DNA from: Salinibacter ruber DSM 13855
GTDB taxonomy: Bacteria; Bacteroidota; Rhodothermia; Rhodothermales; Salinibacteraceae
DNA length: 64,000 bases
Assembly: GCF_000013045.1 (NCBI RefSeq)
Contig: NC_007677.1
Location: 1,860,001 to 1,924,000 of the forward strand
Reading direction: 5' to 3'
Part shown: piece after piece, positions 1-64,000 of the stretch
How positions within the stretch are numbered: position 1 is the first letter of the stretch
Layout: each line of letters opens with the position of its first letter
Translations under genes and position numbers: made by a program
The notes under the pieces: generated by a model
The model's input: the letters and a program-made list of their open reading frames with translations, nothing else
Database searches by the model: none
Told to the model about the DNA's origin: nothing

Positions 1-339
1 GGAAGGGCGTGCGTGATGATCAACGTCATCGGGAGGCTGCGTGAATGAAACTGCAATGGCATCAGGGATCTCTTACGGGATCACCGGGGAAGATATCCTA
101 GCGATACGCGTGGGGGGCACGTCCAGGTGTGAAGGGCGTCGTGTGGAGGGCGAGGCCGGGGTGCGCGTGGGCGCTCCATTTTGTGTCGTCCCGCTGGCCT
201 ACTAAGTCAGGGTCAAGCCTGCTGGTATAGGAGGCTGGAGGGATCAACCAGCTGGACTCGTCGTAGCACGTTAGCACTATATCCTCCAGGCCACCGCTGG
301 AGGCCTCGTGTGTCTTCTTCAAGGAATGAGTGCTCCCCC
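1..339. other. Non-coding left edge with a short hairpin
   Basis: No credible gene was found in this stretch. The open frames are short, in shadow positions and lack family resemblance. A perfect 7-bp inverted repeat (CCTCCAG/CTGGAGG, loop of 7) lies at about 283-303, some 37 bases before the bacilliredoxin start. It could be a leader hairpin or the end of an upstream transcript; no T-run follows it on the plus strand. Confidence 0.5.
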
Positions 340-852
340 ATGCCGTACCCCAAGCAGATGGTTGAGCCGATGCGCAAGGAATTGACCCAGCTCGGTGTCG
401 AGGAATTGCGTACGCCCGACGAGGTCGATGCCGCCTTCGATCAGGCGGAAGACGAAACGATGCTGCTCGTGATCAACTCGGTTTGCGGCTGCGCCGCGGG
501 CAATGCACGCCCGGCCGTAGCCAAGGCGAAAGACGCGACCGATCACCATCCGGACCGTTACCTCACGGTGTTCGCCGGGCAGGACCTCGAGGCCACGGAG
601 CGGACCCGAGAGTATCTTGCCGGCATCCCGCCTTCTTCGCCCTTCTTCGCCCTCTTCCGAGACGGCCAGCCCGTGTACGTGGTGGAACGGAAGCACATTG
701 AGGGGCGGAATGCCGACGTGATCGCTCGGGATCTCGTGGAGGCATTTGAGGCGTACTGTGGCGATGAGGAGCCCCCTGCCGATGCCCCCTCGCGTCCCGA
801 CCCCTCAAGTTCGGGAGAAGGACTTCCGTCTACCTTTCAGTCCATCACGTAG
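340..852 (+). CDS. BrxA/BrxB-family bacilliredoxin
   Basis: A thioredoxin-fold bacilliredoxin (YphP/YqiW family), which in Firmicutes reverses bacillithiol mixed disulfides on cytoplasmic proteins. The product is 170 residues from the ATG at 340. The open frame extends upstream to 181, but those residues look random and family homology starts at MPYPKQMVEPMRKEL. The diagnostic CGC active-site motif is at residues 49-51 (VINSVCGCAAGN). The family is normally about 145 residues. The excess here is a hydrophilic, Pro/Ser/Asp-rich C-terminal tail of about 30 residues. It stands alone before scpB. Whether Salinibacter makes bacillithiol cannot be told from this window, so the physiological thiol partner is inferred. 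Confidence 0.88.
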   Translation: MPYPKQMVEPMRKELTQLGVEELRTPDEVDAAFDQAEDETMLLVINSVCGCAAGNARPAVAKAKDATDHHPDRYLTVFAGQDLEATERTREYLAGIPPSSPFFALFRDGQPVYVVERKHIEGRNADVIARDLVEAFEAYCGDEEPPADAPSRPDPSSSGEGLPSTFQSIT

Positions 853-910
853 GAAATACGGGTTGGGGAGAACCGAGAACGCATTCTGTCTGGTCGACTT
901 GCCGTAGCTT

Positions 911-1657
911 ATGCCCGACGATGCGTCTCCAGAATCACCGGAGGCCCCGGCGCACAGCCCCGACCGCCCGGCCAAGGCGAACGATCATACGCTCGTGGAG
1001 GCCGCGGAGGCGATCCTGTTCGCCGCCGATGAGCCCGTGTCGGCCTCCCGCATCGCGACGATCGTGGGCGACGTGACGGGGCGCTCTGAGCCGTCCGAGG
1101 ACGACGTCGCCGCGGCCCTCGACCGGCTCAACACCACGTACGAGGAGCACGATCGGGCCTTTGAGGTGAAATCCTGGGCGGGTGGATATCGGATGGTCAC
1201 CCGGGCGCCTCTCTCGCCCTACGCCAAGACCTTCTACGTCGAGGAGCAGGAGACCACCCTCTCGCGTTCCTTGATGGAAACCCTGGCGGTGATTGCCTAC
1301 CGTCAGCCGGTCACCCGGCCGGAGGTCGACTTTGTGCGCGGCGTCAACTCGGACTACGCGATTCGGAAGCTGCTGGAGATGGACCTGGCGAGCGTCGAGG
1401 GCCGGGCGGAGTCAGTCGGGCGCCCCCTGCTCTACGGCACCACCGACCGCTTTCTCGAGCAGTTCGGCCTGGACGCCCTGGACGACCTGCCGACCCTACG
1501 AGAGGTGGAAGACCTGCTCGACGACCCGGCCTTCGACGACGAGCGGGCCAAACTCCTCCAACTCGATCGGGAGGAGGGCATTTCAGTCGACATGCTGGAC
1601 GCCGAAACTGGCGATTCCCCAAATGGCGACTCCCCAAACCAACGCCCGACCGAGTAG
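911..1657 (+). CDS. scpB: Segregation and condensation protein B
   Basis: ScpB is the paired winged-helix subunit of the SMC-ScpA-ScpB condensin, which compacts and segregates the chromosome. The 248-residue product has the family signature in the middle (SLMETLAVIAYRQPVTRPEV, then SDYAIRKLLEM, then GRPLLYGTTDRFLEQFGL). The N-terminus begins after about 25 low-complexity residues. The C-terminal acidic tail contains a near repeat of GDSPN. scpA is not in the window. The gene is followed after 45 bases by the pseudouridine synthase, an order seen in many bacteria (scpB-rluB), so co-transcription is likely. Confidence 0.93.
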   Translation: MPDDASPESPEAPAHSPDRPAKANDHTLVEAAEAILFAADEPVSASRIATIVGDVTGRSEPSEDDVAAALDRLNTTYEEHDRAFEVKSWAGGYRMVTRAPLSPYAKTFYVEEQETTLSRSLMETLAVIAYRQPVTRPEVDFVRGVNSDYAIRKLLEMDLASVEGRAESVGRPLLYGTTDRFLEQFGLDALDDLPTLREVEDLLDDPAFDDERAKLLQLDREEGISVDMLDAETGDSPNGDSPNQRPTE

Positions 1658-1702
1658 ACGCGACGCCCGTCCCTTCACCCCGTACGAATCAGCCTGTTCC
1701 CT

Positions 1703-2452
1703 ATGGCCACCGAGTCCTCCGACCGAGAAGGCATGCGGATCAACAAATACATTGCGCACGCGGGGGTCTGCTCGCGTCGGGATGCGGACGATCTGGTGGA
1801 GCAGGGACGGGTGCACATTGATGGGGAGCGGGTGGACCAGCACGGCACCTGTGTGCGGGAGGGACAGACCGTGACGGTGGACGGGGAGGAGGTGTACCCG
1901 CTCGAATTTGAGTATCTCCTTCTCAACAAGCCGAAGGACACGATAAGTACCACCGACGACCCGAAGGACCGCCGAACGGTTCTTGACGCGATCGGCGTTC
2001 CGGAGGACAACCCGTCCGGCCTCTTTCCGGTGGGGCGTCTCGATCGAAATACGACCGGGGTGCTTCTGGTCAGCAATGATGGGGACCTCGCCCATCGCCT
2101 CATGCATCCCCGATACGAGATTCCCAAGATCTACTACGTCCGGGTGCAGGACGACGTCAAGCCCCATCAGCTCGACCAGCTGAAGCGGGGCGTGGAGCTG
2201 TCCGACGGGGCGGCGGCGGCCGATCAGGTCGCGTACCTCGACCCGCAACGCAAAACCGACATTGCGCTCGAGCTGCACGAGGGCCGCAACCGGCAAATCC
2301 GTCGCATGATGGAGGCGCTCGGGCACACCATCGTGCAGCTGGAGCGGGCCAAGTACGCCACGCTCACCACCGGCCGCCTCCAGCGTGGCGAGTGGCGCCG
2401 GCTAGAACCGGAGGAAGTTCGCGAGCTCTATCAACGTGTTGATCTTCAATAA
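1703..2452 (+). CDS. rluB: Pseudouridine synthase, RluB/RsuA family
   Basis: Isomerises a uridine of ribosomal RNA to pseudouridine; RluB targets 23S U2605, RsuA 16S U516. The 249-residue protein has an N-terminal S4 RNA-binding domain (about residues 11-60, MRINKYIAHAGVCSRRDADD). The catalytic domain follows, with motif GRLDRNTTGVLL and catalytic Asp114, and then the RNRQIRRM-type segment near residue 196. The scpB-rluB neighbourhood favours RluB over RsuA, but specificity is not certain. A start at Met11 would fit the S4 domain equally well. It is followed after 12 bases by guaB. Confidence 0.9.
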   Translation: MATESSDREGMRINKYIAHAGVCSRRDADDLVEQGRVHIDGERVDQHGTCVREGQTVTVDGEEVYPLEFEYLLLNKPKDTISTTDDPKDRRTVLDAIGVPEDNPSGLFPVGRLDRNTTGVLLVSNDGDLAHRLMHPRYEIPKIYYVRVQDDVKPHQLDQLKRGVELSDGAAAADQVAYLDPQRKTDIALELHEGRNRQIRRMMEALGHTIVQLERAKYATLTTGRLQRGEWRRLEPEEVRELYQRVDLQ

Positions 2453-2464
2453 TCCCTTCTACCG

Positions 2465-3991
2465 ATGTCCCAACCGGTTACGAACGGCACCCCCGACACC
2501 GCAGCCAACGACAAAATCAAGACGGAAGGCCTGACCTACGATGATGTTCTTCTCGTGCCGGGCCATTCCGAGGTGATGCCCCGCGAGACGGATACCTCCG
2601 CTTGGTTGACCCAAAACATCAAGCTCAACGTTCCGGTCCTGTCCGCGGCCATGGATACGGTCACGGAGGCGGACATGGCCATTGCGCTGGCTCGCCAGGG
2701 GGGCGCCGGGGTGCTCCACAAAAGCATGTCGATTGAAGACCAGGCCGCCGAGGTGCGACGCGTGAAGCGGTCGGAGAACGGGATGATTCTCGACCCGATC
2801 ACGATTTCGCCCCACGACACGGTGGCCGATGCCCGAAACATGATGGCGCACTACTCCATCGGGGGCATTCCGGTGGTGGACGAGTCGGACAAGCTCGTAG
2901 GGATCGTGACGAACCGGGACGTCCGGTTTGAGCTTGATGGCGACACGCCCATTCGGGAGATGATGACCGCCGACGATCTGGTGACAGTGCCGGTGGGCAC
3001 GACCCTGGACGAGGCCATCGAGATCCTGCAGGCGCATAAGGTGGAAAAGCTTCCCGTCGTGGACGAGGAGGGCTACCTGAAGGGCCTTATCACCTTCAAA
3101 GACATACGCAAGCGCCGCAAGCACCCCAATGCCTGCAAGGACGAACACGGGCGGCTCCGTGTCGGGGCGGCTGTGGGCGTGACGCCCGACGTCATGGATC
3201 GGGTGGCGGCCCTGGTCGAAGTGGGGGTCGATTTCGTGGTCGTCGATACGGCTCACGGCCACGCCGAGGGCGTACTGGAAACGGTCCGGCAGGTCGCCGC
3301 TCGATTTGAGAGCGAGGTCGAAATTGTAGCCGGGAATGTAGGCACGGCCGACGGGGCCCGCGCGCTGATCGATGCTGGGGTGGACTGCATAAAGGTCGGG
3401 ATCGGTCCCGGGTCGATCTGCACGACACGCGTGGTGGCCGGGGTTGGGGTCCCGCAGTTGACCGCCATCATGGAGTGTGCCGAGGAGGCCCGCCCCGACG
3501 GCGTCCCCGTCATTGCCGACGGCGGCATCAAACAGACCGGCGACATCCCCAAGGCACTGGCGGCCGGTGCCAGTGCGGTCATGATCGGAAGCCTCTTCGC
3601 AAGCGTCGAAGAAAGCCCCGGCGAGACGATCATCTACGAGGGGCGAAAGTACAAAAGCTACCGGGGCATGGGCTCGGTCGAGGCCATGCAGGACGGAAGC
3701 AAGGACCGGTACTTCCAGGACGCGGAGGACGAGCTTCGCAAACTGGTGCCGGAGGGGGTTGAAGGACGTGTGCCGTATAGTGGCACCCTGAGCGAGGTGA
3801 TCCACCAGATGAAGGGCGGGCTCCAGGCCGCGATGGGGTACTGCGGCAGCGAGGAGGTTCGGGACCTCTACGAGTCGGCCCAGTTCGTTCGCACCACCGC
3901 CGCGGGCCTCCGAGAAAGCCACCCCCACGACGTTGAGATTACAAAGGAATCCCCGAACTACTACTCGGGGCCGTCCAAGCGCAGCGACTAG
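2465..3991 (+). CDS. guaB: Inosine-5'-monophosphate dehydrogenase
   Basis: Oxidises IMP to XMP with NAD+, the committed step of guanine nucleotide synthesis. At 508 residues it has the usual bacterial length. The TIM barrel is split by a tandem CBS pair at about residues 110-220 (two VVDE-type repeats). The active-site loop [11 protein letters not shown] carries the nucleophile Cys319, and the IMP-binding [13 protein letters not shown] and the RGMGS flap region follow. The start is the first ATG, 12 bases after the rluB stop, so scpB-rluB-guaB form a probable transcription unit. Nothing is unusual about it. Confidence 0.97.
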
Positions 3992-4005
3992 GCGAACCCT
4001 CGGTC

Positions 4006-5109
4006 ATGTCGCTGGTCGCTTCCCGGATTTCTTGTCGTATGTCAGATCGCATGTCCCGTGTTCGAGGTCGCCTGAACGACCTCGAGGCCGACGCCATTTT
4101 TCTCACTTCGATGCCGAAGATCCGGTGGGCCTGTGGCTTTACAGGATCCAGTGGACTCCTGATTGTCGGTCCCGACTCGGCGTCCTTCGTCACCGATGGG
4201 CGCTACACGGACCAAGCCCGGTCGGAAGTAGACGGGGCGGACGTCCACATTGCCCGAGATGGACTCTCGGCGTGCGTGAAGGAGGTGGGTCTCTTGGAGT
4301 CGTTCTCGCGAGTGGCGTTTCAGGCCGACCACGTCAGCGTCGCTCGCCGCGATGCTCTTGTGGACGAGCACGGGGAGGTAGAGTGGATTCCGAAGACCGG
4401 CCTGCTAACCCAGCTTGCCGGATCCAAAACCGAAGATGAGGTCTCTCGGATTCGCAGGGCCCAGTCGATTACCGAAAACGTGTTCCGCGAGATTACCGAC
4501 CTCATCGAGCCGGGCATGACGGAGCGGGAAATCGGGGCGGAAATTGTGTATCGTCACTTGAAGAAGGGGGCCGAGTCGATGGCGTTCGACCCCATCGTTG
4601 CCTCAGGCCCCAATGGCGCGCGTCCCCACGCCCGTCCCACAGATCGGTCCCTGCACGCCGGGGATATGATCGTGATCGACATGGGGTGCTTTCGGGACGG
4701 GTACGCGTCCGATATGACGAGGACGGTGGCGCTGGGCGAGCCCGAAGATACGGCCCGGCGGGGCTACGAAGCAGTACTGGAGGCCCAGCACGCCGCGCTC
4801 GATGCCGCACGGGCCGGCATGACGGGGAGAGAGTTGGATGCTGTGGCCCGAGGGTCGCTTGAGGCTGCTGGACTGGCGGAGCACTTCACGCACGGGCTGG
4901 GTCACGGGCTTGGGCTTCAGGTGCACGAATGGCCCCGGGTCTCGCACACGGCCGACGACGAGCTGCCAGAGGGGGCCTGTGTAACGATTGAGCCTGGGGT
5001 GTACCTTCCAGAAAAGCAGTACGGGGTTCGCATTGAAGACATTATCGTGCTCCGAGAAGACGGGTGTGAGAACCTGACCCGCAGCCCGAAAGAGCTGATG
5101 GTCTTATAA
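4006..5109 (+). CDS. Xaa-Pro peptidase family M24 metalloprotease
   Basis: A cytoplasmic aminopeptidase P/prolidase-like enzyme that cleaves the bond before proline. The N-terminal creatinase-like domain (about residues 15-140) is followed by a pita-bread M24 fold. All five metal ligand sites are recognisable: the two Asp in VIDMGCFRDGYASDMTRT, the His in THGLGHGLGLQVHEWP, the Glu in VTIEPGVYLP and the Glu in YGVRIEDII. The first ATG at 4006 is 14 bases after guaB. ATGs at 4039 and 4051 are alternative starts, closer to where homology begins. PepQ and PepP cannot be separated by eye. Confidence 0.9.
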   Translation: MSLVASRISCRMSDRMSRVRGRLNDLEADAIFLTSMPKIRWACGFTGSSGLLIVGPDSASFVTDGRYTDQARSEVDGADVHIARDGLSACVKEVGLLESFSRVAFQADHVSVARRDALVDEHGEVEWIPKTGLLTQLAGSKTEDEVSRIRRAQSITENVFREITDLIEPGMTEREIGAEIVYRHLKKGAESMAFDPIVASGPNGARPHARPTDRSLHAGDMIVIDMGCFRDGYASDMTRTVALGEPEDTARRGYEAVLEAQHAALDAARAGMTGRELDAVARGSLEAAGLAEHFTHGLGHGLGLQVHEWPRVSHTADDELPEGACVTIEPGVYLPEKQYGVRIEDIIVLREDGCENLTRSPKELMVL

Positions 5110-5121
5110 ACTGCCAACTTT

Positions 5122-5136
5122 ACTTCTGTTATTGCA
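5122..5136 (-). repeat. Dispersed TGCAATAACAGAAGT motif, copy 1
   Basis: On the minus strand this reads TGCAATAACAGAAGT, identical over 15 bases to the copy at 20310-20324 and sharing the TGCAATAAC core with 28841 and 59769. It lies just after the M24 peptidase stop, in the intergenic stretch before the membrane glycosyltransferase. Function is unknown. Confidence 0.45.
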
Positions 5137-5266
5137 TTGTCGATTTTTGAATAAACATGGAGAACTGCGGCCGACGCAACTCGTGGTCCGTAACATCTGC
5201 TGGCAAGTGTCTCCTTAACTGATTGCGTTGGCCTCTCCCCCTGTTCTGTGATTCGCTTCGAGTACC

Positions 5267-6586
5267 ATGCCGGGCAGTCGCCAGGTCCGTTTTTCCACGC
5301 AGACCCTTCTGGTCTGTACCGGCATCGTGTTGCTCTCAGGGCCCCTCTGGGCTGCGTTTCGGGCCACGTGGCCGGTATTGGTTGGGGCATCGTTTCTGGG
5401 AGGCGCGGGCCTGTTGCTCCTTTGGCGTCGTGATGTTCTATCGGTGCGGGCGGTGTTGTGGGGCGCGCTGCTCCTTCGAATTGCGTATTTGCCGGTTGGT
5501 CCAGGACTGACCGACGATTTATACCGGTACATCTGGGACGGATGGCTTCAATGGGAGGGCATCAACCCGTACCGATTTGTCCCGTCGGATTCCGCTCTTG
5601 TGTCTTACCAGGACACATCGCTCTACGAGAGTCTCAACTCACAGGAGTACTATAGCATCTATCCCCCGCTCTCGCAGCTCTTCTTTGCCCTTGGGGGGCT
5701 GGCCTACGACGGACACTGGGCAACGTCGTACTACGTTCTCAAAACGCTATTCGTTGGGGTTGAGTGTATCGGGGTCGTCGTCCTCACGCGCCTCACAAGC
5801 ACCCGAAACGTTCTGCTCTACGCGTGGAATCCACTGGTGCTGATCGAGACGGCCGGCCAGGGCCATACGGAAGCCCTATTGGCACTCTTGCTGTTGACTG
5901 CAGTCTGGGCAGTTCGACGCCGATATGGGGCCTGTGCGTCGTTGGCAATTGCCGGGGCGGGGCTCGTCAAAATCTATCCGTTCGCACTGGGCCCATTCTT
6001 GCTTCGCCGCTTCGGATGGCGCGCCGTGTGGCCGGGGGCACTGCTCGTGGCGGGGCTCAGCCTTCCGTACGCGGCTCCGTATGCTGTGCCCCACATCAAA
6101 GCATCGGTCGATTTGTTTGCCAAGCTGTTTGAGTTTAACGCAGGCCCGTACTACGCGGTCAAGCACGTCCTTTGGGTCTGGACCGGAGCGGACTGGAGCA
6201 AAACGATCGGTCCACTCTTCCGGGGGCTTTTCCTGGCATCGCTTCCTGTCCTGTACGGCCTGGATGCATGGTACAAGTGGTCGTTTCGGCGCGCATGCCT
6301 CGTGCTCATCGGTACGCTGTTCGTCCTTAGCACAACTGTACACCCGTGGTACTTGGTGCCCGTGATCGCGCTCGGGGTCGCGGGTCCGCGGCCGTCATGG
6401 CCCTGGTTGTGGCTGGGCCTCTGCTCGATTGGGACGTATCTCTTCTACGTCGACGGGCCGTATTGGGTCTGGATCTGGACGGGGTGGGGCGGGGCCACGG
6501 TAATTGCCCTCTTCCGTCTCTACGCCCCGGGCCTTCGACGATACGTGCTGGGAGACTACCGAGCAGAGCCTTCCGCTGCGGAGTGA
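5267..6586 (+). CDS. GT-C type polytopic membrane glycosyltransferase
   Basis: A 439-residue integral membrane protein with about ten hydrophobic segments. The first extracytoplasmic loop carries an Asp pair and a characteristic GLTDDLYRYIWDGWLQ segment (Asp83-Asp84). A second conserved stretch is INPYRFVP, and later ones are YAWNPLVLIETAGQGHTE and STTVHPWYLVP. This layout fits GT-C fold mannosyl- or glucosyltransferases (GT87-like) that use polyprenyl-phosphate sugars. Donor and acceptor are unknown, and no cell-envelope sugar genes sit beside it. It is convergent with miaA, and the two coding ends overlap by 31 bases. The ATG at 5267 leaves about 157 bases of upstream non-coding DNA for a promoter. 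Confidence 0.72.
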   Translation: MPGSRQVRFSTQTLLVCTGIVLLSGPLWAAFRATWPVLVGASFLGGAGLLLLWRRDVLSVRAVLWGALLLRIAYLPVGPGLTDDLYRYIWDGWLQWEGINPYRFVPSDSALVSYQDTSLYESLNSQEYYSIYPPLSQLFFALGGLAYDGHWATSYYVLKTLFVGVECIGVVVLTRLTSTRNVLLYAWNPLVLIETAGQGHTEALLALLLLTAVWAVRRRYGACASLAIAGAGLVKIYPFALGPFLLRRFGWRAVWPGALLVAGLSLPYAAPYAVPHIKASVDLFAKLFEFNAGPYYAVKHVLWVWTGADWSKTIGPLFRGLFLASLPVLYGLDAWYKWSFRRACLVLIGTLFVLSTTVHPWYLVPVIALGVAGPRPSWPWLWLGLCSIGTYLFYVDGPYWVWIWTGWGGATVIALFRLYAPGLRRYVLGDYRAEPSAAE

Positions 6587-7557
6587 GTGGGGTCTAACGC
6601 GTTCTTCAGCACCTCGATTAGGTCCTCTGCACGGGTCTCCGGAGCGGCCCGCCAGTGGTACTCATCGTAGCGCCGAAACCACGTAAGCTGCCGTTTGGCG
6701 TACCGGCGCGTATTGCGCTTTACGAGTCGCACCATTTCGTCGTAGTCAATGTCGCCCTTGAGGTGTTGGATCGGTTCCCGATAGCCGATCGTGCTGAGGG
6801 GCGGCTCGTCCAGCTGCACGCCGTCGATGTCCATGACGTCGCGAACCTCGTCTAGAAGGCCCGCGTCGAGCATCCGGTCGACGCGTTGGTTGATGCGGTC
6901 GTAGAGCTTTTCTCGGTCCCGGTTGAGGACCACGGTGACGTAGTCAAATGGCGGTTCCGGTTGGTTTTCGTAGTAGTAGGACAGGGGCTTTCCGGTGCCG
7001 TGGTACACCTCAAGGGCCCGAATGACCTTCTGGGTCTTTGTCGGGTCGGTTTCGGCGGCCTGCCTGGGGTCCACCTGCTGAAGCTCCTCGTAGAGGGCGT
7101 CCTGGCCCTCAGACTCCAGCCGTTGGTTCAGCTCATCCCGCACCTCATCGTCCACGTCCGGTATGTCCGCCAGGCCGTACTGCAGGGCGTGGAGGTACAG
7201 TGTCGCTCCCCCCACGACGAGCGGACGGCGTCCCCGCTCGAGGACCGCTCGGATCCGGTCGTTGGCCGCCTTTGCGTACGCCCCGGCCGAGAACGGCTCG
7301 TGAAGGGACCGCTCCCCGATGAAGTGATGAGGAGCCCGTCGCTGCTCGCTCGGGGATGGCTTCGCGGTCCCGATCGTCAGCTCCTCGTACACCTGTCGGC
7401 TGTCGACGGAGACAATTTCGGCGTTGAGCTGCTCGGCCGCCTCAAGGCTTACCGCTGTTTTGCCGACCGCCGTGGGGCCCGTAATGGTGAGGATGGGATC
7501 GGACGCATCGGGCTCAGATAAAGGCTCCATGGTGTCGTTGTTCGGGTCCATAGGCAA
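6556..7557 (-). CDS. miaA: tRNA dimethylallyltransferase
   Basis: Transfers a dimethylallyl group to N6 of A37 in tRNAs that read codons starting with U, the first step to ms2i6A. The 333-residue product has a P-loop GPTAVGKTAVS near residue 28, the DSRQVYEELTIGTAKPS substrate segment, and the GGATLYLHALQYGL and TRRYAKRQLTWFRR motifs typical of MiaA. The N-terminal 20 residues are acidic and variable, and an alternative start is Met10. It lies downstream of xanthorhodopsin, but a strong terminator separates them, so it probably uses its own promoter. Its 3' end overlaps the convergent glycosyltransferase gene. Confidence 0.95.
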   Translation of the reverse strand: MPMDPNNDTMEPLSEPDASDPILTITGPTAVGKTAVSLEAAEQLNAEIVSVDSRQVYEELTIGTAKPSPSEQRRAPHHFIGERSLHEPFSAGAYAKAANDRIRAVLERGRRPLVVGGATLYLHALQYGLADIPDVDDEVRDELNQRLESEGQDALYEELQQVDPRQAAETDPTKTQKVIRALEVYHGTGKPLSYYYENQPEPPFDYVTVVLNRDREKLYDRINQRVDRMLDAGLLDEVRDVMDIDGVQLDEPPLSTIGYREPIQHLKGDIDYDEMVRLVKRNTRRYAKRQLTWFRRYDEYHWRAAPETRAEDLIEVLKNALDPTHSAAEGSAR

Positions 7558-7624
7558 CGGAAGGGCTCTCCCAATTACTGATTCTCATAGATGGTTTCCG
7601 AGGAGGTGCGTAGGGGACACATAT

Positions 7625-7658
7625 AAAAAACCCGCCGTCGGAGAATTCCGACGGCGGG
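7625..7658 (-). terminator. Strong intrinsic terminator of xanthorhodopsin
   Basis: A perfect 12-bp stem (CCCGCCGTCGGA paired with TCCGACGGCGGG, loop of 4) at 7631-7658 is followed, reading the minus strand, by a run of six T and more AT. It lies about 50 bases after the xanthorhodopsin stop. It should end that transcript before miaA. Confidence 0.93.
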
Positions 7659-7708
7659 CGAGTCGTTCCAGCCCCCTTCAATGGAGTCTAGAAGGGGAGG
7701 CTAGTGCC

Positions 7709-8530
7709 TTACGCACTGGCCGTGGCCGGCTCCACCATCTCACTGACGTTGAAGCCTTCCTCTTCGGACTTGGCCTTGGCGATGTTGTAGATAAGCACGC
7801 CGTATCCGGCCTTCGCGAGAACGTCCGCGATCGTGTATCCGACCTGAAGGGCCACGATGGTTCCCGGGGTGTTGCTCGGGAACGCCTCAGGGAATGCCAT
7901 CGGGATCATGTACGCAATCGGGTAGAAGCCCCAGGTGGCCAGCAGCAGCAGCCGGGCGTTGCCGAGAAGCGTCGACACGCGACTGCTCTGCCGCTGAATC
8001 GTATCACCCAACTGGGTGAAGAGGATGTACAGGATCCAAACGAACGGAATGGTGCTCAGGAAGCCCCAGAGACCGCGGGTTCCGAAGAGGGCCGCGTTCT
8101 CACTGACCTCACCGGGGTACCCGAGCACGATCATGAGGGCCGCCAGGAATCCAAGCTTCGCGGCCAACGGACCGCGCTCGTTCTTCGGAAGGCCCATGAC
8201 GAGCACCAACTCTACGGTCAGCAGCGGCACCGTAAGGAGCCAGTCCACATAGCGGTATGCGTCGTTAAATAGCTCACCGGTGGGCTGGTACATCCCATTC
8301 TGCAGGGCATACGCGGCTTCCCAACTGCTGGTAATGCGGAAGTAGTGGTAGCCGGCAATGAAGACCACCAGCGCCGAGACCATCATCGAAATCCGGTACT
8401 TCGGCGCTACGTTGTTGCGCGCCAGGACGAAGAACACAAAGGAAGCCGTCATGGTCGCAACGGTGAAAGAGAACATGTTGAACACCAGGCTATACTGGCC
8501 CGGCGTCAGGGTGGGAAGTTCTTGTAGCAT
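7709..8530 (-). CDS. xop: Xanthorhodopsin, light-driven proton pump
   Basis: A seven-helix retinal protein that pumps protons outward and also uses the carotenoid salinixanthin as a light-harvesting antenna. The 273 residues contain His62 and the counter-ion/acceptor Asp96 in YRYVDWLLTVPLL. Glu107 is the proton donor (a proteorhodopsin-type trait), and Lys240 in ADVLAKAGYG carries retinal. Gly156 in RGLWGFLST replaces a bulky residue and opens the pocket for the carotenoid keto-ring. These features and the sequence match the S. ruber protein as I know it. Its own promoter is proposed at 8680-8709, with a leader of about 140 bases, and a 12-bp-stem terminator follows. The carotenoid genes lie directly upstream on the same strand. 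Confidence 0.98.
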   Translation of the reverse strand: MLQELPTLTPGQYSLVFNMFSFTVATMTASFVFFVLARNNVAPKYRISMMVSALVVFIAGYHYFRITSSWEAAYALQNGMYQPTGELFNDAYRYVDWLLTVPLLTVELVLVMGLPKNERGPLAAKLGFLAALMIVLGYPGEVSENAALFGTRGLWGFLSTIPFVWILYILFTQLGDTIQRQSSRVSTLLGNARLLLLATWGFYPIAYMIPMAFPEAFPSNTPGTIVALQVGYTIADVLAKAGYGVLIYNIAKAKSEEEGFNVSEMVEPATASA

Positions 8531-8679
8531 GGATAGGTTCGGGTTGTTTGGGTGATAGTGTGAGCAGGTCCGGTCGGGCCGCTAGGGCCGATTCGGAACC
8601 GTCCCAGTTGTGTTTGCTGACGAGACTCAAGTCGCGAATGCTCCTCGCAGTGAGTAAAAAACTGGGAATCACTTGTGGT

Positions 8680-8709
8680 AGTATAACTGCGAGGACGTGC
8701 GACTGCCAA
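8680..8709 (-). promoter_or_regulatory. Candidate promoter of xanthorhodopsin
   Basis: Reading the minus strand there is TTGGCA, an 18-base spacer, then TATACT, close to the sigma-70 consensus. Transcription would begin near 8672 and leave an untranslated leader of about 140 bases. It sits in the 227-base gap after the lycopene cyclase stop. The match is by eye; Rhodothermota sigma-A promoters may deviate from this consensus. Confidence 0.5.
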
Positions 8710-8757
8710 CGGGAAAATCCGGCGCGTCTTCCCAAATTGTGAGGGAAAAGTTATATA

Positions 8758-9513
8758 TTAGGTCGCGGACAGGCGCGTCGCCTGGTCCGGTGTAACTGCC
8801 CTGTGCGATCCGTACAGGAGCAGGAGAATGCCTTGCACTACCAGAAGGTTTGTGAACAGGAAGAACAACGCTTCTTCCAGGGGCAACCCGAGGACCGATG
8901 CCCCGACGGTGTACTCGGGCGAGATCGTCCAGATGCGGGAGTGGATGGCCACTGCATCGGCCGCCCAAAGGTACGCCGTTGGGAGGGCCGTTGTCACGAG
9001 GACGCTGTCCCGAAAGGCCCAGAGCGTCTCCCCATCGTAGAGCCACATCCCCGCCAGGATGGGCGGGGCCCACACCAGAATGAGGGCCAAATAAAGCGTT
9101 GAGGCACGGCCGTCCATTAGCAGAAACGCCCCTAGCCCGGTGATTCCGGCAAACAGTGCTGCTCCGCTCCAAGACGCCGCCGACGCGTATGTGTTTGGGG
9201 TTGGGGAAACCCGGTACAGATACTGATAAAGGAAGAGCCCAGTCAGGATGGGCTGCAGCACGAAGAACATATATTCCTCGACGGGCACATACCCGATGGT
9301 CCCGACGACTCGATTGGCGCCGTACCACCACACCTCCTGGGCGACGAGGTAATTGTCCCACGGAGTCGTGTACGTAAATGCGATCAAGCAGACAATCGGA
9401 ATCGCCAAATCAACCCGCATGTCGTCGTCCATCCGTCTCGGGCGTCGGTGAAACGCCACCATGAGGAGGATTGGAGGGACTAGGAAGATCAGATGGAAAG
9501 ATAGATAGCTCAT
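8758..9513 (-). CDS. crtY: Lycopene cyclase, fused CrtYc-CrtYd type
   Basis: An integral membrane cyclase that forms beta-rings on lycopene. It belongs to the small CrtYc/CrtYd (fungal CarRP/archaeal) type, not the flavoprotein CrtY/CrtL type. The 251 residues hold two homologous halves, each about three membrane helices with a Pro-x-Glu-Glu motif: PVEEYMFF near residue 76 and PLEEALFF near residue 211. In actinobacteria these halves are separate crtYc and crtYd proteins; here they are one chain, as in haloarchaea. The product serves both retinal (through beta-carotene) and the ring of salinixanthin. It starts 34 bases after the ketolase stop on the same strand, so the two are probably co-transcribed. 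Confidence 0.9.
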   Translation of the reverse strand: MSYLSFHLIFLVPPILLMVAFHRRPRRMDDDMRVDLAIPIVCLIAFTYTTPWDNYLVAQEVWWYGANRVVGTIGYVPVEEYMFFVLQPILTGLFLYQYLYRVSPTPNTYASAASWSGAALFAGITGLGAFLLMDGRASTLYLALILVWAPPILAGMWLYDGETLWAFRDSVLVTTALPTAYLWAADAVAIHSRIWTISPEYTVGASVLGLPLEEALFFLFTNLLVVQGILLLLYGSHRAVTPDQATRLSAT

Positions 9514-9547
9514 TCAGTGGCATTATCAGCTATTATTGAGTGGAATA

Positions 9548-11080
9548 TCACGCCACGTTTTTCAGCACCACACGGGCAGCATTTCGCCCGGACGCCCCCA
9601 TGATTCCTCCCCCTGGATGTGTGCTCGCCCCCGTCAGGAAAAGGTCGTCTACCGGCCCCTCGTAATCCGAGGCCCCAAAAAGAGGTCGTGCCGAGAACAT
9701 TTGGTCGATGCTCATCTCAAGATGCATCACATTTCCCCGATACAGCCCTAGGTGTTCCTCCAACCACTCGGGGTGCTGGAAGAGCTGGCCGACAATTGAC
9801 TGCCGCGTTCCGGGTGCATACTGCTCAAATTGGGCGAGCAGCGTGTCGGCCACCTCCTCAGCGATGTCCGGCCACGTGCGTCCGCTGGCCAGCTCGTAGG
9901 GAAAGTACTGCCCCCAAAGCCAAAGCACTTCTCCGCCGGGGGGAGCAAGTGTATCGTCCGCCGCGGAGAATGTCATTGCGATTAGGGGCGGGTCCTGTGC
10001 CGGCCGGCCGGCCAGGTGGTCTCCGTAGGCCGCCCGTAGTTGCGTCATGTCCCGGCACAGCAGCTGCAGGCCTGTTCGGGCCTTTTGGTCGTCGGCGGTC
10101 GCCGTGTACGAGACGGGCTCGTCCAGCGCGAGGCGCATCATCGCCCCGAACCCATTTCCAATCCGCAACCCGTCGGCCCCGTCCGGCCGGTGCCGAGCAG
10201 GGAGGAGGTGGTCGAACGTTTCCTTCGCGTGTGTGGCCGAACACACGGCTCGACTCGTGTAAGAGGTTCCGTTGACCCGAATGCCCTCGGCGTGTTCGTG
10301 GTTGACCAGAATGTTCTCGACGGGCGCGTCGGTGTAGATGTCGCCTCCATGTGCCTCAATGTGGCGCTTGAGTGCCTGCGTGAGCTCGCCGGATCCGCCC
10401 TTGGGACGCGCCACGCCCCCTTCGTGGTACAATGGGTGCCACAGCGCAAAAGGCCCAGTGAGGGGATCGGTCGGCGGGGGGCCCGACTGAGCGGCCATCC
10501 AGGCAATGGCCGTTCGCAGCTTCTCTTCCTCGAAATAGGACCCCAGAACCTCCTGATACGGACGGAGGATGTGACGAAGCTCCTCCTGCCAGGGAAGTGG
10601 AGAGCTGGCCCCACGAATCAACTGCTTGCCCAACTCCAAGGGACTCGGGGAGGTGAGAAAGATGTCCCGCATGGTGCGGGCAAATCCTATCCAGTCCGTC
10701 ACAAACTCGCGGTAGGCCTTGCCCTCTCCGGGAAAGAGCCGTTCGAGGTGGTCAACGGTACGGTCTAGGTCGCGGTAGAAGTAGATTACGTCGCCGTCGG
10801 GGAACGGCGCGACGAACATCGGGTCGAGCTCAATGTACGTGAGCCCATACTGCTCCAGCTCAAGCTCTTCGACGATGGGGGTTTGCCGTATCAGGATGTG
10901 CGCGCTCCCCCCCAGGTCGATCTGGTATCCCGGAAAAAGCTCTTTGGTGGACACCGCCCCCCCAACCATCTCCCGCTCTTCAAACACCGCAACCCGGTAG
11001 CCTGCCTGGGCGACGTAGGCGCTCGCAATCAGCCCATTGTGCCCCGCGCCAATGGTAATCAAGTCGTAGTCAGTGGACAT
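9548..11080 (-). CDS. crtO: CrtO-type carotenoid ketolase (FAD-dependent)
   Basis: A 510-residue flavoprotein of the phytoene desaturase superfamily. The N-terminal FAD-binding motif is [19 protein letters not shown] (Gly-rich loop near residues 12-18), followed by [12 protein letters not shown]. The C-terminal signature is [21 protein letters not shown]. Length and the N- and C-terminal signatures resemble the cyanobacterial/Deinococcus beta-carotene ketolase CrtO more than CrtI desaturases. Salinixanthin has a 4-keto ring, so a ketolase next to crtY and xanthorhodopsin makes sense. A desaturase or another carotenoid oxidase remains possible. It is divergent from the small membrane protein at 11279, with about 200 bases for promoters. 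Confidence 0.82.
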
Positions 11081-11278
11081 AAAGATGGCCGCACTAAGGA
11101 GAATGAAACCGCACTACAAGAGAACGATCAAACACGTCATTTTCACGGTGCGAGAAGATAGTTTCCGAAACCGTTGTGTCGTTTATCCGTGAACATTAAG
11201 GCGTAGTGAAGTTCTTATACCACGTGACGACTGGCGCCCGCTCACGGCTCTGTCCCCGCACCTGTTCTCTCGCCGGCC

Positions 11279-11509
11279 ATGAACTGGATTTACCAGGTTC
11301 TCAGTTTCTTTGTTGCCTTCGGCCCGATTATCCTCGGGACGCTCCTGTGGCACTTCATCTGGAGCGACGACTCCGGGTCGTCGGGCGGGCCGCCCGGGGG
11401 GCCGCGCTGGCATCCGGCGCCGCCGCCGCCCTCATTTTCCGGGGACCGCCGTCCCCAGCACGACCGGCCGGTTCGGACCCCTGATCTTCCGGAGCGCGAA
11501 TCTGCGTAA
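11279..11509 (+). CDS. Small membrane protein with Pro-rich tail
   Basis: A 76-residue hypothetical protein. Residues 1-28 form one hydrophobic helix (IYQVLSFFVAFGPIILGTLL, then WHFIW). The remainder is a Gly/Pro-rich, then charged, tail (GGPPGGPRWHPAPPPP). It lies 14 bases before the cyclase gene on the same strand, so it could be the first gene of that unit. I do not recognise the family. Support comes from the clean start, plausible topology and tight spacing. Confidence 0.55.
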   Translation: MNWIYQVLSFFVAFGPIILGTLLWHFIWSDDSGSSGGPPGGPRWHPAPPPPSFSGDRRPQHDRPVRTPDLPERESA

Positions 11510-11523
11510 CCCCACTCCGCCGA

Positions 11524-12162
11524 ATGGCCCTCATCGACATCTCCCGAAGCGTCTCTCCAGCAACGGCCGTGTGGCCCGGCGACCAGGAGGTGCAATGGAC
11601 CTGGACGGCTCGCCGCAACGAGGACGAATCGTCTGTCAACCTGGGCTCCCTCCGACTGAGCACCCACACCGGCACTCACGTGGACGCGCCCCTTCACGTT
11701 AAGCGGCAGGGGCAAGCGACCGACGATCTGCCGCTCGATTCTTTTGTTGGGCCCGCCCGCGTCGTGGACGTGAATGCCAACGCCCCATCGGTCCGCCCGG
11801 AACACATCGGTCAGTTAGACGGGGCCAGTGCGGAACGAGTTCTGTTCAAAACGTCTAGCGGGGTCTCTCCGGACGACGAGTGGCCGGACGCCGTGGTCCC
11901 GATTCAACCGGATACCATCCATGCCCTCGCGGACGCCGGCGTCAGTCTCGTGGGGACGGACGCCCCGTCCGTTGATCCGCTCGATAGCACAGACCTGCCC
12001 GCCCATCACGCGCTGCTGGACACTGGCATCGTGAATCTCGAAGGACTTGTCTTGACAAACGTCCCACCGGGGCGCTACGAGTTGATTGCGCTCCCGCTGA
12101 AGATTGTGGGGGGCGATGCGGCTCCCGTCCGGGCTGTGCTTCGAGACGCCCCCGATCCGTAG
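11524..12162 (+). CDS. Cyclase-family / kynurenine formamidase-like hydrolase
   Basis: A metal-dependent amidohydrolase of the cyclase family (PF04199), whose best-known member KynB hydrolyses N-formylkynurenine in tryptophan breakdown. The 212-residue protein carries the metal-binding motif STHTGTHVDAPLHV near residues 47-60, plus IDISRSVSPATAVWPGD at the N-terminus and NLEGLVLTNVPPGRYELIAL near the C-terminus. No other kynurenine pathway genes are nearby, so the substrate is not certain. Some members act on other amides or lactones. Confidence 0.85.
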   Translation: MALIDISRSVSPATAVWPGDQEVQWTWTARRNEDESSVNLGSLRLSTHTGTHVDAPLHVKRQGQATDDLPLDSFVGPARVVDVNANAPSVRPEHIGQLDGASAERVLFKTSSGVSPDDEWPDAVVPIQPDTIHALADAGVSLVGTDAPSVDPLDSTDLPAHHALLDTGIVNLEGLVLTNVPPGRYELIALPLKIVGGDAAPVRAVLRDAPDP

Positions 12163-12458
12163 CCTCTGGGCGCCTCCGCGAACCCCTTCGGAAGTTGTTT
12201 GGTGAGCAGATGCTCAGCTAAGACACAGCGGGCAACGTTCACGAGGATGGCCCGAGCGGGCCCTGTAGCGGGGGCACGCAGAAACGAGGGCACATGCCTC
12301 TGGTGAACTCCTGGGCGACTTCTAAATTCGTTCTGCGCCCGGAACGCAGCGGCCGAGTCGTTCCCCGGCCGTGAAGGCCCGCGAAGTCACAGGCTGTTGA
12401 CCGCCCGCCAAACAGCTTCGTCCTCCTCATTTACTACTCACCATTTCTGTCTCCTCCT

Positions 12459-13673
12459 ATGGACCTCTTTAACCGCGATGAGCTGAAGCGTCTGGCCCAG
12501 TCGGACGACGGTCTCTGCATTTCGATCTACATGCCCACGCATCGGTTTCGGTCCGATTGGTCCCAGAACACGACCCGGTTCAAAAACCTTCTCCGTGACG
12601 TCCGGGATCAGCTTCGCGAACAGGAATACCGGGAGTCCGACATCGACGATATTCTGGGAGAGGCCCGCCAGCTCCTCGACCGACCCGGCTTCTGGCGCGG
12701 TCTCAGTGAAGGACTCGCGGCATTTTTGACGACCGACACGTCCGAGTTCTATCGCCTCCCGCTTCCGTTCGACGAGGTGGCAATTGTGGAGGATCGGTTC
12801 CACCTGAAGCCGCTCTTCCCACTGATTGCGTCAAACAACCGCTACTACCTGCTCGCCCTGAGCCAAAATGATGTCCGCCTCTACCAGGGCACGCATCAGG
12901 CCATCAGTGAGGTGGAGGCCGCCGAGATTCCCTCCGATATCGTGACGGCCATTCAGCAGTACGAGGAGCCCCCCGAGCAGGGCCTTCAGTCGCATGCGCA
13001 GGCGGCCCCGTCCTCGCCAGATGGGGGCGAGGCGGGTCAGGTGCGCCACGGCCACGGGTCGTCCGAAGACCAGAGCCGCGAGCCCAAAGATCAGCTTAAA
13101 CGCTTCTTTCGTCGCATCGACGAGAGTGTGACGGACTTTATCGGCGGGGAGGAGGCGCCGTTGGTTCTGGCTGGGGTGTCCGAGTACCTGCCGCTCTACA
13201 AGAGCGTCAATAACTTTCCCCACCTCGTAGACGACAACATCATCGCAGGAAATCCTGAGCAGCTGGAACTGAAAGAGCTCCACCGAGAGGCATGGTCGGT
13301 CGTCGAGTCGGTACTGCAGACGGTGCAACAGCAGGAGCTTGACCGCTTCGAGGACCTGTATCACGAAAACGCCGAGCTCGCCTCGGGCGATTTCCACGAA
13401 ATTGTCCCCGCCTGCGCGTACGGCCGCGTCGACACCCTCTTCGTTCCGCAGGGACAGTATCGCTGGGGACGATTTGACCCCGACAGCAACACGGTCAGGG
13501 TGCACGATTCGCAAGAGCCAGGAGACGGTGATCTTCTGAACTACGCCGCCCTCAAATCTTATTTGAGCGGTGCCGCCGTACATGTTCTGTCGCCGGAGGA
13601 GATGCCGGGCGGCCGCAGCGTCGCGGCCATCTTTCGGTACGAGGCGGACGTTACCGCGACCGAGACCGACTGA
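12459..13673 (+). CDS. baeRF-like protein (bacterial eRF1-related family)
   Basis: A 404-residue acidic cytoplasmic protein that resembles the bacterial archaeo-eukaryotic release factor-like families (baeRF3/baeRF7 type). The N-terminus MDLFNRDELKRLAQSDDGLC, followed by ISIYMPTHR, is typical. So are the middle YYLLALSQNDVRLYQG and the later LAGVSEYLPLYKSVNNFPHL. A low-complexity linker (about 170-210) is rich in Gln, Ser, Gly and Asp. These proteins share the eRF1 middle and C-terminal folds, but their role (ribosome rescue, stress or otherwise) is not established. It stands alone, with a gap of about 300 bases upstream and the recombinases downstream. Confidence 0.72.
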   Translation: MDLFNRDELKRLAQSDDGLCISIYMPTHRFRSDWSQNTTRFKNLLRDVRDQLREQEYRESDIDDILGEARQLLDRPGFWRGLSEGLAAFLTTDTSEFYRLPLPFDEVAIVEDRFHLKPLFPLIASNNRYYLLALSQNDVRLYQGTHQAISEVEAAEIPSDIVTAIQQYEEPPEQGLQSHAQAAPSSPDGGEAGQVRHGHGSSEDQSREPKDQLKRFFRRIDESVTDFIGGEEAPLVLAGVSEYLPLYKSVNNFPHLVDDNIIAGNPEQLELKELHREAWSVVESVLQTVQQQELDRFEDLYHENAELASGDFHEIVPACAYGRVDTLFVPQGQYRWGRFDPDSNTVRVHDSQEPGDGDLLNYAALKSYLSGAAVHVLSPEEMPGGRSVAAIFRYEADVTATETD

Positions 13674-13770
13674 CCCCGCTCTGAATCAGCCCTCAACGCG
13701 GCTCCTGCACCACAGGGGCCGTACCCACCTGTGTACATGATAAATAAAATTATTGTGCACAAAAGCACCT

Positions 13771-13788
13771 GTGATAAAATGACTTATC
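13771..13788. promoter_or_regulatory. Palindromic motif GTGATAAAATGACTTATC
   Basis: An imperfect palindrome (GATAA-N6-TTATC) lies 20 bases before the start of the degenerate recombinase. An 18-base sequence differing at only two positions occurs at 58299-58316. Position and symmetry suggest an operator for a dimeric repressor. The regulator is unknown; the pattern resembles Fur/DtxR-type boxes only loosely. Confidence 0.4.
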
Positions 13789-13807
13789 GCAGATACGAAT
13801 CAGGCGC

Positions 13808-14716
13808 ATGAAGCTTCTCGACTCGTTCCTACGCAGTCTCTCTTCGTCCCAGACGCGCCGGGCGTACCGGACTGATCTGCAGGCGTTTTTTTCGCAGGCG
13901 GAGGACATAACCGCTGACCTCGTGCAGGCAATCACGCATGAGGACATTCGTGCCTTTGTGGAGACTATGCATGATCTCGACTTGGCAGCGGGGACCCAGC
14001 GCCGACGCCTTGCGGCCCTCCGCTCATTTTTCGATTGGGCAATGACGGAACGCATTTACGACCGCAACCCGGCGCGCCATCCTGACGTAAAGCCGATGCC
14101 TCCGGCCGACGCATCTTCGTCCGTGCGCTCACTTACGAAGCTAGAGGTGCGCGACACGCTAGAGGCGGCCGGCGCGTCAGACGAGACTGGGCTTCGCGAT
14201 CAGGCAATCATCCTGACGACGATCCACGCGGCCCTGCGGCGGAGCGAAATCGCAGCCGTGGCGGTCGAAGACGTCCGGCCTCTCGGGCGGTATTGGATTC
14301 TTGAGGTGAATCCGGAGGGCACAGGCGAGGAATACGTTCGTATTCCCGATCAGGTCGTCAGTGTAATTGACAACGTAAAAGATCAGTTCGGGCTCACCGC
14401 CGGGCCGCTATGGCGCTCGATGAGCAATCGAAATCGCGGCGAGCCCCTTTCGGCGGACGCAATATATACGATCGTCCGTCGGGCCGGGACCGCCGCCGGG
14501 GTGGGCTCAATTACGATCGATACGCTGCGCCGCACCGGGCTGCGCCTTGCGGCCGACGGCGGCGCGAGCCTCTCACAGATTCAGGCCCATGGACGGTTCG
14601 GCAATTCTGCTGCGGCAGCACAGGTTCATGATCCCGAAACGACCGGGGGCAATCTCCAAGACAGTGCGGCCGTGCATATCGATTTTGATGTTTCGGAAGT
14701 CCTGCGAGGCGTGTAA
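13808..14716 (+). CDS. Degenerate tyrosine recombinase/integrase-like protein
   Basis: A 302-residue protein with the two-domain layout of XerC/XerD integrases. A SAM-like core-binding domain spans about residues 1-95 (SSSQTRRAYRTDLQAFF) and a catalytic-like domain about 108-290. Of the six catalytic positions only the two Arg appear to survive: Arg144 in AALRRSEI and Arg241 in DTLRRTGL. The conserved Lys is not seen in the GTGEEY turn. The first His is Asp238, the second His position aligns with Arg263 (HGRFG), and the Tyr nucleophile aligns with His274 (AQVHDPE). It may bind DNA without cutting. It starts 20 bases after a palindromic motif. An intact recombinase lies 0.5 kb downstream. Confidence 0.8.
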   Translation: MKLLDSFLRSLSSSQTRRAYRTDLQAFFSQAEDITADLVQAITHEDIRAFVETMHDLDLAAGTQRRRLAALRSFFDWAMTERIYDRNPARHPDVKPMPPADASSSVRSLTKLEVRDTLEAAGASDETGLRDQAIILTTIHAALRRSEIAAVAVEDVRPLGRYWILEVNPEGTGEEYVRIPDQVVSVIDNVKDQFGLTAGPLWRSMSNRNRGEPLSADAIYTIVRRAGTAAGVGSITIDTLRRTGLRLAADGGASLSQIQAHGRFGNSAAAAQVHDPETTGGNLQDSAAVHIDFDVSEVLRGV

Positions 14717-14977
14717 CCGGCCCCTGAAGCGCCTAAATTCGCCCTCCGTAGGAACGGGATCTAATAAGCGTTATGTTGCGTTTTTAGAATCGCGCACTCA
14801 TGCCGGCTGCCTGTGTCGCGCTGGCGGATGATGTGGGCCCTGTAGGCGTTGCCGAAGGTGCAGTCTGCAAATGCGACTGCGTCCCCCTACGTTATTCGGT
14901 ACGTTATTCGCTTCGGGGCGTCCATCGGTCAAGACAGCGTTGATGAATTCGTGGAGCATCCAATCGTCTTTCTATGT

Positions 14978-15160
14978 ATGAACGAAATCGGCGGAGTCTG
15001 GCTTTTCTTCGGGATCGACCTGCTAAGAAAGGCGCTCACTGGAGACTCGAGAACCAGCGAAGAAGGCGTCCGGATGACATCCGTCCCGGATCTTGTCTCC
15101 GGACTCATGCTCACCATTCTCGGCGGATGCTTCTGCCTCGGTTCACTGATCTGGATTTAG
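14978..15160 (+). CDS. Small hypothetical membrane protein
   Basis: A 60-residue open frame with two hydrophobic segments (VWLFFGIDLL and LVSGLMLTILGGCFCLGSLI) separated by a charged loop. The frame extends upstream to 14849, but that part includes a tandem 12-base repeat (coding YVIRYVIR) and looks less protein-like, so I place the start at 14978. It is unrecognised. It sits between the two recombinase genes and could be cargo or noise. Confidence 0.4.
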   Translation: MNEIGGVWLFFGIDLLRKALTGDSRTSEEGVRMTSVPDLVSGLMLTILGGCFCLGSLIWI

Positions 15161-15231
15161 GCCCGAGTTCCTAATTCTCAGGCATGACCGGCCGCCCCCG
15201 ATCCCTACCTCTGTGACCCACCGACTGAAAC

Positions 15232-16314
15232 ATGTCCAATTCGAGCCCGAGCTCAGACCCTCAGCCCATGCATGACACGAATGCGGAGCAGTCGCTCCGG
15301 AATGTCTCCCAACGCGGCGACGAGAATCGGCCGTACAACGCCCCCTCCGACGGCCAATGCTCAATCGAGTCCGACGAGGTGCTCGTGCGGCGCTGGCTCG
15401 CCGAGAAGAGCGCGCGGACGCAGGAGGAGTACGCCCGCGACTTCGAACAATTCGTTGAGTTCGTGGACCTTCCGCTCCGGTACGTCACGCTCGGCCACCT
15501 ACAGGAATACCGCGAGCACCTGAAAGACGGGTACGCGCGGTCTTCGCAAAAGCGAAAACTGTCGGCCGTAAAGAGCCTGTTCACGTTCGGGACGAAGCTC
15601 CGATACTTCGCCCACAACGTCGGCGCGGCCCTCTCCACCCCATCCGTCCGCAACGATCGCGCCGAGCGGATTTTGTCGGAGGCGGACCTGTGGGCCCTCC
15701 TGCGCGACGAGCGCGACCTGCGCAACCACGTGCTGCTCCGCCTGTTCTACGCCTCCGGCGGGCGGATCTCGGACGTCGAAGATCTTCGCTGGCGCGACCT
15801 GAAGGACCGCCCGGACCTGAACGGCCCGGACGGGCGGCCCGGCGGCCAGGTCACCTTCTTCGGAAAGGGCGGCAAGACCCGCGCCGTTACCCTGTACAGC
15901 AAGGTGTGGAGCCTGATTATCCGCCTGCGGGAGAACGAAGAGTCCGAAGGCCACGGAGCCGCCGACGATCCCGTCTTTCGATCCCAGAAAGGCGGATGCC
16001 TCTCGCGATCCCAGATCTGGCGCGTTGTGAAGAAGGCGGCCGTGCGGGCCGGGGTCAAGCTCACCGAGAAGACCGGCTCGGAGGGCGCAGTGAAACGCGA
16101 CGAAGAGGGCGAACCAATTATGACATCCGAGGTATCGCCGCATTGGTTTCGGCACGCCCACGCGTCTCATGCCCTGCAGAAGGGGGCCGACCTGGAACTC
16201 GTCCGCGAAACCCTGGGCCACGAGAGCATCGAAACGACAAAGACCTACCTCCACGCCCAACCCGGAAAGTCCTCTTCCTACTACGTGGACGAGGCGCCGG
16301 ACTTCAACGGATAG
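15232..16314 (+). CDS. Tyrosine recombinase/integrase, catalytically intact
   Basis: A 360-residue site-specific recombinase. The N-terminal 45 residues are polar and poorly conserved, and the core-binding domain spans about 47-135. The catalytic domain has every expected residue: Arg178 in ASGGRISD, Lys215 in GKGGKTR, His304 and Arg307 in SPHWFRHAHASHAL, His330 in ETLGHES and the nucleophile Tyr339 in TKTYLHA. It resembles Xer-like and mobile-element integrases. No att repeats, excisionase or phage genes were seen nearby, so what it moves is unclear. The insertion of about 25 residues before the HxxR motif (TEKTGSEGAVKRDEEGE) is longer than in XerC/D. Confidence 0.92.
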   Translation: MSNSSPSSDPQPMHDTNAEQSLRNVSQRGDENRPYNAPSDGQCSIESDEVLVRRWLAEKSARTQEEYARDFEQFVEFVDLPLRYVTLGHLQEYREHLKDGYARSSQKRKLSAVKSLFTFGTKLRYFAHNVGAALSTPSVRNDRAERILSEADLWALLRDERDLRNHVLLRLFYASGGRISDVEDLRWRDLKDRPDLNGPDGRPGGQVTFFGKGGKTRAVTLYSKVWSLIIRLRENEESEGHGAADDPVFRSQKGGCLSRSQIWRVVKKAAVRAGVKLTEKTGSEGAVKRDEEGEPIMTSEVSPHWFRHAHASHALQKGADLELVRETLGHESIETTKTYLHAQPGKSSSYYVDEAPDFNG

Positions 16315-16320
16315 AAGCGC

Positions 16321-17241
16321 TCAGTCCGTTCGGGCCAGCACGTCCAATTGATGGGCGATGTAGGTAAGCCGGCCTTCGTGAATCTGGCGGCGGCGATCCG
16401 ACAGCCAGTCCGCAAACGCGTCATCGTCGAGGGCCGGGTGGCCGCGAAGCTCGTTTTCAATGAAGTGCAGAATGTGGTAGAGAAAGTACGCCTCGTCCGC
16501 CGGGTAGTCCCCGTCCTGTGGCCAGACGATCCAGTCCGATCCGCCGGCCTCGAGAAGGGTACTCCCCGCGTCTCGGAGATGCGTCAAGAGACGTCGCCCC
16601 GATTGGTCACCGGCCCGACCGTCGTCGTGGTCGGTCGTCATGCTCTCGTGGTACAACGTTTCGACGCGCCCATCCAACCCCGAGTCGTGCGGCGGCTCGA
16701 AGGCCGTCACGCCGTCGAAATGAATCGGCAGGTACCACAGGCCCCGGTCACGGAGCAGCGGCCGGAGCGCCTGAATCGCGTCGGGGATCCGCAGCAGATC
16801 AAACAGCGCTTGTCCGACAATTGCGTCGAATCGGCCCCCATCGTGCGCCGCGGCGAAGTCGTACAGGTCTGCCGTCACGAACTCGAGGGCAACGGACTCG
16901 CCGTCCGCCGACCAGACCTGCGGGGATCGGCCGGTCACCTCGAACCCCTGTTGCTCCGCCCACGTCCGTAGTTCGGACGACGCGGTATCGAGCACCGCCG
17001 GATTCCGGTCTACGAGCGTATACCGGAGCGACGGGCCCGTTCGAACGTCCAGGGCAGTGACGATGCGCTCCACAGTCGCGCCAACGCCGGCCCCAACCTC
17101 TAAGATGCGGAGCGACGAAACGCCACCGAGCTCTTCGACGAAACGGGACCACACCCGATGATTGAGGGCGCGGCCGTCAATAGACTTTTTGGCCGTTAGG
17201 TACCGGGACAGGCGGTACGCGTCCGGAGCATTCACAGACAA
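16321..17241 (-). CDS. SAM-dependent methyltransferase (class I)
   Basis: A 306-residue Rossmann-fold methyltransferase with the SAM motif RILEVGAGVGATVERI near residue 45, the acidic strand-2 end YTLVDRNP, and VTADLYDF, followed by FDAIVGQALFDLL. The C-terminal 120 residues hold a substrate-binding part with several aromatic segments (DEAYFLYHILHFIENEL). The substrate is unknown. It is the last gene of the leftward four-gene unit, starting 22 bases after the PTPS-like stop, so its substrate is probably the pathway product of that unit. It is convergent with the intact recombinase, whose stop is only 6 bases away. Confidence 0.8.
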   Translation of the reverse strand: MSVNAPDAYRLSRYLTAKKSIDGRALNHRVWSRFVEELGGVSSLRILEVGAGVGATVERIVTALDVRTGPSLRYTLVDRNPAVLDTASSELRTWAEQQGFEVTGRSPQVWSADGESVALEFVTADLYDFAAAHDGGRFDAIVGQALFDLLRIPDAIQALRPLLRDRGLWYLPIHFDGVTAFEPPHDSGLDGRVETLYHESMTTDHDDGRAGDQSGRRLLTHLRDAGSTLLEAGGSDWIVWPQDGDYPADEAYFLYHILHFIENELRGHPALDDDAFADWLSDRRRQIHEGRLTYIAHQLDVLARTD

Positions 17242-17263
17242 GAGGGCGGGTCGGATAGAAAAA

Positions 17264-17635
17264 TTACGCCGTATAGGAGGCCCAGGCGGTATCGTCCTCC
17301 CAGATCTTGACGGTAACGGTCTCCAGCTGTGCCGTATTCAGCTGCTCCGTCAGGGCCGTGCAGAAGATTCGGGAGAAGTGCTCGATACTGGGATTCAGCC
17401 CCTCAAATTCGGGCAGGTCGTTCAGGGTGGCGTCTTCGTACCGGTCCACGAGGGCCTCAAGGGCCCCCTCCACCTCCACGATGTCGACGAGGTACCCGTG
17501 TTCGTTGAGCTCGTCTCCCTTCAACGCGACCTCGACGTCGAAGTGGTGCGAATGCCACTCGTTCTCAGGGCCACAGTCGGGGACTGTAAGATAGTGCTGC
17601 GCCACGAAGTCGCGGCGAACCATCAGTTCGTACAT
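17264..17635 (-). CDS. 6-pyruvoyl-tetrahydropterin synthase family protein
   Basis: A 123-residue T-fold enzyme of the PTPS/QueD family, which acts on dihydroneopterin triphosphate. The zinc ligands are His14 in FVAQHYL and His28 and His30 in NEWHSHHFDVEV. A candidate catalytic Cys21 sits seven residues before the His pair. The C-terminal part keeps the SIEHFSRIFCTAL helix and a Glu near the end (VKIWEDDTAWASY) for pterin anchoring. No queC or queE is adjacent, so a queuosine role is not supported here. Company with a GTP cyclohydrolase II fusion, a dehydrogenase and a methyltransferase suggests a distinct pterin-like pathway. Confidence 0.85.
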   Translation of the reverse strand: MYELMVRRDFVAQHYLTVPDCGPENEWHSHHFDVEVALKGDELNEHGYLVDIVEVEGALEALVDRYEDATLNDLPEFEGLNPSIEHFSRIFCTALTEQLNTAQLETVTVKIWEDDTAWASYTA

Positions 17636-17680
17636 GGCAGTGCCGTAGGGGTGAGAAGAAAACGGTTCAGTCGTACCGGT

Positions 17681-18709
17681 TCAGTTGTGCTGGAATACGG
17701 GCTGCAGCATCGAAGGATCGGTCGAAAGCTGTTCGTACGCTGCAGGAGCATCGTCGAGGGAAAATGTCTGGGAGACGAGGTCGCTCGGGGTGAGCGTGGG
17801 CAACAGGTCGAGCACCACGGACATGCGCCGGTCCTTTGTCCACCGGCCCCGAAGCGATGGATCGATGGTACTGACCTGACTGGAAATGATCTCCATTCGA
17901 GAGCGGTGAAAGTGACGCCCGAGGTCGATGGGGGCAGATTTCGTGCCGTACCAGGATCCCACCACGACCCGTCCACTGAAAGCCGTACGCTGCACCGCGT
18001 CGTTGAGTACGGACGGCTTCCCCGTCAGCTCGAACACGAGATCGGCGCGTGAAGCGTCGGGCCCAGAGGCGTCATGCCCCGTGCCCAGCTCCAGGTCGGA
18101 CGAAGAGGCCACGGCCGTTCCCCCCAGCGATTCCGACATGGCCCGCCGGTGGGGCGACGGCTCGACGGTCCAAAGCCCACGAAGCGGATGCCGAGACAAG
18201 AGCTGAGTCGTGAGCAGCCCCACAACGCCCTGCCCGAGCACAACGACCTGCTCCCCAACCATGGGGCGTCCGTCCATAACGAAGTTTACGGCCGTCTCTA
18301 CGGACGGGATCAGGGCGGCGTCTACAGCAGACACGGCGGGGGGCACGCGAACAAGAGCGGACGGCGACGTCACAAACCGGGACACGTGAGGCTGAAACGA
18401 AAAGACGGTGCGTCCCTCCCACTCAGCGTCGACATTGCTGCCCGTCGTCTCGACCGTTCCCACGCATGCGTAGCCGTAAGAGATGGGGTAAGAAAAATCG
18501 TCGTCCTCGAGGGCCTCGATCGTGGTATCGGCCGCCAGGGTTTCGGGAACGTGCCCCTCGTACACGAGCCGCTCCGTGCCCGGACTTACGGCCGAGCATT
18601 CCGTCTGGACCACCACCTCGTCTGGGGCCGGGTCCGGCACCGGCTCGGTCACCACTTCCACTTCACCAGGCCCCGTAAACTGTACCCGCCGGCGAGACGC
18701 ACTTGTCAT
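17681..18709 (-). CDS. MDR-family dehydrogenase (zinc-binding dehydrogenase type)
   Basis: A 342-residue medium-chain dehydrogenase/reductase. The N-terminal GroES-like domain starts EVEVVTEPVPDPAPDEVVVQ. The usual zinc Cys segment is replaced by ECSAVSPGTERLVYEGH, a form also seen in BchC-like members, and the usual four-Cys structural zinc lobe is absent. The Rossmann part has VVVLGQGVVGLLTTQLLSRH followed by VEPSPHRR. It probably oxidises or reduces a small molecule with NAD(P). It lies between the RibA/RibD fusion (49 bases upstream) and the PTPS-like gene (45 bases downstream) on the same strand. Confidence 0.82.
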   Translation of the reverse strand: MTSASRRRVQFTGPGEVEVVTEPVPDPAPDEVVVQTECSAVSPGTERLVYEGHVPETLAADTTIEALEDDDFSYPISYGYACVGTVETTGSNVDAEWEGRTVFSFQPHVSRFVTSPSALVRVPPAVSAVDAALIPSVETAVNFVMDGRPMVGEQVVVLGQGVVGLLTTQLLSRHPLRGLWTVEPSPHRRAMSESLGGTAVASSSDLELGTGHDASGPDASRADLVFELTGKPSVLNDAVQRTAFSGRVVVGSWYGTKSAPIDLGRHFHRSRMEIISSQVSTIDPSLRGRWTKDRRMSVVLDLLPTLTPSDLVSQTFSLDDAPAAYEQLSTDPSMLQPVFQHN

Positions 18710-18758
18710 GTGGGTTGGGTCTCGTTCGAACTGCGTGTGGAAAGCATCGAGGACGGCC

Positions 18759-20138
18759 TCACTCGGAGGCGACGGGCCATACAGGATCTCCTTCCAGGAC
18801 CAGGTCTTCTCCGTACCACCGCTGCTGGATGTTGTCCAACCGGGGAAAGTCTGACCGAGCGTGCGTGTCCTGATCTTCAGGGGCGAGCGAAGAGAGCGCC
18901 GCCGTTCCGCCTACGAACATGGGGGCGACAGTGACGATCACACGCTGGGCACACTGACGTCGCAGGAAAGAGGTGAGAATGCTCGTTCCCCCCTCCACCA
19001 TCACGCTGGAAAAGTCTCGCTCCCCGAGGGTGCGTAGGAGAGTCTTGACACAAATTCCCCCCTCCGGCCCGCAAGACAGTTCAATGACCGTGCCCCCGTG
19101 CGCTTCAAGTCGCTCTTTGCGGTCCGGGTCCGCGTTGGGGCTCGTGACGATGAGCGGATCCGGGCCGTCCCCCGCAAGAAGTTGTGCGTCGGAGGGGAAC
19201 CGCAGCGACGAATCCAGCACGATTGGGACCGGGTGCGTTCCATCGTTGTGTCGGACCGTGAGACGCGGGTCGTCGGCCAACACGGTTCCGATGCCGACGA
19301 GAATGCCGTCATGGAGCGCACGGAGTTGGTGGGTGAACCGAAGGGCCTGTTCACTGCTGATGGGGAGTGGTGTGCCCGACGTCGAAGCGATCGAGCCGTC
19401 TAGGCTCTGGGCGTACGTCAGTGTTACGAACGGCCGTCCCTTCTCTGCAAAATAGCGGTCAATCCGCTGCTTCAGGTCACGGAGTGATGTCCCATGGGCG
19501 TTGCCCTGAGCGTGCCCGTTCGCGGGTCCCAAATCCAAGATGTGACGCATCCGGTTTACCTTCGTCCGGAGGTACTCCGCATTGTGCCGGTTCACGTGGG
19601 GCTCAAGCGAAATCCGCTCGGTAATTTCAACCCCATGTTCGGCGAGGCTCTCAATCTTCTGTGGGTTGTTGGTCAGGAGGCGAGCGGACGACACACCCAG
19701 GTCATCGAGGATTCGTGCAGCGATGGCGTAGTCTCGCTCGTCGGCTCCGTGCCCAAGAATCCGGTTGGCCTCGACGGTGTCGTACCCGTCGTCTTGGAGG
19801 TTGTAGGCACGGAGCTTACTGAGAAGGCCGATCCCACGCCCCTCCTGACGCAGATAAAGAAGGATCCCCCGGCCGTTTTTTGCAATCCGTCGCATCGAAG
19901 CGTCGAGTTGCTCCCCACAGTCACAACGCAAAGACCCAAGGACATCACCGGTAAAGCACTCAGAGTGAACGCGTACCAGCACATCCTCCCCATCCGCGAC
20001 ATCCCCACACGCGAGTGCCAGGTGATCCTTGTCGTCCTTGCTGTTTTCGTACAGAGAGAGCGAGAACTCGCCGTCTACAGTGGGAATTCGAGCACTCGTC
20101 AACCGTTCGACGGAGGGAATCTCCATATCAGGGTTCAT
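18759..20138 (-). CDS. GTP cyclohydrolase II fused to RibD-type reductase domain
   Basis: A 459-residue two-domain protein. Residues about 10-205 are GTP cyclohydrolase II (RibA). They have zinc Cys61, Cys72 and Cys74 in SECFTGDVLGSLRCDCGEQL, the catalytic RQEGRGIGLLSKLRAYNLQD segment and LLTNNPQKIESL. After a short Gly/His/Asn linker, residues about 237-455 are a RibD C-terminal/dihydrofolate reductase-like domain (VTLTYAQSLDGSIAS, then ILVGIGTVLADDPRLTVR, then VMVEGGTSILTSFL). There is no RibB domain and no RibD deaminase domain, so this is not the standard RibBA or RibD. It could make a reduced pyrimidine or feed pterin-like chemistry with its neighbours. It is the first gene of the leftward unit, with a 359-base upstream region. 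Confidence 0.88.
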   Translation of the reverse strand: MNPDMEIPSVERLTSARIPTVDGEFSLSLYENSKDDKDHLALACGDVADGEDVLVRVHSECFTGDVLGSLRCDCGEQLDASMRRIAKNGRGILLYLRQEGRGIGLLSKLRAYNLQDDGYDTVEANRILGHGADERDYAIAARILDDLGVSSARLLTNNPQKIESLAEHGVEITERISLEPHVNRHNAEYLRTKVNRMRHILDLGPANGHAQGNAHGTSLRDLKQRIDRYFAEKGRPFVTLTYAQSLDGSIASTSGTPLPISSEQALRFTHQLRALHDGILVGIGTVLADDPRLTVRHNDGTHPVPIVLDSSLRFPSDAQLLAGDGPDPLIVTSPNADPDRKERLEAHGGTVIELSCGPEGGICVKTLLRTLGERDFSSVMVEGGTSILTSFLRRQCAQRVIVTVAPMFVGGTAALSSLAPEDQDTHARSDFPRLDNIQQRWYGEDLVLEGDPVWPVASE

Positions 20139-20497
20139 GAGCCGAGATCGGAATAAAAGGAACCACCACCGGCCGTTGGACGGCCAGCGTATGGCTGCTT
20201 ACAAGGGCCAATCAAATTCGACTTTGGATCAACCAGTTCCGTTGCGTAGGGTTTTGGGAAAACTGTTACGGAGCCGACTCGAAGAAAGCCACCACACGAT
20301 TGCTTACTTTGCAATAACAGAAGTTACAGATACTCCTCCAGTCCGTCCCTTGAATTATAGTAGAAGGCATCGTCCTTACGAGGAGCTTTTCGTATTCCAC
20401 CACCGAACTAGCAAACGTTCAGGCCCCGTAGTGGTAGAGAGAGTATCCTCTTTGTGATAGAATACCGCCCTGAGTCGCACCTTCAGACGCAGCTCCC
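20139..20497. other. Divergent intergenic region, no gene
   Basis: Lies between the RibA/RibD fusion (minus) and the ThiD-like gene (plus), so it should hold promoters for both. It is more AT-rich than the surrounding genes around 20210-20360. It contains a copy of the TTTGCAATAACAG motif at 20308-20320. I looked for an FMN riboswitch because of the RibA neighbour and saw none of its conserved segments. Confidence 0.6.
20308..20324 (+). repeat. Dispersed TTTGCAATAACAGAAGT motif, copy 2
   Basis: Shares 15 identical bases with the minus-strand copy at 5122-5136 and a 12-base core with 28839 and 59767. It sits about 175 bases before the ThiD-like start. It may be part of a promoter; function is unknown. 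Confidence 0.45.
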
Positions 20498-21343
20498 ATG
20501 CGCTTTCGTCCAATTGTTGTTGGGGCCTTGTACCCCGGCATCACACGCGGCCTAAGTGCCGACCTTCTCGCCACCCAGGCTCTTTCGGGGACGGGGTATC
20601 CAGTTTGCACCTCTCACGTCGTTGCCGGAGACGGCGTCGTGACGGACGTCCTCAATGTCCCGACGGACACCGTGGCCGCGCAGCTCGAACATTTGTTTGA
20701 GACCCGGACCCCGACCAGTGCCAAAGTGGGCATCATCGGGGCCACACCAACCGTGGACCGAGTGTTCGACCACCTTCACTCGCTGGACGGCCCCGTCGTC
20801 TACGACCTCACCGTGAGCGGTCCGAGTGGCGAGGACGTTGTCGAACAGGAAGGATTGGAGGCGATTGTCGAACGCCTCAGTGAGCCGGACCTCGTCACAA
20901 TCCGGCGCACAGATGCCGCCCTGGTAGCCGGCATGGAAATCCCCAGTCTGGACGATGCCCAGGTGGCCGCCCAACGGATTGCCCAGCAGGGGGCCGAGCA
21001 CGTTCTGATCCGTTGCGGAAAGCTTCCAACTCACTTCTACGACCAGGAAGGGTCTCCACCGGATTACGCCCTGGATCTCTTTTTCGACGGGGACGACTTT
21101 GCCCTCTTCGAGGCCCCACATCTTGACGGCCTCCAGTCGCACCATGGCGCATCGAGTGGCCTTTTGCTTCCCTTGCTCCATCACCTCCAGACCGGGATGG
21201 AACTCGAACCCGCACTCCAAAAGGCCAAGGGCCGGGTCTCCGAAGCCCTCCGGGCCCTTCAACAGGACGAGGGAGACAATCCAGACGCTACCTTCTTCGA
21301 GACCCTCGAAGAGGAACCGACCATGGCTGAGGTTCAAGAGTAG
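20498..21343 (+). CDS. ThiD/PdxK-like kinase, divergent
   Basis: A 281-residue ribokinase-fold protein resembling hydroxymethylpyrimidine/phosphomethylpyrimidine kinase. It keeps the overall order: an N-terminal Gly-rich start, VVYDLTVSGPSGEDVV at the phosphate-site strand, a DLVTIRRTDAALVAGM segment, AAQRIAQQGAEHVLIRCG, and a C-terminal helix. Two key places are altered. The N-terminal GSDSGGGAG-type loop is GALYPGITRG, and the nucleotide/anion-hole motif HGTGCT is HHGASSG. Activity as a thiamin kinase is therefore doubtful; a changed substrate or a regulatory role is possible. It has no thi genes beside it and is followed by a LacI regulator 41 bases later. Confidence 0.7.
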   Translation: MRFRPIVVGALYPGITRGLSADLLATQALSGTGYPVCTSHVVAGDGVVTDVLNVPTDTVAAQLEHLFETRTPTSAKVGIIGATPTVDRVFDHLHSLDGPVVYDLTVSGPSGEDVVEQEGLEAIVERLSEPDLVTIRRTDAALVAGMEIPSLDDAQVAAQRIAQQGAEHVLIRCGKLPTHFYDQEGSPPDYALDLFFDGDDFALFEAPHLDGLQSHHGASSGLLLPLLHHLQTGMELEPALQKAKGRVSEALRALQQDEGDNPDATFFETLEEEPTMAEVQE

Positions 21344-21384
21344 CCGCTCCCAGCCTCTTCCCCCTCTCAAATACGTGTTGCCTC

Positions 21385-22425
21385 ATGCCCAACGATGCGA
21401 AGGAGAACTCGAACCAGTCCAAGGCCACCATCTACGATGTGGCCGATCACGCAGGCGTTGCTATTTCGACCGTCTCGCGGGTGCTGAACGATTCGGAGGA
21501 CGTGGCCGACCAAACCCGAGACAAGGTAGTGCGGGCCATTCAGGAACTCCAGTTCCGCCCGAACCGGACCGCAAAGTCGCTCGCTCAACGCTCCACGCGG
21601 ACCATTGCCGTGGCGCTTCCCACGTTCACGACGCCCTTTCACAACGAACTGTTGAAGGGGGTGCGTGACCGGCTCGACGACGAGGACGTGGATCTGTTGC
21701 TCTGCGACCTGGAATGGGAAGCGCCGAAGCACTCCCTCCGCAGCTTTCTGGAGGGCGGCGCCATGGACGGGCTCCTGCTCGTGGGCGTGACCCCGGACGA
21801 GGACCTCGCCGACGAACTGCGGATGCTCGGGGGGCCGGTCGTGCTCGTCGGGGCCGAGCTGGCCGGCTTCGATTCATTCTACTGGGAGGACCAGCCCGGT
21901 GCGGAACTCGCAGTCAATCACCTCATCGACCAGGACTACACCCGGATCGGGGCCATCACGACGCCCCACGACAACCGTGTCCGCAACGAGCGGATCGCGG
22001 GGTATCGCCAGGCGCTGGAAGACGCGGGCATTGAGTTCAATTCCGACCTCGTGGTGCACGGCCACACTAGCAAGCACGATGGGTTCAGCGAAGAGTCCGG
22101 GTACGAGGCGATGCAGGACCTCCTGGCCCTCGACGACCCTGTAGAGGCCGCCTTTGCGAGCAGCGACGTACAGGCCATCGGGGCCTGGCAGGCACTCCGG
22201 GAAGAAGGATTTGAGGTGCCCGACGACTTTGCCTTTGTTGGGTACGACGACATTAAGGTAAGTCGCTTCATTGGACTGAGCAGCGTGGCCCAGAACATGC
22301 ACAACGTCGGGAACGAAGGCACCGATCTTCTCCTGGACCGATTGGAGAAGCGGGGACCCGAGAAGTACACCTCCCGCTTGGTGGAGCCGGAACTCCACAT
22401 TCGAAAATCGAGCCAACGTCCCTGA
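21385..22425 (+). CDS. LacI-family transcriptional regulator
   Basis: A 346-residue repressor-type regulator. The N-terminal helix-turn-helix is typical (TIYDVADHAGVAISTVSRVL, about residues 13-32, with the hinge helix LAQRSTRTIAVALP around 66-79). A periplasmic-binding-like effector domain follows (DGLLLVGVTP, FVGYDDIKVSRFIGLSSVAQ). The ligand is probably a sugar or purine, but no transporter or sugar-catabolic genes flank it, so its regulon is unknown. It lies between the ThiD-like gene and purC. A link to purine control (PurR is in this family) is possible but is only inferred from position. Confidence 0.92.
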   Translation: MPNDAKENSNQSKATIYDVADHAGVAISTVSRVLNDSEDVADQTRDKVVRAIQELQFRPNRTAKSLAQRSTRTIAVALPTFTTPFHNELLKGVRDRLDDEDVDLLLCDLEWEAPKHSLRSFLEGGAMDGLLLVGVTPDEDLADELRMLGGPVVLVGAELAGFDSFYWEDQPGAELAVNHLIDQDYTRIGAITTPHDNRVRNERIAGYRQALEDAGIEFNSDLVVHGHTSKHDGFSEESGYEAMQDLLALDDPVEAAFASSDVQAIGAWQALREEGFEVPDDFAFVGYDDIKVSRFIGLSSVAQNMHNVGNEGTDLLLDRLEKRGPEKYTSRLVEPELHIRKSSQRP

Positions 22426-22536
22426 GTCCCTCCAGGCGCCTCACCTGTCGACGCGCCCACCCCAATTTCGGGACGGAGCACGCCCCTTCAGTCCTCGCCT
22501 CCCTTTCACCCCTCAACTGCGGCGGAGCCCCGTTTT

Positions 22537-23511
22537 ATGGACAAGCAACTCATTGAAGACCAGCTGGACCACACCATCGAGCAGACCGGTTTTGACGACC
22601 TGGGAGAGATCTACCATGGAAAGGTTCGCGACAATTACCGACAAGGCGATCGGCGCATTCTGGTCACGACCGATCGGATCTCTGCCTTTGACCACGTCCT
22701 CCCACAGACCATTCCATTCAAGGGACAAATTCTGAATCAGACGGCCGCCTACTTCTTCGACGCCACAGAAGATCTTGTCCCGAACCACGTCCTCTCCGTT
22801 CCGGACCCCAATGTGACTATCGCGAAGGAGTGCACCCCCATTCCCATCGAGTTTGTGGTGCGGGGCTATTTGGCCGGGCACGCCTGGCGGGAATACGACC
22901 GGGGGACACGGACCCTCTGCGGGAAGAGCCTACCGGACGGACTCCGAGAGAGCGAGCAGCTGCCCGAGCCGATCCTCACTCCTACCACCAAGGCCGAAGA
23001 GGGGCACGACCAGGACGTGAGCCGAAAGGAGGCGCTTGCAAATACCGGCCTGGCCCCCGCCACCTACGACCAACTCGCAGAGTGGGCCCTCGCGTTGTAC
23101 CGACGCGGCCACAAGATGGCAACGGAGCAGGGCCTCCTCCTCGTCGATACGAAGTATGAATTTGGCCGCACGCCCGACGGGGATCTCGTGTTAATCGATG
23201 AGGTGCACACCCCCGACTCATCGCGGTACTACTACGCAGACGGGTACGAGGATCGCCTTGCCGAGGGCCGTCCCCAGAGGCAGCTCTCGAAGGAGTTCGT
23301 TCGGGAGTGGCTCATGGACCATGGCTTCCAAGGACGAGCCGGCGACGAGATGCCCACGCTTCCGGATGCGTTCCGAGCAAAAGTTACGAAGCGCTACGTG
23401 GAGCTCTTCGAAAAAGTGACGGGACAAACGTTCGAACCGGATACGCACCCCAACCCTGAAGCCCGTATCCACTCGGCCCTAGGCGATTACGTCGTTCAGG
23501 AGTCGCACTAG
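22537..23511 (+). CDS. purC: Phosphoribosylaminoimidazole-succinocarboxamide synthase
   Basis: SAICAR synthetase joins CAIR and aspartate using ATP in de novo purine synthesis. At 324 residues it is the longer form of the family. Signatures are GKVRDNYRQGDRRILVTTDR near residue 28, ISAFDHVLPQTIPFKGQILN, PIEFVVRGYLAGHAWREY, and LVDTKYEFGRTPDGDLVLIDEVHTPDSSRY, split here only by reading. Other pur genes are elsewhere. The last four bases overlap the convergent nitrilase-family gene. Confidence 0.96.
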   Translation: MDKQLIEDQLDHTIEQTGFDDLGEIYHGKVRDNYRQGDRRILVTTDRISAFDHVLPQTIPFKGQILNQTAAYFFDATEDLVPNHVLSVPDPNVTIAKECTPIPIEFVVRGYLAGHAWREYDRGTRTLCGKSLPDGLRESEQLPEPILTPTTKAEEGHDQDVSRKEALANTGLAPATYDQLAEWALALYRRGHKMATEQGLLLVDTKYEFGRTPDGDLVLIDEVHTPDSSRYYYADGYEDRLAEGRPQRQLSKEFVREWLMDHGFQGRAGDEMPTLPDAFRAKVTKRYVELFEKVTGQTFEPDTHPNPEARIHSALGDYVVQESH

Positions 23512-24353
23512 GAGCCCGACTCCAGGGCCGTCCCCTCTTCCGACGTCGCGGCGTACGTGGCGGGACGTCGGTCTCGCAGGACATCGTTGTGGGCATTGAT
23601 GTTGCGGTCGCGCGCCTCACGCGGATTGAGCTCAACGACCTCCACCACGTCCGCCGACTCGTCGGCCCGCGTCAAGATGGTCCCCGAGGGGGCGCACACC
23701 TCACTCATCCCGATGAATCGCAGGGATTCCCCCTCCTTCTCCTCTCGTCCGTGCCGGTTGGCCGTGATGGTGAAGACGTGATTCTCACGAGCACGGACCG
23801 GCATGGAATCAGGGCAGTGTGGGAGGACAAGGTTGGAGGGATGAGCGATCACGTCCGCCCCTCTCAACGCAAGCGTGCGGGCTGCCTCGGGAAAATACCA
23901 GTCGAAGCACACCATGACCCCGAGGCGGTACGAGGTCCCTGCCGCGGTGTGCTCCTCAAAGACCCGAAAGCCCAGGTCGCCCGCCTCAAACAGGATCGTC
24001 TCCTCGTAGAAGAGGTGAACCTTGCGGTACGTGTCCACCCGGCCGTCGGGCCGCACCACCACCGCGCTGTTGTAGAAGTGATCCCCATCCCGCTCGGCCA
24101 GCCCCGCTACGAGTGTCGCCCCCAGCGAGTCGGCCCAGCCCCGCAGTGCCGCCACGGATTTGCCGTTGGGGATCGGTTCGGCGACGCGTTCCAGATCGTC
24201 CTTCGACTGAAAAAAGTACCCGGACGTAAACAGCTCGGGCAGGACGATCAGGTCCGCCTCAACGGAACGAAGAAGCGATTCGACCGCGGCGAGGTTTTGA
24301 TCGACCTCAAGGTACGCGGGGGCAAACTGGAGATAGGCAGCTCTCACGGGCAC
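23508..24353 (-). CDS. Carbon-nitrogen hydrolase (nitrilase superfamily)
   Basis: A 281-residue cytoplasmic amidase-like enzyme with the Glu-Lys-Cys catalytic triad: Glu40 in LIVLPELFTSG, Lys111 in TYRKVHLFYEE and Cys149 in VMVCFDWYFPEAAR. The family hydrolyses amides such as N-carbamoylputrescine, omega-amidase substrates or deaminated glutathione. The YRKVHLF/CFDWYFPE pattern is not enough to choose. The C-terminal 30 residues are variable. Its end overlaps purC by four bases in convergent orientation, and its start leaves about 225 bases before the peroxiredoxin gene. Confidence 0.88.
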   Translation of the reverse strand: MPVRAAYLQFAPAYLEVDQNLAAVESLLRSVEADLIVLPELFTSGYFFQSKDDLERVAEPIPNGKSVAALRGWADSLGATLVAGLAERDGDHFYNSAVVVRPDGRVDTYRKVHLFYEETILFEAGDLGFRVFEEHTAAGTSYRLGVMVCFDWYFPEAARTLALRGADVIAHPSNLVLPHCPDSMPVRARENHVFTITANRHGREEKEGESLRFIGMSEVCAPSGTILTRADESADVVEVVELNPREARDRNINAHNDVLRDRRPATYAATSEEGTALESGS

Positions 24354-24578
24354 TCAACACTGGAGCGTGGGGACATTCGGACCGATGCCCCATCGGGCCT
24401 GCGCCATGGACCCTCCAGCCCGTTTCGACGGCGCAGGCCGCGGATGGACACCGACGTTCCGGCTCCCTCATGAGCAGTGAGGAGAGAACGGATAATGCTT
24501 AGTGTAGGGGATCAGGCAGGCGAGATCAAGGCCCGAAGCGGCCGGATGGTTAACAAGGCAAATTGCAACAACAGATGC

Positions 24579-25079
24579 TCAGTGCTCGTGCCGGTCCCCC
24601 TTTAGCTGCTGCACCGTTTCTTTCAAAGCATCGAAGTCCGGCTGTTGACCCGCGTCGTCGAGGACCTCGGCGTACTGAATCGTGCCCGCCGGGTCGACGA
24701 CGAAGGCCGCCCGTTTGGCAATGCGGTCCAGGCCCATGGCGGTGAAGTTCTGGTCGTATTTTGCCCCGTACTCCGCGCAGACGGTCGCGTCGTGATCGCT
24801 CAGGAGCGGAAACTCAAACTGCTGCGTGGATCGGAACTCTGACAGAACGGCCGGGGCGTCCGTTGAGATGCCGACGACGTGGGCGGGCTCGAACGAACCG
24901 AGGTCGTTGTTCACGGCATTCAGCTCCGTCGTGCACACGCTGGTAAACGCGCCGGGGAAGAACAGAAGGACGACGGGCTGATCGAGATGATCGGACAGCG
25001 CCCAGGGCTGTGCCTCGTCCGTGTAGAGCGTGAAACGGGGGGCGCGGTCTCCTTTTGAAAGCGAATGGGTCGTACTCAT
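24579..25079 (-). CDS. Peroxiredoxin (AhpE/BCP-like)
   Basis: A thiol peroxidase of 166 residues that reduces hydroperoxides. The peroxidatic Cys49 lies in FFPGAFTSVCTTELNA, the PxxxT/SxxC motif of the family. A second Cys101 (ATVCAEYG) could act in resolution, although its position differs from the usual alpha-2 site. The C-terminus DFDALKETVQQLKG is typical. The C-terminal end is His-containing. It is followed on the same strand by the LolC/E-like permease gene at some distance upstream in the map (53 bases), so they may be co-transcribed with the permease first. Confidence 0.9.
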   Translation of the reverse strand: MSTTHSLSKGDRAPRFTLYTDEAQPWALSDHLDQPVVLLFFPGAFTSVCTTELNAVNNDLGSFEPAHVVGISTDAPAVLSEFRSTQQFEFPLLSDHDATVCAEYGAKYDQNFTAMGLDRIAKRAAFVVDPAGTIQYAEVLDDAGQQPDFDALKETVQQLKGDRHEH

Positions 25080-25131
25080 GAGGAGGATGGGGTCGTAGTG
25101 TAGGAGTGGAGAGAAGTCCAGTTGCGGTTGG

Positions 25132-26382
25132 TTATTCGAATCGGATGGCCTTCACGGGTTCAACCCGCGCCGCCACTCGGGCAGGGATGTAGGCGGCCGC
25201 CCCACACAGGAAAACGGTCACGACCGCCACGAGCAAGAAGTCGAGCGGGTTCAGTGCAATCGGGGCCGTGGTCATGTAGTAGGCCTCTGCGGGGAGTGAG
25301 ACCAATCCGAACTGCTGCTGCAGGAGCGCAAAGGTGAGCGCCAGGGCCGCCCCGAGGCTCGTCCCGACGACGCCGATCAGGACCCCCAGGACGAGAAATA
25401 GTCGCTTCAGTGTGCGGCCCGAGGTGCCCAGCCCCTTGAGAATGCCAATCTCACGGGTTTTTTCGAGAATCAGCATCAGGAGCGTCCCGATGATGTTGAA
25501 GGCGGCGACGATGACAATGACCCCTATCACGAGCGGAATGATGCTCTGTTGCAGGTCCACCCAGGCAAAGAGCCCTGCGTACTGCTGGTAGACGGTACGG
25601 GCGGATACCGGAAACCCGAACCGGTTCTCGATCTGCGCCGCCAACGAATCAATCCGGGATGGGTCCGACACCGTCACGTTGAACCGACTCACGGACGGAG
25701 CAGCCAGGGATCCCAGTTCCCGGGCGACTGCGGTGCTACTGAAGACATACACATCGTCGATGTCCTGGAGCGACGTATCGTAAATGCCGTGGATCCGAAA
25801 CTGCTCGACACGAGGCCGCTGTCCCCCCATCGACATCCCGGATTCTCCCTGCTGTAGGGCAAACGCAGTTACACGGTCCCCAACCGCCAGGCCGAGCCGA
25901 GTGGCCATCTCCCGCCCCACGACGAGGCCCGGCTCTCCTCCCTTCTCGCCGTCCACGGCACCCCCGCCGGCCTCCACCCGTTTCCCCAGGTACGAGGGAA
26001 GCCGGTCCATGCCCAGCAACACCACCCCGTCGATCGCGTCCTCCGAGTAGCGAAGCAGCACCGGCTGCTCGACCACCGGAGAAACGCCGGAGACGCCCTT
26101 CATTTCATGAAGCTGGCGTCGGAGCGACGCGCCCCGATCCAGCGGCTCGTCCTGAACGTAACTGGACACTTGAATGTGTGCCCCGAACCCCACGATTTTT
26201 TCTTCGATCTCTTCGCTAAAGCCCCGAACGATCGCGAGGGCGAGGAGCAGCGCAGCGACCCCTAGCGTTACGCCCCCCACGGCTACGTAAATAATGAAGC
26301 GCAGGAAGCTCCGGCCTTGTTCTCGTCCCTCGGCCCCCCAGAGGTACCGAAAGGACATAAAGCGCTCGAAGCGAACGGGCAC
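25132..26382 (-). CDS. LolC/LolE-like ABC transporter permease
   Basis: An inner-membrane permease of the FtsX/MacB family that resembles LolC/LolE, which extract lipoproteins from the inner membrane. One N-terminal helix (FIIYVAVGGVTLGVAALLLA) precedes a large periplasmic domain of about 220 residues. Three C-terminal helices follow (SIIPLVIGVIVIVAAFNIIG, LFLVLGVLIGVVGTSLGAAL, PLDFLLVAVVTVFLCGAAAY). The open frame runs upstream to 26538, but the extra 52 residues look non-native. I place the start at the GTG at 26382, with ATG 26358 as an alternative. The LolD-type ATPase is not in the window. Confidence 0.82.
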   Translation of the reverse strand: MPVRFERFMSFRYLWGAEGREQGRSFLRFIIYVAVGGVTLGVAALLLALAIVRGFSEEIEEKIVGFGAHIQVSSYVQDEPLDRGASLRRQLHEMKGVSGVSPVVEQPVLLRYSEDAIDGVVLLGMDRLPSYLGKRVEAGGGAVDGEKGGEPGLVVGREMATRLGLAVGDRVTAFALQQGESGMSMGGQRPRVEQFRIHGIYDTSLQDIDDVYVFSSTAVARELGSLAAPSVSRFNVTVSDPSRIDSLAAQIENRFGFPVSARTVYQQYAGLFAWVDLQQSIIPLVIGVIVIVAAFNIIGTLLMLILEKTREIGILKGLGTSGRTLKRLFLVLGVLIGVVGTSLGAALALTFALLQQQFGLVSLPAEAYYMTTAPIALNPLDFLLVAVVTVFLCGAAAYIPARVAARVEPVKAIRFE

Positions 26383-26562
26383 GGACCAGGAGAAAGCGGT
26401 GTGGGCAGCAAGGACGAAGCGCAAATTGAAATCCGTTTCCGCTACAAGACTGCCAGGAAGAAGATCCGACCGCATCCTTCGGTCGAACATGCCCAGTCTC
26501 CTTCCCGTACCTAGAAGCAGATTACATTTTCCGCACAATCCGTCGCTTCGACGCCCCCTCCC

Positions 26563-28251
26563 ATGAACAACGCATATCCCGAGACCCCTCCTCCCGAGAA
26601 CGAACCGGTTCGTGCCTACGCCCCCGGGTCCGAAGACCGTCGGTCCGTTCAGGAGCGACTCAGGGAACTGAGAAACCAGACCGTTGAAATCCCAGCCTTC
26701 GTGGGGGGCACCCCCGTGTACCCGGGCTCAACCTCCGAGGTTGTCCCGCCCCACGACCACCAGCACACGCTCGGGGAGGTACACCAGTCCGGGAAGGCCA
26801 CCGTGGACGACGCAATCGACGCGGCGATGGAGGCCAAGGCCGAGTGGGCCGCGATGGACTTTTCGGATCGGGCCGCCATCTTTCTCCGTGCCGCCGACCT
26901 GATTGCTGGGCCGTACCGGGACACCCTCAACGCGGCGACCATGCTGGGACAAGGGAAGAGTATCCACCAGGCCGAGATCGACGCGGCCTGCGAGCTCATC
27001 GACTTCCTCCGGTTCAACGTCCATTACGCGGAGCAGATTTACCGCGACCAACCGAACGACTCGCAGGGGATCTGGAATCAGATGCAGTACCGGCCGCTCG
27101 AAGGCTTTGTGCTGGCCGTCACGCCCTTCAACTTCACCGCCATCCAGGGCAATCTCCCGACGGCCCCGGCCCTGATGGGCAATACGGTGTTGTGGAAGCC
27201 GGCCTCTCGATCCGTGTACTCCGCGTTTTTCTTCTACAAGATTCTGGAAGAGGCGGGCCTTCCCCCCGGCGTCATTAATATGCTGCCCGCCGACGACGGC
27301 GCAGCCGTGGGCACGCCTGCGCTGCAGTCCGAACATTTCGCGGGCCTCCACTTCACAGGGTCGGTCGGGACGTTTGACCACCTCTGGTCCACGATCGGCG
27401 ACAACCTGGACACCTACCGCACCTACCCGACCATTGTCGGAGAGACGGGAGGCAAAGACTTCATCGTTGCGCACCCGTCGGCCCACGTCGAGCAATTGGC
27501 GACCGCTGTTGTGCGCGGCTCGTTCGAATACCAGGGGCAGAAGTGCTCCGCCGCCTCCCGGCTCTACATGCCCGAGTCAATCTGGCCGGACGTTCGGCGC
27601 GAAATCACAAGTCAGCTGGACGAGGTCACCGTCGGGCCGCCAGAGGACTTTACCAACTTCCTAAATGCAGTCATCGACCAGCGGGCGTTCGACAAAATTG
27701 TGGGCTACATCGAGCGGGCCCGTGAAGCCGACGACGCCGAGATTGTGTACGGCGGAGACTACGACGACTCCACCGGGTACTTCATCGAACCCACGATCAT
27801 CCGCGCCCACGCCCCGAAGGAAACGACCATGTGCGAGGAGATCTTCGGGCCCGTGACGACGGTCTACGTGTATCCCGACGAGGAATTTGCATCCACCCTC
27901 CCCCTCGTCGACGAAACCTCCCCGTACGGCCTCACCGGGTCGATTTTCGCGCGCGACCGTGCGGCGATCAAGCTGGCGAGCGATGTTCTCGAACAGGCCG
28001 CGGGGAACTTCTACATCAATGACAAGCCCACCGGCGCGGTGGTTGGGGAACAGCCCTTCGGCGGGGCCCGGCGGTCGGGAACCAACGACAAGGCGGGGTC
28101 TGCCTACAACCTCATGCGCTGGGTCTCTCCTCGTGCCATCAAGGAAAACCTGAACCCGCCGACCCACCACGGGTACGCCTGGAATCAACCCGACGCCACG
28201 AAGGCGACGGACGCGCCCCAGGAGGCCGGGGACGGTGCGGTCGCGTCGTGA
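26563..28251 (+). CDS. pruA: L-glutamate gamma-semialdehyde dehydrogenase
   Basis: 1-pyrroline-5-carboxylate dehydrogenase, the NAD-dependent second step from proline to glutamate. The 562-residue chain is the monofunctional form, without a PutA proline dehydrogenase domain. Catalytic Cys328 is in SFEYQGQKCSAASRLYMP and Glu294 in YPTIVGETGGKDFIVAHP. The substrate-site VTPFNFTAIQGN and EIFGPVTTVYVYPDEEF are also conserved. Proline is a common osmolyte and nutrient in brines, which fits a halophile. The proline dehydrogenase is not adjacent. The start is the first ATG, about 180 bases from the divergent permease. Confidence 0.95.
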   Translation: MNNAYPETPPPENEPVRAYAPGSEDRRSVQERLRELRNQTVEIPAFVGGTPVYPGSTSEVVPPHDHQHTLGEVHQSGKATVDDAIDAAMEAKAEWAAMDFSDRAAIFLRAADLIAGPYRDTLNAATMLGQGKSIHQAEIDAACELIDFLRFNVHYAEQIYRDQPNDSQGIWNQMQYRPLEGFVLAVTPFNFTAIQGNLPTAPALMGNTVLWKPASRSVYSAFFFYKILEEAGLPPGVINMLPADDGAAVGTPALQSEHFAGLHFTGSVGTFDHLWSTIGDNLDTYRTYPTIVGETGGKDFIVAHPSAHVEQLATAVVRGSFEYQGQKCSAASRLYMPESIWPDVRREITSQLDEVTVGPPEDFTNFLNAVIDQRAFDKIVGYIERAREADDAEIVYGGDYDDSTGYFIEPTIIRAHAPKETTMCEEIFGPVTTVYVYPDEEFASTLPLVDETSPYGLTGSIFARDRAAIKLASDVLEQAAGNFYINDKPTGAVVGEQPFGGARRSGTNDKAGSAYNLMRWVSPRAIKENLNPPTHHGYAWNQPDATKATDAPQEAGDGAVAS

Positions 28252-28314
28252 CGGAGCCAGCAGATTGACGGGAAAACCAGGGACCGACGATTCATCCCTC
28301 ATGGTACCGCCCCG

Positions 28315-28785
28315 ATGGACGTGCCCACCGTTTTCGAGAGCACTCACCATCCCGACGAAGACGCATGGGGACTGGTCTATACACGGTTTCTGGGCCGTCC
28401 CCTCGGGGTGTGTACCGTCCCGTTGATGGTGGGCGCCACCACCTCGGCCCTCCTCAAGCAGCCCATTTGGGCATACCTCGTCTGGGGGCTCCCCGTCGCC
28501 CTCATCCTGGCGACGGTGTGGACGCACTTTTCCTTGAGCCGGACCCCTGCTGAAATCAGCTTTCGCCCCGGCCAGGCGGCCGTCCGGAGCGTCTACGACG
28601 TGCTCCTCGATCGCCCCCGAGACTGGAAGCCCATCTTTAATGTGCGCACGACATCGTTCGACGTCGAACTCGCGGTGGGGCGGACAACGTACCTCCTGCA
28701 ACCGACCCAGTGGCCAAGGTTTGGGGCGCTTCGCGACGCTGCACGCGAGTCGTTCCGGCCCCAAGAAGCATCGTCTCGTGCGTAG
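28315..28785 (+). CDS. Hypothetical membrane protein
   Basis: A 156-residue protein of no recognised family. Residues about 33-71 hold two hydrophobic segments (GVCTVPLMVGATTSALL and AYLVWGLPVALILATVW). The C-terminal 80 residues are soluble and mildly basic (RTPAEISFRPGQAAVRSVYD). It follows pruA by 63 bases and precedes the GntR regulator by 77, all on the same strand. The start at 28315 is the first ATG with coding-like composition. Confidence 0.65.
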   Translation: MDVPTVFESTHHPDEDAWGLVYTRFLGRPLGVCTVPLMVGATTSALLKQPIWAYLVWGLPVALILATVWTHFSLSRTPAEISFRPGQAAVRSVYDVLLDRPRDWKPIFNVRTTSFDVELAVGRTTYLLQPTQWPRFGALRDAARESFRPQEASSRA

Positions 28786-28838
28786 AAGGGCAGTGCTCGC
28801 TCTCCTACCTGGTGTCATGTGTTGGTCTTATCACTCCA

Positions 28839-28850
28839 TTTGCAATAACG
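28839..28850 (+). repeat. Dispersed TTTGCAATAACG motif, copy 3
   Basis: Located 13 bases before the ATG of the GntR regulator. The same 12-base core occurs at 59767, and the TTTGCAATAAC part at 20308. Its closeness to the start codon suggests a transcription-initiation or operator element. Confidence 0.45.
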
Positions 28851-28862
28851 GAATTAGCGGCC

Positions 28863-29792
28863 ATGTCCACCTTGGACATCGATCCTGACGCGAACGTGTC
28901 CGTGCGGGAGCAGCTCGTCAACCAGCTCCGCTACCTCATCGCGTCTGGGCACTACAATGTCAACGACACGCTTCCGTCCACCCGAACGCTGGGCGACCAG
29001 CTCGACGTTTCCTTCCACACGGTCCGAAAGGCGTATCAGGAACTGGAAGACGAGGGGCTTCTCAGCTCTCAGGTTGGAAGTGGATACACCGTCAAAGAGC
29101 GGAGTCCCCTGGCCAAAAGCGAGCGGATGGAGCGCGGGGCGAAAGTGGTCAACGACACGCTGCAGCAGCTGGTCGGGCTGGGGCTCAGCGACGCAGAGAT
29201 CGAATCCCTCTTTCAGGAGCAGGCCACCCTGCTCGACCACGCGGGACTGGAGCGCAAGCTCATCGTCCTCGGCCCCCACGACGAATTGAACCGCCTATGT
29301 GCGGACCAACTGAGCACCGCCCTCCAAAAAACCGTGCTACCGGTCTCCCTCTCCCGAATCGAGCGTCACAAGGACGCGGACTACGCATTCTCACCGTATC
29401 CGTACCTTGCGCAGGTGCTGGAGACGCTCTCCCGAACCGACACCATGGGATTTTCGACCCACCTTCCTCCCGCCGTCCTCGAAACGGTGGCCCGGCTCCG
29501 CGACCGTGAGACACTCGGGCTGGTGACACGCTACCAGGACACCATCCCCCCTCTGTCTGAAGAGCTTCGGTCCCAAACAGCCTACGATGGACAGGTCATT
29601 GCCGCGTCAATTGATCGTGAGGCAGACCACCTTCAGAGCTTCGTCCAGGAGACGGACCTGTTGCTCGCCACCCCGGCGAGTCAGCGTCGCCTCCGGCCCT
29701 ACCTGGACGACTCCCTCCACGATGTCGAAGAGCTGAAGCTGCTGGTCGGCAAGGATTCAATTGAGGCCATCGCGAATGCCGTGCCGGCTTGA
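28863..29792 (+). CDS. GntR-family transcriptional regulator
   Basis: A 309-residue regulator. The N-terminal winged helix is typical of GntR proteins (VREQLVNQLRYLIASG, then TLPSTRTLGDQLDVSFHTVR and KAYQELEDEGLLSS), spanning about residues 12-75. A helical linker follows (about 85-125, QQLVGLGLSDAEIESLFQEQ). The C-terminal 180 residues do not look like FCD, UTRA or aminotransferase domains. They have alternating strands that hint at a substrate-binding-protein-like fold. The open frame extends to 28710, but the ATG at 28863 matches where homology starts. The ligand and targets are unknown. Confidence 0.82.
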   Translation: MSTLDIDPDANVSVREQLVNQLRYLIASGHYNVNDTLPSTRTLGDQLDVSFHTVRKAYQELEDEGLLSSQVGSGYTVKERSPLAKSERMERGAKVVNDTLQQLVGLGLSDAEIESLFQEQATLLDHAGLERKLIVLGPHDELNRLCADQLSTALQKTVLPVSLSRIERHKDADYAFSPYPYLAQVLETLSRTDTMGFSTHLPPAVLETVARLRDRETLGLVTRYQDTIPPLSEELRSQTAYDGQVIAASIDREADHLQSFVQETDLLLATPASQRRLRPYLDDSLHDVEELKLLVGKDSIEAIANAVPA

Positions 29793-29799
29793 CTGTCCC

Positions 29800-32427
29800 C
29801 TACCGCCCTTGTGGCGACGCCTCCTCGCCCCCGGACTCCGACCCGGACGCGCTCTCCGTCGCCGGGGCCTCCTCCCTTCCATTCTGGTCGGCCCGGATCT
29901 CCTCCGCGTCCGGGTAGGCGGAGGAGTGAGGGGACGCGTCTGCAAGCTGGGGCCGCGGCTCCTTCCGCGACCGTGCCGGCGAGGCCGGTTCGGGCTCCAC
30001 CCAGGCCCCCCACGCGTCCTGGCCGTACGCCACGGACACGTTGACGTACGGCCGGTCCGCCCGGAGCGACACCACCTCAAAGTCTGGCTCGGCGGATTCT
30101 TCCTCCTGATCCGGGTACTTGACCCGCACGTGGTAGATGCCAAGCAGCATCTTCAGGAACGTGTCCTTGATTAGCCGGAGGTCGCGGAACGTGAGGTTCG
30201 TGTTGTCGAGTTGCCCATCGTCAATCCGCTCGCTGAAGAGCAGATCGATGAGGTTCTCCAGGCGGCGGGGCGACGGTTCATCGAGACTCCGACTCGCGGC
30301 CTCCACCGAATCGGCCAGCATCAGAATGCCGGTTTCCTTCGAGTCGGGCTTGGGCCCCGGGTAGCGAAACTCCGACTCCGGCACGGATCGGTCCGTATTC
30401 TCGGTCCGGCTGAGGGCCTTTTGGTAGAAGTACTCGATCCGGGCCGTCCCGTGGTGCATGGGAATGAACTTGTGCACCTGCTCCGGGAGTCCGTCGTCCT
30501 TCCCCATTTCGAGGCCCTCTTTGACGTGGCTCGCAATGATGAGCGCACTCATCCGGGGCTTCAGTTCATCGTGGGGGTTCGACATCGTACGCTGATTCTC
30601 GACGAAGTACTCCGGCTTCTTCATTTTGCCGATGTCGTGATAGAGGGCGCCGACCCGGGTCAGCAGCGCGTGGGCCCCAATCCGGTCGGCGGCCGCCTCG
30701 GCAAGATTGGCAACCTGGAGCGTGTGGTTGAACGAGCCGGGCGCCCGTAGGCTCAGCTCTTTCAGCAACGGACGGTTCGTGTCCGAGAGCTCCAGCAGGG
30801 TCAGGTCCGTGGTGATGTCGAAAATGCGCTCCAGGGCCCACAGAAACAGCGACGACGTGATCGTGATGGCGGAGGCGATCGCCGCGTAGGCCAGGTCGGG
30901 GGCCACCCGTCCGAAGGGAAGGTCGAGATACAGCCAGGTGGCGAAGAGCACGAGCGCGTACCCCGCGAACGCCAGCCCCCCACTCACAAAAAACTGCCCG
31001 CGATTTTTTATGTCCCGGACGCTAAAAATCCCGAAGGCACCGGCAAAAAAGGTGGCGACGGTATACTCGAGCTCGAGGCCCAGCATTTGTCCCCCGGTCA
31101 GGGCCAGCACCAGCGTCCCGATGAGGGCAATGCGGGAGTTGAAAACGATGGTGAGCAGTACCGACGCGAGCGGCACGGGCACGACGTACAGGGACCAAGG
31201 CGCCCGAATGGCAATCCCGTAGAGGAGAATAATGAACGCGAGGACCACCGATACCAGTACAAGATCCCGGTTCTTGGACCAGATCTCGGGCCGGAGGAGA
31301 TAGAGGTAGAAGAAGAAGAACCCAAAGCCGAGCAGGGTAAAGAGGACCTCTCCGCTCAGCTGTTTCGCTACAATGTTGGACCCAAGCCGATCACTCTTCG
31401 CCCGTTCGAGAGACGTGAGCTTGCGTTTGATTTCTCGGGTGACCCGTTGCCCCGTCCGTACGATGGGCTCCCCTTCTTCCACCCCGCCCTGAATGGCGGT
31501 CACTTTCTGGGCACGCTGATCGCGCTCCTCCATCGTGTCTTCGCGGAGATACTGGAGCGAAGGCACGAAGATCGCCCGGAAGAAGGAGGCCGCAATGCGG
31601 GAGTGCTCCCGGTTTTCCGAAAATCGCTCACGGAGTTGGCGCTCGGCGTACTCGAACGACTCGTTGAGCCCGTAAAGGTTGTCCTTTTCGACCCTGCGCT
31701 GGGTCTGGTCCTGCTGATTCCGGACGATGATCTCGTCGGTCACTACCGAATCGCGCGGCCGGTTCATGACCCCGAGACTGAGAAGCTGTCCGCCCACCTC
31801 AAAGGCCGCCTCAAGCAGGCGGCCATGCAGACGGGACGACATCTGGCCCGCGGACTGGCGGGAGGGGGAACGAAGGTCCTGTACCTCCTCCGCATACTCG
31901 GACGCTAGGTACTCCCACTGTGACGCACTGAGCGTGACCTGGGCATTCCGGCGGCGCCGAACGTAGTCGAGCGAGTCTTGGCGCGCGGCCTCCCGTTCCC
32001 CCTGCTGTCGATGGTAGCGGTAGCTCGCGTAGGCCTCCAGGATGCGGTTCAGTTGGCGACGCAGAGTGTCCCGGTTTTCCGTCAGCTTCTGCGACGCCCC
32101 TTGCACCTCTCGAAAATAGGGAGATGTATTCGCTCGGACCGTGTCGCGCCGGGCCTCTACACGCTCCTGGTCGAGGTATACGGGAAAATTGAATGGGGCA
32201 CTGAGCGTGGACTGGCGCCACGTGTCGCCCACCTCTACTGTATACTCGTAGAAGTCCCCCCGCGGGAACGCCCCGACGGTAAGGGCCACAAGGCCCAGAA
32301 AAAGACCGCCGCGCAGGGCCCACTGCTTCCACGCCTCGGGGGCCTCGGACTCGTCGTTAGTTTCGAGATCATGCCCCACGGGTTGAGGCGACCGCCGGCT
32401 CCAACCGAGCAACTCAAGAAGTCCCAT
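29800..32427 (-). CDS. 7TM-HD phosphohydrolase, PgpH/YqfF type
   Basis: A large inner-membrane protein of about 875 residues that in Listeria (PgpH) degrades cyclic di-AMP. It has an N-terminal helix (GLFLGLVALTVGAF), then an extracytoplasmic 7TMR-HDED region of about 330 residues, rich in charged coiled-coil segments. Seven transmembrane helices follow. The cytoplasmic HD domain is next, with TRVGALYHDIGKMKKPEYFV and IPMHHGTARIEYFYQ. A low-complexity acidic tail ends it. The ATG at 32427 is chosen; 32445 is six codons longer. It lies 132 bases downstream of the RodZ-like gene on the same strand. The nucleotide specificity is inferred from the family. Confidence 0.9.
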   Translation of the reverse strand: MGLLELLGWSRRSPQPVGHDLETNDESEAPEAWKQWALRGGLFLGLVALTVGAFPRGDFYEYTVEVGDTWRQSTLSAPFNFPVYLDQERVEARRDTVRANTSPYFREVQGASQKLTENRDTLRRQLNRILEAYASYRYHRQQGEREAARQDSLDYVRRRRNAQVTLSASQWEYLASEYAEEVQDLRSPSRQSAGQMSSRLHGRLLEAAFEVGGQLLSLGVMNRPRDSVVTDEIIVRNQQDQTQRRVEKDNLYGLNESFEYAERQLRERFSENREHSRIAASFFRAIFVPSLQYLREDTMEERDQRAQKVTAIQGGVEEGEPIVRTGQRVTREIKRKLTSLERAKSDRLGSNIVAKQLSGEVLFTLLGFGFFFFYLYLLRPEIWSKNRDLVLVSVVLAFIILLYGIAIRAPWSLYVVPVPLASVLLTIVFNSRIALIGTLVLALTGGQMLGLELEYTVATFFAGAFGIFSVRDIKNRGQFFVSGGLAFAGYALVLFATWLYLDLPFGRVAPDLAYAAIASAITITSSLFLWALERIFDITTDLTLLELSDTNRPLLKELSLRAPGSFNHTLQVANLAEAAADRIGAHALLTRVGALYHDIGKMKKPEYFVENQRTMSNPHDELKPRMSALIIASHVKEGLEMGKDDGLPEQVHKFIPMHHGTARIEYFYQKALSRTENTDRSVPESEFRYPGPKPDSKETGILMLADSVEAASRSLDEPSPRRLENLIDLLFSERIDDGQLDNTNLTFRDLRLIKDTFLKMLLGIYHVRVKYPDQEEESAEPDFEVVSLRADRPYVNVSVAYGQDAWGAWVEPEPASPARSRKEPRPQLADASPHSSAYPDAEEIRADQNGREEAPATESASGSESGGEEASPQGR

Positions 32428-32559
32428 AGTGGACCATGCAACCAATGACGGGGACCGTCCTCCCTCGCGGCTCGGAGAGACGGCCCGTGACGTGATGCCA
32501 AGGACAGCCTGAATGCATACAGGGAGGGAGAGGATCCTTCCGTGTGTTTTCCTAACCGC

Positions 32560-33900
32560 TTAGGATTCCGAGTCAGGCGATTCTGAAGACGTGGTATCCG
32601 GGTCTGGAAACGAGCCCTGGCCCCGGATGGTATCCGGAGATTCTGAGATGGAGGCCGGAGCCCCCCGAAGCGTATCGGCAAACTGCTCGGCCGTGTCCCG
32701 ACGAATGATGACACGCCCCTGCTCGTCGGTCGAGGTGATGGGATACCGGTACCCTTCGAGAAGAAGCTCTAGGTTCTCGAGCTGATTCTGGAGCGTCACG
32801 CGTTCGACGAACGGGAAAACCCGGGCCTCGCCCGCCTCGATCCAGTAGGGCCGCCGGAGGTTGTCGTCCTGCTGAACCCGAAGCTCCCGCACGTCTTCGG
32901 TTGCCCGGACCGTAACGTGGAGGGTATCGCCGAGCGTGATGTCGGCCGGAGGCCGCCGGGCGGACCGCGGCGCCGGTGCACTGGTGTCGCCGGTGGCTTC
33001 TGCGGCCGAGGGGCCGGCATCGGCAGCGGGGGAAGCGCCCAGCGTCTCCCCCCCCGACGGGGGCTCAGACGTCGCGCCGCCCCTCGTAAGGTAGAATCCC
33101 AGTCCCCCGACCAGTCCAACCAGGAGGGCAATCCCGATGGTGGTCAGGACTTTGTCGCGGTGGGCCGCGAGAATCCCCTGGACGGTGCTGGAAAATGAGT
33201 CTCCCTGAGGAGTGCCCTGACGCGGCGCCCGCCCATGCGCCGAGGACGGAGCACGCCCCGCCCGTTCCTCCTCCCCGGACAAATCCGAGAAGTGCGGCTC
33301 CTCCTGCACGTCCGGGGACGGACGCTCGCCGGCTGCTTCGGACGCAGACGCCCCCGAACGGGGGGAGGACGGGGACTGCCCCGCTGAGGACTGAGCGTCG
33401 GAGGAGACGGCCTGGGTCGGATCCGTCTTCGTCTCTTGAGGGGACTCCTCTGCGGGGCCCAACTTATCTTCGGACGTCTTCTCTTCGGGCTTATCGCTCG
33501 GACCCGACGGCGAGTCGGCCGCGTCCTGTTCTCCTTCCGCGGATGGGGATGCCGCGGCAGCCTCTGAAACATCCGCCTCCGCCTCCGTTGACGGGGCGTT
33601 CAGAAATGTGACGGCGAGCTGATCGTCGTAGGTGCCGGAGAGCGCAGACTCCAGGTGCTCCACGACCGTCTCCGCAGAAAGCCCGATCGCTTCGGCGTAG
33701 GCGCGGACGAATGCCTTCAGGTAAACGCCGTTCATTCTCTCCTCTTCGTGGAGGACGCCCGCCTCGAAGGACTTCAGGTGCGAGGCATGGACTTGGGTTT
33801 CCTCCTGGATGGCCGTGCGGGACACGCTTCGATCCTCGCGGATCCGGCGCAGGTCACGCGCGAACCGCCGCAGGGCGGGAGTGTCCAAATCATCGGGCAT
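32560..33900 (-). CDS. RodZ-like helix-turn-helix membrane protein
   Basis: A 446-residue bitopic protein resembling RodZ, which links MreB to the wall elongation machinery. Residues about 8-85 form the cytoplasmic HTH_25 domain (RFARDLRRIREDRSVSRTAI, then GVYLKAFVRAYAEAIGL). A very long acidic, Ser/Pro-rich linker (about 105-235) precedes one membrane helix (LTTIGIALLVGLVGGLGFYL). The C-terminal periplasmic part holds a DUF4115-like beta domain (DITLGDTLHVTVRATEDVRE). The acidic linker is much longer than in E. coli RodZ, as expected for a halophile. The 60 C-terminal residues are again low-complexity. Confidence 0.83.
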   Translation of the reverse strand: MPDDLDTPALRRFARDLRRIREDRSVSRTAIQEETQVHASHLKSFEAGVLHEEERMNGVYLKAFVRAYAEAIGLSAETVVEHLESALSGTYDDQLAVTFLNAPSTEAEADVSEAAAASPSAEGEQDAADSPSGPSDKPEEKTSEDKLGPAEESPQETKTDPTQAVSSDAQSSAGQSPSSPRSGASASEAAGERPSPDVQEEPHFSDLSGEEERAGRAPSSAHGRAPRQGTPQGDSFSSTVQGILAAHRDKVLTTIGIALLVGLVGGLGFYLTRGGATSEPPSGGETLGASPAADAGPSAAEATGDTSAPAPRSARRPPADITLGDTLHVTVRATEDVRELRVQQDDNLRRPYWIEAGEARVFPFVERVTLQNQLENLELLLEGYRYPITSTDEQGRVIIRRDTAEQFADTLRGAPASISESPDTIRGQGSFPDPDTTSSESPDSES

Positions 33901-33989
33901 GGCGACGAGAGAAGTCGGTGGGAGATCCCGAGCCCGGCGGTGCGCTCAACAAACCGAGGCCCACCGGCAGGGCCAGTCGGCAAACCTGC

Positions 33990-34033
33990 AAAAGAAAAGG
34001 CCGTTCCGCCGGCAAAATCCGGGGGAACGGCCT
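33990..34033 (-). terminator. Intrinsic terminator after tRNA-Pro
   Basis: On the minus strand a 10-bp stem (AGGCCGTTCC with GGAACGGCCT, at 33998-34033) is followed by TTTTCTTTTG. It begins 14 bases after the tRNA-Pro 3' end and should end that transcript before the RodZ-like gene. Confidence 0.8.
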
Positions 34034-34047
34034 CAGATACCTGGAAG

Positions 34048-34121
34048 TCGGGACGGCCGGATTTGAACCGGCGACCTCATGTACCCCATACATGTGCGCT
34101 ACCGAGCTGCGCCACGTCCCG
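34048..34121 (-). tRNA. tRNA-Pro (anticodon GGG)
   Basis: A 74-base cloverleaf read from the minus strand. The acceptor stem CGGGACG/CGTCCCG is perfect, the D arm is GCGC/GCGC, the anticodon stem CATGT/ACATG encloses the loop ATGGGGT (anticodon GGG), and the T arm is GCCGG-TTCAAAT-CCGGC. The discriminator is A and CCA is not encoded. Confidence 0.95.
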
Positions 34122-34244
34122 TTTTTGAATGCATCGGCTCATATGACGCAAACCACCGCGGGTTCGGAGTGGCAGGGCCCAATCCGGGCTCGATCCCTGT
34201 GAGTTCTCGACGAAGCCCCACTGTCGGCGGCAGTGCGGGGATGC

Positions 34245-35471
34245 CTACTGCGCGTCGTCTCGGGATCGGAGAGACGAACGGACGTCGACGTCACCGAGCA
34301 GGGTGCGGTGGACGGGGCACTTGTTGGCGATCTCAAAGAGCCGCTCGCGTTGGTCGTCGCTGAGGCGGCCCCGGATTTCAATTTCCCGGGTAATCCGGTC
34401 CACCTGGCCCTGCTCCGTGTCGCAATTTTCGCAGTCCTCCGCGTGCACTTTTTCGTGGGACAGGCGGACGATGGTTTCGTCGAGGGGCCACTCTTTGCGA
34501 TCCGCGTACATGCGGAGGGTCATTCCCGTACAACTGCCGAGTGCCGACAGCAAAAAGCCGTATGGCGTAGGCCCGTCGTCGTCGCCCCCCACGCTCTCGG
34601 GCTCGTCCCCAACCAGTGCGTGCTGCCCCGCCTGAATCGCCGTGCGGTATGTGCCTTCGGTACGCGTCACCACGTCTTCGTCGGGCGTGTCGGGCACCGA
34701 GACCGACCGGTCAACGTACTTTTCGGCCCAGGCCCCCAGGACCACCCCCAGGTATTCGGCGTCTGACCGATCCGTAAGGAGGTGGTCGGCGTCGTCGAGC
34801 GAAACGAAGCTCTTCGGGTGCTTGGCGGCCTGGAAGATCTTGGCGGCGTTGTTTGCCCCGACGGTCTGATCCACCGGCGAATGGAAGATCAAGAGCGCCC
34901 GGCCGAGCGTCCGGATGGTGGTTTCCATCTTCGTCGCCGCAAGGTCATCGAGGAATTGCTTCCGGATCGTGAAGGTGCGTCCGGCCAGTTGGACGCGCGC
35001 TTCCCCCTTTTCTTCGATGTCTTCGACCGCGTCTTGGAGGTGCTGGGTGACGTGCTCCGGGTCGTACGGCGCCCCGATGGTGGACACCGCCTGTACGGAA
35101 TCGAGCCGCTGCGCGGCTTGCAGCACCGCGGCGCCCCCCAGCGAGTGGCCCACCAGAATGCGGGGCGCCTCGTGGTGCTCACTGAGATAATCGGCCGCCG
35201 CGATCAGATCCTCGACGTTGGACGAGAAGTTGGTGTCCGCGAACTCGCCCTCGCTTTCCCCAAGCCCGGTAAAGTCGAACCGGAGTACGGCAATCCCGTG
35301 ACGGGTTAGTGCTCGGCTGATGGCCCCCGCGGCCCGCAAATCCTTGGAGCACGTGAAGCAGTGCGCGAAGAGCGCAAACGCACAGGGCGATTCGCCGTCG
35401 GGACGGTCAAGCCGAGCGGCCAGGGCGTTTCCGTCGGCGTTCTCGAATCGGATTTTTTCGGGCATAGACAA
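34245..35471 (-). CDS. Alpha/beta hydrolase fused to OsmC domain
   Basis: A 408-residue bifunctional protein. Residues about 5-255 are an alpha/beta hydrolase with nucleophile Ser110 in ILVGHSLGGAAVLQA and a DxxH-type end (DDADHLLTD). Residues about 275-400 are an OsmC/Ohr peroxidase-like domain with the two reactive Cys in ALGSCTGMTLRMYADRK and ANKCPVHRTLLG. The family (YhfK-like hydrolase/OsmC) is widespread but its substrate is not known; a role in detoxifying peroxidised esters is only inferred. It is single-standing, with the NRDE gene 34 bases upstream on the same strand. Confidence 0.92.
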   Translation of the reverse strand: MSMPEKIRFENADGNALAARLDRPDGESPCAFALFAHCFTCSKDLRAAGAISRALTRHGIAVLRFDFTGLGESEGEFADTNFSSNVEDLIAAADYLSEHHEAPRILVGHSLGGAAVLQAAQRLDSVQAVSTIGAPYDPEHVTQHLQDAVEDIEEKGEARVQLAGRTFTIRKQFLDDLAATKMETTIRTLGRALLIFHSPVDQTVGANNAAKIFQAAKHPKSFVSLDDADHLLTDRSDAEYLGVVLGAWAEKYVDRSVSVPDTPDEDVVTRTEGTYRTAIQAGQHALVGDEPESVGGDDDGPTPYGFLLSALGSCTGMTLRMYADRKEWPLDETIVRLSHEKVHAEDCENCDTEQGQVDRITREIEIRGRLSDDQRERLFEIANKCPVHRTLLGDVDVRSSLRSRDDAQ

Positions 35472-35505
35472 GGGGTTGTCTTCGAATGAGCGTCAGAGAT
35501 GAGAG

Positions 35506-36285
35506 TTAGGACGCCACAGGGGACGCCAAATTGAACGAAAAGTCGCGGGTCTCCGTGGCGGTGCCGCCGTCGAAACTCCGCTCGGCAAACGTGACCCGCC
35601 CACTGCGATGAACGAGAAACACGGTGGAGGCACGGGTCCCGTACGCCTCGTCGCCGTCGATGAACGGCGGCGAGAGCATTCGTTCGGTCTCGCGCCCCAC
35701 CCCCGTCTGGGGAAGTTGACCGTCCGGGGCCGGCTGGCGGTCGTCGAGGATATCGAAAAGGGCCTCAATGGACAGGTCCTTGTCTTCGCAGAGTGCATCC
35801 AACCCGGAGGTGCCCCGCTCCACTTTGGGCCACGAATCGTCGAGCTGCGCGTTGCTCATGCCGTGGATCCCGGACCGTACGGGCCGCGGGGTGCCGTCTC
35901 GGTTCGAGTAGTAGAACGTCTTCTCGGGCGTTCCGACGAGCACATTGAACCCGTTGTACTGATCCGCCTCCGTTTCCAGGCCGTCGAGATACGCCTCCGG
36001 CGCGAGCTCCTCCCGCAAGTAGTCCGCCACGAGACGCCCCCGCGACGGCGCGTCGTCCCGACGGGGGCGCTCGTCACGCACGTTGGTCACCGTCGCCCAG
36101 TGCCCCTTCCGAGTGATGCCGAGCCACGTCCCTCCTGCTTTCAGGTCGCGCCCGCCCAGCACATGCGGTGCGTCGTCCCAGAAGGCGGCAGGAGCCGTCG
36201 GCCGGTCGTAAAATTCATCCCGGTTCCCCGCAAAAATGAGGGGATACTCCGGATGCACGTCCTTTGCGAAAAGAATCAGACACAT
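35506..36285 (-). CDS. NRDE family protein (TANGO2-like)
   Basis: A 259-residue protein with the NRDE motif at the N-terminus (MCLILFAKDVHPEYPLIFAG, then NRDEFYDRP) and Ntn-hydrolase-like strands. Met-Cys at the start is typical and suggests that Cys2 may be exposed as a nucleophile. The family's function is unsettled; the animal homologue TANGO2 has been linked to Golgi organisation and heme handling. The open frame continues to 36555, but the upstream residues are arginine-rich and random, so the start at 36285 is well supported. It overlaps nothing and lies 64 bases from the methylase gene. Confidence 0.9.
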   Translation of the reverse strand: MCLILFAKDVHPEYPLIFAGNRDEFYDRPTAPAAFWDDAPHVLGGRDLKAGGTWLGITRKGHWATVTNVRDERPRRDDAPSRGRLVADYLREELAPEAYLDGLETEADQYNGFNVLVGTPEKTFYYSNRDGTPRPVRSGIHGMSNAQLDDSWPKVERGTSGLDALCEDKDLSIEALFDILDDRQPAPDGQLPQTGVGRETERMLSPPFIDGDEAYGTRASTVFLVHRSGRVTFAERSFDGGTATETRDFSFNLASPVAS

Positions 36286-36349
36286 GGCGCGTCCAGGATA
36301 TGAGCAAGGAGAGAGGGACAGGCCCCAACACGGCGGGCTCGGCCCGCGC

Positions 36350-36928
36350 TTAGGCGTCACGCTTCTCGACTGCAAACAGGCGCGGCGGGTCGTTGCTCCA
36401 ATTCGGAAACCGATAGGACAAGGCCCGAAACTGCGCCTGCGGGAGGGCCGACGCCCAGGCCTCCACGGCGTCGGCCTCTTCGTCTCCCCCCTCATGGCCC
36501 GTATAGGCGACCACCGTGATGACGCCGCCCGGGCGGAGCGCCTCCGTACCGGCATCGAGGGCCTGACGGGTCGTCTCGGGGCGAGTCACAACCGAGTGAT
36601 CTCCGCCGGGCAGGTAGCCCAGGTTAAACATGATGGCGCCGACCCGCCCCCGCTCCGCCTCTTCTAGGTGCCGGGCGAGGGTCTGATGCCCCGCATGCAC
36701 CAGCCGAACGGGGGCACTGAGGGCTTCCCGCTCGAGGCGGTGTCGCGTCTCGACCAGGGCCTCCTCCTGCACGTCGAATCCCACGACGGCCCCGCCCGCC
36801 CCGACCGCTTGGGCCAGGAACGCGGTGTCGTGTCCGTTGCCGACCGTGGCGTCGACCGCAATCCCGCCCTCTCCGACCGCCCGGCCGGCGAGGGCGTGCG
36901 CCTGCTCCAGGATCGACGGAATCACCAT
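36350..36928 (-). CDS. MnmM/YtqB-like tRNA methyltransferase
   Basis: A 192-residue class I SAM methyltransferase of the rRNA_methylase/YtqB group. B. subtilis MnmM methylates the nm5s2U wobble base of tRNA. The SAM-binding motif is AVDATVGNGHDTAFLAQAV, and the family's NLGYLPGGDHSVVT motif is near residue 102. VVAYTGHEGGDEEADAVEAW matches the later conserved segment. Length fits the family (about 190). It is divergent from aroB, with 145 bases between their starts. Confidence 0.87.
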   Translation of the reverse strand: MVIPSILEQAHALAGRAVGEGGIAVDATVGNGHDTAFLAQAVGAGGAVVGFDVQEEALVETRHRLEREALSAPVRLVHAGHQTLARHLEEAERGRVGAIMFNLGYLPGGDHSVVTRPETTRQALDAGTEALRPGGVITVVAYTGHEGGDEEADAVEAWASALPQAQFRALSYRFPNWSNDPPRLFAVEKRDA

Positions 36929-37073
36929 GTGGACGGGATCAGGGCTGTTGCGGGGCAGCGTGTGCGGTTGATCAGGGGGCGAGGACGCTCCGGAAACGCG
37001 CGACCAAACTCCTCAAATTCCGAAAGGGCGAGGAATCTCACGCCCCGCCAGTCCGTGAGGCAGAGAAAGACTT

Positions 37074-38177
37074 ATGCCGAGCCCACTCGCCCCCATGGCC
37101 GTTTTCGTTGACCTTGACGAGCGAAGTTACACCGTTCATTTCGATTCCCTCGCCACGGTCCCGTCTCTGCTAGAAGACGTTGGGCTCGCGGCCGGACGGT
37201 GTCTCCTCGTCACCGACGAGAACGTGGCCCGCCACTACAAGACACCACTCATCGAGGGCCTTTCCAACGCAGGCTGGACGGTGCGTTCCCTCGTCCTCCC
37301 CCCTGGCGAGCAGACCAAATCGGCCTCGTGCCTTCACCGCATCTACGACGACGCCCTCGCCTGGGGCATCGATCGGCAGACCCCGGTGCTCGCCCTCGGG
37401 GGCGGCGTCGTCGGCGACCTGGCCGGGTTCGCCGCGGCCACCCTCCTGCGCGGGCTGCCCCTCGTGCAACTGCCAACCTCCCTTCTCGCCCAGGTCGACG
37501 CGTCGGTGGGGGGCAAAACGGCCATCAACCATGACACCGGCAAGAACCTGATCGGCGCCTTCTACCAGCCGGAGCTCGTCTGCGCCGACCCGCAGACGCT
37601 CGATACCCTGCCGATGCGGGAGTACACAAGCGGCATGGCGGAGGTGATTAAACACGCCCTCATCCGCGCCCCCGATCTCTTCGAGGCCTTGGAAGACCAC
37701 CTGGTCCCCGTCATGGCCCGCAAAGATCGGGAGATTGTCTCGTCGGTGATTGAGGACGCCGTGGGCGTGAAGGCCGACGTCGTCAGTGCCGACGAACGGG
37801 AGGAGGGCCGGCGCGCCATTCTTAACTTCGGTCACACCTTCGCCCACGCCCTCGAACGCGTGGCGGGGTACGGGGCGTTTACCCACGGCGAGGCCGTCGC
37901 CATCGGAATGCGGGCGGGGCTCTACCTTTCCCATCAGCGCCATCCCGAGGCGGTGCCTCGCGAGCGACTCGATCATGTGATCCGTGCCGTGCCGATTGAA
38001 TCCGACCCCGCCGAGGTGCCCTTTCCCGACCTCTACGCAGCGATGGCGGCGGACAAGAAAAATGAGGGGGGCACCATCCGCTTCGTGCTCCTCGAACAGT
38101 TGGGCCAGGCGTACGTGACCGGCGATGTCACGGAGGCCGACGCCCGTCATGCCTGGCAGTTTGCGTGTTCGAACTGA
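37074..38177 (+). CDS. aroB: 3-dehydroquinate synthase
   Basis: Second shikimate-pathway enzyme; converts DAHP to 3-dehydroquinate with NAD+ and a divalent metal. The 367-residue product has the NAD-binding core LALGGGVVGDLAGFAAATLL and the substrate segment PTSLLAQVDASVGGKTAINH. The metal ligands appear in YTSGMAEVIKHALI, LNFGHTFAHALE and FTHGEAVAIGMRAG. A second ATG at 37095 gives a more usual N-terminus (MAVFVDLDERSY). No other aro genes are near, and tamB follows after 93 bases. Confidence 0.96.
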   Translation: MPSPLAPMAVFVDLDERSYTVHFDSLATVPSLLEDVGLAAGRCLLVTDENVARHYKTPLIEGLSNAGWTVRSLVLPPGEQTKSASCLHRIYDDALAWGIDRQTPVLALGGGVVGDLAGFAAATLLRGLPLVQLPTSLLAQVDASVGGKTAINHDTGKNLIGAFYQPELVCADPQTLDTLPMREYTSGMAEVIKHALIRAPDLFEALEDHLVPVMARKDREIVSSVIEDAVGVKADVVSADEREEGRRAILNFGHTFAHALERVAGYGAFTHGEAVAIGMRAGLYLSHQRHPEAVPRERLDHVIRAVPIESDPAEVPFPDLYAAMAADKKNEGGTIRFVLLEQLGQAYVTGDVTEADARHAWQFACSN

Positions 38178-38270
38178 AACGCCGCCCCTCCTTCAGTCGT
38201 GTCAACACGCCGATAGGAGGCGGTTGCCTCGATAACGCCCTCCATCCCCCTCCGCCTTCGGCCCGCAATC

Positions 38271-41200
38271 GTGCCCGACTCGTCCAATCGCCGGTCCCTC
38301 ACCCAACCGCTGTGGCGGGCCTTCCGCGTCGCATTCGCAGCGGTGATGGTCGGGGTCGTCTTCTTCGTCGGGCTCACACGGACGGAGGTGGGCCGCGATC
38401 GGATCCGACGACACGTCGAGGCGCAATTCAATCAGCAATTCCAGGGGACCCTCTCGATCGACTCTCTGAGTGGGTCCCTTCTCACCGACATCGAAGCAAG
38501 CGGAGTGCAGCTGCGAGCTCCCTCGGGCACGCTTGTTGGGACGGTTGACGAGATCCAGGCAACCCCCCAGTGGGCCAACCTCTTGACCGCAGAACTGTCC
38601 ATCCAGTCTCTTGCCCTGATTCGGCCCCACCTCGTACTTCGGCGCGACTCTTCAGGGGGCTGGAACGCCGCGAACGCCGTTCGGCGGGTGTCTCCCTCCA
38701 CGTCGGGAAGCGCCCTGGATTTAACATTTGCGGACATTGAGGTCCAACGGGGGCGTGTGACCACGACCCGCGGCGGCTCCGCCCCCAACCTGGTCCGGCA
38801 GGGCTGGCTGTTCGACTACACGCGAACGACCGTCCGAGACCTCTCGTTCAGCGCCGTTGCCCAACGGACGGGAACCAGGCGCTTCGTCGACCTCAGCAAC
38901 GGGTCGTTTTCCATGCCGGGCGAGGACCTCCGTGTCTCCTTCCTTGAGGGCCAGATCCAACAGACACCGGATGGCTGGTCGATTAGAGGGCTGGATTTGT
39001 CCCTGGATACGACCCGCATTCGGGGGAAAGCCTCGATTCAAACCGGCGGGGCCGACGGAGCGTCGCCCCAGGTCTCGGTGCGCCTGGACCGGAGTCGAAT
39101 CGATCAGGGCGAGCTCCGACGCATCGTTCCCCGGCTTCCGCTCGCGGACGTGGTGACGCTCGAAGGCACGCTGGAAGGGACCGCACGCCGACTCCGCGCG
39201 GACGACGTTACGATTACCCACGATGCTTCCGTCGCGACCCTGAGCGGAACCCTCCGCCAGGCCCGCGGGGGGCTTGCGATGGATCTTCGCCTCACGGAGG
39301 GCCGGCTCGTCCCGAAGGATGTTCGCGACGTGTGGCCGTCCGCCCCTCCCGTGCCCTCCGTCGATGGCACTCCGTTCAACCTCACTGGCTCGCTGCAGGG
39401 CACCACCGCCGACGCTCCGGCCGGCCCCCGCACGTTCGACCTCACGACCCGTCTCGCCATGGAAAGCCCGCACGGAGCGGTCCGGGGGTCGCTGGCAGTG
39501 GCCCGGTCGTCGGCTTCCGGCCTCTCGTACAACGGCACGCTCGAAGCGGACAGCCTCAACCTTGCGCCCCTGACCGGCCGCCCGGCCCTGACGAGTCAAC
39601 TGTCGGGCCGAGTCGAGGGCAGCGGAACGGGCATCCAACTCGGCAGCCTGCAGGGCTCAGTCGAGGTGTCCCTCGCAGGCTCTCGGGTTGCCGGGCGCTC
39701 CTTTGCCTCCGCCGACGGCACGCTCTCGATCGACGGGGACAGCACGAATGGCACCCTCAGTGTTCGGCAGGACAACGGCGGACGGCTTTACGTGAACGGG
39801 GCGGCCCAGGACCTCGATCGCCGGCCGTCCTATACGGCCACCGTGACCGGCTCCGACCTCGATCTGGGATCCATCGTGGGCCCGACCGCCCCCTCCACCC
39901 AGTTGAATGCGCGCCTGACGGTCGGGGGGCGCGGGGTCCAGTGGCGCTCCCTCGCCGGGACGGCCGTACTACAGGTGGACAGTTCTCGGGTGAATCGCGG
40001 GGACAGCACGATGACCTTGCCCCCGCACTCCGTCGCCCTCCGGCTGGCCGACCGCACCGCCGGGCGCCCGCGTGTGGAGTTGAGCGGCTCCGTGCTTCGT
40101 CTCACCGCCGACGGCACCTCGCTCGGCCCGCCCCTCTGGACGGCCGCCCAAACCTGGGGCACGAAGCTCCGAAACGCAGTTCGGCGCGAGCGCGACAAGC
40201 CTGTGCCCTCCCGCCAACAGTCCTCCGCCCAGCCCTCCCTCTACCTGCCAATAGATGCCTCATCGCGAGCCTCCCTCCAGTCTCGGGGTCCCCTTGAGGC
40301 TCGGGCTGAGATGCGGATTCTCCAGCCGAAAATCGTGAGTGCCTGGTGGCCCACCTTTCCGGAGGGGACCGAAAACCTCACCGCCGAGGCTCGGCTCTCT
40401 GTCGGCCCCGATAGCCTCTACACTGCCGGGCACGTTTCGGCCGATTTGGTTCGGGCCGGCCCGAATACCGTAACGGACCTGCGGGCCGAGTACGACGTGT
40501 CCAGCCACGTCGATGCCCCTCTCGCGCAGTCGACCCTGGCGACGGCAACCGTCTCGGCCGGACGGGCGACGCTGGGGGGGCCCGCCCTCAAGAACACCGC
40601 TGTTTCGCTCGCCTACGGGGGCCGCACCGGACGAATTCAGGCACGGGCGGACAGCGTCGGGATCGCCGATTCGGTTCGCCTGTCCGGGGGGCTTCGCGTT
40701 ACGCCACGGGCCAATGAGTTGCGCCTCCGGAAGGTATCGGCGAGCATCGGCGGCAACGAGTGGACCAATGCCGCACCTGCGTCTCTACGGGCCTACTCGG
40801 ATGCCTTCGTCGTCGCCCCCCTTACGATTCAACAGCCCCATCCCGACACCCCGTCCCTACAGACGATCCGGATTGGCGGCACCGTCTCGGCACGCCCCTC
40901 AGATACGTTGGCCGTGAAGGCCCGGAACGTCTACCTTCCTCCCCTCTCGCGAGCACTGGGACTGCCGCAGCTCATCGGTGGCAACCTGGACGGCACGGTT
41001 CGTCTGCGGAGCGCGCTGGGCCAACCCGAGCTGGCCAGTGACCTGGCCGTGCAACGCCTGTCCTTCGACCGCCGCGTCCTGGGCTCTGCCCGCCTCCGTA
41101 TGACCTACGCCGCCCGGTCCCCCGATCTCCGTGTGGAGGGGCGGCTCCGCTCAAAGGCCCAGACCATGAAACAGCTGACGGGCCCGGCGCTGGTTCCATC

Positions 41201-43112
41201 GGGCGCACGAACCGTGGAGCCCAATGACATTTCCGTGTCGGGCCGGGTGCGCCTCCCGGAATGGGCACGCGCAGCGCCCCCCGAACGGGCGTCGGCCCTG
41301 CCGCCGGGAGAAACCCTCGACCTTTCGGTGGATGTCGAGCGCGCGGACCTCTTTTTCTTTCGGTACATCTTCGAGGAGCGCGTGGCCGGGGTGCGTGGGT
41401 TCGTGAGCGGCCCGCTTCATATCGGGGGCCGGGTCCTAGATCCTCGGTTTGAGGCGGACTTCGACATCGTGAACGGGGCCGTCCGGCTGCCCGTCTTCGG
41501 CCTGGCCTACGAGGTGGAGGGCCCCGTGGAGGTGGACAAGCGCGGCATCCACGCCCGCACGCTCCGGGTTCAGGACGAGGAGGGCACGGCCACCGTGGAC
41601 GGGAGCATCCTGTTCAACGACTACCAGTACTTCTCTTTCGACCTATCGGCCTCGCTGGACGGCATCACGGTGATCGACGTATCGCAGGCCGAGGACCTTC
41701 CCTTCTACGGCCGCATTCGGGGGTCGGGCCCCCTCCACCTCAACGGCCCGCTTCCCGACGCCACCCTCGAATCAAACGCGGCCCGGACGACGCCGGACAG
41801 TGAACTGTACATCCCCGTCTCCGGACGGACGGTGGAGGAGGACGCGGGCTTCATCGTCTTTGCCGACTCCACGGGCCGGACGCCCTCCGTGTCGCAGTTG
41901 ACGCGCCGGCCCAATATTCTGGCCGACCGCCCCGCCGGTGTGCCCTCCTTCGTTGAGGGCCTCAACCTGGACCTCAACGTCATCGCCCCGGACGAGTCGA
42001 CGGTCAACCTCGTCTTCGATCCACTGGTGGGGGACGTGGTGACGGTCGTCGGCTCCGGCCGGGTCCAGTTGCAGCGGGAAGAGGGCGATTTTTCGGTCTA
42101 CGGGAGCTTCGACGCGACCAGCGGCACCTATTTGTTCACGGCCGGAGAGGTCTTCGTGCGGCGCTTCGCCATCAGCCAGGGGACGATTACCTGGGACGGA
42201 AGCCCCACCAACGCCCAGCTGGACCTGGATGCCGAGTACCGTACCCGGGCCTCCCCCTCCGGGCTGCCGGGCTTTGACGGCTACAGCGGACGCATCCCCG
42301 TCACGGTTCAACTGGCCATCAGTGGCCGGGTGGCCTCGCCCCAGGTGGACCTGAGCCTGTCCATGACGCGGAGTGAAGAGCGAAACCTGATTGGCTCCGA
42401 GACCCTCGACGCTGTTCTCAACCAGCCCGCCCGGACCACGGAGTACGCCACGAGCGTGCTGCTGACGAACACATTTCTCCTCACCACCGAGTCGATCACC
42501 CAAAGCGGTACGGCCCGGTCCGACGGCGAAGGCAATCAGTTGACGACGGCGGGCAACCAGCTGGCGTTCAACAGCGTGTCCCAGCTCGTGTCGAGCCAGC
42601 TCAATCGGTATCTCGGGGAGGCCCTCCCGAACGTAGACCTCAACTTTGGCGTGCAGGGCGAAGACCCAAGCAACCTGGACCTGATCTATGGCGTGGCCCT
42701 GCGCCTGCTCAACGAACGCCTCATCATCCGGGGCGAAGGGGTCTATACCAACGACGACCCGGCCGACTCGGACGCCCAGCGCGCCGGCGGGCCGCAGGGG
42801 GAATTCGTGGTGGAGGTGCGGCTCAGCCCCAGCGTCAGTGCGAAGGTCTTCTACCGGCGCACCGGGGACGAGCTGACCCCGAGCCGCGCCCTTACAAGCA
42901 GCCGCGGGGCCGGCGTCTCGTATCAGACCCAGTTCTCGACCTGGCGAACGCTCTTCCACAGCATCTTTGGCTGGATGTTGCCGACCGACCCTGCACCGGA
43001 CGACGAGGACAACCCCGCCCCCGATCCGGTCGCGCAAAGCGCCCGTCCCCCGTCCGATTCGACGGCCTCCCCCGAGGCGCAGCCCCCCTTCGAACAGAAC
43101 GACCCCGTATGA
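38271..43112 (+). CDS. tamB: TamB-like translocation and assembly module protein
   Basis: A 1613-residue AsmA/TamB-family protein that spans the periplasm as a long hydrophobic beta-groove for lipid transport or outer-membrane assembly. An N-terminal anchor (AFRVAFAAVMVGVVFFVGLT) is followed by the family start EAQFNQQFQGTLSIDSLSGS. The long middle has repeated beta segments of the form LDLSxxx. The C-terminal DUF490 domain begins about residue 1150 (DRGIHARTLRVQDEEG is close by) and ends with VEVRLSPSVSAKVFYRRTGD. The last 70 residues are a Pro/Asp-rich tail. tamA is not adjacent; aroB precedes and RNase R follows on the same strand. Confidence 0.9.
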   Translation: MPDSSNRRSLTQPLWRAFRVAFAAVMVGVVFFVGLTRTEVGRDRIRRHVEAQFNQQFQGTLSIDSLSGSLLTDIEASGVQLRAPSGTLVGTVDEIQATPQWANLLTAELSIQSLALIRPHLVLRRDSSGGWNAANAVRRVSPSTSGSALDLTFADIEVQRGRVTTTRGGSAPNLVRQGWLFDYTRTTVRDLSFSAVAQRTGTRRFVDLSNGSFSMPGEDLRVSFLEGQIQQTPDGWSIRGLDLSLDTTRIRGKASIQTGGADGASPQVSVRLDRSRIDQGELRRIVPRLPLADVVTLEGTLEGTARRLRADDVTITHDASVATLSGTLRQARGGLAMDLRLTEGRLVPKDVRDVWPSAPPVPSVDGTPFNLTGSLQGTTADAPAGPRTFDLTTRLAMESPHGAVRGSLAVARSSASGLSYNGTLEADSLNLAPLTGRPALTSQLSGRVEGSGTGIQLGSLQGSVEVSLAGSRVAGRSFASADGTLSIDGDSTNGTLSVRQDNGGRLYVNGAAQDLDRRPSYTATVTGSDLDLGSIVGPTAPSTQLNARLTVGGRGVQWRSLAGTAVLQVDSSRVNRGDSTMTLPPHSVALRLADRTAGRPRVELSGSVLRLTADGTSLGPPLWTAAQTWGTKLRNAVRRERDKPVPSRQQSSAQPSLYLPIDASSRASLQSRGPLEARAEMRILQPKIVSAWWPTFPEGTENLTAEARLSVGPDSLYTAGHVSADLVRAGPNTVTDLRAEYDVSSHVDAPLAQSTLATATVSAGRATLGGPALKNTAVSLAYGGRTGRIQARADSVGIADSVRLSGGLRVTPRANELRLRKVSASIGGNEWTNAAPASLRAYSDAFVVAPLTIQQPHPDTPSLQTIRIGGTVSARPSDTLAVKARNVYLPPLSRALGLPQLIGGNLDGTVRLRSALGQPELASDLAVQRLSFDRRVLGSARLRMTYAARSPDLRVEGRLRSKAQTMKQLTGPALVPSGARTVEPNDISVSGRVRLPEWARAAPPERASALPPGETLDLSVDVERADLFFFRYIFEERVAGVRGFVSGPLHIGGRVLDPRFEADFDIVNGAVRLPVFGLAYEVEGPVEVDKRGIHARTLRVQDEEGTATVDGSILFNDYQYFSFDLSASLDGITVIDVSQAEDLPFYGRIRGSGPLHLNGPLPDATLESNAARTTPDSELYIPVSGRTVEEDAGFIVFADSTGRTPSVSQLTRRPNILADRPAGVPSFVEGLNLDLNVIAPDESTVNLVFDPLVGDVVTVVGSGRVQLQREEGDFSVYGSFDATSGTYLFTAGEVFVRRFAISQGTITWDGSPTNAQLDLDAEYRTRASPSGLPGFDGYSGRIPVTVQLAISGRVASPQVDLSLSMTRSEERNLIGSETLDAVLNQPARTTEYATSVLLTNTFLLTTESITQSGTARSDGEGNQLTTAGNQLAFNSVSQLVSSQLNRYLGEALPNVDLNFGVQGEDPSNLDLIYGVALRLLNERLIIRGEGVYTNDDPADSDAQRAGGPQGEFVVEVRLSPSVSAKVFYRRTGDELTPSRALTSSRGAGVSYQTQFSTWRTLFHSIFGWMLPTDPAPDDEDNPAPDPVAQSARPPSDSTASPEAQPPFEQNDPV

Positions 43113-43206
43113 CTTTTTCGTGCGGTTCGAACGCCGACGGGCAGGCGGTCGTTGCGATACACGAGATTCATACTGATTCCTTTTTTCAGCACAGAACCCT
43201 ACTGCC

Positions 43207-45348
43207 ATTACGGAGACGCAAGTTGACAGCCTTCGACAGGACATCCTCGCCTTTCTGCAAGAACATCCCAACGACGCCCACCGCTCCCACGAGATCGCGA
43301 ACGGGCTCGGCATTGAGGACAATGAAACCTACCTCCAGTTCTGCGACGTGCTCGCAGAGATGACCGCCCAGCAGCTCGTGGAGCGCGACGGCCGAAAATA
43401 CAAGACCAAGGCCACCACGCGCCAGCACACCGGTGTCCTCCAGTGTCACGACAAGGGCTTTGGCTTCGTCCAGGCCACGGATCAGGACGAAGAGTTCTTC
43501 ATCCGGGAGGCGAACATGGGAGAAGCCCTCCACGGGGATCTCGTTCGCGTGGCCGTGGCCGCCCGGGCGCCGGAAGACAAAAAGCGCGAGTGTGAAGTCC
43601 TTGAGGTGGTCGAGCGGCGCTGCACCGAGGTGGTCGGCACCTTTCACCACCGCAGCGACTTCGCCTTCGTGGAGCCGGACGACCAGCGCATCCTGCAGGA
43701 CGTCTACGTCGCGCCGGATGCGTTCAGCGGCGCGAAGGACGGCGAAAAGGTCATGGTGTCCATCGACCGGTTCGACGACCGGAAGGCCTCCCCCGAAGGG
43801 CGCATTCTCCGGGTCATCGGCCCGTCGGACGACCCGAACGTGCGGGTTCTGTCCCTCGCCATGAGCATGGACGTGAAGGCCGACTTCCCCGACGAGGTGG
43901 AGGCCGAGGCCGAGAGCATTCCCGTGAAGATTCCCGAGGATGAGATTGAGCGCCGTCGCGACCTGCGCGACAAGCCGGTCTTTACGATCGACCCGGTCGA
44001 CGCCAAGGACTTCGACGACGCCGTCCACGTCGAGGAGCTCGACAACGGCAACTACGAGGTGGGCGTCCACATCGCGGACGTGAGCCACTACGTCGAGCCC
44101 GACACGGCCATCGACGCGGAGGCGCTGGAGCGCGGCACGAGCGTGTACCTCGTGGACCGCACCATCCCCATGCTTCCCGAGAAGCTCTCGAACAAGGTCT
44201 GCTCCCTGCGGCCCCACGAGGACAAGCTCGCCTTCTCCATCTTGATGGAGCTGACGACGGAGGGCGACGTGGTGGACTACGAGATTTGCGAAACGGTCAT
44301 CCACTCGAAGGAGCGCCTCACCTACGACCGTGCTCAAGACTACATCGAGGGCGGCTACCCCGACGACAAGATGGCGGCGGACGTGGTGCAGGCCAACCGG
44401 CTTGCCAAAACCATCACCCGGCGCCGGATGCAGGAGGGCGCCATCGACTTCGGCTCCGACGAGGTAAACGTGATCCTGGACGACGACGGCACCCCCACGA
44501 ACATTGTGCGGAAGGAACGGCTCCAGGCCAACCGCCTCATTGAAGAGTTCATGCTGCTCGCCAACCGGACCGTTGCGAAGCACATCGCCGCGCCGGAGCA
44601 CGTGGACCGCCACCGCTCGAACGGCACCGACGAGCCGCTTCCGTTCGTGTACCGGGTGCACGACAGCCCAGACAGCGAAGAGATTCAGCAGCTCGCCGAA
44701 TACGTTCGCGTCTTCGACCACGAACTGCCCCTGACCGACGGCAACGCACGTTCCTCGGACCTCGGGGCCCTCATCGACGAGGTCCAGGGCCAGCCCGAGG
44801 AGCAGGTCATCGTGCGGGCGGCGCTCCGCGCCATGTCGAAGGCCGAGTACGCCGTCGGCAACATCGGCCACTACGGCCTCGGCTTCGACTACTACTCCCA
44901 CTTCACGAGCCCCATCCGGCGGTACCCCGACCTCATGGTACACCGGCTCCTAAAGCGGTACGCCAAGGGCGGCTCCCCCGCCGACATCGAAGACCTCGCG
45001 GCTCGGTGCGAGCACTGCTCCGAACAGGAGCGAAATGCGGAGGAGGCCGAGCGGGAGTCCGTGAAGCTCAAGCAGGTCGAGTACGTGAAAAACCACGTCG
45101 GCGAAGAATTCGACGGGGTCGTCAGCGGCGTGACGAAGTTTGGGGTCTTCGTCGAGATCACCGACCTGCTCGTGGAGGGACTGGTCCACGTCCGCGAAAT
45201 GAACGACTACTACGTGTACGACGAGTCGACGTACACGCTTCGGGGCGAAAACAACGGCACCTCCTACCGGCCCGGCGATTCGGTCCGTGTGGAGGTGGCG
45301 AGCGCCAGCGTCGAGGACCGCGAGATCGACCTCCTGTTCGTGGAGTAG
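43207..45348 (+). CDS. rnr: Ribonuclease R, likely non-canonical AUU start
   Basis: A 3'-5' exoribonuclease of about 713 residues that degrades structured RNA. It has two cold-shock domains (about 95-235), then the RNB catalytic domain with DPVDAKDFDDAVHVEEL (metal-binding Asp residues) and HYGLGFDYYSHFTSPIRRYP, and a C-terminal S1 domain (GVVSGVTKFGVFVEI). The first canonical start is GTG 43348. The frame is open back to the stop at 43174, and the upstream residues (DILAFLQEHPNDAHRSHEIA, then NGLGIEDNETY) form the usual N-terminal winged helix. The only plausible start that includes it is ATT at 43207. The GTG start would give 666 residues. Confidence 0.9.
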   Translation: MTETQVDSLRQDILAFLQEHPNDAHRSHEIANGLGIEDNETYLQFCDVLAEMTAQQLVERDGRKYKTKATTRQHTGVLQCHDKGFGFVQATDQDEEFFIREANMGEALHGDLVRVAVAARAPEDKKRECEVLEVVERRCTEVVGTFHHRSDFAFVEPDDQRILQDVYVAPDAFSGAKDGEKVMVSIDRFDDRKASPEGRILRVIGPSDDPNVRVLSLAMSMDVKADFPDEVEAEAESIPVKIPEDEIERRRDLRDKPVFTIDPVDAKDFDDAVHVEELDNGNYEVGVHIADVSHYVEPDTAIDAEALERGTSVYLVDRTIPMLPEKLSNKVCSLRPHEDKLAFSILMELTTEGDVVDYEICETVIHSKERLTYDRAQDYIEGGYPDDKMAADVVQANRLAKTITRRRMQEGAIDFGSDEVNVILDDDGTPTNIVRKERLQANRLIEEFMLLANRTVAKHIAAPEHVDRHRSNGTDEPLPFVYRVHDSPDSEEIQQLAEYVRVFDHELPLTDGNARSSDLGALIDEVQGQPEEQVIVRAALRAMSKAEYAVGNIGHYGLGFDYYSHFTSPIRRYPDLMVHRLLKRYAKGGSPADIEDLAARCEHCSEQERNAEEAERESVKLKQVEYVKNHVGEEFDGVVSGVTKFGVFVEITDLLVEGLVHVREMNDYYVYDESTYTLRGENNGTSYRPGDSVRVEVASASVEDREIDLLFVE

Positions 45349-45413
45349 GGCCGCCCCGCCTTGTGGGCATCACCCGGGGGACCGTCGACCGGTGCTCCGG
45401 GCCGCGCCCCCGC

Positions 45414-46676
45414 CTAGGCCGCGGGCGCCCCCGACGCGTCGTCGGGCACGTCTTCGGCGAAGTCGTGCACCAGCAGCCCGCTCCGAAGCTTGGGCTCGAA
45501 CCAGGTGGACTTCGGGGGCATCAAGCTCCCCTCGTCCGAGACCGCCACCAACTCCTCAATGTGGGTCGGGTACATGCTGATGGCCAGCTGGGCCGCCCCA
45601 CTCTCCACCCGGGCCTCCAGCGCATCCGTCCCCCGAATGCCGCCGACGAAGTCGATGTTGGGGTCCCGCCGCTGATCGCTGATGCCGAGCCGAGGCTCCA
45701 GCAGGTGCTCGCTCAGGCGCGACACGTCCAGCCGGTCGACCACCCGGTCGCCTTCCGGCTCCGGCAGGGCCAATCGGTGCCAGGCCCCGTCCAGATACAG
45801 GCACACGAGCCCCTTCTGGGCCGGCACCGGGTCGTCCACGTTGCGGGTCACCTCGAAGTCGCGGGCCAGCTGCTCCAAAAAGTCACGGGGAGAAGTGGGC
45901 AGCTCGTGGACGATCCGGTTGTAGGCCATGATGTGCATGTGACTCATGGGAAAGAGGACCGCGGTGAACATCTCGTACCCGGGGACGTCCGCCTCGGCCT
46001 CCTCTGATTGGCGCAGTGTCGCCGCGGCCCGGCTGGCCGCCTTGCACCGATGGTGTCCGTCTGCGATGTAGAGGTGCTCGACGTTCTGAAACGCCTCGAC
46101 GAGCGGGCTCGGCGCCGGGGCCTTCCACACCGTGTGCCGTACGCCATCCTCCGCCTCAAAATCGTACAGCGGGTCCTGTGCCTGCACGTCCGACACGAGC
46201 GAATGAATCGTCTCGTCGTCGCGGTACGTCAGCATGACGGGCTCGGCGTGGGCCTGCTGCGCGAGGATGTGCCGGGTCCGGTCATCTTCTTTGGCGGGGC
46301 GCGTCTCTTCATGCTTCACGATGGTGCCCTCGTCGTATTCGGCGACCGACACGCCCCCGAACACGCCCGTCTGCTCGCGGCCGTCCATCACGAGGCGGTA
46401 CACGTAGACGGTGGGGGCCTCCTCCCGCACCGTGTAGTCCGCCTCCACAAACCGGCGCAAATTGACGGCCCCCTGTTCGTACACGGCGTCATCGTAGAGA
46501 TCCCGCTCCGGGGCCAGGTCAATCTCGGGCCGGGCCACGTGCAGAAAGCTCCGCGGCTTCCCTTCGGCCCGGTCGCGCGCCTCGGACGTATCGACGACGT
46601 CGTACGGCACCGACGCAATTTCTTCGAAGTGTTGAGGACGGGGGCGCACGGCCCGAAACGGATGCACAGTGGCCAT
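45414..46676 (-). CDS. DUF1015 family protein
   Basis: About 420 residues from the ATG at 46676. The family signatures are VHPFRAVRPRPQHFEEIASV, followed by PYDVVDTSEARD at the N-terminus, HEETRPAKEDDRTRHI near residue 120, and YIADGHHRCKAASRAA near 205. DUF1015 (HipA-unrelated, ParB-like fold; SerK-type proteins with ParB-like nucleotide use belong to a related group) is often next to serA or serC, but not here. ATG 46682 is two codons longer; the open frame reaches 46748. The function is uncharacterised for this member. Confidence 0.88.
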   Translation of the reverse strand: MATVHPFRAVRPRPQHFEEIASVPYDVVDTSEARDRAEGKPRSFLHVARPEIDLAPERDLYDDAVYEQGAVNLRRFVEADYTVREEAPTVYVYRLVMDGREQTGVFGGVSVAEYDEGTIVKHEETRPAKEDDRTRHILAQQAHAEPVMLTYRDDETIHSLVSDVQAQDPLYDFEAEDGVRHTVWKAPAPSPLVEAFQNVEHLYIADGHHRCKAASRAAATLRQSEEAEADVPGYEMFTAVLFPMSHMHIMAYNRIVHELPTSPRDFLEQLARDFEVTRNVDDPVPAQKGLVCLYLDGAWHRLALPEPEGDRVVDRLDVSRLSEHLLEPRLGISDQRRDPNIDFVGGIRGTDALEARVESGAAQLAISMYPTHIEELVAVSDEGSLMPPKSTWFEPKLRSGLLVHDFAEDVPDDASGAPAA

Positions 46677-47186
46677 GGACATTGCGACCTTGATGAGGGA
46701 GATGGACGAACACGATGCCAGTATACAGGCCAGCGTGTGAAGACGCATACCTGTCCCTCGTTTTTTCAGAAGGGGTTTTCATTACAGAATCTACGGCCGC
46801 TCGCCGATGGGAGCATGGGTTCTCCCCCGATGCAAGGGGGCTCGCGCACGGGCCAATGCCCTGGCGGCCGTCCGGGTGCCCAAGCGCAGGGGCGCATGGA
46901 GGACGAACGGCGGCGCGCGTCTGCCCGACCCGCCCCCCGAACCGCGGCGGCACTTGCGCGGGTGGCGCAGCCGGCCCGTGTCGCCCCGCCCGCCTGGACT
47001 GCGACCGGTCCCGCCTCCTCCGTGTGGGGGCCATCAGCACAGATTGCCTTCAGCCCACTGGGCACGCCCGAAGACAGCACGCGCCGTTCTGCCCCCGAGT
47101 ACCGAGCGCCGGAACAGAGCTCAGTGGTCGGCGCGGGGCACGGGTGTCAGCCCTCGGCCGAGGCCCCTCCTGACATTTCGCATCAC
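46677..47186. other. 510-base gap, no gene supported
   Basis: Both flanking genes run leftward. Open frames exist on both strands because of the very high GC, but their products are Arg/Ala/Gly/Pro-rich and show no domain or transmembrane pattern. No tRNA, hairpin terminator or repeat stood out. It must hold the DUF1015 promoter at its left end. Confidence 0.5.
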
Positions 47187-47942
47187 TCAAAAGGTGACCC
47201 GCAGGACCAGAGGAGGGCCGAACGACAAGTCGGAAGAGGCCCGGAGCGGGGCAGGTGTCACCGCGCGGCGGAGTTGATGAACGAGCAGGGCAATTCCCGT
47301 CCCCAAAACAGTTCCGACCAGTACGTCGCTGGGATAGTGCACCCCAAGATGCACCCGGCTTAGCGCCACGCCCGCCGCCCAGAGCGCACCGGGGCCCACG
47401 ACGTACCATCGCGGATACGACAGCCCCCAGGAGGTCACGAGGGCCGCCGAGAGGGACGCATGCCCGGACGGGAACGAGAGGTATGCATCTCCGGGGGCCG
47501 GCGGTCGGTGACGATCGGCGCGCGCCTTCAACGGCCGATGGACGTACGGGCGGGGGCGCCCCACCACGTGCTTGGCCCCAACCACAACCCCATACGTGAG
47601 CCCTTGGGTGAGGGTCAACCGGTAGGCGGCAGCCCGCGCGGCGGGGGATTCAGTGAGCACCGCGCCCCCCCAGGCAAACGGGACGGCCCCGTAGAACACG
47701 GGACGGGCCGATCGGTGCGCCCCCCACAACCCGCCCGTGAGCGCCGGCTGCGTCGTGCAGTAGAGAAGCGCAAGGCCGCGTACATCGAGGGGGCGGTCGG
47801 GAGCCGCCCCACAGAAGCGGGCGCTAGCAGATTCCGGCGAGGGGTGCGAGGGCTGTGCCCGGGCCGCCTCGTGCCCCCCCACGTGCATCAGGATGACGAG
47901 CAGCGGCCAGATCGATCCGTGCAGGCACCGTCGGACGGCCAT
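47187..47942 (-). CDS. PAP2-family membrane phosphatase
   Basis: A 251-residue integral membrane phosphatase (type 2 phosphatidic acid/undecaprenyl-pyrophosphate phosphatase superfamily). It has the three motifs of the family: KHVVGRPRPYVHR, LSFPSGHASLSAAL and LSRVHLGVHYPSDVLVG. The N-terminus has a signal-like stretch (LLVILMHVGGHEAARAQ). BacA-independent undecaprenyl-PP recycling or phospholipid dephosphorylation are likely; the substrate is unproven. Its start is 6 bases after the recA stop on the same strand, so the two are probably co-transcribed. Confidence 0.9.
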   Translation of the reverse strand: MAVRRCLHGSIWPLLVILMHVGGHEAARAQPSHPSPESASARFCGAAPDRPLDVRGLALLYCTTQPALTGGLWGAHRSARPVFYGAVPFAWGGAVLTESPAARAAAYRLTLTQGLTYGVVVGAKHVVGRPRPYVHRPLKARADRHRPPAPGDAYLSFPSGHASLSAALVTSWGLSYPRWYVVGPGALWAAGVALSRVHLGVHYPSDVLVGTVLGTGIALLVHQLRRAVTPAPLRASSDLSFGPPLVLRVTF

Positions 47943-47948
47943 GAGCCT

Positions 47949-49010
47949 CTACGCTTCCTCGGCGGCGGCTTCGGCCTCTTCTTCGTCCTCCTCGGAGTCC
48001 TCGTCGACCGTTGCAAGCCCAATTTCCCCACGCAGAGCCGACTTGATCTCGTCACGCTGCTCGTCGTTTTCCTCCAGCCACTCTTTCGTGTTTTCACGTC
48101 CCTGGGCGATGGTTTCGTCCTGGTACGAGTACCAGGACCCACGCTTCTGGAGAATGTCGTACTCCGTGCCCAGGTCAATAATCTCTCCGAGCGACGAGAT
48201 GCCCTCCCCGTAGATCAGGTCAAACTCCGCCTCCTTGAACGGAGGCGCCACCTTATTCTTCTTCACCTTCACGCGCGTGCGATTGCCCACGACATCCTGC
48301 CCGTCCTTGACGGCCCCAATCCGGCGAATGTCCATGCGGACCGACGAGTAGAACTTCAGCGCGCGGCCGCCGGAGGTCGTCTCCGGGTTCCCGAACATCA
48401 CCCCGATCTTCATTCGGATCTGGTTGATGAAAATCAAGGCCGTCTTCGTGCGGTTGATGGTGCCCGCCAGCTTGCGGAGGGCTTGGCTCATGAGGCGGGC
48501 CTGCAGGCCGACATGGGTGTCGCCCATGTCCCCCTCCAGTTCTGCCTGCGGCACGAGCGCCGACACAGAGTCGATGACAATCACGTCGAGCGCCCCACTG
48601 CGCACCAGCGTGTCCGTGATGTTGAGGGCCTGCTCGCCGGTGTCCGGCTGCGAAATCAGAAGCTCGTCCGTGTCCACCCCGAGCTGCTCGGCGTAGTTCG
48701 GATCGAACGCGTGCTCGGCGTCCACGAACGCGCACGTCCCGCCAAGCTTCTGGGCCTCCGCAACAACGTGGGCTGCGAGGGTCGTCTTGCCGGAGGACTC
48801 GGGCCCGAAGATTTCGGTGATGCGCCCACGGGGGACCCCCCCGATCCCCAACGCGTCGTCGAGCGCGAGGGAGCCCGTCGGAATCGCCTCCACCTCCTGG
48901 TTGGGATCGTCGCTGAGACGCATGATTGCCCCCTCGCCGTGGTCCCGTTGAATTTGCTCAACGGCGAGGTCGAGGGCCTTTTCTTTTGCTTCTCCGTCCT
49001 TGTCTGACAT
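47949..49010 (-). CDS. recA: RecA recombinase
   Basis: DNA-dependent ATPase that promotes homologous pairing and triggers the SOS response. The 353-residue protein has the Walker A motif [14 protein letters not shown], Walker [12 protein letters not shown], the DNA-binding L2 region [20 protein letters not shown], and [18 protein letters not shown]. The C-terminus is a run of Glu and Ala, more acidic than in E. coli, as expected in a salt-in halophile. Upstream (49181-49198) are two direct copies of GAACA that might be regulatory. Confidence 0.98.
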
Positions 49011-49230
49011 ATCGTACCTGACGCGACTCGATCAAAAGAGCGGGTTTCGGTGCAAGGCGCCCCCGACCGATTCGTGGCTTCGTAGACACGAGGACGACAC
49101 AGATCTAACGTGCCTGGGGGGTATAGACTCAACGGGTATGAACGAAGCAGCCCACCGGATGGTCCCCGGCCCAAAAATCTGAACACATGATTCGAACATA
49201 TTCCGCAGCACCCGACGGAAACGGGGCGGT

Positions 49231-50139
49231 TCACTCCGCAAGACGGTTGTACTGCGAGGAGTGGGAGGGGTCCATTTGGACGAGTAGCCCCTGCGCCTGC
49301 CCTTCAAGATCACTCTCCTCGAAGATTGCGGTTAACTCCTGGTTTTTCGTCGCAAAAAAGAGGTTCAGGGCATAGGATTGCGACAGACGGTCGCGGAGCG
49401 TCCGGAGCGTCCGGAGCACCTCCATCAGGGTTTTTCGGGCCGCTTCGGTCTCCTGCACGAACCGATCCAGGCCCTTTCGGTGGTACTTGTAGTACACCCG
49501 ACGCAGGGGCTCGTGGCGCTGGGCGCGCAGGTTCGAAAGAAGCTGCACACGGGTCTGTTGGGTCCCCACCGAGGACCAGCCCGGGTCTCCACTTCCCTCG
49601 GCCTGATCGGCCACGGTCTGTGCCCGGTCGAAGAAGGGCGTTCCGCCGAGCGGACTGAACGTATCGTAGTCGTACCCGAGGATCAGATAGGCGTAGAAGT
49701 CGAGCACCGACGTCAGCGGGTCGTACCGGTCGAGATCGTGGTTGAGGGACGAGCCCCGACTGTACTCGAAGCGCCACTCTGGGTCGTTCACACGGGCGAC
49801 GACCGAAGACTGCGAGGTCCCGTAAATGGGGCGCCGGGTCGTGACGACGAGCCGGGCCCGAAACTCGGACAGACTAATCGACTCTTGAAGGACAATTTGC
49901 ATCGAGCAGGAAATGCGCTCGTGGGGCAGAAACGCATCGTCGGTCCAGGAGCGTTGGTTCATGTACTCCCGGATTTGGCGTTCAAGATCGTCGAGAAAGT
50001 CAAACTCCGATTCGGCCCCGCTAATCTGCGAGTCGTCAATCTGGACGCGGCAGCGCAATTCCTGTCCGTCAGCCGGAGACGCGAGCAGAAGCGTCCCCAG
50101 GACGGCAAGTCCCCACACAGCCGCCGGAATTCGAACCAC
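49231..50139 (-). CDS. DUF4835 family secreted protein
   Basis: A 302-residue protein of a Bacteroidetes-specific family. A signal peptide ends near residue 25 (LAVLGTLLLASPADGQ). The mature part begins LRCRVQIDDSQISGAESEFD, and FEYSRGSSLNHDLDRYDPLT, followed by SVLDFYAYLILGYDYDTFSP, is the most conserved stretch. The C-terminal half is helical and charged (LRTLRDRLSQSYALNLFF). No function is established. It lies 220 bases upstream of recA on the same strand and is divergent from the outer-membrane barrel gene. Confidence 0.82.
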   Translation of the reverse strand: MVRIPAAVWGLAVLGTLLLASPADGQELRCRVQIDDSQISGAESEFDFLDDLERQIREYMNQRSWTDDAFLPHERISCSMQIVLQESISLSEFRARLVVTTRRPIYGTSQSSVVARVNDPEWRFEYSRGSSLNHDLDRYDPLTSVLDFYAYLILGYDYDTFSPLGGTPFFDRAQTVADQAEGSGDPGWSSVGTQQTRVQLLSNLRAQRHEPLRRVYYKYHRKGLDRFVQETEAARKTLMEVLRTLRTLRDRLSQSYALNLFFATKNQELTAIFEESDLEGQAQGLLVQMDPSHSSQYNRLAE

Positions 50140-50345
50140 AGCTTCGGAGGAGGCGAATGACCAATTGGCAGCGGAATGGTGCTACCTCTCCCCTCGCCGT
50201 GAGGTTTCTGACTCGGTTCTCTCGGGCGTTCGTACGGTCCACTCGTCCCACTCCTCGCTCTCACCTTTAATTTTTAATATTTGATTCTTTTCAAATGATT
50301 GGATACGATTAGTATCGAAAGTCATGGCACCGGTCGCCCTCTGCC

Positions 50346-51173
50346 ATGCGTCATCTCTTGGGGCTTCTTGTCGCTGGGTGCTTGATGGCCGGCTCGTCCC
50401 CGGCGCACGGGCAATCCACGTACGACTTGTTCGGCGGGGCCCGGGCATCGGCCCTCGGATACGCCTCGACCGCCCTCACGACGGCCTCCGGCGTGCACGG
50501 CAATCCGGCCGCGGCCGCCCGGCGCTCTCACCGGGTGGTCTCGTTTTTCGCCCGGGAAGCCTTTGGGCTTTCGGCACTTCGGTACGGGTCGGTGGCGGGC
50601 ACCTGGCCCGCCGCGTGGGGGAGCGTGTCCGGCGGCGCCAGCACCTTCGGGGGCGACGGCTATCGGGAGGTTCATTACAGCCTGGGGTATGCGCGTGGGC
50701 TCTCATTCGGGACCAGTCGGCACGTGCACCTTGGGCTCACGGGGCGGTACTACCATACACGCATCGACGGATACGGGAGCACCGGCGCCGTGGGGCTGCA
50801 CCTCGGCCTTCTCCTCCCTCTCTTGTCGTCGCTGGACCTGGGGGCCCACGCCACGAACGTCAACGGCCCCTCGCTGGTGGAGGGAGAACCCCTGCCCCAG
50901 ACCCTATCGGTGGGCCTTCAGTATCGTGCGGGCGACGCTCTTCGGGTCCTCGTGGACGTATTTAAGGACCGCGCCTTTCCCGCCGCCCTCCGGGGCGGCC
51001 TCGAAGTTCGCCCCCTCTCGTTGATCGCACTTCGCGCGGGCGTCACGACCGCTCCCACCCGATTTACCGGAGGCATTGGACTCCACCTCGGCTGGCTGCA
51101 GGCACACGTTGCCGCCGAGCAGCACGCCGAGCTCGGCTGGACGCCCTCCGCGTCGCTCGACGTTCATTGGTAG
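50346..51173 (+). CDS. PorV/PorQ-like outer membrane beta-barrel
   Basis: A 275-residue exported protein. After a signal peptide (LLGLLVAGCLMAGSSPAHGQ) comes the family start YDLFGGARASALGYASTALT, followed by NPAAAARRSHRVVSF, then alternating amphipathic strands. It ends in HAELGWTPSASLDVHW, with a terminal aromatic as in outer-membrane barrels. PorV and PorQ are type IX secretion-associated in Bacteroidetes, but family members also occur without that system, and no other T9SS gene is here. It is followed after 10 bases by a large HhH-barrel gene, so both probably form one unit. Confidence 0.72.
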   Translation: MRHLLGLLVAGCLMAGSSPAHGQSTYDLFGGARASALGYASTALTTASGVHGNPAAAARRSHRVVSFFAREAFGLSALRYGSVAGTWPAAWGSVSGGASTFGGDGYREVHYSLGYARGLSFGTSRHVHLGLTGRYYHTRIDGYGSTGAVGLHLGLLLPLLSSLDLGAHATNVNGPSLVEGEPLPQTLSVGLQYRAGDALRVLVDVFKDRAFPAALRGGLEVRPLSLIALRAGVTTAPTRFTGGIGLHLGWLQAHVAAEQHAELGWTPSASLDVHW

Positions 51174-51183
51174 CGGTGTTTCC

Positions 51184-53289
51184 ATGTCTCCGATACGCCT
51201 CGTCCCTCAACGTGCCCTGCCCGTCCTGATCGGTCTGCTCGCCGTCTTTACGGGGCCGCTCCCTACAACCGCCCAGACGCGCCCGGACACACTACACACC
51301 GACACCACGAACCTCGGCCCACGCCTGGAGCCCATCCTGGACGCACTCAGCACCACGGACCGCACGGCCACCCTGGCGGCCGAGCAACTCGCCAATCTGA
51401 AGGCACAGCCCCTCGCACTGAACCGGGCCTCCGTCGCCGATCTCTCGATGCTGCCCCGCCTAACGTCGAGAGACGCCCACCGCATCGTGCAGTACCGAAC
51501 CGACAACGGCCCCTTCACCGCGGTGGAAGACCTGCGGGCCGTCGACGGCATCGGACCCGCAGCGGTTCAGTCCGTTCGGCCCTTCCTGCAACTCGAGGAG
51601 ACGGCCTCCCGGTCGATCTTTCCTCCGATCCGCACAATCACGTCAAATCTTCGCGTCCGTCTCACCCAGCGATATACGCGGCGCCTCGATCTGGGACGCG
51701 GGTTTCGTGAGGATCGATTTCTCGGACCGCCTGGGCGTCTTACGACCCGTCTCCAGCTGGCCCACGAGCGTCGCCTTCAGCTTGCACTGACGCTCGACAA
51801 GGATCCCGGTGAGCCGCTCCGGTGGTCCCCCCAGACCCAAACCTATGGGTTCGACCACATCACCGGAAGTCTTGCCCTCCGCGACCTCGGCCGCCTCGAA
51901 ACGCTCGTTCTCGGCGACTTCACGGCCCAGTTTGGGCAGGGCGTCGCCCTCTGGCAGGGGCTTCGGTTCGGAAAGGGACGCGACCCAATCGCTCCGGCCC
52001 ACAAGCGCGGCCGCGGCGTCCGCCCCTACCACTCGGCCTCGGAGACCTCGTTCTTTCGTGGCGCGGCGGCCACCATCGGGCTGCCCGGCGAACTGTCCCT
52101 CACTGCGTTCGCCTCTCGTCGACGCCGGGACGCGTCGGTCGACTCCTCCTCTGCCGGGGGCACCGGCCCGCTTCCGGTCCGCACCGTGTCCGGCGGCGGG
52201 CAACACCGCACCCCCAGTGAGCTTGCGCGCAAGGGCACCTTCGGCGAAACGACCCTCGGCGGCGCACTGGCGTACCGACGGGCCGGGCTCCACCTCGGGG
52301 TCACGGGCTATCGGGCCCGCTTTTCACGACCGCTCCGGCCCGGGGACCGGCCCTATCGGCGGTTCCGAGTGACGGGCGACGGAACGTCGATGCTTGGGGG
52401 GTACGGCACTGTTTTCCTCGGGGACTACACCGTGTTCGGGGACGTTGCGCGTTCGCCCCGCGGCTCGTTCGGCGGCCTGCTGGGCGCCGCACTGGACGGG
52501 GACTACGCCGAGGCGGTCGTGGTGGGGCGTCGGTACCCGCCCGACTTTGCGTCGTTCTACGGCAACGCCTTCGGGGACGGAAGCCGGCCCCAGAACGAAA
52601 TGGGCGTCTACACGGGCCTGCAACTCCAGCTGGCCCCAAAGTGGAGCGTCGGGGCGTACCTCGATCAGTACCGTGCTCCCTGGCTCCAGTTCAATGTGCC
52701 CCGTCCCTCCACCGGATGGGAGGCGCGTGTGGTTCTTGACTATGCCCCCCGTCCCTGGCTTTCCAGTTACGTTCAGGTTCGCGTACAAGACGAGGACGAG
52801 GGGACGGAGTACCGCCGTGCCGGTCGGTCCCTCGAAGGCCTGCAGCGAAAACGCCGGTACTCGACACGGTGGCATACCGAATACCTGTTCAGCGACGCCC
52901 TGACCGTCCGGACACGCCTCGAGCTGTCCCTGCACACAACCCCGGACGCACGTTCGAACGGGTTCTTTTTGTCTCAGGGCCTTCGTTGGAGCCCCCATCC
53001 CACCCTCACCGCCGATGTGCGAATCGCATTCTTCGATACGGACGGGTTTCCGGCTCGCATTTACGCCTACGAACATGATCTGAGATACAGCTTTTCGGCC
53101 CCCGTTTTCTTTGACCGAGGCCGACGGGCCTACGCCCTCGTGCGGTACGAACCGTTCTCCTCATTGGCCCTTGAGGCGAAATACGGGGTTACCCGCTACG
53201 ACAATCGAACGACGATTGGCTCTGGCCTGAACCAGACCGAGGGATCCCGGCGTCGCGAAGTCCGACTTCAAGTTCATTGGACCCCGTAA
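51184..53289 (+). CDS. Helix-hairpin-helix domain outer membrane protein
   Basis: A 701-residue exported protein. Residues 1-30 are a signal peptide (ALPVLIGLLAVFTGPLPTTA). Residues 79-137 contain a ComEA-like double helix-hairpin-helix (LNRASVADLSMLPRLTSRDA, then DLRAVDGIGPAAVQSVRPFL). The remaining 550 residues look like a beta-barrel, with many alternating strands, Tyr/Arg-rich turns and a terminal VRLQVHWTP. The ATG at 51184 is chosen, 10 bases after the previous gene; the open frame starts at 51076 inside it. HhH motifs usually bind DNA, so a role in DNA uptake is possible but unproven. Confidence 0.75.
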   Translation: MSPIRLVPQRALPVLIGLLAVFTGPLPTTAQTRPDTLHTDTTNLGPRLEPILDALSTTDRTATLAAEQLANLKAQPLALNRASVADLSMLPRLTSRDAHRIVQYRTDNGPFTAVEDLRAVDGIGPAAVQSVRPFLQLEETASRSIFPPIRTITSNLRVRLTQRYTRRLDLGRGFREDRFLGPPGRLTTRLQLAHERRLQLALTLDKDPGEPLRWSPQTQTYGFDHITGSLALRDLGRLETLVLGDFTAQFGQGVALWQGLRFGKGRDPIAPAHKRGRGVRPYHSASETSFFRGAAATIGLPGELSLTAFASRRRRDASVDSSSAGGTGPLPVRTVSGGGQHRTPSELARKGTFGETTLGGALAYRRAGLHLGVTGYRARFSRPLRPGDRPYRRFRVTGDGTSMLGGYGTVFLGDYTVFGDVARSPRGSFGGLLGAALDGDYAEAVVVGRRYPPDFASFYGNAFGDGSRPQNEMGVYTGLQLQLAPKWSVGAYLDQYRAPWLQFNVPRPSTGWEARVVLDYAPRPWLSSYVQVRVQDEDEGTEYRRAGRSLEGLQRKRRYSTRWHTEYLFSDALTVRTRLELSLHTTPDARSNGFFLSQGLRWSPHPTLTADVRIAFFDTDGFPARIYAYEHDLRYSFSAPVFFDRGRRAYALVRYEPFSSLALEAKYGVTRYDNRTTIGSGLNQTEGSRRREVRLQVHWTP

Positions 53290-53494
53290 CGCGTCGGGAA
53301 TTACCGAAACTTGTTTGAAGCCTGGCATGGTGATTGATGTGGAAGGGAATTGCATGGATCCAATGCCCCTACGCACGCATTTGCTTCGTGATTTTGGCAA
53401 CCACCTCGCCCGTATCAGTATCGGCTTGAGCCCGCAGACGGCGTCCCCAAGCCCTCGTCGTTTTTCTCAGTTCTCACCCCCCACCCTTCGATCT

Positions 53495-53878
53495 ATGACT
53501 TCATCGGAGACTCCCCGCATTCTGGCCGTAGAGGACAACTCAGAGACCCAACTCTTGTTGGAGCACCTGCTCAAGGGATCCTACGAAACCGAAGTAGTAG
53601 CCGGCGTCGAGGCGGCCCTTGCTGCCGTAGAAGAAACGCCCTTTGAGGTCCTGCTCCTCGACATCAACCTCAGTGAGGACCAGACCGGGACGGATCTGCT
53701 TCACCTCATCCGGGAGCGTGACGGCATGGGCCAGGTTCCCGCAATCGCGCTTACGGCCTACGCCATGCCGGGCGACCGCGAGGACTTTCTCGAAAAAGGC
53801 TTCGACGAGTACGTCAGCAAGCCCTTCACCCGAGACGACCTTACGGAAGCGATCGAAAGCACCCTAAATCCGGCGTAG
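53495..53878 (+). CDS. Single-domain response regulator
   Basis: A 127-residue receiver domain without an output domain. The acidic pocket is AVEDNSETQ (Glu/Asp at residues 12-13), the phospho-acceptor Asp lies in EVLLLDINLSED, Thr/Ala follow in AIALTAYAMPGD, and the conserved Lys is in EYVSKPFTRDD. It resembles CheY-like or phosphorelay intermediates. The frame is open from 53315, but homology starts at the ATG at 53495. No histidine kinase is near, so its partner is unknown. Confidence 0.9.
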   Translation: MTSSETPRILAVEDNSETQLLLEHLLKGSYETEVVAGVEAALAAVEETPFEVLLLDINLSEDQTGTDLLHLIRERDGMGQVPAIALTAYAMPGDREDFLEKGFDEYVSKPFTRDDLTEAIESTLNPA

Positions 53879-53896
53879 TTCTCATCCGGGGTACAG

Positions 53897-53925
53897 AAAA
53901 AGCCCAGGGCCAGAAGCCCTGGGCT
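53897..53925 (-). terminator. Terminator downstream of zinc-ribbon gene
   Basis: An inverted repeat AGCCCAGGGC/GCCCTGGGCT (10-bp stem, loop of 5) at 53901-53925 is followed on the minus strand by TTTTTC. It lies about 45 bases past the zinc-ribbon stop and 23 past the convergent response regulator, so it may serve both. Confidence 0.72.
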
Positions 53926-53969
53926 CGACTGGGCGGCCCGAACATACATCCCGATGAGCGTCGACAGTT

Positions 53970-54350
53970 CTAATTCACGCACGTGGCCTTGAGCGTATCG
54001 CGTCGGTCCGAGAGCAGGGCCTCCCACTCGGCTTCGTCGACCGGCTTGTCTCCCTTGAAGTACTCCCACTCGTCGACGCTCTCGTCGGAGATGACGACCG
54101 CGTTCGACATGTGAGCCACACGCTTGAGAACGGGAGCGGTCTCCATCTGGTGAACAAACGTAATGGTGCACTCGCCGTCGGCCGTCTTTTCCTTCACTGA
54201 CAGCCAGTTGTCACCACAAACCTGGCAGCTATAAAAGCGAGACTCTTGCTCCTCGCCAAGCGGGTTGTCGAACTGATCCTCCTCTTCAAAGACGACCTGC
54301 ATTGGACGCAGACTTTCACATCCACACGTCTTGCAGCGGAGCGTTTCCAT
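53970..54350 (-). CDS. Small zinc-ribbon protein
   Basis: A 126-residue cytoplasmic protein. Two Cys pairs, CKTCGC at residues 6-11 and YSCQVCGDNW near 44-53, should bind one zinc. The rest is acidic with conserved-looking ITFVHQMETAPVLKRVAHMS. It has no other recognised domain. The ATG at 54350 is chosen because the zinc pair lies right after it; the open frame reaches 54536 with random-looking sequence. It stands alone. Confidence 0.7.
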   Translation of the reverse strand: METLRCKTCGCESLRPMQVVFEEEDQFDNPLGEEQESRFYSCQVCGDNWLSVKEKTADGECTITFVHQMETAPVLKRVAHMSNAVVISDESVDEWEYFKGDKPVDEAEWEALLSDRRDTLKATCVN

Positions 54351-54755
54351 ACAGGCGGAGTAGACTGATGAACAGCCAATGGAGTAGCCCGAACGTCCCC
54401 ACCCCGCACAAGTTCGTTCGGGCCGGTTGCCCCCACTTACGCGTCGCCGGGACCGTTCGCCACGAATTGCGCCGCCGCGGGACGCGCGCCCGATGCCAGA
54501 CAGACGCCGCACAACGATGCTCCCGTGAGGGCCCACCAGAGAGATGCCGTCGAAGACCCAACGGTCCAGAACCAGACAAGACGATGCATTCGGGATCCAT
54601 CGATTGTCGGCCCTCGGACGTCTGAACCCCAGTGCGCGGAGGGCGTTGTCCCGACTCGAAAACGAGGCACCAAAATGGGTGCCTCTCGGGCCTTCTCTGC
54701 AATGCCCCCCCGGCTACGGCCGCACTCCCGCTCTACTCAGTGTCCGTTCTGACCA
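54351..54755. other. 405-base intergenic region with hairpin and possible small ORF
   Basis: Lies between the zinc-ribbon gene (minus) and the CYTH-like gene (plus). A perfect 8-bp hairpin GAGGCACC/GGTGCCTC is at 54664-54685. On the minus strand 54437-54589 could encode a 50-residue peptide with a hydrophobic segment (listed separately). Nothing else is recognisable. Confidence 0.45.
54437..54589 (-). CDS. Possible small exported or membrane peptide
   Basis: A 50-residue frame starting at ATG 54589. It has a basic N-terminus (MHRLVWFW), a hydrophobic stretch (TASLWWALTGASLCGVCLAS) and a short AQFVANGPGDA tail that could follow a signal-peptidase site. It is unrecognised; the region is GC-rich enough for chance frames, so it is only a candidate. 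Confidence 0.25.
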   Translation of the reverse strand: MHRLVWFWTVGSSTASLWWALTGASLCGVCLASGARPAAAQFVANGPGDA

Positions 54756-55400
54756 ATGACATTCACCCTCGAAGCCCGCTGGTTCGGCTCCGCCCCCCTC
54801 CCCGATGCCCTCCGACAATGGTTCGCCGCACTGGGGGCGGTGGAGACCTCTACCCAGACCGACCTGTACCTCCCCGCAGAGGATCCTGCGTTCAACCTGA
54901 AGATGCGAGACGGACAGCTCCAGATCAAGCGCCGGCTCGCCGGCCCCCTCAGTACTGCCTTCAGCGACGCGGCGAGTGGACGCTGCGAACAGTGGGGAAA
55001 GTGGACCTTGGATCTGGCCGACCCGCCGGTCGCTGTTTGGGACGACGATCCCACAGACCTGTGGGTGGCCGTGGAGAAGACGCGCCACCAACTGTCGTTT
55101 GCCCCGGAGGAGCAGTCTGCCCTCTCGGAACGCCTGCCCACCACCCCCGCAGCGACCCTTGACGCCGAACTGACGACCGTGGAGGCCGCCACGGACACCG
55201 CCTGGACCTTCTGCCTAGAGGCTGAGGGGCCTGTGGCAAGCCTCGTGGACACGCTCACGGCGGCCGGCCCCGCCGTATTGGACGAGACGCTGCCGGTCGC
55301 CCTTGCCCCCAACCAGTCGTTTGGGTACGTACGCTGGCTGCAGCAGCGCCCCTCCGTTACGACACGCCCCGCCTCCGGTGTCCAAATTCCCCGCAACTAG
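54756..55400 (+). CDS. CYTH-like hypothetical protein
   Basis: A 214-residue protein. The N-terminal half has the look of a CYTH/triphosphatase barrel: TLEARWFG at the start, TDLYLPAEDPAFNLKMRDGQ with Lys/Arg strands (LQIKRR), and later LWVAVEKTRHQLSF. The canonical ExExK motif is not clear, so catalysis of a triphosphate is uncertain. The C-terminal half has Glu/Thr-rich strands (ATLDAELTTVEAATDTAWTF). It is an isolated gene. A substrate cannot be given. Confidence 0.55.
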   Translation: MTFTLEARWFGSAPLPDALRQWFAALGAVETSTQTDLYLPAEDPAFNLKMRDGQLQIKRRLAGPLSTAFSDAASGRCEQWGKWTLDLADPPVAVWDDDPTDLWVAVEKTRHQLSFAPEEQSALSERLPTTPAATLDAELTTVEAATDTAWTFCLEAEGPVASLVDTLTAAGPAVLDETLPVALAPNQSFGYVRWLQQRPSVTTRPASGVQIPRN

Positions 55401-55892
55401 CCGGGCATCCTTCTTCGGAACGCCGGGGGATCGCCCTCCTCTACAGGGGGGCCACCTGCCCCACCCCCACTGCGTGGGGCGCACCCGAGGCAGAGTGGGC
55501 GATCCGGCCCATCGAGAGGCGTAGAACCTGTCGTAATTCGTGCCCCGAGGCTGCACCTCGACCGTGGCCCGATTTTCGGCCCATCGGGGCTCGTCCTCGC
55601 GGGTCGGTTCAAAATCAGAACGGGCTCCTAGGGGCAACTCCACTGCGGAGCTTCCTACAAAGCAAAGCCCCCCACGCACACCGTCTGTCGGTTCTCCGAA
55701 GAATCGTTGACGACAGCCTCTGGGAGGGACCTGTGTCCCTACGCAGTGCTAGAAGTGAAAGGGGCAAGCCCCATCGGCCATCCGGTCCTGGCGCGCACCG
55801 ATGCCACCACGATTCGCGTTGGAGGCCGCGACCACGCATGTTTTTGAGAAAATGGGGGGCTCTGTACCGCAAATGCGACTCCACTCTACACC
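55401..55892. other. 492-base gap, no gene seen
   Basis: GC-rich sequence without a credible frame. There are short inverted repeats (for example around CCCCACCCCCACTGCGTGGGG near 55460) but no cloverleaf and no terminator with a T-run. The gene that follows starts with GTG, so its promoter should be here. Confidence 0.45.
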
Positions 55893-56843
55893 GTGAGAGA
55901 TTCTCCTCGGCCACGCCCCTCGGCGTGGCTCCTCCTTTGCACGTGCTTCCTCGGCGCCTTTGCCCTCGGCGGATGCCAAAGCTCTGGGCAGGAGACAGCC
56001 GGACGAACGGTCGCCGAGCCCGCACCAGAGAACTACCGGGACTTTCAACACGCCGACAGCCTGGCGGCCCACCTCCGTTCTTCTCCGGATCCCCTGGTGA
56101 GTGCCCACCGGGGCGGGCCGGACACGGGCTTCCCCGAGAATGCGCTCTCAACCTTCCGTCACGCGTTAACCCACGGGCCGGCTCTCCTGGAGACCGACGT
56201 GCGGATGACCAGGGATAGCGTGCTCGTGTTGATGCACGACGCGACCCTCGACCGGACAACGACGGGACGGGACTCCGTCCGGGCTCACACGCTGGAGGAG
56301 CTCCGCTCCCTCCAACTGGTTACCAACAGCGGCACCCCAACTCATTTCGAGATTCCAACGCTCCCGGAGGCGCTGGCCTGGGCGGACGGACGAACTGCTC
56401 TCCAGCTGGACGTGAAAGACAACGTGCCCCGTTCTCGGGTTGCAGCGTCCCTCCGACAACACGATGCCCTCGATCAGGCGCTGGTCATCACCTATACGTT
56501 GGAGGACGCCCGGTGGTATCACCAGCGTCTGCCGAACCTCATCCTCTCGGTCTCGGCGGAAACCAGCGAGGAGGCCAACGCCCTGGTTCGGGCAGTCGAC
56601 CCCTCGCGCCTGCTCGGGTGGGTTGGGATCGGAGCGGTTGCCGACGGCCCCGCCGAGGTGTTTTCGAAGAACGAGGTTCCAATCTCCGTCGGGACCTTCG
56701 GGGAAACCGACCAGCAGGCACGCAGCCAGGGACTCATCGTGTACCACCGCCTGTTTGATCGGGGGGTCGACGTGATCTCTACCGACGAAACCGCCCTTGC
56801 CAGCCAGGCGGCCGCCACCTACGACCTCCAGACATCCAACTGA
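55893..56843 (+). CDS. Glycerophosphodiester phosphodiesterase lipoprotein
   Basis: Hydrolyses glycerophosphodiesters to glycerol-3-phosphate and an alcohol. The 316 residues start with GTG. The lipoprotein signal WLLLCTCFLGAFALGGCQ ends in the lipobox LGGC with Cys29. The GDPD domain has the His-Arg motif SAHRGGPDTGFPENALSTF, the metal-binding ETDVRMTRDSVLVLMHDATL, and LQLDVKDN. It is therefore membrane-tethered on the periplasmic side and could scavenge phospholipid headgroups. dinB is convergent, with 13 bases between stops. Confidence 0.9.
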   Translation: MRDSPRPRPSAWLLLCTCFLGAFALGGCQSSGQETAGRTVAEPAPENYRDFQHADSLAAHLRSSPDPLVSAHRGGPDTGFPENALSTFRHALTHGPALLETDVRMTRDSVLVLMHDATLDRTTTGRDSVRAHTLEELRSLQLVTNSGTPTHFEIPTLPEALAWADGRTALQLDVKDNVPRSRVAASLRQHDALDQALVITYTLEDARWYHQRLPNLILSVSAETSEEANALVRAVDPSRLLGWVGIGAVADGPAEVFSKNEVPISVGTFGETDQQARSQGLIVYHRLFDRGVDVISTDETALASQAAATYDLQTSN

Positions 56844-56856
56844 ACCGGGCTGTCCC

Positions 56857-57978
56857 TTACGGACGGAAGTCAAATTCCAGCTGCCCGCCCGCCCTCTCCT
56901 CGTCGGTGAGCGAGGAAACGCTAATCCCCAGAAGCCGAACCGGCTCGTCCGGAGGGTGGGGGCGACGCAGAAGACGTTCCGTGATGGTCATGAGCGCGTC
57001 CTCCGCACGAAGGGGGCGGTCTACCGTCGTCTGTCGGGTAGACACCTGGTGGTCGTGGCTCTTGAGCTTGAGGGTCACGGTTCGTCCCTTCCGGTTCGCT
57101 TGTCGAAGACGTTGGGCCACCCTCTCGGCGATTGGAGACAGCCGGTCCAGCATCGTTTCCGCCCGGGCAATGTCTTCCGGGAAGGTTCGTTCGGCCCCCA
57201 CGGACTTGCGGTCCCGATCGGGCTGAACGGGCCGGTCATCGGTTCCCACCGCGAGCGTCTTAAAGTGGCGCCCCCGCTTGCCAAAGTGATGGATGAGTGT
57301 TCGCTCCGGGGTCTCTTGCAGGTCGGCCCCGGTCTGAATGCCCAGCTCCTGCATCTTCGCCGCGGTGACCGGCCCGATCCCGTGAAACTTCTCAATCGGC
57401 AGTTGGGCAATGAACTCCATCTGCTCGTCGGGACGAACCACGGTGAGCCCGTCCGGTTTGTCCAGGTCGGAGGCTACTTTCGCGACAAACTTGCCGGGCC
57501 CCACCCCCGCAGAGGCGGTGAGCCCCGTCTCCTCGTAGATTTCGGCCCGGAGGCGGCGAGCAATCAAGGTGCCCGACGGGCGCCCCGTCTTGGGCTCCGT
57601 CACGTCCAGGTACGCCTCGTCCAGCGAAAGCGGCTCGACCAGATCGGTATACCGCCGAAGGATCTTTCGAATGCGCTTCGACTCCTCCTGGTACACGTCC
57701 ATGCGGGGGGACACGAAAATAAGGTCGGGGCACTTCCGGTCGGCCTCCACCGCCGGCTGCGCCGAGTGCACGCCGTAGGGCCGGGCCTCGTAGCTCGCCG
57801 TCTGGACGACACCTCTCGGAGGGTCGCCCCCGACCGCAATCGGTTTTCCGGCGTACCGGTCGGGAAAGTCGCGTTGCTCGATCTGGGCGTAGAACGCGTC
57901 CATGTCCACGTGGACGATTCGACGGGCGTCTTTCTCCGTGTCATTGCCAGACGTGCCGTCGGGGTCGTAGCCGCTCAT
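56857..57978 (-). CDS. dinB: DNA polymerase IV (Y-family)
   Basis: Error-prone translesion polymerase of 373 residues. Catalytic motifs are HVDMDAFYAQIEQRD near residue 30 and LVEPLSLDEAYLDVTEP near 115. The helix-hairpin-helix/thumb region VEKFHGIGPVTAAKMQELGI and the little-finger domain are present. The C-terminus QLEFDF may be a beta-clamp-binding motif (QLxLF-like). The upstream 520-base region is gene-free and contains the palindrome at 58299 about 320 bases before the start. No LexA-type site was recognised. Confidence 0.94.
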   Translation of the reverse strand: MSGYDPDGTSGNDTEKDARRIVHVDMDAFYAQIEQRDFPDRYAGKPIAVGGDPPRGVVQTASYEARPYGVHSAQPAVEADRKCPDLIFVSPRMDVYQEESKRIRKILRRYTDLVEPLSLDEAYLDVTEPKTGRPSGTLIARRLRAEIYEETGLTASAGVGPGKFVAKVASDLDKPDGLTVVRPDEQMEFIAQLPIEKFHGIGPVTAAKMQELGIQTGADLQETPERTLIHHFGKRGRHFKTLAVGTDDRPVQPDRDRKSVGAERTFPEDIARAETMLDRLSPIAERVAQRLRQANRKGRTVTLKLKSHDHQVSTRQTTVDRPLRAEDALMTITERLLRRPHPPDEPVRLLGISVSSLTDEERAGGQLEFDFRP

Positions 57979-58500
57979 CGTTGATCAATTCGGAAGCGAG
58001 GGAGGGTGCGCAGCCGAAGGCGCTCTCGGGTGGGACTGTGTTTGACGCCATGTACGGCGGGCTCCGCTTCTGGCTCGGCGGGGGTCTCACCTCTCCGACG
58101 GGTCGTCCATCACGGGACCGATGGATTCAGCCCCCTCGCTTGGGCCAGCGAATGGGGGCTTGGTCTGTCTCTGTCCCTGGTTTCTCACTCCACCACGCGT
58201 GCCTCGTTTCAGGACCACTGAGACGTTTTTTGCAACGAGACGGCGGGGAGTGCTGCGGCGGACCGATGCCTTTCATCCACGAAGCGATCCGTTGATGCGT
58301 GATAAATTGATTTATCTTAGACACTGCCGGTTCTTACGACGGATCGCATCCTGTAGGTCATTTCGGGGGCCCTCAAATTCGTCCGTGGCTCACGGGTCTG
58401 AGAACGCCTTCCATCGCAGCGTGACGCCCTCACGGTCTTCCATTTATCACGGTCTCCCCTTTGAGAGTCCGTCTGTGCCCGACGGGAGCCGCGATTCTGA
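57979..58500. other. 522-base gene-poor stretch upstream of dinB
   Basis: No credible coding frame. It contains the palindromic motif at 58299-58316 and lower GC around it. It begins the sparse region that continues to about 63 kb. Confidence 0.5.
58299..58316. promoter_or_regulatory. Palindromic motif GTGATAAATTGATTTATC
   Basis: Contains a perfect inverted repeat GATAAAT-TG-ATTTATC and differs at two of 18 positions from the motif at 13771-13788 before the degenerate recombinase. It lies in the gap between dinB and the GIY-YIG gene. A shared repressor site is the simplest reading; the regulator is unknown. Confidence 0.4.
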
Positions 58501-59355
58501 CTACCGTTCCAGCTGGTCGAGCGTGCGTCCGGCGTCGTCCGTCCACTCGCTCCATCCATTGCTCGAGCGGCCGAGGACGACGCCAGAGGCGGCGCTCGGG
58601 GAGTTAAAGGCATGATTCTCCCGAAAGACGAGCCGGTCGTCCTGGCGTTGCAGAACCCCATCTGCCCGGAGGTTCTTTCGCCGTTGCTCGATCGCCTCCG
58701 GCGCCGACGGAGTCGTTTCCAAACGGGCCGCCGATCCTTCAAAGACCACGAGGCCGTCTTCGGTGTACTCCCCCGTGGCCTTCGCGCCGTTCCCTTGACA
58801 GTACAATTTGGGCTGTCCGCTACCGGTATCCTTCTCGGTCGGAAGCGGGTTGAGAATCGGAAAGCCAAGCATCGAAAGAAGCGTCTCGATGGTGCCGAAG
58901 TTGTCCCGAAGCTCTGCGAGCATCGCCTCGGGAATGTGCGGCTCCGCGGGCGTCTGGCTGTTTTGGAGCCGGAAGCGCTGGGCCTTCTGCGCCGTCCGGA
59001 TGCAGTCGTATTCCAGGCGCCGGGCGTGGGCCTTTGTGAAACTGCGGGTCTTCGACGTGATGGTGACGGCCGTCGTCCAGAAGTCTTTGCGCCGGTGATG
59101 CCCAGCGACCCGCTGTAGGCAGTTCTCCGCCTCTCCAATGTACGCTGGGGGCTTGCTCGCATCGTCCCCCACCTCCCCAAACAGAAAGTACACCCCAACC
59201 CGATGCACCTCGTCGCGTCGTTCGGCCGCGTCGAGCTTCTGGCGGGGAATCTGCACCGCCTGGACGGTTCGACTGGTGATTTCGGCAACCCGGAGGCTTT
59301 GGGCATTCCCGTCGGGAAGAAAGATCTGGACAGTCTTTGGACGAGCGTCATCCAT
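58501..59355 (-). CDS. GIY-YIG nuclease domain protein with DUF4357
   Basis: A 284-residue protein. The GIY-YIG domain spans about 50-140, with GVY at 54-56, AYIG at 71-74, Arg82 in CLQRVAGHH and probable catalytic Glu115 (ARRLEYDC). The C-terminal DUF4357 domain covers about 230-284 (ASGVVLGRSSNGWSEWTDDA). This combination is common in accessory proteins near restriction or phage-defence genes and as stand-alone chromosomal genes; its target is not known. The ATG at 59355 is used; the frame opens at 59397. It lies in a gene-poor stretch of DNA. Confidence 0.88.
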   Translation of the reverse strand: MDDARPKTVQIFLPDGNAQSLRVAEITSRTVQAVQIPRQKLDAAERRDEVHRVGVYFLFGEVGDDASKPPAYIGEAENCLQRVAGHHRRKDFWTTAVTITSKTRSFTKAHARRLEYDCIRTAQKAQRFRLQNSQTPAEPHIPEAMLAELRDNFGTIETLLSMLGFPILNPLPTEKDTGSGQPKLYCQGNGAKATGEYTEDGLVVFEGSAARLETTPSAPEAIEQRRKNLRADGVLQRQDDRLVFRENHAFNSPSAASGVVLGRSSNGWSEWTDDAGRTLDQLER

Positions 59356-59766
59356 GGGAGGCGAGCAGATCAGGCGGTTAAATGCAACGGCAGGCAAATG
59401 GCCCCGTCAAGAATCCGTCCCATTCACTTCTCGTTCAGTCCCTTGGTTCTCATCGGGGGAACGGGCAGGAAGCATTCCGTGGGCTGAAAGCGAAGGTCGA
59501 TGGTTCACCTGGACACAGGTGCGTGCGCAGGCGACGACACAGTCGATTGAGCTTCACAGGCCCACCGGGGACGGCCACTCCCTTCGTGATCGGCTACCCG
59601 GGCCAGTTGTCATACGCGAAAAGAAGCCACGGATTTCGGAGTCACAAGAAACAACGGCCCCTGTGTTTTACCCGGGCGCTTAGAGGGGGCGGCGCGCCCA
59701 TAACGAACATAGGTTTATCTGGCCCTCGGGGTGTATTTAGAAAAAAACTACAGTACCAAACTACAC

Positions 59767-59779
59767 TTTGCAATAACGG
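59767..59779 (+). repeat. Dispersed TTTGCAATAACGG motif, copy 4
   Basis: Identical over 12 bases to 28839-28850, about 255 bases before the small hypothetical gene at 60022. See the other copies at 5122, 20308 and 28839. Confidence 0.45.
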
Positions 59780-59961
59780 CACCCCGGTTCGGAAAACGTC
59801 GTCACACACGTGCTGTCGTGAGCCGAATCGGGGGCACTCTCGTCATCCCCTGGTAGCGACGAGTCCAGTGCACGCCACACGATTGCCGCAATGGTGCCCC
59901 CCAGTGAACAGAATACACGTCAGAAGAAACACCCGGGATCACTCGCCTCGGGGCGTGCATG

Positions 59962-59991
59962 CCATCTACAGTCGGTCCATCTACAGTCGGT
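59962..59991. repeat. Tandem 15-base repeat, two copies
   Basis: Two exact copies of CCATCTACAGTCGGT, followed by a further CGGT. It is just upstream of the GTG start of the small hypothetical gene. It may be slippage-prone or a paired protein-binding site. Confidence 0.7.
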
Positions 59992-60021
59992 CGGTCAAAG
60001 CATCCGGAGCCCGTAGGCGCC

Positions 60022-60243
60022 GTGAATAAGCCCAACGCAAAGGTGTATCAGCAGCTTCTTGAGCTCGAACGGCAGGCCCGTCCCTGCCTTTTGGTTCTCC
60101 CAGAGACTGTCATCGCCGCGAAGACGATTCAGCGCGTTGACGACCGCTCCGCCTCCGTGCCGACGGTGCGTGTGATTGGTTCCACCGGCGAAAAGAGGGA
60201 CGTCCCACTCCGGCTCATCGAGAGCATCGAGCTCCCGGTGTGA
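60022..60243 (+). CDS. Small hypothetical protein
   Basis: A 73-residue frame beginning with GTG at 60022 (VNKPNAKVYQQLLELERQAR). It has a helical start, then strands (PCLLVLPETVIAAKTIQRVD) and RDVPLRLIESIELPV at the end. It looks like a small soluble alpha/beta protein, but I know no family. The frame is open from 59959 through the tandem repeat; that part seems non-coding. Confidence 0.45.
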   Translation: MNKPNAKVYQQLLELERQARPCLLVLPETVIAAKTIQRVDDRSASVPTVRVIGSTGEKRDVPLRLIESIELPV

Positions 60244-60383
60244 TGGGTGGCCCTCAAGGAGGCGACACGACTGGTCAGTCGTCGTGTTGCTCACGGGCTT
60301 GCTGTTCCCTCGACCAGTCAGAAGAGGCACGTTGCTCACTGCCAAACCGTCTCTCGAGCAAAAGACCCGCCCATTTTTCCCCT

Positions 60384-60893
60384 GTGCTGCTTCCTGCACT
60401 CTTCCCACTGAATGCCCCCCCGACGTGCGCACGCACCGCGGTCGTGGTGCTCACCGTGGCGCTCCTGCCACTGGCCGCCGAGGCGCAGGTGCTCGACACG
60501 CTGGCGACGGGGTCTGATTCAGTAGATTACGAGGTTGAGACGTACTTCGTGAAGGTGGACACCGCCTCGTTCTTCAAGCCGCATGACGACAAGAAGGCCG
60601 TCCGGGCCCTTCTCAACCGGACTGGAAGGGGACGATGCAGGGTGGTGACCGTAGTGCGCGCAGTTAACCAACGGAAGGCGAACGTACTTGCCAAACGCTA
60701 CAGCGGGGGGGTCATTAACATGCGTCTCATCGTACGATGTGCACCGCTCCCCCCCACCCGATCTTCCGTTCCCACCCTCACACTAAGCCAAGGGCGAGGA
60801 GGGCCCCCTGAATCCAAACAACGAGCTGCATCGCTCCCGGCGTGGAGTACCAGAAGATCTAGTCTCTTCTCAGCAGCGATTCAAGAGCAGTGA
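60384..60893 (+). CDS. Doubtful exported protein
   Basis: A possible frame starting with GTG 60384. It has a signal-like stretch (TAVVVLTVALLPLAAEAQ) followed by LDTLATGSDSVDYEVETYFV and KVDTASFFKPHDDKKAVRAL. The last 50 residues look like random GC-rich frame, so the real gene may end earlier through a frameshift. No family is recognised, and it may be a relic. Confidence 0.25.
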   Translation: MLLPALFPLNAPPTCARTAVVVLTVALLPLAAEAQVLDTLATGSDSVDYEVETYFVKVDTASFFKPHDDKKAVRALLNRTGRGRCRVVTVVRAVNQRKANVLAKRYSGGVINMRLIVRCAPLPPTRSSVPTLTLSQGRGGPPESKQRAASLPAWSTRRSSLFSAAIQEQ

Positions 60894-61111
60894 CAGTCTC
60901 TGTCTGAACTGCGTCACGCCCGGCCGGTCCGGACTGTCCGATGACCCAGGGGGCCCGCAGGTGCAGAGAGTGCGGCGCCTCGAACATCGTCGACAACGGC
61001 GGTCGTCACTTCGGGAAGGGCGCGCGAGCGATTCTGTCACCTACCAATCGCCGCCGAAGAGATGCTCCGAGTCGATTACTGATTGGTCAGGTCGCAGATG
61101 CCTGAGGCGTC
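60894..61111. other. Short intergenic stretch, no feature seen
   Basis: Separates the doubtful exported frame from the 3' end of the beta-propeller lipoprotein gene. No hairpin with a T-run or other site was recognised. Confidence 0.4.
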
Positions 61112-62236
61112 CTACTTGCCTACGACGTTGACCGACAAGGGCGCATTGATGGCAGAACCGGAGATGACGTTCTGCTGAGACAGGGTGGTTGCGTCCAGAA
61201 CGAGGACACGGTCGTCGGGCCATTCGGTCACGTACACCGTTTTGTCGTTCGGGCCAACGCCCACCAATTCAAGACCTACCGTCGTCCGGGTGACCGGTTC
61301 GATCATCGTTTGCGTGCTTGATCCGAGCGCGCCGGTCGACGGATTAAACGAAAACCGCTCCAGATGGCCCCTCCCCGTAAAGTCCCCGACGCTGCTCACC
61401 ACGTACACAGCGCTGCCGCCGGAGCTGAAGTCGGCAGAATGGCCCAGAGAAGCCGTCCCTCCGCCATGTGCCGCGAGGTTCTGCGTGTCCACGACGTTCA
61501 TGTTTGCCGTGGTGAACGTCTGTGCCTTCGCGAGCGCATTGACAACGATCCCGGCTTGACTCCCCGGGGCACAATGAACGTTTTGAGGGGGAGCAGATGT
61601 CTGGAACGAGTCCCCCGTGTCGGTGAGCTGCTGCTGGTCGTCAATCTTGAGCTTGCGCACTGCCCGCTGGCTTCCTGTGCCGTTCATCGCGACAAGCACC
61701 GTTGACTCATCGTCGCACACGTCCACTGTCGCGTCAGACCCCGGTCCGAGATTGAGCACATCCTCCTCCGACTGAGCCGCAGGCACTGCGCTCGAGACCA
61801 GGATGTCACTTGATCCTAATGCGTCCCGGCCTGCACTCACAATCGTCAGGGCATTCACCTCCGCCATGTCGGTGGCAATGTAGGAGACCGTTGTGGGCGT
61901 TCCCTCCAGTACAGGCGGCGACTCAATGTCTACCACGTGGATGGTGGTCTGTCCCTGCGTAACCTCGCCTCGCACGTACCCCATCTGACCATCTCGGCGA
62001 AGTAGAATTTCACTAACCCCCCCACTTACGTTCGGGATAGCAACATTTCCTTTGATGGTACCTGTACCAGGCTCGAAGGCTGTCACCTCGTTTGTGCCCT
62101 CACTCCCGAGAAGGGCCATTTCCTGCGGGTTGCAGGCGCCAAGGACGAGACAGAGGGCGGCAACAAGCAGTACAGAGATGCTCGCTGCAGTTTTCGCGTC
62201 ACGGACTGCAGGGTGGGAAGCGGACGTGTAGGTCAT
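61112..62236 (-). CDS. Lipoprotein with beta-propeller-like repeats
   Basis: A 374-residue exported lipoprotein. The signal ISVLLVAALCLVLGAC ends in a lipobox LGAC. The mature part has WD/YVTN-like repeats of about 45 residues (for example TNEVTAFEPGTGTIKGNV, FSFNPSTGALGSSTQ and KTVYVTEWPDDRVLVLDATT), consistent with a beta-propeller in the periplasm or at the cell surface. No catalytic motif is seen. Start ATG 62236; the next upstream ATG in frame is at 62266, and the frame opens at 62575. It is the only large gene between the GIY-YIG gene and alaS. Confidence 0.7.
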   Translation of the reverse strand: MTYTSASHPAVRDAKTAASISVLLVAALCLVLGACNPQEMALLGSEGTNEVTAFEPGTGTIKGNVAIPNVSGGVSEILLRRDGQMGYVRGEVTQGQTTIHVVDIESPPVLEGTPTTVSYIATDMAEVNALTIVSAGRDALGSSDILVSSAVPAAQSEEDVLNLGPGSDATVDVCDDESTVLVAMNGTGSQRAVRKLKIDDQQQLTDTGDSFQTSAPPQNVHCAPGSQAGIVVNALAKAQTFTTANMNVVDTQNLAAHGGGTASLGHSADFSSGGSAVYVVSSVGDFTGRGHLERFSFNPSTGALGSSTQTMIEPVTRTTVGLELVGVGPNDKTVYVTEWPDDRVLVLDATTLSQQNVISGSAINAPLSVNVVGK

Positions 62237-62877
62237 GGGCTTGGAGATCGTGATGGCACAGGGCATGGCAGATCCGACCCGAACACCAAGCGTCCTTCTG
62301 AGGCAAGGCCCGAGAGGGGCTCGGGATGTACGGAGACACGTCAGCTCTGCAGGCCTAACGTCCCTGCCAAAACACCCAGTCACCGTGCCTGTCGCAACGG
62401 GCCAATTCGTGACCCATCGAAGCGCGACACACAAGCCCGGGTACGGTGTTGAGGACCTTTCCTTTGAGGATGTCCACGAAGAGCCGCACGACCTCGTCGC
62501 ACGCTTGAAGGCTTCTCGACCGCAGATGGAACGGTATTTTAAAAACGCTTTCTCCACCATCGAGGGGGTGGGCACATCCCGCTACGGCTCGGCCTCCCAC
62601 ACGAAGAGCTCATTTGCTCTGAGGTCGACCCACAGGACAGTACGGGCCCCGTGATACATGATCCGCTCGGCTCAGGAGACGCCACACGCTTTTTCTTCGT
62701 TTTCAGGGTCCTTTTTGCAGGTCGGGGATCGGTCTTATCGTAGAACTGCACACAGTCATGCCCGCACTGGAGGATGCGAACAACCATTAGAATGGGGCGA
62801 CTGCTCAACTATAGATCACATTGGAGCAGTCCTTCCCGGTTCAAAGGGGTCCCCTGACGGCCGAGCCCCCCACAACT
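62237..62877. other. Gene-free stretch of about 640 bases
   Basis: Open frames here (both strands, up to about 140 codons) have no domain, no hydrophobic pattern and poor starts. The lipoprotein promoter should be at the left end. No tRNA-derived repeat or att-like duplication of the neighbouring tRNA-Ser was noticed. Confidence 0.45.
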
Positions 62878-62905
62878 AAAAAGCCCCTCAGGCGACGCTG
62901 AAGGG
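62878..62905 (-). terminator. Terminator after tRNA-Ser
   Basis: On the minus strand GCCCTTCAG, a 5-base loop, and CTGAGGGGC form a 9-bp stem (one G-T/G-A irregularity) at 62883-62905, followed by TTTTT. It starts 23 bases after the tRNA-Ser 3' end. Confidence 0.75.
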
Positions 62906-62927
62906 CGATGTTCGAAGTGTAGGTCGG

Positions 62928-63016
62928 CGGTGGGGGAGGGATTTGAACCCCCGGGACCCGTGAGGGCCCTCCGGTTTTCGAGACCGGTGCATTCAACCAG
63001 GCTCTGCCACCCCACC
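62928..63016 (-). tRNA. tRNA-Ser (anticodon CGA)
   Basis: An 89-base class II tRNA on the minus strand. The acceptor stem GGTGGGG/CCCCACC is perfect. The anticodon stem CCGGT/ACCGG encloses the loop CTCGAAA (anticodon CGA, reading UCG). A long variable arm follows (GGGCCCTCACGGGTCCC), as expected for serine. The T arm is GGGGG-TTCAAAT-CCCTC. The discriminator is G and CCA is not encoded. Confidence 0.95.
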
Positions 63017-63135
63017 GTGAATGTCGATAATGCCGTACATCGTGCCGTGGGCCACGTTCCGCTGGTCGTGCGCCGCTCGCAGCTAAATCACTGTGAACCG
63101 GACCGGGGGGCCGCCCCACAGCGCCAAAACGGAAG

Positions 63136-64000
63136 CTACTCCAAGCGATCGCGGACGAGGGCCGGAACGCCATCCAGCACCGTGTCGAGGGCCTCAGGGT
63201 CGCGCCCGCCGGCCGACGCCAGGGACGGGCGCCCGCCGCCGCCGCCACCGAGTCGGTCGCCCAGCGTCCCGACGAGATCTCCGGCCCGCAACGCCCCGTC
63301 GTCGACGAGGTCATCGGCCACCGTGGCCACCACGTACGCCTTCTCTCCGTCCTCCCCCACACTGCCGAGAACCCCAACAGCCCCCTCCCCCAGCTTGTCG
63401 CGGAACTGCTGGCCCAGTTCCTGTAGGTCGTCCATGCTTGCCCGGTCGAGCCGGCCGGTGACCACCGTGATCCCGTCCACTGAGGCTGCGTTCTCGGCGA
63501 TAAAGGTGTCCAACTGGTCCGAGAGCTGGCCGCGGCGCAGCTGGTCGACCTCGCCCGCCAGGCGGTCGCGCTCCTCCTGCACCTCCGCGATGGCCTCCGG
63601 CAGGGACGTATGCAGCGACCGAAACTGCCGACGCGCCCGCGTCAGCGTCTCCAGCTCAGACTCCACGTGCTCCAGCGCCGCCTTCCCGGCCACGGCCTCC
63701 ACGCGACGCACGCCCGACGCCACCGATCCCTCAGACAGAAAGCGGAAGAGCCCAATCTCACCGGTGGCGTCGACGTGGGTCCCCCCGCACAACTCCATGG
63801 AGAAGTCCGGGTCGAAGGTGATGACGCGCACCCGGTCCCCGTACTGCTCGTCGAACAGGGCCGTCGCGCCGCGGTCCAGCGCCTCGTCGATGGGCACGTC
63901 GCGCGCCTCCTGCTTCGGGATGTTTTGTTGGATCGCGGTGTTCACCCGACGCTCGATGTGACGCAGGGTATCCTCGTCGACCGCATCGAAGTGGCTAAAG
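63136..64000 (-). CDS. alaS: Alanine--tRNA ligase, 3' part only
   Basis: The C-terminal 288 residues of AlaRS; the 5' part runs off the right edge. The editing-domain zinc motif SMELCGGTHVDATGEIGLF is near the visible start, preceded by FSHFDAVDEDTLRHIERRVN, which reaches the window end. Next come a coiled-coil linker (EAIAEVQEERDRLAGEVDQL) and the C-Ala domain (VATVADDLVDDGALRAGDLV, then the Gly-rich GGGGGGRPSLASAGG). The stop at 63136 is 119 bases before the tRNA-Ser gene on the same strand. Confidence 0.95.
   Translation of the reverse strand, partial: FSHFDAVDEDTLRHIERRVNTAIQQNIPKQEARDVPIDEALDRGATALFDEQYGDRVRVITFDPDFSMELCGGTHVDATGEIGLFRFLSEGSVASGVRRVEAVAGKAALEHVESELETLTRARRQFRSLHTSLPEAIAEVQEERDRLAGEVDQLRRGQLSDQLDTFIAENAASVDGITVVTGRLDRASMDDLQELGQQFRDKLGEGAVGVLGSVGEDGEKAYVVATVADDLVDDGALRAGDLVGTLGDRLGGGGGGRPSLASAGGRDPEALDTVLDGVPALVRDRLE

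Follow-up and report, generated by a model that had tools for sequence, protein, structure and literature searches.

The solved protein that best matches the PTPS-like protein of the locus studied here by sequence is SCO6650 of Streptomyces coelicolor (PDB 3d7j; E 8.7e-08), which reportedly lacks zinc and PTPS activity and whose gene presumably lies near SCO6655. A relative of this subfamily, here called type B, is carried on a plasmid of Streptomyces fungicidicus together with genes for an MDR oxidoreductase, a GT4 glycosyltransferase, a methyltransferase, a creatininase, a GTP cyclohydrolase II (GCH II) and a CDP-alcohol phosphatidyltransferase. QueD, PTPS and PTPS-III (COG0720) share with our protein the T-fold, three zinc histidines and an aligned glutamate on the C-terminal side (Glu113). 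Toxoflavin-type azapteridine clusters combine GCH II, a RibD-like enzyme and a SAM methyltransferase on a GTP-derived pyrimidine; they are not known to have a PTPS/MDR pair.

The operon described below is one version of a gene set that is already known but uncharacterised. No paper describing the set was found in the literature searched, a body that most subscription journals lie outside; searches there for halopterins and for the RibA/TrpF folate route of Chlamydia also found nothing.

Operon structure

The window, that is, the whole stretch of 64,000 nucleotides of Salinibacter ruber DSM 13855 that was analysed, contains the following genes, identified from open reading frames and Pfam (for the MDR protein also NCBIfam):

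18759..20138, minus strand: fusion of GCH II with a RibD_C reductase, 459 aa
17681..18709, minus strand: MDR oxidoreductase, 342 aa
17264..17635, minus strand: PTPS-like T-fold protein, 123 aa, type A
16321..17241, minus strand: class I SAM methyltransferase, 306 aa, TTG start

The intergenic gaps were 49, 45 and 22 bases in the order fusion, MDR, PTPS, methyltransferase, confirming the strand, the spacing and the four families given in the first-pass annotation. The TTG start codon is also found in the nearest genome, of the same genus (G191), with which all four proteins share 96–97% identity. Values of dN/dS against this genome were 0.07 for the fusion, 0.15 for the MDR, 0.13 for the PTPS and 0.10 for the methyltransferase, low enough to indicate that all four genes are maintained by purifying selection. 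Within positions 13000–24500 of the window no Rfam family reached its threshold, and riboswitch control of the operon was rejected on this basis. Scans for promoters and terminators gave one site each, not above the number in shuffled sequence.

Characteristics of the proteins

The fusion matched GTP_cyclohydro2 (228.2 bits, residues 12–176) and RibD_C (153.5 bits, residues 236–447) in a single protein, and no deaminase domain was found in it with Pfam. Its GCH II half scored 251.6 bits against TIGR00505 (cut-off 205.85), is closest among solved structures to E. coli GCH II (2bz0; E 1.9e-62), and keeps the zinc cysteines, the RQEGR motif and the active-site tyrosine, Tyr112, which aligns with Tyr105 of the E. 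coli enzyme. The RibD_C half scored 172.5 bits against TIGR00227 (cut-off 150.15) and is closest to B. subtilis RibG (2b3z; E 9.7e-34), followed by 2,5-diamino-6-ribosylamino-pyrimidinone reductases. Compared with RibA and RibD/RibG, the family sequences are kept in both halves, but these are joined, the deaminase is missing and the operon partners are not those of riboflavin synthesis.

The MDR protein gave Pfam matches below the curated cut-offs (ADH_zinc_N, 29.6 bits, cut-off 31.8; Glu_dehyd_C, 30 bits, cut-off 34.9). The nearest named NCBIfam model was BchC (TIGR01202), the bacteriochlorophyllide secondary-alcohol dehydrogenase, although the score of 71.9 bits is far under the membership cut-off of 291.25. 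The canonical zinc ligands were not seen when the protein was inspected by eye against those of ADH. The methyltransferase matched Methyltransf_12 (32.2 bits, cut-off 30). Its predicted model (mean pLDDT 77) resembled 3mgg (Z 20.3) and histamine and purine-alkaloid methyltransferases (Z about 16–18), matches that point to no substrate.

The PTPS-like protein (Pfam PTPS, 98.7 bits) retains the zinc histidines His14, His28 and His30, which are invariant in an alignment of 18 rows; a further row, L179 from the Chloroflexota, shows Asn in place of His28. On the other hand, the catalytic Cys, Asp and His of QueD, PTPS and PTPS-III are replaced by Glu24, Glu67 and Asp68, and the score against TIGR03367 (QueD) was 46.4 bits, under the cut-off of 89.25. 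The predicted model superposed on SCO6650 with Z 18.2 and 1.4 Å over 123 residues, in effect tied with QueD (Z 17.3). The protein is not a member of the SCO6650 subfamily: type B has an HGA motif and the window protein HSH, and the trees place it in a separate group, type A. The same A/B split was recovered for the MDR protein and the PTPS-like protein, with one locus (L188) in between and the window in the type-A group.

Distribution of the gene set

Type-A PTPS genes were found by a PTPS search and their neighbours were counted within 7 kb. An MDR gene was present in 7/7 kin of the window genome, 9/9 haloarchaeal plasmid loci and 9/12 Chloroflexota, and a methyltransferase gene in 7/7, 9/9 and 4/12, respectively. 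The MDR, PTPS-like and methyltransferase genes are neighbours of one another in kin of the window genome, in part of the Chloroflexota and on megaplasmids of haloarchaea, and the methyltransferase has colinear relatives in the same three groups. In the set of Legionella and of a spirochaete no methyltransferase was recognised, and the sister form, type B, occurs in actinomycetes and proteobacteria. A GT4 glycosyltransferase gene beside the PTPS gene is usual outside the family (5/9 haloarchaeal plasmid loci and 9/12 Chloroflexota, against 1/7 kin); it is missing in the window and present in one other Salinibacter, so the product made in the window strain may differ from that of relatives. The GT4 protein of a relative was nearest to 3c4q/3c48, listed as predicted glycosyltransferases, and matched tetrahydrobiopterin glucosyltransferase weakly (8e-6). 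A local GCH or RibD_C gene was missing in 11/12 of the Chloroflexota found by PTPS, some of them on short contigs.

The search with the fusion gave 63 loci, 23 of which entered the neighbourhood counts; none of the other 40 matched two of the four operon proteins. Eight of the 23 have no type-A PTPS (L038, L048, L049, L053 at a contig end, L093 and L094 with type B, L095 and L096). Nine of 10 type-A plasmid records were taken, the tenth being a duplicate entry for a plasmid already included, and 11 of 20 type-B records. As a control, none of 22 loci of other PTPS genes, covering only 1.5 kb on each side, contained the fusion, an MDR, a methyltransferase or a GT4 gene. This result and the recurrence of the set led us to reject chance neighbourhood. 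The recurrence of the families side by side in distant genomes, which the first-pass annotation proposed to look for, was found, and the similar mixes that it mentioned in actinomycetes do exist: among solved proteins SCO6650 comes closest to the PTPS-like protein, and a related cluster is present on a Streptomyces plasmid. The order MDR, PTPS, (GT4), methyltransferase with a GTP cyclohydrolase is shared by the window, apart from GT4, and the S. fungicidicus plasmid, the SCO6650-type cluster used for this comparison. GCH II is a separate gene on that plasmid, with Met for the active-site Tyr, whereas the window has the GCH II-RibD_C fusion and no GT4.

The entry enzyme varies between loci. The window has a canonical, Tyr-containing GCH II. 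Three Haloarcula plasmids, among the nine haloarchaeal loci, have GCH III (PF05165, 272.6 bits); their annotated GT4 gene lies 4–5 kb away, scored 29–35 bits and was left out of the GT4 count. The Met-type GCH II of the S. fungicidicus plasmid stands beside a creatininase gene; of the six GCH II genes seen in type-B loci or loci related to them, one has Met at the Tyr position. In Aquincola (L093), a creatininase match is paired with a Tyr-type GCH II. A creatininase-family formamidase is reported to deformylate the GCH III product to 2,5-diamino-6-ribosylamino-4(3H)-pyrimidinone 5'-phosphate (DARoPP) (PMC9478397). All these variants should yield the same diaminopyrimidine, and an entry enzyme that is swapped while the predicted product is unchanged points to a shared metabolite.

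Proposed pathway

With some reserve, we favour the reading that the four genes form the opening part of a biochemically uncharacterised pathway, present in haloarchaea as well as in several phyla of bacteria, which diverges from riboflavin synthesis at the level of the first intermediate. From close homology, the GCH II half of the fusion is predicted to convert GTP to DARoPP, and the RibD_C half to reduce the ribose to a ribityl chain. The MDR protein would then oxidise the ribityl 2'-hydroxyl to a ketone, on which the 5-amino group may close, either unaided or at the zinc T-fold of the PTPS-like protein, to give a 6-substituted dihydropterin; GTP cyclohydrolase I arrives at the same net outcome by its Amadori step. 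The molecule could be finished by the methyltransferase, joined in relatives by the GT4 glycosyltransferase and the CDP-alcohol phosphatidyltransferase. The product that we propose is pterin-like and methylated, with the ribityl-pyrimidine as its precursor. Counting against this pathway, the MDR protein seemingly has no zinc ligands, unlike most polyol dehydrogenases. The scarcity of local GCH or RibD_C genes in the Chloroflexota, the single Met-type GCH II and the creatininase match beside a Tyr-type GCH II in Aquincola also speak against it.

Of the 26 genomes that carry a PTPS of type A, type B or the intermediate kind, 22 have a FolE match above cut-off; three of the remaining genomes gave no match (G395, G398 and G547) and one gave a fragment (G394). 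Replacement of FolE by the operon in folate synthesis was rejected on these counts. Additionally, most such cells could already make dihydroneopterin triphosphate, which weakens the pterin end of the proposal and leaves room for a product that keeps the ribityl chain. This would be an 8-ribityl pterin or else a conjugate of a ribitylamino-pyrimidine, bearing a methyl group and, in relatives, a sugar or lipid, with the MDR and PTPS-like proteins acting elsewhere on the molecule. This alternative coincides with the favoured pathway as far as the ribityl intermediate, and we judge it a possible outcome but a minority one. With FolE so widespread, a start from GCH II and a reductase makes most sense if the part specific to that route is kept, and CDP-alcohol phosphatidyltransferase genes lie near 6/9 haloarchaeal and 5/11 type-B plasmid loci (sequence comparison of these transferases gave weak matches only). 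However, the presence of a PTPS-family protein suggests chemistry on a 6-substituted pterin, and lumazine synthase was annotated in none of the plasmid loci fetched.

The boldest reading is that Bacteria and Archaea share a redox route around GTP cyclohydrolase I, in which ring opening of GTP by any suitable enzyme (GCH II or GCH III), C1' reduction by RibD_C, C2' oxidation by the MDR protein and ring closure on the zinc T-fold protein would produce a dihydropterin with no need for FolE; methylation and, in many cases, glycosylation would turn it into a compound not seen before. We regard it as speculative and rather improbable.

Relation to riboflavin synthesis

The only other GCH II match in the genome is that of RibBA (C1:11786-12280), which has lost the zinc cysteines and the catalytic motif and scored 113.3 of the 205.85 bits required by TIGR00505; no GCH III was found in the genome, and RibB, RibD and RibH are present. 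The GCH II half of RibBA is decayed in 7/7 family genomes with the fusion; besides the fusion itself, none of them gave a GCH II whose zinc cysteines and active site are intact. Consequently, as judged from sequence, this genome probably has no competent GCH II other than the fusion, which should also feed riboflavin.

It could be argued that the operon is merely the riboflavin entry of this lineage, the fusion having taken over from the decayed half of RibBA, with the remaining three genes as passengers or in flavin housekeeping. The state of RibBA agrees with this, as does the finding that in 4/10 other cluster genomes searched no GCH II turned up besides the copy in the cluster. Nevertheless, we consider it improbable: the established riboflavin pathway requires none of the MDR, PTPS-like and methyltransferase proteins, the MDR and PTPS genes co-occur with or without a nearby GCH II in archaea, Chloroflexota and kin, mostly together with the methyltransferase, and the GCH II half of RibBA is intact in 7/7 same-order genomes searched that have no fusion.

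The proposal of the first-pass annotation, a separate methylated compound derived from GTP, thus stands as the best reading, given the distant recurrence of the set and the absence of the QueD catalytic residues, but the set is not apart from riboflavin synthesis as had been supposed. The first-pass annotation named as refuting its proposal that the fusion is the only GCH II of the genome and the PTPS-like protein its only QueD. The former probably applies through the decay of RibBA; the latter does not at family level, as a second PTPS gene is present.

The second PTPS gene and queuosine

The second PTPS gene lies directly before FolE and keeps the HGH motif and the Asp-His pair. At the catalytic Cys it has Asp in this genome, G191 and G195, and Cys in G325, G340, G384, G305 and G250; its score against the QueD model also missed the cut-off (68.8 of 89.25 bits). 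With this catalytic residue altered, the operon protein could have a share in a queuosine role, and either PTPS gene, or neither, may serve queuosine. Plain QueD identity of the operon protein was rejected on its catalytic residues. That it serves queuosine, folate (PTPS-III) or biopterin synthesis beside incidental neighbours is very unlikely: the fold would suit, and a Glu at the position of the catalytic Cys is reminiscent of the PTPS of Plasmodium (entries for its E37 mutants were among the structure matches), but the residues and QueD score given above speak against it, the other gene has the better-kept motifs and the place before FolE, and the subfamily of the operon protein accompanies an MDR gene, not FolE, in most loci. 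Plasmid records name its relatives "6-carboxytetrahydropterin synthase", an enzyme of queuosine synthesis; the active-site residues do not support this name.

Biological significance

The presence of the set in haloarchaea, Chloroflexota, Salinibacter and Legionella, with a sister form in actinomycetes and proteobacteria, suggests a shared metabolite, undescribed in the literature searched. In Salinibacter, GTP cyclohydrolase II function apparently depends on the first enzyme of the set alone. This links the pathway to an essential vitamin, so that both could be tested in one strain.

Operon Structure and Genomic Context

The genome of Salinibacter ruber DSM 13855 comprised two contigs (3,587,328 bases, completeness 99.99%). 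The four open reading frames predicted by the first-pass annotation were recovered at window positions 16321-20138, all on the minus strand, with intergenic gaps of 49, 45 and 22 bases. Domain and profile scans identified the first gene product as GTP cyclohydrolase II (GCH II) joined to a RibD reductase domain (RibD_C), without the deaminase; an MDR oxidoreductase, a PTPS-family protein and a class I methyltransferase follow in that order. Against G191, the nearest genome, dN/dS ranged from 0.07 to 0.15 across the four genes.

A tyrosine recombinase gene (PF00589; window 15232-16314, plus strand) is convergent with the operon, 6 bases separating their ends, and relatives with 74-84% identity adjoin the operon at loci L129, L036, L037, L131 and L133. 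Immediately upstream of the operon in Salinibacter G195 lies a Gfo/Idh-aldo/keto reductase fusion (L130:13772-15859); a protein of identical domain make-up adjoins the Haloarcula sinaiiensis cluster.

Distribution of the Gene Cluster

The fusion was used as query against GTDB contigs, yielding 63 loci, 23 of which were profile-searched. Fifteen of the 23 carried a PTPS gene of the window's subfamily (type A, with an HSH motif), accompanied by MDR, RibD_C and GCH II in 15/15 each, a family-4 glycosyltransferase (GT4) in 13/15 and a methyltransferase in 7/15; they came from Chloroflexota (6), Legionella (6), Bacteroidota MAGs (2) and a spirochaete (1). Because the fusion query biases this locus sample, searches with the PTPS-like protein only were added. 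Strong matches (145 to 278 bits; next best 43.6) were obtained in 8 of 394 genomes of the window's phylum, and in the seven besides the window's own, MDR, RibD_C and methyltransferase genes adjoined without exception, and GCH II in six. Within Chloroflexota, 12 of 151 genomes (centre genome counted) had matches of at least 165 bits (next best 86 bits), with MDR in nine, GT4 in nine, a methyltransferase in four and GCH II in one within 7 kb. The 10 plasmid records above 46% identity were all haloarchaeal, and MDR, PTPS and methyltransferase genes were colinear with and homologous to those of the window in 9/9 fetched haloarchaeal plasmid loci. None of the 22 control loci around other PTPS genes carried any partner in the 1.5 kb searched per side.

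GT4 adjoined the PTPS gene in most Chloroflexota loci, Legionella, the spirochaete and five of nine haloarchaeal loci, and is placed between the PTPS and methyltransferase genes in Salinibacter G195. It is absent from the window's operon; the GT4 of a relative gave seven matches in this genome (28-33% identity).

Legionella wadsworthii (G396) has a second type-A-like PTPS gene (L187, 157 bits), the other cluster genes being absent in the fetched 18 kb. Matches to the type-A PTPS gene of Haloarcula marismortui pNG700 (L120:8948-9315) fell in two reading frames; the PLSDB table, which is incomplete, lists no gene there and does list the adjoining MDR and GT4.

Characterization of the PTPS-like Protein

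The window's PTPS-like protein keeps His14, His28 and His30, equivalent to the QueD zinc ligands; Glu24 replaces the catalytic Cys and Glu67-Asp68 the Asp-His pair. In an alignment of 18 rows, H14, E24, H28, S29 and H30 were invariant and D68 nearly so. SCO6650 was the top solved match by sequence, and with the AlphaFold model (pLDDT 95.3) it scored Z 18.2 vs 17.3 for Escherichia coli QueD with sepiapterin, counted as tied. SCO6650-like proteins (type B), found in actinomycetes and proteobacteria, have HGA where type A has HSH. MDR was nearby in 8/11 and GT4 in 7/11 type-B plasmid loci; on three Streptomyces plasmids (L109, L121, L124) the fetched stretch held type-B PTPS but neither MDR nor GT4.

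The MDR and PTPS trees share the A/B split, with the intermediate locus L188 (Chloroflexota) in between, and differ in detail within type A. Haloarchaea fall within the Salinibacter family in the PTPS tree (16 rows, 93/99), a placement that would point to gene exchange between halophiles and that the MDR tree lacks.

Cytochrome b genes stand beside type-B clusters at L115:11528-12085, L117:12055-12582 (b561 type by Pfam) and L123:12011-12544; L116, L117 and L123 contain genes of flippase-like or LPG-synthase-TM type. Such neighbours might be a sign that the product is membrane-bound or redox-active.

No description of this gene set was found in the literature searched, which excluded most subscription journals. 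Since SCO6650 has already been deposited as a PTPS homologue, and its surroundings are known as uncharacterised, the operon is ranked as a variant of a known, unsolved cluster type, not as a categorically new system.

Entry Enzymes and Proposed Pathway

The window's GCH II retains Tyr at the E. coli Tyr105 position. On three Haloarcula plasmids, the MDR gene is preceded by one for GTP cyclohydrolase III (GCH III), an enzyme family with no relationship to GCH II; the single copy scanned matched PF05165 at 272.6 bits. The GCH II encoded on a Streptomyces fungicidicus plasmid has Met at the Tyr105 position, and a creatininase-family gene adjoins it. SCO6655 reportedly has Met at this position as well, its reaction halting at the formylated stage. 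PMC9478397 describes a creatininase-family protein as the formamidase that completes the step from the formylated product. Judged from the enzyme families, all three entry routes should lead to 2,5-diamino-6-ribosylamino-4(3H)-pyrimidinone 5'-phosphate (DARoPP), the first riboflavin intermediate. The pairing of Met-type GCH II with creatininase does not hold throughout: of six GCH II genes from type-B or related loci, one has Met, and Aquincola pairs a Tyr-type GCH II with a creatininase match.

By homology, the fusion would convert GTP to DARoPP and then reduce its ribose; RibG is the closest relative of the reductase half, followed by enzymes named for the undeaminated pyrimidine. Secondary alcohols are oxidised by BchC, to which the MDR protein is closest among named families, and by the polyol dehydrogenases found among its matches of known structure. 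The MDR protein is accordingly proposed to oxidise the ribityl 2'-hydroxyl to an open-chain ketone, identical to the one that GTP cyclohydrolase I forms in its Amadori step. Closure between ketone and 5-amino group would yield a dihydropterin phosphate, a suitable substrate for the T-fold protein, and methyl and sugar transfer would come last. The presence of FolE in 22 of 26 genomes with a type-A, type-B or intermediate PTPS counts against this route, and the ribityl chain may instead be retained in the product.

Relationship to Queuosine and Riboflavin Synthesis

Two further genes on contig 1 (C1) of this genome (G000) bear on the operon's role:

G000:C1:3452703-3453116 (L128:9704-10117), second PTPS gene, immediately before FolE (pair at C1:3452.7-3453.8 kb)
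G000:C1:11129-12376 (L126:6130-7377), RibBA, RibB half intact, GCH II half without zinc cysteines and catalytic motif

The window's PTPS, considered as a possible only QueD, is not the genome's sole member of its family: the gene adjoining FolE is a second one, scoring under the QueD cut-off. It retains HGH and the Asp-His pair; Asp occupies the place of the catalytic Cys here and in G191 and G195, whereas five other kin retain Cys. Either gene, or neither, may serve queuosine synthesis in this genome. FolE is followed by an SDR gene, an arrangement known from biopterin synthesis.

The fusion is in effect the genome's only GCH II, as had been considered, the sole other match being the decayed RibBA. 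In the latter the DHBP synthase half is preserved (276.8 bits), but the GCH II half (113.3 bits vs a cut-off of 205.85) reads HSQN...RESYS and MMQSNHG vs HSEC...RCDCG and RQEGRG of active enzymes. The same decay was observed in 7/7 genomes of the family with the fusion, and an intact RibBA GCH II half in 7/7 searched same-order genomes without it, among them G250, where the RibD_C of the cluster is unfused. In four of ten other cluster genomes (G395, G397, G398, G506; at least three are MAGs, perhaps incomplete), the cluster copy was the only GCH II found.

The genome holds RibD (deaminase and reductase) and RibH, and a search of it found no GCH III. With the GCH II half of RibBA decayed, the fusion most likely also supplies riboflavin, which argues against the first-pass idea that the set stands apart from riboflavin synthesis; the operon would most likely represent a branch point.
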